From positions 1-36,199 of the forward strand of contig CABXTU010000011.1 of the NCBI GenBank assembly GCA_902515205.1: 36,199 bases of DNA, written 5' to 3'. Made by a program: the position numbers and the translations under genes. Position 1 is the stretch's first letter. The number at the start of each line of letters is the position of its first letter. The notes beneath the pieces were generated by a model. It was not told the DNA's origin, made no database searches, and worked only from the letters and a program-made list of their open reading frames with translations. This document shows, in pieces, positions 1 to 36,199 of this stretch. This stretch comes from an uncultured Pelagibacteraceae bacterium (GTDB lineage Bacteria; Pseudomonadota; Alphaproteobacteria; Pelagibacterales; Pelagibacteraceae).

Positions 1-636
1 AAATAATAAATGATCTAGAAAATTTATTAACTGATAATAGGATTTTTTAAACAAAGAAACGTTGATATAGGAGTCGTAACTAAAGAGGATGCTTTAAATT
101 ATTCTTTTAGTGGAGTAATGATCAGGGGATCGGGAATTCCTTGGGATTTAAGAAAATCTCAGCCATATGATTGTTATGATCAATTAGAATTTAAAATCCC
201 CGTTGGAAAAAATGGAGATTGTTATGACCGCTATTTATGTAGAATTGAGGAGATGAAAGAAAGTATTTCGATTATTAAGCAATGTTTAGCTAAAATGGAA
301 AAAGGTCCAGTAAAAAGTTTTGATGGTAAAATAACTCCACCACCTAAAAAAGAATTAAAACAATCTATGGAAGCATTAATTCACCACTTTAAGTTATTTA
401 CTGAGGGATATAGAGTACCTCAAGATGAAATCTATACTTCTGTGGAAGCTCCAAAAGGTGAGTTTGGAGTATATTTAATCTCAGATGGATCAAGCAAACC
501 ATACAAATGTAAAATTAGAGCCCCAGGCTTTTCACATCTACAATCGATGGATTATTTAATCAAAGGTCATATGTTAGCAGATGTTCCAGCTGTACTCGGG
601 TCTTTAGATATAGTCTTTGGAGAGGTAGATAGATGA
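1..636 (+). CDS. nuoD: NADH-quinone oxidoreductase subunit D, 5'-partial, with apparent frameshift
   Basis: This is the 49-kDa subunit of complex I. With NuoB it lines the quinone-reduction pocket in the peripheral arm. Only the C-terminal part is present, because the gene enters from the left edge. Bases 3-47 read [15 protein letters not shown] and are followed by an in-frame TAA at 48-50. From base 49 another frame continues [15 protein letters not shown] and runs to the TGA at 634-636. Together they give the continuous conserved NuoD stretch, so there is one extra base in the T6 tract at 43-48. An open frame beginning at ATG 118 is therefore an internal methionine, not the real start. Conserved NuoD elements downstream include [15 protein letters not shown] and the C-terminal DIVFGEVDR. 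The stop overlaps the nuoE start (ATGA). The identity is firm. Whether the frameshift is biological or a sequencing error cannot be told here. Confidence 0.93.
43..48 (+). other. T6 homopolymer with apparent +1 frameshift inside nuoD
   Basis: Six consecutive T's lie between codons for NRIF and KQR. Five would keep the NuoD frame open (ATT TTT AAA CAA AGA). With six the upstream frame ends at TAA 48-50. No second such break appears in the other genes of the window. A homopolymer sequencing or assembly error is the simplest cause. Slippage during transcription or translation is possible but unproven. Confidence 0.85.
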
Positions 637-1241
637 GTTTAAGAAGTCCTGCAAAAGACCAACCAGAAAAATTTGAGTTTGATAATTCATCTTTAGAGGC
701 TGCAAACACTATAATTTCAAAGTACCCTAAAGGTAAACAGCAAAGTGCTGTAATGGCTTTACTCTACATTGCACAAAAACAACATAATAATTGGATTCCT
801 CTCGCAGCAATGAAGTATATTGCAAAATTTTTAAGTATGCCTTACATAAAAGTTTATGAAGTAGCCACTTTTTACTCAATGTATAATCTTTCTCCAGTAG
901 GAAAGTATTTTATACAAGTATGTACGACAACACCTTGTATGATCAGGGGAGCTGAAAAACTGGTTGAAGCATGTAAAGAAAAAATCTCAAAAAATGAATC
1001 AGAACTTTCAAAAGATAAAAGTTGTTCATGGATGGAGGTTGAATGTTTAGGTGCTTGCGTTAATGCTCCAATGATGCAAATAAATGATGAATATTATGAA
1101 GATCTTGATAAAGAAAAAACTTTAAAGATTTTAGATACAATCTTAAAAGACGAGAAACCAATATCAGGTTCGTATAGAGGGAGAGTAAATACTGAACCAG
1201 AAAACAACAGAAAAACACTAATGGATGTAAAAAATGCTTAA
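633..1241 (+). CDS. nuoE: NADH-quinone oxidoreductase subunit E (24-kDa, [2Fe-2S])
   Basis: NuoE is part of the NADH-input module of complex I with NuoF and NuoG. It is a 202-residue thioredoxin-like protein holding the off-pathway [2Fe-2S] cluster N1a. The four ligand cysteines are visible as C97 and C102 (CTTTPC) and C138 and C142 (CLGAC), the usual CX4C...CX3C arrangement. The N-terminal helical part contains the family-typical [13 protein letters not shown] segment. The last 30 residues form a basic tail similar to that of other alphaproteobacterial NuoE proteins. Its ATG sits in an ATGA overlap with the nuoD stop, and its own end overlaps nuoF by 8 bases, so translation is probably coupled on both sides. 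Confidence 0.97.
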
Positions 1242-2562
1242 AGATCAAGATAGAATATTTCAGAATTTATATAATGACCTAGGATCAGATGTAAATTCAT
1301 CTCAAAAAAGAGGTGATTGGATTAATACTAAAGATCTTACTGATAAAGGAAGAGATTGGATTATTAATGAGGTTAAAGATTCACAGCTTAGAGGAAGAGG
1401 TGGTGCGGGATTTCCAACGGGTTTAAAATGGTCCTTTGCACCTAAAGAGGTTAAATCAAGACCTCATTATCTAGTTATTAATGCAGATGAGTCTGAACCT
1501 GGAACTTGTAAAGATAGAGACATACTTCGATTTGAACCCCATAAACTAATCGAGGGTTGTCTACTAGCCTCTTATGCAGTCCAAGCACATACTTGTTATA
1601 TTTATATTAGAGGTGAATATTATATTGAGGGACAAAAGCTCCAATCAGCAATTGACGAAGCATATGAAAAAAAATTGATTGGTAAAAATGCGGCTGGTAC
1701 TGGATGGGATTTGGATATTTATATTCATTATGGTGCTGGTGCTTATATCTGTGGAGAAGAAACAGCTTTACTTGAAAGCATCGAGGGAAAAAAAGGTCAA
1801 CCAAGATTAAAACCTCCTTTTCCAGCACTGATAGGCCTTTATGGTTGCCCAACAATAATAAATAACGTTGAAACAATAGCAGTAGTGCCAACAATATTAA
1901 GAAGAGGAGGTAAATGGTTTGCATCTTTAGGTAGGGAAAAAAATACAGGTACTAAAATTTTTTGTATATCTGGAAATGTGAATAATCCGTGTAATGTTGA
2001 GGAAGAAATGAATATACCTTTAAAAGAATTAATTGAAATACATGCTGGAGGTGTGGTTGGTGGTTGGGATAATTTACAGGCAGTAATCCCAGGTGGTTCA
2101 TCAATGCCTTTGATTCCAAAAGAAAAATGTGAAACATTAACCATGGATTTTGACTCGCTTGTTGCCGAAAAAAGTGGACTAGGCACCGCTGGTATAGTTG
2201 TAATTAATAAGGACCAGGACATTATTAAGTGTATGGCAAGAATTGCAAGATTCTATAAACATGAAAGTTGTGGTCAATGCACTCCTTGCAGAGAAGGATC
2301 AGGATGGATGTGGAGAATGCTTGAGAGAATGGCAAAAGGTGAAGCTACAAAAGATGAAGTAGATATGCTAGGTGATGTAACAAATCAAATAGCTGGTCAT
2401 ACAATCTGCGCTTTTGGAGAAGGTTCGTCTTGGCCAGTTCAAGGTTTACTAAGACATTTTAAAAAAGAAATTAAAGAAAGAAACAAACTTGATCCAATAG
2501 TTAAAGAAAATAAAAATATTCCTTATTTAGTTGATCAACACTTATTAGATAAAAATGCTTAA
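1234..2562 (+). CDS. nuoF: NADH-quinone oxidoreductase subunit F (51-kDa, FMN and NADH binding)
   Basis: This subunit oxidises NADH on FMN and passes electrons to [4Fe-4S] cluster N3 at the tip of complex I. In the 442-residue protein the glycine-rich [13 protein letters not shown] (about residues 54-66) and [19 protein letters not shown] form the nucleotide and flavin site. Cluster N3 ligands are C346, C349 and C352 (SCGQCTPC) and C392 (TICAFGEG). The length is normal for the family. The start overlaps the end of nuoE by the octamer ATGCTTAA, and its own end overlaps nuoG by the same octamer. Confidence 0.98.
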
Positions 2563-4588
2563 ATTGAAAGTTAATGATACTGAAGTAGAAGTTGAGGAAG
2601 GCCTAACAGTTCTTCAAGCATGTGAGAAAGCAGGCGTGGAAATACCTAGATTTTGTTATCATGAAAAATTATCTATAGCTGGGAATTGTAGAATGTGTCT
2701 GGTTGAAATGGAAAAATCTCCAAAACCAATCGCTTCTTGTGCAATGCCAGCAGCAGAGGGCATGGTAATAAAAACAAATACACCAACAATTGAAAAATCT
2801 AGAAAAGGTGTGATGGAATTTTTATTGGCAAACCATCCTTTAGATTGTCCTGTTTGTGATCAAGGTGGTGAATGTGATCTTCAAGATCAATCAATGTACT
2901 ACGGCATAGATAAATCAAGATTTAAAGAAAATAAAAGAGCAGTACCTGATAAAAATATGGGTCCATTAATTAAAACACAAATGACAAGATGTATCCATTG
3001 CACTAGGTGTATCAGATTTGCAACTGAGATTGCTGGAGTTCCTGAATTAGGTGCAATTGGAAGAGGTGAAGATATGCAAATCACAACTTACTTAGAAAAA
3101 TCAGTTCAATCTGAATTATCTGGAAATGTTATTGATCTTTGTCCTGTTGGTGCATTAACATCTAAACCATATGTTTTTGAAGCAAGGCCTTGGGAATTAA
3201 AAAAAACTGAAACAATCGATGTTATGGATGCAGTTGGCTCCAATATCAGAGTTGATACTTATGATTGGGAAGTGAAAAGAGTTTTACCAATTATTAACGA
3301 GGATATTAATGAAGAATGGATATCAGATAAAACTCGTTACGCTTGTGATGGCTTGTTAAATCAAAGACTAGATACACCTTATATAAAATATAATAATAAA
3401 TTTGAAAAAGCTTCTTGGAATGAAGTTTATAAAATCATTAAATCTAAAATAGAAAATACGAACAAAGACAAAATTTGTGGTTTTGTAGGAGATCTTACAA
3501 ATATGGAAGCAAGTTTTATTTTTAAAGAATTTTTTGATAGAACTATTAACTCACAACAATATGAATCTAGATCCTCTCATAGTTTCATAGATTGTTCAAT
3601 TAGAGAAAATTATTTGTTTAATTCAAAAATCAATGGAATAGAAGAATCTGACTTAATCTTGTTATTGGGGGCCAATCCTAGATACGAAGCTACAATGCTT
3701 AATGCAAGAATCAGAAAATCATATATAAATAATAATACTAAGATTTTTTCTTTAAGTGATGTTGGTGACCTTACTTATCCATATCAAATTTTAGATGGTC
3801 AAACTCAAACTATTAAGGATCTAGTTGAGGAGAAAATTGAAATATCAAATGATATAAAAAATTCCAAAAAACCCTTAATAATATTAGGGGAGTCTTTTTT
3901 TAAATTAAAATCAGCAAATTATCTATTTTATTTTTTAAAAAAGTTTTTATCTAAAAATGGTAAATTTACTGATTATTGGAATCCTTTGAATATTTTATCC
4001 ACCGATGCTTCTACTGTTGGAGGCTGTGATTTAGATTTAGTTGATCAAACTAATAAAATTTTTTACGATCTTAGAGAAAACAAATTTGAAATCATCTATC
4101 TTCTTGGTCGAGATGATCTTGATTTCGACAAAAAAGATGAGTTTATAATTTATCAAGGAAGCCATGGAGACAAAGGAGCGGAAATTGCTGACATAATCCT
4201 TCCTGGAGCGGCTTATACAGAACAACATGCGCATTTTACTAATTTAGAGGGTAAAGTTCAAAAAGCATTTAAAGCCTCATACCCACCAGGAGACGCAAAA
4301 GAAGATTGGCAAATAATTAATGAAATTGCAGAAATTATGAATAATAGAAAGCTTTTTAATGATAGAGATGAACTTGAGAGTAGTATGTTTAATTACTTGA
4401 ATTTAAAAAAAGAAAAACAAAATCAAATTTTGAAACAAAATATTGATTTCAAAGAATTTAAAAATGAAGAAATAGCGGTTAAATTTAAAGATTATTATTT
4501 TTCTAATGTAATTGCTAGAGCATCAAAAACAATGCTCGACTGTAATAATTCAAAAATCAATATAAAGAGAACAGGTACAGAAGGCTAA
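2555..4588 (+). CDS. nuoG: NADH-quinone oxidoreductase subunit G (75-kDa, iron-sulfur)
   Basis: NuoG is the large electron-wire subunit of the complex I peripheral arm. The 677-residue protein begins with a ferredoxin-like [2Fe-2S] domain (C34, C45, C48, C62). The His-ligated [4Fe-4S] cluster motif follows (H94, C98, C101, C107), then another [4Fe-4S] set (C146, C149, C152, C196). The remaining two thirds are a degenerate molybdopterin-oxidoreductase-type domain without a cofactor role, which is less conserved and Lys/Asn/Ile-rich here. The length matches the shorter alphaproteobacterial and mitochondrial form rather than the roughly 900-residue enterobacterial one. It overlaps nuoF by 8 bases and is followed by nuoH after 3. 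Confidence 0.97.
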
Positions 4589-4591
4589 TAA

Positions 4592-5590
4592 ATGGAATAT
4601 TTAAGTACTATTTTTCAAGAAGTTTACAGGATTTTATTTTTATTAGTTCCTGTTCTTGTTTCCGTTGCAATGATTGTTTGGTTGGATAGAAGAGTTTGGG
4701 CATTTGTTCAAAAACGACAAGGACCAAATGTTGTTGGACCTTTTGGACTGCTTCAATCACTAGCAGATGCTCTAAAGTATATTTTCAAAGAAATAATTAT
4801 ACCAGCTAGTTCAAATAAAGTTATTTTTGTTCTTGCCCCAATAATAACTATGACTTTAGCTTTAATCGCTTGGGCAGTCATTCCATTTGGAGAAAATCAA
4901 GTTTTGGCAAATATTAATGTAGGAATTTTATACATTTTTGCAGTTTCATCATTAGGTGTTTACGGAATAATAATGGGTGGATGGGCATCAAACTCAAAAT
5001 ATCCATTTTTAGGAGCTATAAGATCTGCAGCGCAGATGGTATCATATGAAGTTTCTATAGGTATAATTATCATAAATGTATTACTTTGTGTTGGATCACT
5101 AAATTTAAGTGATATTGTATTGGCCCAACAAGAAATGTGGTTTGTAATTCCATTATTTCCAATGTTTGTTATTTTTTTTATTTCATCTTTGGCTGAAACA
5201 AACAGACCTCCATTTGATCTTCCTGAGGCAGAGGCTGAATTAGTTGCAGGATATCAAACAGAATATTCTGGTATGATGTATGCAATGTTTTGGTTGGGAG
5301 AATATGCCAATATTTTGTTAATGTGTGCCTTAGGATCAATCTTATTTTTAGGAGGCTGGTTATCACCAATAGATTTATATCCTTTTAATTTAGTTCCCGG
5401 AGCAGCTTGGTTAATATTTAAAATTCTTTTTTTATTTATTCTTTTTGCCTTAGTTAAGGCAACAGTCCCTAGATATAGATATGATCAATTAATGAGATTA
5501 GGATGGAAAATATTTTTACCTTTATCATTAATCTATGTAGTACTTACAGCAAGTTATCTTTTTTATTTTAACCTTTTACCTACAACTTAA
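4592..5590 (+). CDS. nuoH: NADH-quinone oxidoreductase subunit H (membrane)
   Basis: NuoH is the ND1 homologue that joins the peripheral and membrane arms of complex I and shapes the quinone tunnel. The 332-residue protein is highly hydrophobic, with about eight membrane segments. Diagnostic elements are the cytoplasmic [17 protein letters not shown] loop near residue 40 and the acidic [17 protein letters not shown] loop near residue 205, which carries the conserved glutamates of the coupling region. The last codon is followed directly by the nuoI start, with no spacer. Confidence 0.98.
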
Positions 5591-6076
5591 ATGAAAATTA
5601 ATAGATTTATTAAAACTGTATTAATGGTTGACTTTGTAAGTGGGTTATTAATTGCTATTAAAGAACTGTTTAAATCAAAAAAAACTATCAATTATCCTTT
5701 TGAAAAAGGAAAAATTAGTCCGAGATTTAGAGGTGAACATGCCCTTAGGAGGTATGCTAATGGGGAAGAAAGATGTATAGCTTGTAAGCTGTGTGAGGCT
5801 GTTTGTCCAGCACAAGCAATTACAATTGAATCAAGCCAAAGAAGTGATGGTAGTAGAAAAACAACTCGATACGATATAGATATGATGAAATGTATTTATT
5901 GTGGATTATGTGAAGAATCATGTCCAGTTGATGCAATTGTACAAGGACCAAATTTTGAATTTTCAACAGAAACTAGAGAAGAACTATATTATACTAAGGA
6001 AAAACTACTTGATAATGGAGATAGATGGGAAAATATTTTAGCTGCAAATATTAAGTCAGATAATCCATATAGATAA
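5591..6076 (+). CDS. nuoI: NADH-quinone oxidoreductase subunit I (two [4Fe-4S])
   Basis: This TYKY-type ferredoxin subunit carries clusters N6a and N6b between NuoG and NuoB in complex I. The 161-residue protein has an amphipathic N-terminal segment followed by two CX2CX2CX3CP motifs: C62, C65, C68, C72 and C101, C104, C107, C111. [12 protein letters not shown] before the first motif is typical of the family. The ATG follows the nuoH stop with no gap and no clear Shine-Dalgarno, so translation probably depends on coupling. Confidence 0.98.
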
Positions 6077-6079
6077 TTA

Positions 6080-6712
6080 ATGATAGCCCACGCAATTTTT
6101 TTTTACGTATTTTCTTTAATAGCTATCGTTTCTGCAATAATGGTAACAGTTTCTAAAAACACTGTTCATTCAGTATTCTTCTTAATCTTAGATTTTATTA
6201 GTATTTCATGTCTTTTTATTATGATTGGGGCAGAATTTTTAGGGATGATTATGTTAATTGTTTATGTTGGAGCAGTTGCTGTTTTATTTTTATTTGTTGT
6301 AATGATGCTGAATGTAGCCCAGCAAAAAAACCAATGGTTGTTGTCTGAGGCTAGCTCAGGGCATATACCGGTTGGTCTTGTTATTAGTGCATTAATATTT
6401 TTTGAGTTAATAATTGTTATTGGAGGATGGAAGTATAAACCTGATTTATTTAATTCAAATAATTTAGATGTATTTAACACTGTAAGTAATACTCACTCTT
6501 TAGGACAAGTTCTATATACCGACTATATTCACGTCTTTCAAGTAAGTGGAATGATTTTATTAATTGCAATGATAGGAGCAATTGTTCTCACTTTTAGACA
6601 GAGAGAAGGTGTAAAAAAACAAAGTTATATCAAACAAATTTCTAGAGAAAGATCTGAGGGAGTAGAGGTTTTAGATATCCCGTCAAATCAAGGAGTAAAA
6701 ATTGATGATTGA
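6080..6712 (+). CDS. nuoJ: NADH-quinone oxidoreductase subunit J (membrane)
   Basis: NuoJ is the ND6 homologue in the complex I membrane arm. The 210-residue protein has about five membrane helices, with the conserved [21 protein letters not shown] segment in helix 3 that carries the pi-bulge region of the family. The C-terminal 40 residues are polar and less conserved (a [26 protein letters not shown]-like tail). It starts 3 bases after nuoI and overlaps nuoK by 8. Confidence 0.97.
6691..6695 (+). promoter_or_regulatory. Shine-Dalgarno for nuoK
   Basis: AGGAG inside the 3' end of nuoJ lies 9 bases before ATG 6705 and 6 before TTG 6702. It is one of the few clear Shine-Dalgarno sequences in the window and favours the ATG as the start of nuoK. 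Confidence 0.6.
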
Positions 6713-7016
6713 AATTGGTTTAGGACATTATTTAACTTTAGGAGCAATAATTTTTACAATAGGTATAATTGGAATTTTCTTAAATAGAAAAAATATAATT
6801 GTTATTTTAATGAGTATAGAGCTTATTTTGTTAGCGGTTAATATAAATTTAGTTTCATTTTCAATATATTTAAATGATTTATCCGGCCAAGTTTTTACTT
6901 TATTTATTTTAACTGTTGCTGCTGCTGAAGCAGCGATAGGTTTAGCAATTATAGTTGTTTATTACCGAAACTCTGGAACTATTCGAGTAGAAGAAATTGA
7001 TCAATTAAAAGGCTAA
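6705..7016 (+). CDS. nuoK: NADH-quinone oxidoreductase subunit K (membrane)
   Basis: NuoK is the ND4L homologue, with three membrane helices. Two buried glutamates needed for proton coupling are visible: E39 in [10 protein letters not shown] and E75 in AAAEAAIGL, spaced 36 residues apart as in Escherichia coli (E36, E72). I chose ATG 6705 (103 residues). It gives the same 8-base overlap with the upstream gene as several other junctions here, and AGGAG lies 9 bases upstream. A TTG at 6702 would add one residue. The protein is the normal length for the family. Confidence 0.95.
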
Positions 7017-7017
7017 T

Positions 7018-8931
7018 ATGGAAATCTCAATTATCGCATTACCACTTCTGGCATCTATAATATCTGGATTTTTTGGTAAATTTATTGGTGATAGAAATTC
7101 AGAAATTGTTACAAGTTTTTTAGTATCAATCTCAGCAATTATATCTGCAGCAGTTTTATATGAAGTAATTGTAAATCAATATCAAGATAATATAGTAATT
7201 GCTAAGTGGATTAGTTCTGGATCATTAGAAGTAAATTGGTCAATGAAAATAGATCCTTTATCCTCTGTAATGCTAGTAGTTGTAACATCTATCTCTTCTT
7301 TAGTTCATATTTATTCTATTGGATATATGTCCCACGATCCACATAAGCCAAGGTTTATGGCTTATTTGTCTTTGTTTACTTTCGCTATGTTAATGTTGGT
7401 AACTTCAGATAATTTTATTCAATTATTCTTTGGTTGGGAAGGTGTTGGATTATGTTCTTATTTTTTAATAGGATTTTGGTTTAAGAGGGATAGAGCTAAT
7501 GCAGCTGCTATAAAAGCTTTTTTAGTAAATAGAGTAGGGGATTTTGGATTTGCTTTAGGAATTTTTTTGATTTTTTATTTGTTTGGTTCAGTAAATTATT
7601 CAGAAGTGTTTGAATTAATCCCAACAATTGTTGATAAAAATTTAAACTTTTTAGGTATTAATATAGATGCAATTGATTTGATTTGTTTACTTTTATTCGT
7701 TGGAGCAATGGGTAAATCAGCTCAAATTTTACTTCATACTTGGTTACCTGATGCTATGGAAGGCCCTACACCTGTTTCAGCACTAATTCATGCAGCTACC
7801 ATGGTTACAGCAGGAGTCTTTCTAGTTGTAAGATGTTCACCTATTTATGAATATTCAGAGCTTGCTTTAAATATCATAACTATTGTAGGTATGAGTACAG
7901 CTTTTTTTGCGGCTACAGTTGCCTTGGTTCAAACAGATATTAAAAAAATAATTGCTTATTCAACTTGTAGTCAATTAGGATATATGTTTTTTGCTACTGG
8001 TGTAGGCGCATATAATGTTGCAATGTTTCATTTATTTACACATGCATTTTTCAAAGCACTTTTATTTTTAGGATCTGGTTCAGTTATTCATGCGTTTAAA
8101 GATGAACAAGATATAAATAAAATGGGTGGTGTTTGGAAAAAACTACCATACACTTACACACTAATGATTATAGGAACCTTAGCTTTGACAGGTTTTCCAT
8201 TTTTATCAGGTTTTTATTCAAAAGATGCAATTATAGAATTTGCTTATTTAAGAGGAAACACAACTGGATATTACGCAGCTGGAGTTGGAATTATTACAGC
8301 ACTTATTACTGCAATTTATTCTTGGAGATTAATTTTTAAAACTTTTCATGGTGAATATAATAATAAAGATATTAAAATTGATGAGACACATGAGTCTCCT
8401 TTAGTAATGTTGATACCCTTAGTTTTACTTTCTATAGGTGCAATATTTGCTGGATATGCTTTTAAAGAATTATTTTTAGGGTACGAGGGAATAATTAATT
8501 TTTGGCAAGGATCAATTTTTTTTCTAGAACCATTGAGTACTGAACACCCGCCTTTTTGGTTTTTGATTTTAACCCCTATTCTTGTAACTCTATCAATACC
8601 TCTAGCTTATTATCTATTTGTTAAAAATAAAAACTTACCCAAGAAAATTGTGAACGTTAACAAACCATTACATCAATTTTTATTAAATAAATGGTATTTC
8701 GATGAACTCTATGATTACTTGTTTGTGACTCCATCAAAAAAAATAGGTTTATTTTTATGGAAATTTTTTGATATCAAAATAATAGATGGTTTAGGTCCGG
8801 ATGGTATTTCTTCACTTATTAAAAAATGCTCTTTAAAAGCAAATAAATTTCAAAGTGGATATATATACCAATACGCATTTGTAATGTTGCTTGGTTTTTC
8901 TGCTTTATTAACTTTTTTAATTGTTAAGTAA
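7018..8931 (+). CDS. nuoL: NADH-quinone oxidoreductase subunit L (proton pump)
   Basis: NuoL is the distal antiporter-like subunit (ND5) of complex I. The 637-residue protein has many membrane helices. The proton-channel signature HTWLPDAMEGPTPVSALIHA (about residues 240-260) and LFFGWEGVGLCSYFLIG near residue 140 are clear. After the 14-helix core, the C-terminal part runs through polar linker sequence to a final hydrophobic helix, consistent with the lateral arm helix. The length is close to the usual 610-650. Its stop shares one base with the nuoM start (TAATG). Confidence 0.98.
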   Translation: MEISIIALPLLASIISGFFGKFIGDRNSEIVTSFLVSISAIISAAVLYEVIVNQYQDNIVIAKWISSGSLEVNWSMKIDPLSSVMLVVVTSISSLVHIYSIGYMSHDPHKPRFMAYLSLFTFAMLMLVTSDNFIQLFFGWEGVGLCSYFLIGFWFKRDRANAAAIKAFLVNRVGDFGFALGIFLIFYLFGSVNYSEVFELIPTIVDKNLNFLGINIDAIDLICLLLFVGAMGKSAQILLHTWLPDAMEGPTPVSALIHAATMVTAGVFLVVRCSPIYEYSELALNIITIVGMSTAFFAATVALVQTDIKKIIAYSTCSQLGYMFFATGVGAYNVAMFHLFTHAFFKALLFLGSGSVIHAFKDEQDINKMGGVWKKLPYTYTLMIIGTLALTGFPFLSGFYSKDAIIEFAYLRGNTTGYYAAGVGIITALITAIYSWRLIFKTFHGEYNNKDIKIDETHESPLVMLIPLVLLSIGAIFAGYAFKELFLGYEGIINFWQGSIFFLEPLSTEHPPFWFLILTPILVTLSIPLAYYLFVKNKNLPKKIVNVNKPLHQFLLNKWYFDELYDYLFVTPSKKIGLFLWKFFDIKIIDGLGPDGISSLIKKCSLKANKFQSGYIYQYAFVMLLGFSALLTFLIVK

Positions 8932-10412
8932 TGAATTTTCCAATTCTATCTTTTTTAATTTTATTACCTTTTATAGGAGCTCTTTTTATTTTTTTTACTA
9001 GAAGTAACAAAGAGAATAACATTACGGTAAAATATGTCGCCTTATTTACCTCACTTGTAAATTTTTTCTTATCGATTTATTTATGGGTACTTTTTGATCA
9101 ATCAACATCAGAATTTCAGTTCGTTGAGGATAGAATTTGGATTGAAGGTTTTATTAATTATAAGGTTGGAGTTGATGGGATTTCGATACTATTTATTATT
9201 TTAACAACTTTTATAACTCCTCTTTGTATAATCTCAGTTAATAACTCTATCAAGAACAGAATTGGTGAATTCCTAATCGCAGTTTTAATCATGGAGTCTT
9301 TTATGATTGGAGTATTTTGTTCATTAGATCTTGTCGTTTTTTATCTTTTTTTTGAAGCAGGTTTAATCCCAATGTTTTTGATTATAGGAATTTGGGGAGG
9401 TGCCAGAAGAGTGTATTCAGCATTTAAATTTTTTTTATTCACATTGTTAGGCTCAGTATTAATGTTAGTAGCTATAATTTCTATTTATTGGATATCTGGC
9501 ACAACTGATTTTGTGAAACTTTATGAATTAGGAATTGACAGTAAATATCAAAATCTTTTGTGGCTTGCTTTTTTTAGCTCTTTTGCAGTTAAAACTCCCA
9601 TGTGGCCTGTACATACGTGGTTACCAGATGCTCACGTTGAAGCTCCGACTGCTGGTTCAGTTCTTTTGGCAGCAATTTTACTTAAAATGGCAGGATATGG
9701 ATTTATAAGATTTTCTTTGGGATTATTCCCCATTGCCTCAGAAGTTTTTACTCCATTAGTTTATACTTTAAGTGTAATAGCAATTATTTTCACATCTTTG
9801 ATTGCTTTAATGCAAGATGATATGAAAAAATTAATAGCATATTCATCTGTCGCTCATATGGGTTTTGTCACTTTAGGAATATTTACAATTCAACAGCAAG
9901 GACTTGAAGGTAGTATTTTACAAATGATAAGCCATGGATTAGTTGCTGCAGCACTTTTTTTATGCGTTGGAGTAGTTTATGACCGGATGCATTCTAGATT
10001 AATTAATACTTATGGAGGTATAGTAAATATTATTCCAAAATATTCAGTTTTATTTATGTTGTTTACTCTAGCTGCACTAGGATTACCAGGAACAAGCGGC
10101 TTTGTCGGAGAATTTTTAATCCTTATGGGTGCATTTAAAGATAATTTTTTAGTAGCTGTAATTGCTAGTTTAGGAGTAATTATAGGTGCAGCTTATATGC
10201 TTTGGTTATATAAGAGGGTGGTTTTTGGAAAATTGGTTAATTCAGACTTAAAACAAATGGTGGATCTCAATAAATCCGAATTATTTATTTTATCTTGCTT
10301 AGCTTTGCCAATATTATTTTTTGGATTTTATCCAGAACCTTTAATAAACACTATTGAAGTTTCTATTAGTGATTTAATAAAGATATATAACATTAATCTA
10401 ATTAATAATTAA
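8931..10412 (+). CDS. nuoM: NADH-quinone oxidoreductase subunit M (proton pump)
   Basis: NuoM is the middle antiporter-like subunit (ND4) of complex I. The 493-residue polytopic protein has the family signature HTWLPDAHVEAPTAGSVLLA near residue 225, and FEAGLIPMFLIIGIWGG near residue 140 that contains the conserved glutamate of helix 5. The length is normal. The start is the A of the nuoL TAA stop, and nuoN follows after 2 bases. Confidence 0.98.
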   Translation: MNFPILSFLILLPFIGALFIFFTRSNKENNITVKYVALFTSLVNFFLSIYLWVLFDQSTSEFQFVEDRIWIEGFINYKVGVDGISILFIILTTFITPLCIISVNNSIKNRIGEFLIAVLIMESFMIGVFCSLDLVVFYLFFEAGLIPMFLIIGIWGGARRVYSAFKFFLFTLLGSVLMLVAIISIYWISGTTDFVKLYELGIDSKYQNLLWLAFFSSFAVKTPMWPVHTWLPDAHVEAPTAGSVLLAAILLKMAGYGFIRFSLGLFPIASEVFTPLVYTLSVIAIIFTSLIALMQDDMKKLIAYSSVAHMGFVTLGIFTIQQQGLEGSILQMISHGLVAAALFLCVGVVYDRMHSRLINTYGGIVNIIPKYSVLFMLFTLAALGLPGTSGFVGEFLILMGAFKDNFLVAVIASLGVIIGAAYMLWLYKRVVFGKLVNSDLKQMVDLNKSELFILSCLALPILFFGFYPEPLINTIEVSISDLIKIYNINLINN

Positions 10413-10414
10413 AA

Positions 10415-11833
10415 ATGATAAATCTAGAGTTAGTTTTTCCGGAAATTTTTCTTTCATTATCTATAATGTTTCTACTAATTTTAGGTGTTTTTAAAAAAGA
10501 TAGCTCTAACTTAATTCAAAAAATTTCATTAATTGTTTTACTTATTACCTCTGTAATTACTTTAAATGAAACTTTAGGCATTAAAGAAACATTTTTATTT
10601 AACGAAAGTGTCATAATTGATTATTTATCATCATTTATGAAAATAATTACTTTGCTGGCAGCGTTTTTGGTCTTAGTGATTTCATCAAACTATCTAAAAA
10701 CATTTAAAATTTTTAAAATTGAGTACCCAATTTTAATTTTAAGCTCAGTTCTTGGCATGATGGTTATGATTAGTTCTAACGACTTAATCGTTTTTTATAT
10801 GGGTCTAGAATTACAATCATTAGCTCTATATGTTCTAGCAACATTTAACAGAGATCAGCTTAAATCATCTGAAGCTGGATTAAAATATTTTGTTTTAAGT
10901 GCATTATCTTCTGGATTATTACTTTATGGATGTTCACTAATATACGGATTTACAGGCTCAACAAATTTCAATATCATTGCAGAACAGTTGAATTCAAACG
11001 AGTATGCTATAACTTTTGGTATTGTATTTATTTTAGTTGGTATAGCCTTTAAAATTTCAGCAGTACCTTTCCATATGTGGGCTCCAGATGTTTACGAGGG
11101 TTCACCAACATCTGTAACTTTGTTTTTCTCAATAGTTCCTAAAATTGCAGCGCTTACAGTTTTTATAAGATTTTTATACGTCCCGTTTCTAAATTTAATT
11201 GATCAGTGGCAAATGATTTTGATATTTTTATCAATTGCTTCAATGTTATTCGGTGCTATTGCAGCAATTGGACAAACAAACCTTAAAAGACTTATCGCTT
11301 ACAGTTCTATAGGACATATTGGTTACACTTTGGCAGGGTTAGCCACTGGTTCAAATGATGGAATACAAAGTTCAGTTATTTACATTACTATATATATATT
11401 TATGAACTTAGGACTATTCTCATGTCTATTAATGATGAAAAGAAATAATAAATATTTTGAAGATATAGAAGATTTATCAGGATTATCGAAAAATCATCCT
11501 TTGTTATCTCTATCATTATTAGTAATTCTATTTTCTCTAGCTGGAATTCCACCTTTGGCTGGTTTCTTTGCAAAATTTTACATCTTTAAATCTGTATTAG
11601 AACAGTCCATGTATTTTTTGGCCATTGTAGGATTATTATCTACTGTAATTGCTGCTTTTTATTATCTAAGAATAATTAAGATTATGTATTTTGATAAAGA
11701 AAAAGACAAATATGACACAGACCACAGTTTATGGTTAAAATTTTCTCTAACTTTTTCGACAATATTAATTCTTATGTACTTTATATTCCCAAGTCAATTA
11801 ATTAAAGTTATTTCAAAAATTAACATTATTTAA
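10415..11833 (+). CDS. nuoN: NADH-quinone oxidoreductase subunit N (proton pump)
   Basis: NuoN is the proximal antiporter-like subunit (ND2), the last gene of the complex I operon. The 472-residue membrane protein contains FYMGLELQSLALYVLATF near residue 130 (conserved Glu of helix 5) and FHMWAPDVYEGSPTSVTLF near residue 215. The lysines of the proton channel lie in the following helices (PKIAAL, NLKRLIAYSSIGHIGY). The stop overlaps the birA start by one base, so transcription very likely continues into the biotin ligase gene. Confidence 0.98.
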   Translation: MINLELVFPEIFLSLSIMFLLILGVFKKDSSNLIQKISLIVLLITSVITLNETLGIKETFLFNESVIIDYLSSFMKIITLLAAFLVLVISSNYLKTFKIFKIEYPILILSSVLGMMVMISSNDLIVFYMGLELQSLALYVLATFNRDQLKSSEAGLKYFVLSALSSGLLLYGCSLIYGFTGSTNFNIIAEQLNSNEYAITFGIVFILVGIAFKISAVPFHMWAPDVYEGSPTSVTLFFSIVPKIAALTVFIRFLYVPFLNLIDQWQMILIFLSIASMLFGAIAAIGQTNLKRLIAYSSIGHIGYTLAGLATGSNDGIQSSVIYITIYIFMNLGLFSCLLMMKRNNKYFEDIEDLSGLSKNHPLLSLSLLVILFSLAGIPPLAGFFAKFYIFKSVLEQSMYFLAIVGLLSTVIAAFYYLRIIKIMYFDKEKDKYDTDHSLWLKFSLTFSTILILMYFIFPSQLIKVISKINII

Positions 11834-12363
11834 TGAAATTTAAAATCTATAGATTTAAAAAAGTTAACAGTACAAATGATACTGCAGCCAGAATAATTAA
11901 AAGTTTAAATGTAAATTATGGCATGGTTATCTCTGAAACTCAAAAAAAGGGAAAAGGTCAATATGGTAAAAAGTGGATTTCCTATAAAGGCAATTTATTC
12001 ATTAGTTTTTTTTTTAAATTTGATAATCTAAAAATTACGACTAAAAAACTTACAAAAATTAATTGTTTGTTAGTTAAAAGTTTATTATCCCGTTACTATA
12101 AAAATAAAATTATCTTTAAAAAACCAAATGATTTATTTATAGATAAAAAAAAAATTTGTGGAATATTGCAAGAAACTCTAATTAAATATAATAAGAAATA
12201 TTTAATTGTAGGTATAGGAATTAATCTGATAAAAAATCCAATAATTAAAGATTATCCTTCAACCAACCTATATGATGTAATGAAGAAAAAAATATCAATC
12301 TATAAAATAGAAAATGATATTAAAAGAATTTTTGAGTTTAAACTTACTAGATTATATAAATAA
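11833..12363 (+). CDS. birA: Biotin--[acetyl-CoA-carboxylase] ligase, short form
   Basis: This enzyme activates biotin with ATP and attaches it to carrier lysines of biotin-dependent carboxylases in the cytoplasm. In the 176-residue protein STND (13-16), the biotinyl-AMP loop GKGQYGKKW (40-48), KKPNDL (96-101) with the KKICGILQE segment, and VGIGINL (126-132) are recognisable. It has no N-terminal DNA-binding domain, so it is unlikely to act as a repressor. It also stops before the usual C-terminal SH3-like domain, making it much shorter than monofunctional ligases of about 240 residues. The next 8 bases lead straight into coaX, leaving no room for a broken-off tail. The nuoN-birA-coaX-rnj order is common in Alphaproteobacteria. 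Confidence 0.9.
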   Translation: MKFKIYRFKKVNSTNDTAARIIKSLNVNYGMVISETQKKGKGQYGKKWISYKGNLFISFFFKFDNLKITTKKLTKINCLLVKSLLSRYYKNKIIFKKPNDLFIDKKKICGILQETLIKYNKKYLIVGIGINLIKNPIIKDYPSTNLYDVMKKKISIYKIENDIKRIFEFKLTRLYK

Positions 12364-12371
12364 ATATAGAT

Positions 12372-13118
12372 ATGTACATTTTAGGTGATATAGGGAATTC
12401 TGTTACAAAGGTATTTTTGGTAAATTCAAAAAATAAGATTTTAAAAAATATAAATTTTCCATCCAAAACAATTAGTAATCAAATCTTAAACTCTAAGTTC
12501 AAGTCTTTAATTAGAGATTTTGCATTAATAGATAAAGTTTTATTTTGTAGTGTAGTGCCAAATTCTTTTAATTTAGTCAAAAAATTTTTATCCAAAAAAA
12601 CTAAAAAAAAATGTTACGAAGTTAAAGATTTAAAATTAAAATCATTAATTAATATAAATGTCAATTATCATCAAGTTGGATCTGATAGATTAACAAATGC
12701 CATTAGTTTAAGTAATGATAAACATAATTATATTATTTTAGATTTTGGCACTGCAACTACATTTGATGTAGTGATTAAAAAAACATACAAAGGAGGTGTA
12801 ATTGCTCCAGGTATAAAAATTTCATTAAACACTCTATCTGATAAGGCCACTTTAATTCCGAAAATAAATCTTAAGAAAATTAATAAAGTTGTAGGTAATG
12901 ACACAATTAGTGCAGTAAGGTCTGGTTTTTTTTGGGGTTACTCAGGTTTAATTGACAATATTGTTAATTTGATTAAGAAAGAAACCAGAAAATCCTTTAA
13001 ATTAATAGTTACTGGTGGACTTTCTGATTTATTTCAAAAATCGTTAAAAAATAAAATAATACAAAATAAAAATATCACTATAAAAGGGTTAATCAAAATT
13101 TCTAAACTTATAAATTAA
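12372..13118 (+). CDS. coaX: Type III pantothenate kinase
   Basis: CoaX phosphorylates pantothenate, the first step of coenzyme A synthesis. The 248-residue ASKHA-fold protein shows the phosphate-binding GDIGNSVTK at the N terminus (D6), GSDRLTNAI (103-111) with the pantothenate-contacting Asp and Arg, the DFGTATT adenosine loop (D124), GGVIAPG (141-147), and GNDTISAVRSGFFWGYSGLID. The length is close to the usual 250-260. It is 8 bases after birA and directly abuts the RNase J gene. Residues are very Lys/Ile/Asn-rich, like other enzymes of this window. Confidence 0.95.
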   Translation: MYILGDIGNSVTKVFLVNSKNKILKNINFPSKTISNQILNSKFKSLIRDFALIDKVLFCSVVPNSFNLVKKFLSKKTKKKCYEVKDLKLKSLININVNYHQVGSDRLTNAISLSNDKHNYIILDFGTATTFDVVIKKTYKGGVIAPGIKISLNTLSDKATLIPKINLKKINKVVGNDTISAVRSGFFWGYSGLIDNIVNLIKKETRKSFKLIVTGGLSDLFQKSLKNKIIQNKNITIKGLIKISKLIN

Positions 13119-14777
13119 ATGAAAGATGAATTATTATTTTGCCCATTAGGCGGTGCTGGTGAGATAGGTGCCAACATGAATTTATATGCTTATGGTAAAC
13201 CTGGTGAGCATAAATGGATTATGGTTGATATTGGTGTGACATTTGCAGACGATAGTCTTCCTGGGATTGACTTAATTTATCCCGATCCTGGTTTTATAGT
13301 TGAAAAAAAAGAGGATCTTTTGGGAATTGTAATAACCCATGCCCATGAAGATCATATTGGTGCAATTTCTCATTTATGGCCAAAGTTGAAATGTAAAATT
13401 TATGCAACTCCTTTTACTGCAGTATTAATAAAAGAAAAATTTAAAGAAAAACATATTGATATAAACAATTATCTAAAAATTGTTGAGTTGAATGGCATTA
13501 TAGAGCTTGGTCCATTCAAGATTGAGTATGTGGCAATGACTCATTCCATACTTGAACCTAATGGATTGAAAATTCAAACTCCTGCAGGTGTTATTATGCA
13601 TACTGGAGATTGGAAAATAGATGAAAATCCAATGGTAGGTAAAAATATTGATATAAAAAGATTGCAAAGAATTGGTGATGAAGGCGTACTTGCAATGATT
13701 TGTGACTCAACTAATATTTTTTCAGTTGGAAGATCAGGCTCAGAAGAAACAGTAAGAAAAAGTTTATTAAAGATTATGGGAAGACTAAAAAAAAGAATAA
13801 TCATGACATCTTTTGCATCAAATGTAGCAAGAATGGAAAGCATATTTTATTGTGCAGAAAAAACTGGTAGACAAATATCACTAGTAGGAAGATCTATGCA
13901 TAGAATTTTTAAAGCAGCTAGACAATGTGGTTATCTTAAAGATATTATTGAACCTATTGACCCACGTGAAGCAAAAAATATATCTCGAGAAAAAATTATT
14001 TACTTATGTACAGGAAGCCAAGGTGAACCGATGGGAGCAATGATGAGAATTTCAAGTTACACGCACCCTGATGTTTTTATTGAAAAAGGTGATGCAGTTA
14101 TATTTTCTTCAAAAATTATCCCAGGTAATGAAAAAAAACTTTATAAATTACATAATCAACTAGTTAAAGATGGAATTGAAGTTATATCTGAAGAAAATGA
14201 GTTTGTTCATGTTTCGGGTCATCCTAACAGAGATGAAATGAAAGACATGTATAATTGGATTAAACCAAAATGTGTTATTCCAGTACACGGAGAACATCGT
14301 CACTTAATGGAACATATAAATTTTGCGAAGGAAATGCAGGTTCCATATCCTGTATTAGTTGAGAATGGAGATATAGTAAAAATTTTCCCAGGTAAAAAAC
14401 CAGAAGTTTATGATAAAGCACCAAGTGGAAGGCTTTATCTTGACGGTAGTATTAGCGTCGATGAGGATTCACAGTCAATAAAAGATAGAAAGAATTTAAG
14501 TGCTAACGGATATTTAGAGGTAACTATTTTAATCACTCCAAAAGGAAATATTCATAATAGTCCTATTGCGTCTTTTAGAGGTTTGCCAATTTATGAAAAA
14601 GAAGAATTTATTTACGGTCTAGAAGATGAAATAGAGAAAACAACTAGATCTTTTAATATAAGTAATAAAAAACAGGAACATAACCTAATTGATGCTTTAA
14701 AGATAGTTTGTAGAAAATTTACTAAGGAAAAGACTGGTAAAAGACCTTTTACAAATATTAATTTAGTTAGAATTTAA
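13119..14777 (+). CDS. rnj: Ribonuclease J (metallo-beta-lactamase / beta-CASP)
   Basis: This is a zinc-dependent RNase with endonuclease and 5'-3' exonuclease activity in RNA decay and rRNA maturation. The 552-residue protein has the metal motif HAHEDHIGA with H74, H76, D78 and H79. MHTGDWKID (about residue 165) supplies further metal-binding residues, and the beta-CASP domain includes MTSFASNVARM, CTGSQGEPMGAM and VSGHPNRDEM. GPIPVHGEHRHL-like sequence (PVHGEHRHL) precedes the C-terminal domain. The length is normal for alphaproteobacterial RNase J. It starts directly after coaX and overlaps the DUF1467 gene by one base. Confidence 0.96.
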   Translation: MKDELLFCPLGGAGEIGANMNLYAYGKPGEHKWIMVDIGVTFADDSLPGIDLIYPDPGFIVEKKEDLLGIVITHAHEDHIGAISHLWPKLKCKIYATPFTAVLIKEKFKEKHIDINNYLKIVELNGIIELGPFKIEYVAMTHSILEPNGLKIQTPAGVIMHTGDWKIDENPMVGKNIDIKRLQRIGDEGVLAMICDSTNIFSVGRSGSEETVRKSLLKIMGRLKKRIIMTSFASNVARMESIFYCAEKTGRQISLVGRSMHRIFKAARQCGYLKDIIEPIDPREAKNISREKIIYLCTGSQGEPMGAMMRISSYTHPDVFIEKGDAVIFSSKIIPGNEKKLYKLHNQLVKDGIEVISEENEFVHVSGHPNRDEMKDMYNWIKPKCVIPVHGEHRHLMEHINFAKEMQVPYPVLVENGDIVKIFPGKKPEVYDKAPSGRLYLDGSISVDEDSQSIKDRKNLSANGYLEVTILITPKGNIHNSPIASFRGLPIYEKEEFIYGLEDEIEKTTRSFNISNKKQEHNLIDALKIVCRKFTKEKTGKRPFTNINLVRI

Positions 14778-15022
14778 TGAGTCCAACAGGATTAGCTATA
14801 ATTTATATTATCATTTGGTGGATAGTTTTTTTTGCAATTTTGCCAATAGATGTAGAAAGAAGAAAATCAATCAAAATTGAAGGTGAAGATCCTGGGTCTC
14901 CAGAAAATCCCAAAATGTTAAAAAAATTCTTTTATTGTACAGTAATAACAACGATTTTATTCATCTTAATTTATTTATTAATGAAATTTGAATATTTAAA
15001 TTTAAGAAATATAATCGCTTAG
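14777..15022 (+). CDS. DUF1467 family small membrane protein
   Basis: This 81-residue protein has two hydrophobic helices (about residues 5-24 and 53-74) separated by a polar loop containing LPIDVERRKSIKIEGEDPGSP. The pattern (helix, acidic Gly/Pro loop ending in NPKMLKKF, helix) and the location between RNase J and proS match the DUF1467 family of Alphaproteobacteria, which has no known function. It is co-translated, overlapping rnj by one base and followed by proS after one. No function is assigned. Confidence 0.85.
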   Translation: MSPTGLAIIYIIIWWIVFFAILPIDVERRKSIKIEGEDPGSPENPKMLKKFFYCTVITTILFILIYLLMKFEYLNLRNIIA

Positions 15023-15023
15023 T

Positions 15024-16358
15024 ATGCTAATTTCTAAATCATTCATACCAATTTTAAAAAACAATCCATCAGAGGCTAAAATAAAATCTCATCAATTAAT
15101 GCTTCGAGTTGGAATGATTAAACAATCATCAGCAGGAATTTATTCATGGTTACCATTAGGTTTTAAGGTAATGAAAAAAATCGAGCATATAGTACGTGAG
15201 GAACAAAATAAAATTGGGGCTCAAGAAATTTTAATGCCTACAATTCAATCTAGTGAGATATGGAAAGAGAGTGGTCGTTATGCAGATTATGGTGAGGAAA
15301 TGTTAAGGATTAAAGATCGCCAAGATCGTGAAATGCTTTATGGTCCAACAAATGAAGAACTTGTAACTGATATATTCAGGTCATCACTTAAATCTTATAA
15401 ATCTCTTCCACAACTTCTATATCATATTCAATGGAAATTTAGAGATGAAATTAGACCAAGATTTGGGATTATGAGGTGTAGAGAATTTTTTATGAAAGAT
15501 GCATATTCATTTGACATAAATGACCAAGAAGCTCTTTTTTCTTATAACAAATTTTTTTTATCTTATTTAAAAACATTCAAAAGATTAAATTTAACAGCTA
15601 TACCTATGGCAGCGGATACGGGACCAATAGGAGGAAATCTTTCTCACGAATTTATTATTTTAGCTGAGACAGGAGAAAGCAAAATTTTTACTGATAAAAG
15701 AATATTTGATTTAAGTAGTGATGGAACAAAACTGGATAAAAAATCTCTAGAAAATTTAAGGAAAAAATATGAGCAGTTTTATTCAGTGACGGATGAAAAA
15801 TTTAATAAAGAAGAGTTCGAAAAAAAAGTTTCAAAGGAAAATCGATTAACAACAAAAGGTATAGAGGTAGGTCATATTTTTTATTTTGGAGATAAATACT
15901 CAAAACCAATGGGTGCTTCAGTAGATCTACCAGAAGGAAAAAAAGATTTTGTCAAAATGGGGTCCTACGGGATCGGCGTTTCAAGATTAGTGGGTGCTAT
16001 AATTGAGGCAAAATACGATGAAAAAAATGAAGTCATGAAATGGCCAGCTTCTGTTGCACCATATGATATTGCAATAATTCCTATGATAAACAAAAATGAT
16101 AATTCAGTTTTAGATAAATCTAATAAAATTAGTCTAGAGTTAGAAAATAACGGCTTTGAAATTATAATAGATGACACAGATGAAAATTTGTCATCAAAGA
16201 TAAAAAAGATGAATTTAATTGGAGCTCCATATCAAATTATTATTGGAAAAAAAACAGAAGGTGAAATGCTTGAGTTTAAAGAAATCGGAAAAGACTCCCA
16301 AAAAATAACCTTAAAAGAAATAATTAAGATTTTAAAAGAACAAAAAGTAAAAAATTGA
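15024..16358 (+). CDS. proS: Prolyl-tRNA synthetase, short alphaproteobacterial type
   Basis: This class II aminoacyl-tRNA synthetase charges tRNA-Pro. The 444-residue protein lacks the long editing insertion of the roughly 570-residue bacterial enzyme, the usual form in Alphaproteobacteria. Visible landmarks are GIYSWLPLGFKVMKKIE near residue 37, the motif 2 region RPRFGIMRCREFFMKDAYSFD near residue 145, GPIGGNLSHEF near residue 200, and motif 3 MGSYGIGVSRLVGA near residue 315. A C-terminal anticodon-binding domain follows. Its TGA stop overlaps the TTG start of the Lol permease gene. Confidence 0.96.
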   Translation: MLISKSFIPILKNNPSEAKIKSHQLMLRVGMIKQSSAGIYSWLPLGFKVMKKIEHIVREEQNKIGAQEILMPTIQSSEIWKESGRYADYGEEMLRIKDRQDREMLYGPTNEELVTDIFRSSLKSYKSLPQLLYHIQWKFRDEIRPRFGIMRCREFFMKDAYSFDINDQEALFSYNKFFLSYLKTFKRLNLTAIPMAADTGPIGGNLSHEFIILAETGESKIFTDKRIFDLSSDGTKLDKKSLENLRKKYEQFYSVTDEKFNKEEFEKKVSKENRLTTKGIEVGHIFYFGDKYSKPMGASVDLPEGKKDFVKMGSYGIGVSRLVGAIIEAKYDEKNEVMKWPASVAPYDIAIIPMINKNDNSVLDKSNKISLELENNGFEIIIDDTDENLSSKIKKMNLIGAPYQIIIGKKTEGEMLEFKEIGKDSQKITLKEIIKILKEQKVKN

Positions 16359-17587
16359 TTTCTACATTAGAAAAAGAAATTACATTAAGATTTTTAAAAG
16401 CCAGAAAAAAAGATGGTTTTTTAAATGTAATTTCAATTTTTTCGTTTATTGGAATAGGTTTAGGTGTGGCTGTTTTAATTATTGTTATGTCTGTTATGAA
16501 TGGATTTAGAAGTGAATTGATAAATAAGATTGTAGGTTTTAATTCTCATATAACTGTAAAACCATATGAAAAAAAAATTGAAATTGATAAATTAAAAAAA
16601 ACAAGTTTAAATTTGATATCGGATAACCTTATTTTAAGTAATTCTGGAGAGTCTATAATCATAAAAAAGGATAAATCTAAGGGTTTACTTCTTAGGGGAT
16701 ATTCAAAAAAGGATTTTTCAAGTCTTAAAATTATCAATGAAGAAACATTTATTGGTAACAAAAATGGGTTAATAGATAATTATATATCTATAGGAAAAGA
16801 ACTAAGTTTTACTTTTGATCTTAAAATTGGTGATGATATTACCATTATGTCATCATCAGGAATTGAAACTATAATAGGTAGTCTTCCTAAAAAGAAAACT
16901 TTTACAGTCATTTCTCTTTTTGAGAGTGGTCTGGCTGACTTTGATAATAATATCGCATTTATTAATTTAGATACTTTGAATGAATTTTTCAATTTAGGTC
17001 AAAAGGACACAAATTTAGAAATTTACTTAAAAAATCCTCAAAATATCGAAGCTCAAAAGATAATAGTTCAAAAAATATTCCCTAATGATTTTGTTTATAG
17101 TTGGGCTGATATGAATAATTCATTATTTTCAGCTTTAAAAGTTGAAAGAAATGTAATGTTTATAATTCTTTCATTAATAATTATTGTAGCTGCTTTTAAT
17201 ATTATTTCAGGACTTACAATTTTAGTTAAAAATAAAACACGTGATATAGCAATTTTAAAATCTATAGGAGTTTTAAACAAGTCTATAGTAAAAATATTTT
17301 TTTTAATTGGTGTAATAATAGGTACCTCAGCAACAATTTTTGGAATTTTGTTAGGAGTTGCATTTTCATTATATATCGAAAATTTACGTCAGCTTTTAAG
17401 TAATATTTTTAATATTAGTTTATTTCCAGAAGAAATTTATTTTTTGAGTAGTATGCCCTCTGAAATTAATCCAACCTCAATTTTTTTCATTTCTTTATGT
17501 TCAATTTCAATAACCATTATAGTTTCAATTTTTCCTGCTTTGAAAGCAGCAAAACTAGATCCTATTAAAGCACTTAAATATGAGTAG
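16355..17587 (+). CDS. lolC: Lipoprotein-releasing ABC transporter permease (LolC/LolE type)
   Basis: This inner-membrane subunit of the Lol system extracts outer-membrane lipoproteins and hands them to the periplasmic carrier. The 410-residue protein has the FtsX/MacB-type layout: membrane helix 1 (about 22-45), a large periplasmic domain, then three helices (about 265-290, 310-340, 370-395). The family start pattern EKEITLRFLKARKKDGFLNVISIFSFIGIGLGV is complete only with the TTG at 16355. The first in-frame ATG lies inside helix 1, so TTG is the start. It forms a TTGA overlap with the proS stop. Only one permease gene is present, so it may work as a homodimer, as proposed for Alphaproteobacteria with a single LolC/E homologue. 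Confidence 0.92.
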   Translation: MISTLEKEITLRFLKARKKDGFLNVISIFSFIGIGLGVAVLIIVMSVMNGFRSELINKIVGFNSHITVKPYEKKIEIDKLKKTSLNLISDNLILSNSGESIIIKKDKSKGLLLRGYSKKDFSSLKIINEETFIGNKNGLIDNYISIGKELSFTFDLKIGDDITIMSSSGIETIIGSLPKKKTFTVISLFESGLADFDNNIAFINLDTLNEFFNLGQKDTNLEIYLKNPQNIEAQKIIVQKIFPNDFVYSWADMNNSLFSALKVERNVMFIILSLIIIVAAFNIISGLTILVKNKTRDIAILKSIGVLNKSIVKIFFLIGVIIGTSATIFGILLGVAFSLYIENLRQLLSNIFNISLFPEEIYFLSSMPSEINPTSIFFISLCSISITIIVSIFPALKAAKLDPIKALKYE

Positions 17588-18257
17588 TTTAATTCAAATT
17601 TCAAAATTAGATAAATCCTTTAAAAATTTAAAAAAATTAAGTGTACTCAAAAAAGTTTCTTACAAATTCAAAAAAGGAAAAATTTACTCTATAATGGGAC
17701 CTTCAGGGTCTGGTAAATCCACTTTACTTAATCTTCTATCATTGATTGATAGACCTTCATCAGGATCAATTATAATTGAAGATAAAAATGTTGATTTTAA
17801 TGATCTAGAAAATAACGACTTATTAAGAGCAAATAAAATTGGCATTATTTATCAGCAAGATAATCTTCTCTCTGATTTTACTGCTTTAGAAAACGTATAT
17901 ATGGCAAGTTTGGCAATTGGTAATAATAAAGAAATTTCCCTTAATAAGGCAAAATCTTTATTAAGAAAGGTTGGACTAATAAGTAGATTAAATCACTTTC
18001 CATCTCAACTTTCAGGTGGGGAAAAACAACGTGTCTCTATTGCAAGAGCTTTAATTAACAATCCTCAAATTATTTTAGCAGATGAACCAACAGGAAGTTT
18101 GGATCTATTGACTGCAAAAGGAATTTTTGAACTTCTTAAAAAACAAATAAATCCTGACAGATTGATAATATTTGCAACTCATAATAGATTTTTTGCAAAT
18201 AAGTCAGATTGCTTGTTGGAAATAGTAAATGGTAATATAAAATCCATTAATGGATGA
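17580..18257 (+). CDS. lolD: Lipoprotein-releasing ABC transporter ATP-binding protein
   Basis: This is the ATPase subunit partnering the preceding permease. The 225-residue ABC domain has Walker A GPSGSGKST (40-48), a Q-loop YQQDN, signature LSGGEKQRVSIARAL, Walker B IILADEPTGSLD and the switch histidine in FATHN. The two-gene lolC-lolD arrangement, 8-base overlap and the MacB-like ATPase type support the Lol assignment over other small exporters. It also overlaps dnaE by 8 bases. Confidence 0.93.
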   Translation: MSSLIQISKLDKSFKNLKKLSVLKKVSYKFKKGKIYSIMGPSGSGKSTLLNLLSLIDRPSSGSIIIEDKNVDFNDLENNDLLRANKIGIIYQQDNLLSDFTALENVYMASLAIGNNKEISLNKAKSLLRKVGLISRLNHFPSQLSGGEKQRVSIARALINNPQIILADEPTGSLDLLTAKGIFELLKKQINPDRLIIFATHNRFFANKSDCLLEIVNGNIKSING

Positions 18258-21200
18258 GCCAAATAAACAAAATTTTAATCATTTAAAAATTCATTCACAA
18301 TATTCAATTTGTGAAGGTGCAATTAAGATTGACGACTTAAGAGAATATTCTAAAGAAAATAAAATAAAAGCATTAGCTTTATGCGACTCTGAAAATCTAT
18401 GTGGTGCTTTAGAATTTGCTGAAAAATTATCTAAAATTGGTACCCAACCCGTTATTGGTAGCCAGATAAATTTTAAAATGAATGATACAATAGGTTTACT
18501 GCCTTTATTTGCTTTAAATGAAATTGGTTACAAAAGATTAATTGAATTGTCATCTTTGTCATATCTTAAAAATGATAATCTTTCTAATCCTCATTTAATG
18601 ATTGAAGAATTATTAAATAAAACTGAGGGTTTAGCTATATTTTCAGGAACTATAAACGGACTTTTTGGTAAATTATTTAATAACGGTAAGTTTAATGAAA
18701 TACAAGAAATATACACAAAATTAAAATTAAAATATGAATCTCGTTTTTATATAGAGATTCAAAGACATGGTGATCAAAATGAAAATATATTTGAAAAATT
18801 TAATTTATCAAATTCTCAAAATTTAGAAATTCCTTTGATAGCAACTAACGAAGTTTTTTATTTAGACAAAAATATGCATGAGGCACATGATGCTTTAATA
18901 TGTATTAAGAACAAGACGTATGTAAGTGAAAAAAATAGGATTAAATTCACAAACCAACACTATTTGAAAGATAGTTCAGAAATGGCAAAACTCTTTGCTG
19001 ATTTACCTGAAGCTTTAGAAAATAATTATATCTTTCCCTACCGTTGCAGTTTTAGACCACTTTCTTCAAAACCTATCTTACCAAATATTAGTTCTAATGA
19101 GGGAGAAAATGCTGATGAAATATTAAAAAGATATTCTACTAATGGTTTAAAAGAAAAATTTGAAAAAATTTTTAAGATTAAAAATGATGATACCCATTCA
19201 AATGACAAATATTTGCAATATAAAGATAGATTAAATCACGAATTAGATATCATCATTGAGATGAAATATGCGAGCTATTTTTTGATTGTATCAGATTATA
19301 TTAAATGGGCCAAAGAAAATGATATACCAGTTGGTCCAGGAAGAGGATCTGGTGCTGGATCCCTAGTTGCTTGGTGTCTTTCAATAACAGATGTTGATCC
19401 AATAAAATTTAATTTGATATTTGAAAGATTTTTGAATCCTGATCGTATTTCTATGCCTGACTTTGATATAGATTTTTGTGAAGAAAAAAGAGATTTAGTT
19501 TTTAAATATCTAACAAAAAAATACAAAGATAGTGTTGCTCATATAATTACCTTTGGAAAATTAAAAGCGAGAATGGTTATACGAGATGTTGGTAGAGTTT
19601 TAGGTTTATCTTATGGTTTTGTTGATAGTATTTCAAAGATGATACCTTTCGATCCTTCAAGACCTCAAAATTTAACAGAATGTATTGCGGGAGAGCCAAG
19701 GTTACAAAAACTTATAAATGAAGATAAGAGGGTAAAAAAACTTACAGATCTTTCTTTAAAACTTGAGGGGTTAAATAGAAACGTTGCAACGCATGCTGCG
19801 GGTGTAGTTATAGCTGATAAAAAACTAACTGAAGTTGTTCCGTTATATAAAGATATTTCTGCAAATTTATTATTACCATCTACACAATTTGATATGTATT
19901 CAGCTGAAAATGCTGGATTAATTAAATTTGATTTCCTGGGATTAAAAACCCTAACAGTAATTAACAATACTCAAAAATTGATAAGAAAAAAAAATAAGGA
20001 TTTTAATATAGAAAATATTAATTTTGATGATCAAAAAGTATTTCAATTATTATCCTCAGGTAAAACTGTCGGTTTATTTCAAATTGAGAGTGCAGGTATG
20101 AGAGAAGCCTTAATTCAGATGAAACCAAATCATATAGAGGATATCATCGCTTTAGTTGCTTTATATAGACCTGGACCAATGAGCAATATACCTACTTATA
20201 ATGATTGCAAACATGGTAAACAAGAACCAGATTATTTACACCCTTTATTAAAAGATATTTTAATGCCTACATATGGGGTGATTATTTATCAGGAACAAGT
20301 TATGCAAATAGCTCAAAAATTGTCAGGATTTACAGCTGGTCAAGCTGATATTTTACGTAGAGCAATGGGTAAAAAAAAAAGGGCTGAATTAGAAAGACAA
20401 AAACAAAGTTTTATAGCTGGTGCAGTAAATAATGGAATTAGTAAAGATGTGGCTGCAAGTATTTTTTTAAAAATTGAACCATTTGCAGAATATGGTTTTA
20501 ATAAGAGTCATGCAGCAGCATATGCAATTATTTCTTATCAAACTGCATATTTAAAAACTTATTATCCCAATGAATTTATTGCTGCTTCCATGACTATGGA
20601 TATCTCTAATCAAAATAAATTAAGTGAATTTTATGAAGAACTTAAAAGACTAAATGTGGAAATTATTAGACCAGATATAAATCAATGTTTTGCTGATTTT
20701 AGAGCAAGTAATGACAAATTTTATTATGCATTAGGTGGTATTAAAGCAGTGGGTTTTGAAGCTATATCTAATATTGTTGATGAAAGAGTTAATAATGGAA
20801 AATTCAAGTCCCTAACTGATTTTTTAAATAGAGTAAACCCAAAAGATATAAACAAACTACAATTAGAAGGTTTAGTTAAAGCAGGAGCATTTGATAAACT
20901 TAATACAAATAGACAATCTTTATTTAACTCAATACCAAATTTTATAACAAAATCAAAAAATATTTTTGAGAATAAGTCTGTAAATCAAATAGATCTGTTT
21001 GGAGAAAGTGAAAGTCAAGAAAATGAAATAGTATCTAACATTGAAGATTGGAAATTTGAAGAAAGGTTATCTAAAGAGTTTGAGGCCGTAGGTTTCTTTA
21101 TTTCTGATCATCCATTAAACCAATACAAAGAAGTTTACGATGATTATAATATTAATGATTATCAAACTTTTTTGAATGAGGAAATTTACAAAGAGTCAAA

Positions 21201-21666
21201 TATAGCTGCAACTTTATTAAAAATTCAAGAAAGAAAAACAGCAAAAGGAAATTCATACGCAGTTTTAAAGTTAACTGATCTAACTAGTGTATTTGAATTA
21301 TTTATTTTTTCAGATATCATAGAATTAAATCGTGAAATCTTAAAAGAAGGTAATTCCTTTATTTTAACACTTATTAAATCGATTTCTAACGAAGAAAATA
21401 GATTTAAAAGGATTAATGTTCAAAAAATAGCATCACTCAATGAATTGATAAATAAACCAATTGAGCAGGTAATATTTAACTTAAAATCACTTAAAGAACT
21501 CGATGAAGTTTCAAAATATTTACCTAAAAATGGTGAAACATTAATTAAAATTAAGTTAAGCGACGATAAAAACAATCTTGGATTTCAACTAAAAAATAAG
21601 AGGACTATTGATAGGAAAGTCATAAATTTATTAAGAAATAAGCAAATATCTGCTAAAATAAGTTAA
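18250..21666 (+). CDS. dnaE: DNA polymerase III alpha subunit
   Basis: DnaE is the replicative polymerase (C-family). The 1138-residue protein has an N-terminal PHP domain beginning HLKIHSQYSICEGA. The catalytic palm contains GPGRGSGAGS and PDFDIDF (D404, D406), with the third aspartate at D561 in KFDFLGLKT. Fingers and the beta-binding and OB-fold region follow, with FNKSHAAAYA and ISDHPLNQY among the typical segments. The length is close to the 1160 of E. coli. It ends the first long gene run. The start overlaps the end of lolD by 8 bases. Confidence 0.98.
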   Translation: MDEPNKQNFNHLKIHSQYSICEGAIKIDDLREYSKENKIKALALCDSENLCGALEFAEKLSKIGTQPVIGSQINFKMNDTIGLLPLFALNEIGYKRLIELSSLSYLKNDNLSNPHLMIEELLNKTEGLAIFSGTINGLFGKLFNNGKFNEIQEIYTKLKLKYESRFYIEIQRHGDQNENIFEKFNLSNSQNLEIPLIATNEVFYLDKNMHEAHDALICIKNKTYVSEKNRIKFTNQHYLKDSSEMAKLFADLPEALENNYIFPYRCSFRPLSSKPILPNISSNEGENADEILKRYSTNGLKEKFEKIFKIKNDDTHSNDKYLQYKDRLNHELDIIIEMKYASYFLIVSDYIKWAKENDIPVGPGRGSGAGSLVAWCLSITDVDPIKFNLIFERFLNPDRISMPDFDIDFCEEKRDLVFKYLTKKYKDSVAHIITFGKLKARMVIRDVGRVLGLSYGFVDSISKMIPFDPSRPQNLTECIAGEPRLQKLINEDKRVKKLTDLSLKLEGLNRNVATHAAGVVIADKKLTEVVPLYKDISANLLLPSTQFDMYSAENAGLIKFDFLGLKTLTVINNTQKLIRKKNKDFNIENINFDDQKVFQLLSSGKTVGLFQIESAGMREALIQMKPNHIEDIIALVALYRPGPMSNIPTYNDCKHGKQEPDYLHPLLKDILMPTYGVIIYQEQVMQIAQKLSGFTAGQADILRRAMGKKKRAELERQKQSFIAGAVNNGISKDVAASIFLKIEPFAEYGFNKSHAAAYAIISYQTAYLKTYYPNEFIAASMTMDISNQNKLSEFYEELKRLNVEIIRPDINQCFADFRASNDKFYYALGGIKAVGFEAISNIVDERVNNGKFKSLTDFLNRVNPKDINKLQLEGLVKAGAFDKLNTNRQSLFNSIPNFITKSKNIFENKSVNQIDLFGESESQENEIVSNIEDWKFEERLSKEFEAVGFFISDHPLNQYKEVYDDYNINDYQTFLNEEIYKESNIAATLLKIQERKTAKGNSYAVLKLTDLTSVFELFIFSDIIELNREILKEGNSFILTLIKSISNEENRFKRINVQKIASLNELINKPIEQVIFNLKSLKELDEVSKYLPKNGETLIKIKLSDDKNNLGFQLKNKRTIDRKVINLLRNKQISAKIS

Positions 21667-21693
21667 TTTAAGCTTGTTTATTAAATAAAATTT

Positions 21694-21720
21694 TTGTAAA
21701 TATTCTCAAATTAATAAATA
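21694..21720 (+). promoter_or_regulatory. Possible promoter for the rpsB gene run
   Basis: TTGTAA (21694-21699) and TAAATA (21715-21720) resemble a -35 and -10 pair, with a short 15-base spacer. They lie just upstream of the folded rpsB leader, where a promoter is expected because dnaE ends the previous run. In such AT-rich DNA chance matches are common, so the assignment is weak. Confidence 0.25.
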
Positions 21721-21722
21721 CT

Positions 21723-21794
21723 CACACAGTTGTTGGTTTTATACCTCCGGTCCTTTTTTTGGAAATTACTGTGGTGGATTAACCGGGAAAAAAT
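21723..21794 (+). ncRNA. rpsB leader, predicted pseudoknot cis-regulatory RNA
   Basis: This is the only GC-richer non-coding patch in the window. CACAGT (21725-21730) pairs with ACTGTG (21768-21773) to close a large loop. Within the loop TCCGGT (21746-21751) pairs with ACCGGG (21782-21787), which lies outside that stem just before the rpsB ATG at 21795, giving a pseudoknot of five Watson-Crick pairs plus one G-U. Small helices GGT/ACC (21735-21737 with 21743-21745) and TCC/GGA around T7 could form inside as alternatives. The position over the translation start suggests feedback control by ribosomal protein S2. I recall a comparative study reporting a cis-regulatory motif before rpsB in 'Ca. 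P. ubique'. The match to that motif is inferred. Confidence 0.7.
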
Positions 21795-22613
21795 ATGAAA
21801 ATACCTAACGTTACAATTCAACAGTTATTAGAAGCGGGTGTTCATTTAGGTCACAAGACTTTACGATGGAACCCAAAAATGAAAAAATACATTTTTGGAA
21901 AACGGGACTCTATACATATTATTGACTTGACTCAGACATTAGAGCTCACAAAATCGGCTTTACAAAAGATTCATGAAACTATAGCAAATAATGGAAAGAT
22001 TTTATTTGTCTCTACTAAAAAACAAGCGTCTGAGGCTATTGCTGAAGTGGCAAAAGAAACAGATCAATTCTTTGTAAATTATAGATGGTTAGGAGGAATG
22101 CTAACTAATTGGGGAACAATATCGAACTCTATAAAAAAATTAAAAAAATTGGAAATCGATTTAGTTGCAGAAAATAGAGGTTTTACAAAAAAAGAACTAC
22201 TTAAAATGAGTGTAAAAAAAGATAAACTTCAGAGATCATTAGGAGGAATTTCAGAGATGAAAAAAATTCCTGATTTAGTATTTATTATTGATACAAATTA
22301 TGAGTCTTTAGCAATCCAGGAGTCTGTTAAACTTGGCATTCCAATAATGGCGATTCTCGATAGTAATTCCAATCCTGATGGAATTGATTTTCCTATACCA
22401 GGAAATGATGATGCTAGAAGAGCAATAGATCTTTATTGTAATTTAATTAAAGAAACGATTATTTCAGCTCAAAAAATTGTGACAGATACTTACTCAAGAA
22501 AAAACATTGAAAATAAAGATGTAAACAAAAAGAATGAGAAAACCTTAGAGGAAATTGACAGAGAACAATTAGATAAAAAATTTTCTAAAAAGGAAGAACA
22601 AAAACTTAATTAA
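21795..22613 (+). CDS. rpsB: 30S ribosomal protein S2
   Basis: S2 is a small-subunit protein that binds at the 30S head-body junction late in assembly and, in many bacteria, represses its own operon. The 272-residue protein begins [20 protein letters not shown], with the conserved HRT-like segment [39 protein letters not shown] near residue 95 and [12 protein letters not shown] near residue 200. The last 40 residues form a charged Lys/Glu/Asn-rich tail longer than in E. coli. It is the first gene after the structured leader and is followed by tsf after one base. Confidence 0.98.
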
Positions 22614-22614
22614 A

Positions 22615-23466
22615 ATGAGTGATATAAAAAAAGTTAAAAAATTAAGAGAAGCAACAGGAGCAGGTTTTAAAGATTGTAATCTTGCTATTAAAGAATCTTT
22701 AGGTGATTTGAACAAAGCAGTTGAAATTTTAAGAATAAAAGGAATCTCAAAAGCTTCAAAAAAAATGACCAGAGATGCAAAAGAAGGACTAGTTGCCATT
22801 AGCGGTGATTCTAAAAAAACTTCAATTATTGAAGTAAATTGTGAAACAGATTTTGTTGCTAAAAATGATGACTTTATTAATTTTGTTAAAGAATTAAGTG
22901 AAATTAATAATCAAAATGACTCAAATATAAATGAGTTAAAAAAAGCTAAAATGAAAAATGGTGTCTCCGTTGATGATAATTTGGTAGCTCTTATAGCAAA
23001 AATAGGAGAAAAAATTACAATAGGTAAGACAAAAACAATTTCAAATTCTTCATCTAAAAACTACCAATATTTACATACAGTTGTTAAAGATAATTTGGCA
23101 AAATTAGCAGTTGTAGTCTCTTTGGAAACTAAAGATAATTCTGATATAATTAAAACATTTGGAAAGCAATTATCTATGCATATAGCCGCCTCTAATCCAT
23201 TAGCATTAGAGTCTAATCTTATTGATCAGGCTATTATTGATAAAGAACACGATCTTGTAACAGAAGAACTTAGAAACTCAGGTAAACCAGAAGATATTGC
23301 AAAAAAAATTAGTTTAGGTAAGATGAACAAGTTTAAAGAAGAGAATTCTCTTTTAACACAAGCCTGGGTTATGGAACCAAAAAAAAAGGTTCAGGATGTT
23401 TTAAAAGATCTTGCTATTAATGATCTAAAAATTAAGGAGTTTAGCAGAATTAAGATAGGGGAATAA
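22615..23466 (+). CDS. tsf: Translation elongation factor Ts
   Basis: EF-Ts exchanges GDP for GTP on EF-Tu. The 283-residue protein has the UBA-like N-terminal [16 protein letters not shown], followed by [14 protein letters not shown] (the TDFVAKN contact motif for EF-Tu near residue 80) and the two core subdomains. [11 protein letters not shown] near residue 185 is typical. The length is normal. It lies in the conserved rpsB-tsf pair. frr follows with no gap, where pyrH would usually stand. Confidence 0.98.
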
Positions 23467-24018
23467 ATGTTTGATGAAAAATCGCATAGCCTCAAAATGG
23501 ATAAAGCCATTGAAGTTTTCTCAAAAGAGTTATCCTCATTAAGAACTGGAAGAGCAAATGCAGCAATGCTAGATCTTGTAAAAATCGATGTTTACGGGCA
23601 AAAAATGCCTATTAACCAAGTTGGCAGCATTACAACCCCTGAGCCAAGAATGATTAATATTCAAGTTTGGGATATAAATAATGTATCTTTAATTGATGCT
23701 GCAATACAAAAATCCGAGTTAGGATTAAATCCGCAAGTAGATGGTCAATTAATAAGATTACCAATACCTGAATTAAACGAGGAAAGAAGGATTGAATTAA
23801 AAAAACTAATTAAATCAATGGGTGAAAAATGTAAAATCTCTATCCGGAATATTCGAAGAGATGCAAATGAAGAATTAAAAAAACTTCTTAAATCAAAAGA
23901 AATTGGAGAGGATGAGGAAAAATCTTTTGAAAAAAATGTTCAGAATATTACTGATAAACATATTCAAATTGTAGATGATAAAGTTTCTTCAAAAGAAAAA
24001 GAAATAATGACAATATGA
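23467..24018 (+). CDS. frr: Ribosome recycling factor
   Basis: RRF splits post-termination ribosomes together with EF-G. The 183-residue protein has the three-helix bundle plus hinge domain: an N-terminal SLRTGRANAAMLD segment, VYGQKMPINQVGSITTPEPR, and the C-terminal RNIRRDANEELKKL helix. The length is standard (about 185). AGGGG sits 6 bases before the ATG. The stop overlaps the uppS start as ATGA. Confidence 0.98.
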   Translation: MFDEKSHSLKMDKAIEVFSKELSSLRTGRANAAMLDLVKIDVYGQKMPINQVGSITTPEPRMINIQVWDINNVSLIDAAIQKSELGLNPQVDGQLIRLPIPELNEERRIELKKLIKSMGEKCKISIRNIRRDANEELKKLLKSKEIGEDEEKSFEKNVQNITDKHIQIVDDKVSSKEKEIMTI

Positions 24019-24689
24019 ACCCATTAAATCATGTAGCCATTATCATGGATGGTAATGGGAGGTGGGGTTTGAAGTATAAAAATTCAAGAAATGCTGGACA
24101 CAAAGCTGGTCTTAATACGGTCGAAAAAATTATAAAAGAAACAATTAAAAATAAAATAAAATATCTTACATTATATGCTTTCTCTACCGAAAATTGGAAA
24201 AGACCGAAAAGGGAAATAAATTTTTTATTTAATTTATTAGAAAATTTTTTAATAAATAGAATTGAAGAGTTACAAAAAAAAAATATAAAACTCAAAATTA
24301 TAGGTGTAAAAAGTTTTTCTGATAAATTAAATAAACTTTTGAATACGTCTGAAAGAAAAACATCAAAAAACAGTAAATTACAGATAAATTTAGCATTAAA
24401 TTATGGTTCAAAACTTGAGTTGATAAATGCGTTTAAAGACTTAAACAAAAAAAAAGATAAAATTAATGAAAAAAATTTAGTTAAATATTTACAAACACAC
24501 AACATACCAGATCCTGATTTATTAATTAGAACAGGAAATACTAAAAGATTGAGTAATTTTTTGTTATGGCAATTGGCTTATTCAGAAATTTTCTTTGTTA
24601 AAAAATTATGGCCTGAATTTAATGAAAAGGACTACAATATGATTATTAAAAAGTTTAAAAAAATAAAAAGAAATTTTGGCAATGTATGA
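24015..24689 (+). CDS. uppS: Undecaprenyl diphosphate synthase (cis-prenyltransferase)
   Basis: UppS makes the C55 lipid carrier precursor for peptidoglycan and O-antigen from isopentenyl diphosphate. The 224-residue protein has the catalytic MDGNGRW motif with D12, YAFSTENWKRPKREI near residue 55, and the C-terminal PDLLIRTGNTKRLSNFLLWQ signature. It is slightly shorter than the usual 240-250. It sits in a chain of ATGA overlaps with frr and cdsA. Confidence 0.96.
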   Translation: MNPLNHVAIIMDGNGRWGLKYKNSRNAGHKAGLNTVEKIIKETIKNKIKYLTLYAFSTENWKRPKREINFLFNLLENFLINRIEELQKKNIKLKIIGVKSFSDKLNKLLNTSERKTSKNSKLQINLALNYGSKLELINAFKDLNKKKDKINEKNLVKYLQTHNIPDPDLLIRTGNTKRLSNFLLWQLAYSEIFFVKKLWPEFNEKDYNMIIKKFKKIKRNFGNV

Positions 24690-25366
24690 AAAAATCAAAT
24701 TTAAAAAACAGATTATCTACTTCAATACTTTTAATTTTTTTATTATATCTATCATTTAACTATTCATACATCTTAATTATTTCTTTAATTCTTATTTCCT
24801 TATTTTCTTGGATAGAGTTAAAAGGTTTAATTTCAAAAATTTTTATTAAAAAAAATTTTAGTTCAAGTTTTTTCAAATTTATAATTCAAATAATTTGCCT
24901 CCTTTATCTAACTATATTTTCTTGGAATGTTTTTTTAGGAATTACCCAATATAATCAAAAAATGAGCATGCTTTTTTTTATATGTATTTGTATTTTTTCC
25001 GATGTTGGAGGATTATTATTTGGTAAATTATTTAAGGGAAAAAAGTTAACTAAAATTAGTCCCAATAAAACAATATCTGGTTCCATAGGCTCATTTGTTC
25101 TATCGTTATTTTTAGTCCCAGTGTTTTATATGCTACTAGATTATAAAATTATCAGTTTAGGTGATTTGGTAATTTTATCAGTTCTTGTATCACTCTTTTG
25201 TCAGTTGGGCGATCTCTTCATTTCATTTTTAAAACGTAAAGCAAAGGTTAAAGATACTGGCGATTTGTTGCCAGGTCACGGTGGAATACTAGATAGATTT
25301 GATGGAATACTTTTCGCAGTGCCTGTTGGAATGATTATATATGAATTTTTAATTTTAGGTATATGA
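24686..25366 (+). CDS. cdsA: Phosphatidate cytidylyltransferase
   Basis: CdsA converts phosphatidic acid and CTP into CDP-diacylglycerol, the branch point of phospholipid synthesis, at the inner membrane. The 226-residue protein is hydrophobic with about six helices. It carries the conserved SDVGGLLFGKLFKGKKLTKISPNKTISGS region and the C-terminal CDP-diglyceride synthetase signature KDTGDLLPGHGGILDRFDG. It is shorter than many family members (about 260-285), with the loss at the variable N-terminal half. It has ATGA overlaps with both neighbours. Confidence 0.95.
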   Translation: MKKSNLKNRLSTSILLIFLLYLSFNYSYILIISLILISLFSWIELKGLISKIFIKKNFSSSFFKFIIQIICLLYLTIFSWNVFLGITQYNQKMSMLFFICICIFSDVGGLLFGKLFKGKKLTKISPNKTISGSIGSFVLSLFLVPVFYMLLDYKIISLGDLVILSVLVSLFCQLGDLFISFLKRKAKVKDTGDLLPGHGGILDRFDGILFAVPVGMIIYEFLILGI

Positions 25367-26526
25367 AAAAAAAAATTGCTATCTTAGGTTCTACAGGTTC
25401 AATTGGTAAAACACTTATAAATATTTTAAAAAAAGATAAAAAAAATTTTGAAATAATTCTTTTGTCAGCCAATGGAAATTATAAAGAATTATTAAAACAA
25501 GCAAAGTTTTTTAAAGTTAAAAATTTAATTATAAATAATCAATTAAGTTTTAATAATATTAAAAAAAATAAATACTCGAAAAAAATTAAAATTTATAACA
25601 ATTTTGATAATTTCAAAAAAATTTTTAATAAAAAAATTGACTATACTATGAGTGCAATTTCTGGGATACATGGTCTTAAACCTACAGTCGATATTATCAA
25701 ATATACCAAAAAGATCGCTATTGCCAACAAGGAGTCTATTATATGTGGGTGGGAATTAATAAATAAGGAATTAAAAAAAAATAAAACAATTTTTATCCCC
25801 GTAGACTCGGAACATTTTTCAATTTGGTCTCTAATTAGTAGAAAAGAAAAAAATATGATTAATAAAATTTATATTACAGCATCAGGTGGTCCTTTTTTAA
25901 AATGGCCAATTAAAAAAATAATGAATGCATCACCAAAAAAAGCAATTAAACATCCAAATTGGTCTATGGGAAAAAAAATATCCATTGATTCTGCCACTAT
26001 GATGAACAAAGTTTTTGAAGTAATAGAAGCGCAAAGAATATTTGCTATTCCAAAATCGAAAATAGGTATTCTTATACATGAAAAATCTTATGTTCATGCT
26101 ATTTTACAATTAGAAAATGGTATAAAAAAAATTTTAGTACATGATACAAATATGATAATACCAATATTTAATTCTATATATGATAATGGTACCAAAAAAA
26201 TTAAAAGTAAAAAATTAGATATAAAAAAATTGAATAACTTAAATTTTAAAGTTGTCGATGAAAATAAATTCCCTCTAACTAAAATTTTAAAAGTTATTCC
26301 TAATCATAGCTCTCTGTATGATACCATCTTAATAACTATAAATGATTATTTTGTTTATAAATTTTTAAATAATAAAATAAATTTTAGTAAATTAATTTAT
26401 TCAATTAATAAATTTTCTAAAATTAAAGAATTTCAAAAATATAAGAAAATTAAGCCAAAAAACATTACAGAAATCCACAATTTAAGAGATTATGTAAGTT
26501 TAAAAATGAGCTCTTTAGGTATATAA
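25363..26526 (+). CDS. dxr: 1-deoxy-D-xylulose 5-phosphate reductoisomerase
   Basis: Dxr is the second step of the MEP isoprenoid pathway, NADPH-dependent. The 387-residue protein shows the Rossmann motif GSTGSIGKTLINIL (9-22), ANKESIICGWELI near residue 123, PVDSEHFSIW near residue 147 with metal-binding Asp and Glu, TASGGPF, and HPNWSMGKKISIDSATMMNK near residue 200. It belongs functionally with uppS upstream, since both feed polyprenyl carriers. It is extremely AT-rich with many A-runs. bamA follows after 13 bases; the rseP protease gene commonly found between them is absent. Confidence 0.97.
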   Translation: MKKKIAILGSTGSIGKTLINILKKDKKNFEIILLSANGNYKELLKQAKFFKVKNLIINNQLSFNNIKKNKYSKKIKIYNNFDNFKKIFNKKIDYTMSAISGIHGLKPTVDIIKYTKKIAIANKESIICGWELINKELKKNKTIFIPVDSEHFSIWSLISRKEKNMINKIYITASGGPFLKWPIKKIMNASPKKAIKHPNWSMGKKISIDSATMMNKVFEVIEAQRIFAIPKSKIGILIHEKSYVHAILQLENGIKKILVHDTNMIIPIFNSIYDNGTKKIKSKKLDIKKLNNLNFKVVDENKFPLTKILKVIPNHSSLYDTILITINDYFVYKFLNNKINFSKLIYSINKFSKIKEFQKYKKIKPKNITEIHNLRDYVSLKMSSLGI

Positions 26527-26539
26527 AACAATACTTTTT

Positions 26540-28792
26540 ATGCTTAAAATTTTATTACAAGTATTAGTTTTTTCCTCCTTTTTTTTTGTAAGTGGATACA
26601 CTGAAATAATTAAAAAAATCGAAATTTCTGGAAATAAAAGAATTTCAAATCAAACCATTCTTGTACTTGGTGATATTTCTTTGAATGAAGATTTCAATAA
26701 TTCAAAATTAAACACCTCTTTAAAAAAACTATTTGATTCAAATTTTTTTAATGACATTAAAATGAATCTTAATAATGGATTATTAAAAATTGATTTAGTT
26801 GAAAATCCTATAATTGAAAATATTGAATTTACTGGTATTAAAAATAAGACTTTTATAAAAGAAATTTCAGAAACTATTGTACTAAAAAACAGAATGTCAT
26901 TTACCGAGACGCAACTTCAAAATGATGTGAACTTAATAAAAAATATTTTAAAAACAAGTGGTTTTTATTTTGCTCGTGTCGAACCATCATTAATTAAAAA
27001 TTCAGATTTAAATTCAGTTAGATTAAAAATAGATATAAACCAAGGTAAAAAAGCTAGAATTAAAGAAATAGTATTTATAGGAGATAAAAAGATAAAAGAT
27101 AAAAAATTAATTGAAGTTATTGCTTCTGAGGAACATAAATTTTGGAAATTTATCTCTAAAAAAGTTTACTTAAATCAGTCATTAATTAATCTTGATAAAA
27201 GACTATTAGAAAATTATTATAGAAATCTTGGTTATTACAAAGTTAAAGTTTTAAATTCTTTTGCTGAATTAAATGAGGTTGATAGCTCCTTTAAACTAGT
27301 TTTTAATATTGATTCTGGGCAAAAGTACTTCTTTAATGAATTTTCGTTATCTCTACCAGATGATTACAATAATGCTGATTTTGCTAAAATCGAAAATATA
27401 TTTTCAAAACTTAAAAATGAAAAATACTCACTTGATAGTATTGATTTGATATTAACTGAAATTGATAAGATTGCTTCTTTAAGATTATATGATTTTATTG
27501 ATGCTCAAGTTACTGAAACTATACAAAATGGTAATAAAATAAATTTTGATTTCAAAATAGTTGATTCTCAAAAATTTTATGTTGAAAGAGTTAATATCTT
27601 AGGAAATTTTCAAACTATAGAAGAAGTTATAAGAAATAGATTAATAGTTGATGAAGGGGATCCCTTAAATGAGTTGTTATTTAATAAGTCTATAGATAAC
27701 GTAAAAGCTTTAGGCATATTTAAGACTGTTGAGACAAATATAAAAGATGGATCAGATCCGAATTTAAAGATAATTGACCTTACAGTTGAAGAGAAACCAA
27801 CTGGTGAAATATCCCTTGCTGCAGGTGTAGGTACTGCTGGCACAACATTAGGTGGAGGTATTGTTGAAAAGAATTTTCTTGGGAAAGGGATTAATTTAAA
27901 AACTAATTTAGAAGTTTCAGAGGAAACTATAAAAGGCCAATTTGTTTATTCAAAACCTAACTTTAATTATTCAGATAATACCTTATTTACATCACTTAAA
28001 TCAACAACTACAGATAATTTGACAGATTTTGGATATAAAGTTTCAAATCTTGGTTTTTCAGTAGGGACAAGATTTGAACAATATGAAAACCTTTTTTTTA
28101 GTCCTGAACTAGATGTTTCTTTGGAAGATTTAGAAACAAATTCATCTGCTTCTAGCGGTCTAAAAAAACAAGAGGGTAATTATGAGGATTTTTACTTTAA
28201 TTACGGTCTTGATTATGATTTACGTAACTCGTCTTTTAGGCCAAATTCTGGAAATAAAACCTCATTCTACCAAACTTTACCGATTGTCTCCACAAATAAT
28301 GAAATTGCAAATACTTTTATCTTTACACAATACAAAACTTTGAGCAAAGCCTCAGACATGGTTGGTAAAGCAAGTGTATATTTTAAAGCAATTAACTCTA
28401 TTGACGATTCTGACGTTAGAATTTCAAAAAGAGCAAACATCCCTTACAATCGATTAAGAGGTTTTGAAAAAGGGAAAGTTGGTCCGAAAGATAGTTCGGG
28501 ATATATTGGAGGAAATTATGTTACTGCTTTAAATTTTTCAACTAATCTACCTACAATTTTGAGCACGGTAGAAAATATAGATTTTTCTTATTTTATTGAT
28601 GTTGGAAATGTATGGGGTGTAGATTATGATGATTCTGTAAACGATTCAAATTCAATTAGAAGTTCAACGGGCATAGGACTAGATTGGTTAACACCAGTAG
28701 GACCACTAAGTTTTTCATTGAGCCAACCTTTAACTAAAAAATCAACAGATACAACTGAAACTTTCAGATTTAACCTCGGAACAACTTTCTAA
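26540..28792 (+). CDS. bamA: Outer membrane protein assembly factor BamA
   Basis: BamA is the central channel of the BAM machine that folds beta-barrels into the outer membrane. The 750-residue protein begins with a signal peptide (hydrophobic residues 3-18). Five POTRA repeats cover about 20-420, each with a VxxIxxxGN-type start such as IKKIEISGNKRIS and VERVNILGNFQTI. The Omp85 barrel starts around ISLAAGVGTAGTTLGGGI. The barrel carries the conserved RLRGFEKG lid-lock motif near residue 640, and the protein ends in phenylalanine, as BAM substrates do. The length is typical for Alphaproteobacteria. Confidence 0.97.
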   Translation: MLKILLQVLVFSSFFFVSGYTEIIKKIEISGNKRISNQTILVLGDISLNEDFNNSKLNTSLKKLFDSNFFNDIKMNLNNGLLKIDLVENPIIENIEFTGIKNKTFIKEISETIVLKNRMSFTETQLQNDVNLIKNILKTSGFYFARVEPSLIKNSDLNSVRLKIDINQGKKARIKEIVFIGDKKIKDKKLIEVIASEEHKFWKFISKKVYLNQSLINLDKRLLENYYRNLGYYKVKVLNSFAELNEVDSSFKLVFNIDSGQKYFFNEFSLSLPDDYNNADFAKIENIFSKLKNEKYSLDSIDLILTEIDKIASLRLYDFIDAQVTETIQNGNKINFDFKIVDSQKFYVERVNILGNFQTIEEVIRNRLIVDEGDPLNELLFNKSIDNVKALGIFKTVETNIKDGSDPNLKIIDLTVEEKPTGEISLAAGVGTAGTTLGGGIVEKNFLGKGINLKTNLEVSEETIKGQFVYSKPNFNYSDNTLFTSLKSTTTDNLTDFGYKVSNLGFSVGTRFEQYENLFFSPELDVSLEDLETNSSASSGLKKQEGNYEDFYFNYGLDYDLRNSSFRPNSGNKTSFYQTLPIVSTNNEIANTFIFTQYKTLSKASDMVGKASVYFKAINSIDDSDVRISKRANIPYNRLRGFEKGKVGPKDSSGYIGGNYVTALNFSTNLPTILSTVENIDFSYFIDVGNVWGVDYDDSVNDSNSIRSSTGIGLDWLTPVGPLSFSLSQPLTKKSTDTTETFRFNLGTTF

Positions 28793-28795
28793 TTA

Positions 28796-29323
28796 ATGAA
28801 TAATAAAAACTATTTAATTTTTTTCGTTGTATTATTTTTTTCATTTAATTTTCAAGTAAAGGCAGAAGATAAGATTGCTTTTATCGATTTAGTTTATTTA
28901 TACAATAATTCTAATGTAGGAAAAAAAATGAATAATGAAATAAATGATGGGAAAAAAAAGATTAATAAAGAATTTAAAGAATTCCAAAAAAAAATTGATA
29001 GTGAAAAAGAAACTTTATTAGCCCAAAAAAATGTAACCTCAGAAGAAGAATATAAAAAAAAAGTTTTTTTACTCGAAAAAAATATTCAAGAATATAATTT
29101 AATTATTTCTAATAAAAGAAATCAACTTGCTGAACTTAATAATAAAATCCGTATCAATTTTTCAAATGAACTTAGACCGATATTAGAAGAATATTCTAAA
29201 AGTAATTCAATTAGCATGATACTGAGAAAAGAGAACTTACTTATAGGAAAAAATAATCTTGATGTAACAAAAGAAATTTTGGAACTATTTAATAAAAAGG
29301 TTAAGAAAATATCTTTAGAATAA
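28796..29323 (+). CDS. skp: Periplasmic chaperone Skp/OmpH family
   Basis: This holdase escorts unfolded outer-membrane proteins to BamA. The 175-residue protein has a signal peptide (MNNKNYLIFFVV... ending near VKAED). A short strand IAFIDLVYLYNNSNVGKKM and a long charged coiled-coil region (about residues 40-120) follow, then the C-terminal strand region SNSISMILRKENLLIGKNNLDVT. The layout fits Skp tentacles around a small beta core. The position between bamA and the lipid A genes is the classical one. Sequence conservation of this family is low, so the call rests on layout plus context. Confidence 0.88.
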   Translation: MNNKNYLIFFVVLFFSFNFQVKAEDKIAFIDLVYLYNNSNVGKKMNNEINDGKKKINKEFKEFQKKIDSEKETLLAQKNVTSEEEYKKKVFLLEKNIQEYNLIISNKRNQLAELNNKIRINFSNELRPILEEYSKSNSISMILRKENLLIGKNNLDVTKEILELFNKKVKKISLE

Positions 29324-29324
29324 T

Positions 29325-29768
29325 ATGAATTTAAGTAAATCAGAAATAATAAATTTATTACCTCATAGAGAACCAATGCTTTTAATTGAAGAGTTAAAAG
29401 ATATAAAAAAATTACACTCAGCGACGGCAGTTATGAATGTAAAAAAAAATGCTTTTTATGTTCAAGGACATTTTCCAAATCAACCAGTTATGCCAGGCGT
29501 GTTCATTGTTGAGGCATTTGGTCAAGCTGCTGCAGCATTAACCGCGCATGGAATTGATAAAAAAACATATGAAAATAAATTAGTTTTTTTAATGAGTGTA
29601 GAAAAAGCTAGATTTAGAAATCCAGTTATACCCGATTGCAAATTAGAGCTAAAAATTGAAGCTGTGAGATCACATGGAAGAGTATGGAAATACAAAGGTG
29701 AAGCCTTTGTAGAAGGAAAAAAAATGGCTGATGCATTATGGTCTGCTACAATAGTTGATAGAAAATAA
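29325..29768 (+). CDS. fabZ: 3-hydroxyacyl-ACP dehydratase FabZ
   Basis: FabZ dehydrates 3-hydroxyacyl-ACP in fatty acid elongation and competes with lipid A enzymes for 3-hydroxyacyl-ACP. The 147-residue hotdog-fold protein has LLPHREPMLLIEE at the N terminus and the active-site segment GHFPNQPVMPGVFIVEAFGQA with H49 and E63. The length is standard. It precedes lpxD here, whereas lpxD-fabZ-lpxA is the more common order. Confidence 0.97.
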   Translation: MNLSKSEIINLLPHREPMLLIEELKDIKKLHSATAVMNVKKNAFYVQGHFPNQPVMPGVFIVEAFGQAAAALTAHGIDKKTYENKLVFLMSVEKARFRNPVIPDCKLELKIEAVRSHGRVWKYKGEAFVEGKKMADALWSATIVDRK

Positions 29769-29809
29769 TTAGTAATATTTGTTGAGTAATAAAAAAATTA
29801 TGTTTTGGT

Positions 29810-30799
29810 ATGTATTCACTAATGCCAAATCATTTTTTTAAAAATACTGGTCCACATAATATTAATTATTTATTAACATCGATTAATTTAACTAATCAAA
29901 ATTTTCCAGATGAACAAATAAATGATATTAAAGATCTTTCTTCGTCACAGAATAATGAAATAACTTTCTTTCATTCAAGCAAATATATTAATTTAGCGAA
30001 ATTTACAAAGGCTTCGTATTGTTTAACTACAGAAAATCTCAAGTCAATCTTACCAAAATCATGTAAGCCAATAATATCAAATAAAGTTTTGCTTCACACA
30101 GCTCAAATAACAAAAATTTTTTATCCAGGATCAGTTACTGATAATTTTGATAATACAGTTGAATATATAACCAATACTGAACACAAAGATAAAGTTAAGT
30201 TTGGTAAAAATGTTTTGATTGGAAAGAATGTAAAAATTGGATCTAATTGTCTCATCGGTCATAATTCAATTTTAGAAAAAAATGTTTCTATTGGAGATAA
30301 TTGTGTTATTGGATCTAACGTTATCGTAAGAAATTCACTAATTAAGAATAATGTGCATATTTTAGATGGTTGTGTAATTGGAAAAAAAGGTTTTGGCTTC
30401 TTTCCAGATAAAAATTCTAACTTTAGATATCCTCAAATTGGGATAGTGATGATTGAGGATAACGTTGAAATAGGCTGTGGTTCAACAATAGATAGAGGCT
30501 CGCTATCTAACACTATAATTGGAAAAAATACATATTTAGATAATCAAATTCACATAGCTCATAATGTTAAGATTGGTGAAAATTGTATCATCGCTGGTCA
30601 AGTAGGTTTTGCAGGCAGTTCTACTTTAGGTAACAACGTAATGATAGGTGGACAAGCTGGAGTCTCAGGTCATCTTAAAATTGGTAATAATGTTCAAATT
30701 GGTGGTGGAAGTGGTGTGATTAAAGATATACCAGATAATACAAAAGTTATGGGCTATCCGTCAAAAGATTTAAAAAAATTTATTAGAGAGAATAAATGA
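29810..30799 (+). CDS. lpxD: UDP-3-O-(3-hydroxyacyl)glucosamine N-acyltransferase
   Basis: LpxD is the third step of lipid A synthesis and adds the N-linked hydroxyacyl chain. The 329-residue protein has an N-terminal uridine-binding domain (FFKNTGPHNI..., ITFFHSSKY) and a left-handed parallel beta-helix of hexapeptide repeats (about 130-310). The catalytic region is HIAHNVKIGENCIIAGQ, with H251 the likely general base, followed by AGSSTLGNNVMIGGQAG. The start is uncertain: ATG 29810 is the longest option, but family alignment begins near MPNHFF, i.e. ATG 29822, and neither has a clear Shine-Dalgarno. A 41-base gap, the largest within this gene run, precedes it. Confidence 0.95.
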   Translation: MYSLMPNHFFKNTGPHNINYLLTSINLTNQNFPDEQINDIKDLSSSQNNEITFFHSSKYINLAKFTKASYCLTTENLKSILPKSCKPIISNKVLLHTAQITKIFYPGSVTDNFDNTVEYITNTEHKDKVKFGKNVLIGKNVKIGSNCLIGHNSILEKNVSIGDNCVIGSNVIVRNSLIKNNVHILDGCVIGKKGFGFFPDKNSNFRYPQIGIVMIEDNVEIGCGSTIDRGSLSNTIIGKNTYLDNQIHIAHNVKIGENCIIAGQVGFAGSSTLGNNVMIGGQAGVSGHLKIGNNVQIGGGSGVIKDIPDNTKVMGYPSKDLKKFIRENK

Positions 30800-31572
30800 T
30801 AAATAAAACTGCAATAGTTAACAAAAATGCAAAAGTTCACTCTAATGTAAGTATTGGCCCTTACACTGTAATAGGACCAGGTGTAGAAATTGAAGAAAAC
30901 ACTATCATTCAATCACATGTTAATATTTCTGGAAATGTTAAAATTGGTAAGGGAAATAAGATTTATCCTTTTGTTTCAATTAACGATCCACAAGATTTGA
31001 AATATAATGACGAGCAGACAACCTTAGTTATTGGAGATAATAATAAAATAAGAGAGTATGTAACTATTAATCCAGGAACAATAGGTGGAGGAGGAAAAAC
31101 AACTATTGGTAATAATTGTTTATTTATGATTTCATCTCACATCGCTCATGACTGCCAAGTTGGGAACAACGTTATAATTGCAAATAATGTTCCTTTAGGA
31201 GGTCACGCAATTATTGAGGATAATGTTGTGATTGGTGGTAATTCTGCCGTTCAACAATTTACTAGAATTGGTAAAATGGCAATGATAGGCGGAATGACTG
31301 GAGTGTTACATGATGTAATACCATATGGGTTGTCTACTGGTAATAGAAATTCGTTACAAGGATTAAACTTAATAGGATTAAGAAGAGCTAAATTTGAAAA
31401 CAAAGATATTTTAGGTTTAAGTGAAGCTTATAAGAAAATTTTTGCATCAAAAAATATTATAGAAAATATAAGTAAGTTAAATGGATCTTTTCAAGAAAAT
31501 CCATTAGTAAAAAATGTAATTGACTTTATAGCAAAAGATAAAAAAAGATCTATTTGCACACCCTTTTCATAA
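30796..31572 (+). CDS. lpxA: UDP-N-acetylglucosamine O-acyltransferase
   Basis: LpxA is the first committed enzyme of lipid A synthesis and transfers 3-hydroxyacyl from ACP to UDP-GlcNAc. The 258-residue hexapeptide beta-helix protein has the catalytic SSHIAHDCQVGNNVIIAN with H118 (equivalent to H125 of E. coli), GGHAIIEDNVVIGGNSAVQQF, and the C-terminal helical domain beginning GNRNSLQGLNLIGLRRA. The length is normal. It has an ATGA overlap with lpxD. Confidence 0.97.
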   Translation: MINKTAIVNKNAKVHSNVSIGPYTVIGPGVEIEENTIIQSHVNISGNVKIGKGNKIYPFVSINDPQDLKYNDEQTTLVIGDNNKIREYVTINPGTIGGGGKTTIGNNCLFMISSHIAHDCQVGNNVIIANNVPLGGHAIIEDNVVIGGNSAVQQFTRIGKMAMIGGMTGVLHDVIPYGLSTGNRNSLQGLNLIGLRRAKFENKDILGLSEAYKKIFASKNIIENISKLNGSFQENPLVKNVIDFIAKDKKRSICTPFS

Positions 31573-31573
31573 G

Positions 31574-32368
31574 ATGATTGGATTGATTTTTGGTGACACT
31601 GATTTTCCAAAAGAAATTCTTAAAATTATTAAAAAAAAGAAAATAAATTATTTGATAATTGATTTGTCTAAATCAAAGAAATTTAAAAAAAATAGTAAGT
31701 CATATTCGGTATCTATAGGTCAATTTGGTAAAATTATTAATATTCTTAAAGAAAATAAGTGTAAGAAAGTTTTATTTGCTGGAAAAGTAAACAAACCAAA
31801 CTTTTCTAAATTAAAATTAGATTTAAAGGGAATTTATTATATTCCCAGAATTATTAAATCATCTAAACTTGGAGATGCAGCAATACTTAAAGAAATCATC
31901 AAGATACTTGCTCAAAACAATATAAAAACTCAAAACTCACTATTATTTAATCCTGAACTATCCTTGAAAAAAGGCAATTATTCAAAGATTAAACCAAATA
32001 AACAAGATCAATTAGATATTAAAAAAGCAATCAAAACTTTAAATAATTTAAGACAATATAATTTTAGCCAAGGGGTTGTAGTCAGAAACAAAAAAGTAGT
32101 TTCTATAGAAGGAAAAGATGGCACTAAAAAAATGCTTGAAAAAAGCAGAAGTAAAAAATTAAGAAATCATGGAGTTTTAGTTAAGTTTCCAAAAAAGAAA
32201 CAAGACTTGAGGGTAGATCTTCCAACTATAGGATTGAAAACTATAAAACAAAGTAAGACTGCTGGACTGAAGGGTATTGTAGTTAAAAGCAAAAAACATG
32301 TTTTTTTGGATAAAGATAAATGTATTAAATTTGTTAATAAAAATAAGATGTTTATCTCAGTAAAATGA
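31574..32368 (+). CDS. lpxI: UDP-2,3-diacylglucosamine diphosphatase LpxI
   Basis: LpxI hydrolyses UDP-2,3-diacylglucosamine to lipid X, replacing LpxH in Alphaproteobacteria. The 264-residue protein (DUF1009 family) has the N-terminal IGLIFGDTDFPKEILK domain and a GKVNKP segment near residue 72. The catalytic domain contains GDAAILKEI, VVSIEGKDGTKKML and RVDLPTIGLKTI, the last with the conserved catalytic aspartate of the family. The placement between lpxA and lpxB is as in Caulobacter and relatives. It overlaps lpxB as ATGA. Confidence 0.95.
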   Translation: MIGLIFGDTDFPKEILKIIKKKKINYLIIDLSKSKKFKKNSKSYSVSIGQFGKIINILKENKCKKVLFAGKVNKPNFSKLKLDLKGIYYIPRIIKSSKLGDAAILKEIIKILAQNNIKTQNSLLFNPELSLKKGNYSKIKPNKQDQLDIKKAIKTLNNLRQYNFSQGVVVRNKKVVSIEGKDGTKKMLEKSRSKKLRNHGVLVKFPKKKQDLRVDLPTIGLKTIKQSKTAGLKGIVVKSKKHVFLDKDKCIKFVNKNKMFISVK

Positions 32369-33501
32369 AAAAAATTTTTATATTAACTGGTGAACCTTCT
32401 GGAGATAAACTTGCCTCTAAAGTAATATCTAAACTCCAGAAAAATAATCCTAATATCGGCTATTTATGTGTTGGTGGAACATATTTAAATTCATTAGGAA
32501 TAAAATCTATTTTTGACTTAAAAGAAATTACTTATATTGGTTTCACAAGTGTTTTATTAAATATTTTCCAAATAAATAATAAAATAAATAAAACTGTAGA
32601 GGAAATAATTAGATTTAATCCAGATATTTTATTTAGTGTAGATAGTCCTGATTTTACATTAAGAGTCGCTGAAAAAGTTAAAAAAATAAATAATGAGATC
32701 AAGACTATTCATTATGTAGCTCCACAAGTATGGGTATGGCGAGAGGGTAGAGTTAAAAAATTTAAAAAATTTTTAGATCATATTTTGTTATTATTTGATT
32801 TTGAAAAAAAATATTTTGATAAAGAAAATATTCCAAATACTTTTGTAGGTCATCCTTTATTAGAACAAGAAATAAAGAATAAAATAGATATATCTAATAT
32901 TGTATCAAGTAATAAAAAGATTATCTCTCTTTTTTGTGGAAGTAGATCATCTGAAGTAAATCAAATTTTACCTATCCTAATAAATTTTATTAAAATGATG
33001 AATATAAAATTTGATAATATCATTTTTATTTTTCACGCAACTGACGAGAATAGGAATTTAATAAGTGAAAAAATAAAAAATACAAATGTTGAAAATGTTA
33101 AAGTTATTTCTGACGAAAATATTAAAAAACAAATACTAGATCAATCTATTTTTGCAGTTTCTAAATCTGGAACAGTTTCTCTTGAAATATGTAAAGCAAA
33201 AATTCCTTCTATAATTATTTATAAAATGAATTTTTTGAATTTTTTAATTGTCAAAATGTTGGTCAAAATAAAATTTGCTAACATTATTAATATTATTAAT
33301 AATAAAGAAATAATTCCTGAGTTAATACAAAATAAATGTAACGCTAAAGAGATTTTTAATTCAGTTGTTTATTTCTTAAAAAATCCAGGGTTGATGAAAA
33401 AGCAAATTATTGAATGTGAGAAAACTTTAACCAAAATCAGATCAAAAACCTCATCCTCTGATGAAGCCTCGGCCGTACTATCCAAGTTTCTTATTGGTTA
33501 A
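32365..33501 (+). CDS. lpxB: Lipid-A-disaccharide synthase
   Basis: LpxB is the GT19 glycosyltransferase that joins lipid X and UDP-diacylglucosamine at the inner membrane. The 378-residue protein has the N-terminal TGEPSGDKLASKVI motif, VDSPDFTLRVAEKV near residue 92, HYVAPQVWVWREGRVKKF near residue 115, and FVGHPLLE. The UDP-binding half contains GSRSSEVNQILPI and SKSGTVSLEICKAKIP. The length is normal. The last 24 bases overlap the end of gltX on the opposite strand. Confidence 0.96.
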   Translation: MKKIFILTGEPSGDKLASKVISKLQKNNPNIGYLCVGGTYLNSLGIKSIFDLKEITYIGFTSVLLNIFQINNKINKTVEEIIRFNPDILFSVDSPDFTLRVAEKVKKINNEIKTIHYVAPQVWVWREGRVKKFKKFLDHILLLFDFEKKYFDKENIPNTFVGHPLLEQEIKNKIDISNIVSSNKKIISLFCGSRSSEVNQILPILINFIKMMNIKFDNIIFIFHATDENRNLISEKIKNTNVENVKVISDENIKKQILDQSIFAVSKSGTVSLEICKAKIPSIIIYKMNFLNFLIVKMLVKIKFANIINIINNKEIIPELIQNKCNAKEIFNSVVYFLKNPGLMKKQIIECEKTLTKIRSKTSSSDEASAVLSKFLIG

Positions 33502-34878
33502 TCTTTTTGTTACCTCCACTTTACCAAGAGAAATAATTATATCATATATACCAGGTCCAAATTTTGAACCTGTTAAAGCTATTCTTAAAGGCTGACCAAC
33601 CCCTTTAAAGTTAGTATTATTTGTCTCTATCAGTTCATTCACTATTGGTTCTAATGTTTCTTTGCTAAGTTTATTAACACTGCCAAATCGTTTATTGAAA
33701 TCAGAAATTACTTTTTTGGCCTTATCATCAATTAACTTAATATCATCTTTATTAAAACTAACCTCATCAACCATTATATATTGACTATTATTAAATATAT
33801 CTTCTAAGGTTTTAGCTTTATTTTTTAAGAAGGTAAGGGATTTTTTAATATTATCTTTTTTATCTGATTTAATTTCACTTTTATATAATTTGCAATATTC
33901 AGTAAGTTGTTCGAATAAATCATTTTCATCGATGTTCTTAATGTAATGTTCATTCATTGATAAAATTCTACTCATATCTAGTTTTGAGGGAGATTTACCA
34001 ATCCCTTCGAGATTAAAATACTTAATACTTTCCTCTAAAGTGAATATTTCTTTATCTTTATAAGACCATCCTAACCTAAGAAGATAATTTCTTAAAGCAT
34101 CTGGCATGATACCAATTTTGGAATAATCGTCTAATGTAGAAGCCCTATCTCTTTTCGACAATTTCTTTCCTTCTATTGTATGTATTAAAGGTATATGTGC
34201 AAAAGATGGTAATACCCATTTCATAGCTTGATAAATTTGCATTTGTTTGAAGGTATTAATTTTATGGTCATCACCTCTAATAATGTGCGTCATATTCATT
34301 TGATGATCGTCCACAGATGCAGATAAATTATAAGTTGGAGTTCCATCATTTCTTAAAATGATAAAATCTTCTATAGTATTATTATCTATTTCAACATCGC
34401 CTTGTACTAAATCTTTTAATACAGAGGTTCCATCTATTTTACTTTTAAATCTTATAACTGGTTTTATATCTTTAGGAGTATCAGCTTCTTTTTTGTCTCG
34501 CCATTTTCTATCATACACGTAAGGAATCTTTTTTTGTCTTGCTCTTTTTTTTTGTTCCTCTATTTCCTCACTTGAGCAATAACATCTATACGCATTTCCA
34601 TTTTCAAGCAACTCGTTTACAATTTTTATATGATCTTCAATTTTTTTTGATTGAATATACTCTTCTGCATCATAATTGATACCAATCCATTTAAGAGATT
34701 TGATAATTTGACCTTTATATTCATCTTTTGATCTTTCTTTATCAGTATCTTCAATTCTTAAATAAAAATTGCCCTTTTGGTTTTTAGAATATAGCCAATT
34801 AAATAAAGCTGTTCTAACACCACCTATATGCAAAGGTCCAGTAGGAGATGGAGCAAATCTTGTTGCTACTTTTTTCAT
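33478..34878 (-). CDS. gltX: Glutamyl-tRNA synthetase
   Basis: This class I synthetase charges tRNA-Glu. The 466-residue protein has FAPSPTGPLHIGG with the HIGH-equivalent HIGG at 17-20, RIEDTDKERS (41-50), and the KMSKS-equivalent KLSKR at 239-243. C99 and C101 (CYC) remain from the zinc motif of some GluRS enzymes, but the second Cys/His pair is absent, so zinc is probably not bound. The C-terminal anticodon domain is complete. It is transcribed leftward, 22 bases after lexA, and probably co-transcribed with it. Whether it also charges tRNA-Gln depends on gatCAB elsewhere. Confidence 0.97.
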   Translation of the reverse strand: MKKVATRFAPSPTGPLHIGGVRTALFNWLYSKNQKGNFYLRIEDTDKERSKDEYKGQIIKSLKWIGINYDAEEYIQSKKIEDHIKIVNELLENGNAYRCYCSSEEIEEQKKRARQKKIPYVYDRKWRDKKEADTPKDIKPVIRFKSKIDGTSVLKDLVQGDVEIDNNTIEDFIILRNDGTPTYNLSASVDDHQMNMTHIIRGDDHKINTFKQMQIYQAMKWVLPSFAHIPLIHTIEGKKLSKRDRASTLDDYSKIGIMPDALRNYLLRLGWSYKDKEIFTLEESIKYFNLEGIGKSPSKLDMSRILSMNEHYIKNIDENDLFEQLTEYCKLYKSEIKSDKKDNIKKSLTFLKNKAKTLEDIFNNSQYIMVDEVSFNKDDIKLIDDKAKKVISDFNKRFGSVNKLSKETLEPIVNELIETNNTNFKGVGQPLRIALTGSKFGPGIYDIIISLGKVEVTKRLTNKKLG

Positions 34879-34900
34879 TGAAATTGTTTAGACTATTTTA

Positions 34901-35578
34901 TTAGAAGTTTCTATATAAAGATACTAATACACCTTGAACTTTAACTCGATCTGGACCAAAAATTTTAGTTTCATAGTTTTTGTTAGCACTTTCTAATGCA
35001 ACCACCTTACCTTTTTTTCTAATTCTTTTAAGCATAGCTTCATGCTCATCAATTAATGCAACAACTATTTTTCCATTATCAGCAGTGTCAGTCCGTTTGA
35101 TAATAACAGTATCACCTTCATTAATACCGGCTTCAATCATGGAATCACCCTGGACCTTTAGACCAAAGTAATCACCATTTTTTTCCAAATTATTAGGTAA
35201 AGGTATTCTTGATACCTCATTTTGAATTGCTTCTACAGGTGTCCCTGCAGCTATTTTACCTAAAACTGGAACCTCAGTTTCATCTGACATTGGCTTTTCT
35301 AGATCTAGTCCACCTCTGATTACACTAGGTGAGAAACTATTGTAAATATCATTTGCAGAAGCTGTTTCTGGTAATTTTATTACTTCTAATGCTCTTGCCT
35401 TATGAGCAAGCCTTTTAATAAATCCTCTTTCCTCTAATGCGCTGATTAATCTATGTATTCCTGATTTGGACTTCAAATTTAGAGAATCTTTCATCTCCTC
35501 ATAAGATGGAGATACACCTGAGCTTCTCAACTTCTTGTTGATAAATAATAGTAGGTTTTTTTGTTTTTTTGTTAGCAT
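34901..35578 (-). CDS. lexA: LexA repressor / SOS response regulator
   Basis: LexA represses DNA-damage genes and self-cleaves when RecA is active. The 225-residue protein has an N-terminal winged-helix domain (about 1-65, with SPSYEEMKDSLNLKSKSGIHRLISAL). A linker of about 35 residues follows, longer than in E. coli as in other Alphaproteobacteria. The S24 peptidase domain has cleavage site A111-G112 (GKIAAGTP), Ser S146 (GDSMIEAGI) and Lys K184 (EAMLKRI). A matching operator lies 25 bases upstream of the ATG, indicating autoregulation. trpC is upstream on the same strand. Confidence 0.97.
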   Translation of the reverse strand: MLTKKQKNLLLFINKKLRSSGVSPSYEEMKDSLNLKSKSGIHRLISALEERGFIKRLAHKARALEVIKLPETASANDIYNSFSPSVIRGGLDLEKPMSDETEVPVLGKIAAGTPVEAIQNEVSRIPLPNNLEKNGDYFGLKVQGDSMIEAGINEGDTVIIKRTDTADNGKIVVALIDEHEAMLKRIRKKGKVVALESANKNYETKIFGPDRVKVQGVLVSLYRNF

Positions 35579-35580
35579 AA

Positions 35581-35595
35581 GAACAAATATCGTAC
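35581..35595 (-). promoter_or_regulatory. Possible second, imperfect LexA half-site pair
   Basis: On the lexA strand this reads GTAC-N7-GTTC, one base off the SOS consensus, and sits between the perfect box and the lexA ATG. It could be a weaker second operator or chance. Confidence 0.35.
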
Positions 35596-35602
35596 AAATA
35601 GT

Positions 35603-35617
35603 GTTCTATAAAAGTTC
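35603..35617 (-). promoter_or_regulatory. LexA operator (alphaproteobacterial SOS box)
   Basis: GTTC (35603-35606), seven bases, then GTTC (35614-35617): a perfect copy of the direct-repeat SOS box known for Alphaproteobacteria. It lies 25 bases before the lexA start. On the lexA strand a TTGTTT and a TATAGA flank or overlap it and could be the -35 and -10, with a short spacer; that promoter guess is weak. Confidence 0.85.
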
Positions 35618-35632
35618 TCCTAGATAAACAAT

Positions 35633-35667
35633 AGTAAATAATTGGCTTAAAATAAAGATTATTTACT
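35633..35667 (-). repeat. 10-bp perfect inverted repeat at the trpC 3' end
   Basis: AGTAAATAAT (35633-35642) and ATTATTTACT (35658-35667) are perfect inverted copies around a 15-base loop, and the right arm touches the last base of the trpC stop codon. It may form the 3' hairpin of trpC mRNA, but it is nearly all A-T and lacks a following U-tract on that strand. Protein binding is an alternative. Confidence 0.5.
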
Positions 35668-36199
35668 TAAAGAACTGAAAAAATAGAATTATTCTCTAGA
35701 TTTTTTAAAAGTGATTCACCTATTAAAAAAGTTTTAATAGAGGTTCTCTTTGAGATTTCTAGCAATTCAACTTTAGTTTTTATTCCACTTTCAGAAATTA
35801 AAGGACCAGAATGATCGATTAACACATCATGAATATTGTAAGTTGTATTTGTTTCAGTTTTAAGAGTTTTAAGATTTCTATTATTTATTCCTATTAATGC
35901 TTTTTTATATTTTAATGCTCGTTTAGCCTCTTCAATCGTATGAACTTCAACAATCACAGACATATCAAGTTTTAACGCTTCATTATACAATTCATCAGCG
36001 AGGTCATCAGACACACCAGCTAATATTATTAATATAGCATCAGCCCCATAACTTTTTGCTAGCGGTATTTGAAATTTGTCTACAAAAAAATCTTTACAAA
36101 GAATTGGTAAATTAATCTTTTGTTTAATTTGACTTATATGAGTTAAATTACCTAAAAAGAAATCTTCTTCAGTTAAAACTGATAAACATGATACTTTAT
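35667..36199 (-). CDS. trpC: Indole-3-glycerol phosphate synthase, 5'-partial
   Basis: TrpC closes the indole ring in tryptophan synthesis. The reading frame is open to the right edge, so the N-terminal part lies outside the window; a GTG at 36014 is internal. The visible 177 residues cover most of the TIM barrel: SVLTEEDFFLGNL, LPILCKDFFVDKFQI with the catalytic Lys, YGADAILIILAG, VIVEVHTIEEA with the Glu, IGINNRNLKTL, and ISESGIKT near the phosphate site. The C-terminal FLIGESLL is typical. It is on the same strand as lexA, 88 bases upstream of it. Confidence 0.95.
   Translation of the reverse strand, partial: KVSCLSVLTEEDFFLGNLTHISQIKQKINLPILCKDFFVDKFQIPLAKSYGADAILIILAGVSDDLADELYNEALKLDMSVIVEVHTIEEAKRALKYKKALIGINNRNLKTLKTETNTTYNIHDVLIDHSGPLISESGIKTKVELLEISKRTSIKTFLIGESLLKNLENNSIFSVL

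Follow-up and report, generated by a model that had tools for sequence, protein, structure and literature searches.

Ribosomal protein S2, with help from S1, represses rpsB-tsf in E. coli according to the text of a review (PMC10931766). As the operator there does not include the ribosome binding site, the review regards the mechanism as unclear. It also counts pseudoknots among the targets that S1 binds with high affinity, and describes in-cell probing in enterobacteria in which the S2 sites on 16S rRNA and on rpsB mRNA share an architecture. In the text of their paper, Meyer et al. 2009 (PMC2704228) described an rpsB motif that precedes the gene in 'Ca. P. ubique', in most Alphaproteobacteria and outside that class, extended it to most Gammaproteobacteria, and gave it the paired elements P1, P2 and P3 together with a pseudoknot that they called previously unidentified. 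The motif is marked by a place immediately before rpsB or tsf, a long P1 that closes a junction, and P2 and P3 that can be very short or missing. The same text places the motif of 'Ca. Pelagibacter ubique' HTCC1062 in the gap between dnaE (SAR11_0906) and rpsB (SAR11_0907), with P1, a 3-bp P2, a 2-bp P3 and a pseudoknot between J2-3 and a 3' extension.

We analysed a stretch of 36,199 nucleotides from an uncultured Pelagibacteraceae bacterium (contig CABXTU010000011.1), hereafter the window, in which rpsB lies behind dnaE as in HTCC1062 and stands at the head of the same operon as in E. coli. The gap between dnaE and rpsB is 128 nt long, and the leader fold sits inside it, directly upstream of rpsB, with its 3' end 7 nt from the ATG at 21795. 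The features are as follows:

18250-21666, dnaE, the gene preceding the rpsB leader gap
21721-21730, forward strand, P1, 5' strand: C-U-C with bulged A21724, then CACAGT; pairs with 21768-21776 (from sequence, Rfam alignment and pair counts)
21735-21737, forward strand, P2, 5' strand GGT (from sequence and pair counts in 60 SAR11 leaders)
21743-21745, forward strand, P2, 3' strand ACC, the first half of ACCTCC (from sequence and pair counts)
21746-21751, forward strand, pseudoknot, 5' strand TCCGGT (J2-3), its TCC being the second half of ACCTCC
21752-21762, forward strand, P3: CC 21752-21753 with GG 21761-21762, T-rich loop
21768-21776, forward strand, P1, 3' strand ACTGTG-GTG
21782-21787, forward strand, pseudoknot, 3' strand ACCGGG, at -13 to -8 relative to the ATG, the usual Shine-Dalgarno place
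21795-22613, forward strand, rpsB, ribosomal protein S2 (TIGR01011, 315 bits, cut-off 76.3)
22615-23466, forward strand, tsf, elongation factor Ts, the next gene after rpsB (TIGR00116, 236.5 bits, cut-off 104.05)

The core of P1 (CACAGT 21725-21730 with ACTGTG 21768-21773) continues past bulged A21724 to a base closed by C21721/G21776. Positions 21722/21775 form a U-U mismatch in the window and G-U in 51 of the 60 distinct SAR11 leaders taken from the best 80 of 580 loci, and the base reads CTC in the window as against CGC in most aligned leaders of those best 80 loci. The pseudoknot comprises five Watson-Crick pairs and one G-U, and is interlocked with P1. Both helices were thus located and interlocked as the first-pass annotation had described them, down to the 7 bases between ACCGGG and the ATG; its further statement that ACCTCC (21743-21748) lies in the loop held in that the hexamer is inside the P1 loop and failed in that its bases are modelled as paired, in P2 and in the pseudoknot. 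The suggestion that this is the candidate rpsB motif of 'Ca. P. ubique' was borne out by the same gap and the same pseudoknot in the text of Meyer et al. 2009 (PMC2704228), and by the same token the finding is already known, being the motif published in 2009 in another SAR11 genome. We consider it probable that this leader represents the known rpsB motif in its SAR11 form, in which P1 has a conserved bulged A, P2 and P3 are very short and the pseudoknot is present, a judgement made jointly with that on repression by S2.

Upstream of the fold, 72 of 79 SAR11 leaders from the best 80 of 580 loci carried a [TA]GTA[AT] element no more than 60 nt ahead of P1 (region 21667-21720 in the window), 42 of these 72 at a distance of 23-24 nt; of 77 control stretches taken some 400 nt before rpsB in the same best 80, 21 had the element. 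It is possibly a promoter element of rpsB; a simple promoter scan left it unmarked.

The GC-rich pairing had been judged unlikely to be chance, and this held, although the outcome depended on how the pairing was defined. Interlocked 6-bp helix pairs of any kind were common: dinucleotide shuffling of the 72-nt stretch produced them 244 times in 1000, shuffling of the 128-nt gap did so 979 times in 1000, and 219 of 1000 tiles taken elsewhere in the window held one. Once 7 or more G-C pairs were required, they appeared in 6 of 1000 shuffles of the 72 nt, in 5 of 1000 shuffles of the gap and in none of 1000 tiles. Nested minimum-energy folding gave an energy not below that of shuffles (z = 0.36); since the nested program cannot model a pseudoknot it lends the fold no support, and the main evidence is comparative. 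The best nested fold offered an alternative state in which GGTT at P2 pairs with AACC. GGTT was present in 55 of the 60 distinct SAR11 leaders (best 80 of 580 loci). Only 39 of 93 class leaders had it, and this state was rejected.

For the comparison within SAR11 we used the best 80 of 580 loci encoding an S2 relative, found by a scan of genome contigs. One of them (L045) starts within the gene and lacks a leader, and the remaining 79 with the window gave 80 leaders, of which 60 differ from one another in the aligned region; the motif preceded rpsB in all 79 loci with a leader. Across the 60 distinct leaders of this best-80 set, 94.7% of all cells paired. P1 was paired in 98.5% of cells and showed double changes at four of its nine pairs, with variation such as GC/AU/GU (41/18/1), CG/AU/GU/UA (54/2/2/2) and UA/CG (56/4). 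The pseudoknot was paired in 98.1% of cells in these leaders from the best 80 of 580 loci, with a double change at one pair only (GC to UA, in L022 and L046, 2 of 60). P2 (97.2% of cells) and the two pairs of P3 (95.8%) had no double changes, and a trial third P3 pair (columns 42/48) was paired in only 28.1% of cells. In total, double changes in the leaders from these best 80 of 580 loci came to 35 cells, of which P1 held 29, the trial third P3 pair 4 and the pseudoknot 2; shuffles averaged 7.5, and sliding the partners gave 0-5. The number of pair types among the 60 leaders was not above shuffles, 277 of 500 of which reached the observed value. By eye, L077-L080 have a longer, different P2 hairpin (AGGGC/GCCCT or similar). 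As a double change in the SAR11 pseudoknot was seen in only 2 of 60 leaders and at one pair, it is mostly the other members of the class that support this helix.

Of 153 genomes sampled from the Alphaproteobacteria, 152 had S2. Once the window's own genome and G001 had been set aside, the first 120 of the ranked S2 matches made up the class set, which left out the weakest S2 matches. P2 and P3 vary in length across the class, so anchored strands were compared rather than matches to a covariance model. The anchor for the 3' strand was G-N-G-G, a spacer of 2-4 nt and AA, the second A being the first A of the pseudoknot strand; the A of the last pseudoknot pair is therefore fixed by construction, and only that base was required. 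Anchor ties were settled by a preceding G and the distance to the start. The anchor was located in 107 of 120 class leaders, and two of the 13 anchorless ones (L168, L202) had no motif recognisable by eye. The strand read ACCGG in 93 anchored leaders, and CCGGT was present within the preceding 89 nt in 93 of these 93.

Six of the 14 non-standard rows, from five families (L086, L098, L113, L132, L173, L188), carried an exact matching change and no CCGGT, and were scored as double changes that keep the pairing: two have CTGGT/ACCAG, three CCAGT/ACTGG and one CCGAT/ATCGG. The partner strand that each variant requires was present in only 2 to 9 of the 93 other class leaders. Among the other rows, L128 (ACTGG with CCGGT) keeps its pairing through G-U, L143 (TTCGT/ACGAG) pairs with one G-U, L192 (TTCTGGT/ACTAGAA) has one G-U and an equally good competing partner, and L195 has an unmatched five-base strand with a six-base partner by eye; the anchors of L185, L198, L203 and L205 were judged misplaced. 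Matching double changes were also seen by eye in the anchorless L163 and in L185 and L203, the last two with competing partners of similar length, and were left uncounted as a circular reading. P1 extended through the class, with 5' C-N-C-A-C in 90 of 93 leaders and an exact 5-bp inner P1 beside the CA bulge in 71 of 93. An outer P1 pair 2-63 of Watson-Crick type was rejected on the combinations found in those 71 leaders (A/A 25, G/A 16, A/C 15, U/C 10). Compensatory changes, which the first-pass annotation had singled out as the test of both helices, were therefore present, strongly for P1 within SAR11 and for the pseudoknot in 2 of 60 SAR11 leaders and six class leaders. The fold is real, with P1 and the pseudoknot solidly supported by covariation.

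The known Rfam model recognised the leader weakly. RF01815 matched window positions 21721-21803 with 35.2 bits, aligned over model positions 1-132 (E = 1.3e-5, 261-base search), so that the check with an rpsB-leader model suggested in the first-pass annotation gave a match to the leader and a score below the gathering score of 40. The model has 132 positions against 83 nt in the window, and the Rfam structure line has no pseudoknot. At the cut-off, RF01815 was found in 0 of 197 Pelagibacterales genomes and at E<=1 in 112 of 197, with some weak matches lost to filters; 9 of 20 class leaders tested, of the 120, passed the cut-off. There was no match in the E. coli control genome, the matched controls being Caulobacter and, in one search, Methanocaldococcus. 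A structure first reported in SAR11 thus falls below the current Rfam cut-off in all 197 sampled genomes of the order. We also built a SAR11 model, R1, from the SAR11 leader alignment (76 positions, P1 and P3 pairs only). It matched 162 of 197 Pelagibacterales genomes at E<=0.01, which is partly expected of a model built from relatives in the same order, and against 100 of the 120 class leaders the SAR11 covariance model gave 49 matches at E<=0.1, many of them short. When 20 of the 35 R1-negative genomes were tested for S2, 19 had no S2 gene at E<=1e-20; the listed completeness of 15 of the 19 is 90% or more, and we read the absence of S2 as assembly gaps. The R1-negative genome that has S2 (G006) carries a leader with TCCGGT/ACCGGA. 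Viral contigs gave no exact match to one leader pattern.

RF01815 is typed 'Gene; sRNA' in Rfam, a label that would fit a separate small RNA, or else a transcription attenuator. We regard either as highly improbable, as the motif extends to 7 nt before the ATG, no terminator-like site was present within 21600-21850, and the run of seven T in the window's P3 loop is not conserved in most relatives.

The distance between the pseudoknot and the start codon set SAR11 apart from its class. The end of ACCGG (or ACAGG) lay 8 nt from the start codon in 73 of the 80 SAR11 leaders from the best 80 of 580 loci (median 8, range 6-10), compared with a median of 16 nt (range 9-23) in 93 class leaders. GGAG, GAGG or AGGA was present between pseudoknot and start in 2 of 80 SAR11 leaders (best 80 of 580) versus 75 of 93 class leaders, a comparison in which the shorter SAR11 spacer leaves less room for a chance Shine-Dalgarno 4-mer. 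Before genes in general, such 4-mers were found at 1 of 31 in the window (inside-gene control 1 of 31) and at 20 of 156 in G003 (control 15) versus 38 of 143 in G227 (control 13), these counts being noisy because gene starts were taken as the first ATG of long frames. As the 4-mers are near background in SAR11 genes generally, their loss looks like a trait of the lineage rather than of rpsB alone. Its effect at this leader is that the pseudoknot strand is placed where the 30S subunit would dock. Separately, the 3' end of P1 is purine-rich in the class (GGAGG in 49 of 93, GGCGG in 29, AGAGG in 10, about 25 nt before the start), and it is mostly GGTGG in SAR11 as against this Shine-Dalgarno-like stretch in part of the class.

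ACCTCC is identical to the anti-Shine-Dalgarno core of 16S rRNA, and the first-pass annotation had inferred a role from this. Such a role could be to sequester a Shine-Dalgarno sequence or to imitate rRNA for S2, and there are proposals that S2 helps to hold the Shine-Dalgarno duplex (text of the review PMC10931766). ACCTCC was present in 72 and CCTCC in 75 of 80 SAR11 leaders (best 80 of 580 loci), the latter including L078 and L079 with their other P2 hairpin, and conservation inside SAR11 alone would leave room for a role. However, each base already has another function, in the 3' strand of P2 or in the pseudoknot strand. Of the 80 leaders from the best 80 of 580, 8 lack ACCTCC (L063, L065, L066, L069, L077-L080; CCTCC is kept in L065, L078 and L079 and lost in 5 of 80), while the pseudoknot strands remain. 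At the pseudoknot strand of the 93 class leaders with a standard pseudoknot, ACCTCC was found in 0 and CCTCC in 2, and in 78 of 80 SAR11 leaders (best 80 of 580) the spacer from the pseudoknot to the start holds no Shine-Dalgarno 4-mer that could be sequestered. A search for the 16S 3' end gave 0 matches in the window's own genome and eight others, a class comparator included, and was uninformative. The proposed mimicry is therefore very unlikely and the anti-Shine-Dalgarno role is not upheld; most likely the likeness is incidental, produced by the ACC at the end of a short P2 together with the TCC that opens the pseudoknot strand.

The scarcity of Shine-Dalgarno sequences bears on a further explanation, that the leader is a structured translation-initiation element which keeps the start accessible and recruits S1 or the 30S subunit without responding to S2. 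With a 4-mer after the pseudoknot in so few SAR11 leaders (2 of the 80 from the best 80 of 580 loci) and before only 1 of 31 window genes, structure could replace it, and the affinity of S1 for pseudoknots given in the text of PMC10931766 would suit such an element. Yet S2 controls the rpsB leader of E. coli in that text, the text of the 2009 paper (PMC2704228) links that leader to the same motif, and the motif stands before rpsB in every SAR11 locus of the best 80 of 580 that holds a leader (79 of 79). We consider an element of this kind unlikely.

Control of the rpsB leader by S2 is likely in SAR11 by analogy with E. coli. S2 in excess over 30S subunits would bind the pseudoknotted leader, as it does in E. 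coli, and would stabilise it; the stabilised fold would then keep 30S subunits off the start, a steric mode suggested by the pseudoknot 3' strand covering -13 to -8 from the ATG, and the output of S2 and EF-Ts would be lowered together. The E. coli operator leaves out the ribosome binding site (text of PMC10931766), whereas in SAR11 the pseudoknot strand takes up the Shine-Dalgarno place, so a steric block may not be the ancestral mechanism. For the co-repressor S1, rpsA positions 2-516 were matched in G003 and G011 (405.8 and 394.8 bits; curated cut-off 577), and the window's own genome, which is 83% complete, gave partial matches only. The absence of an RF01815 match from the E. coli control lowered our confidence slightly, as it leaves the relationship to the E. 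coli operator dependent on the text of the 2009 paper (PMC2704228). We still hold it to be fairly probable that this is an rpsB-motif leader repressed by S2 through its pseudoknot, the repression being carried over from E. coli.

The compact SAR11 spacing may be unreported; we found no mention of it in the text of Meyer et al. 2009. More tentatively, and with appreciably less confidence than for S2 repression itself, SAR11 may have a compacted variant of the S2 operator, in which the Shine-Dalgarno spacer is lost, the pseudoknot 3' strand lies at the docking place of the ribosome and the leader becomes a direct on/off element for translation. If this is true, folding of a pseudoknot would switch translation in a lineage where Shine-Dalgarno sequences are scarcely used. 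The compact spacing itself poses a concrete question about the mode of repression by S2, with SAR11 as a natural version of the system in which ribosome binding site and operator overlap.
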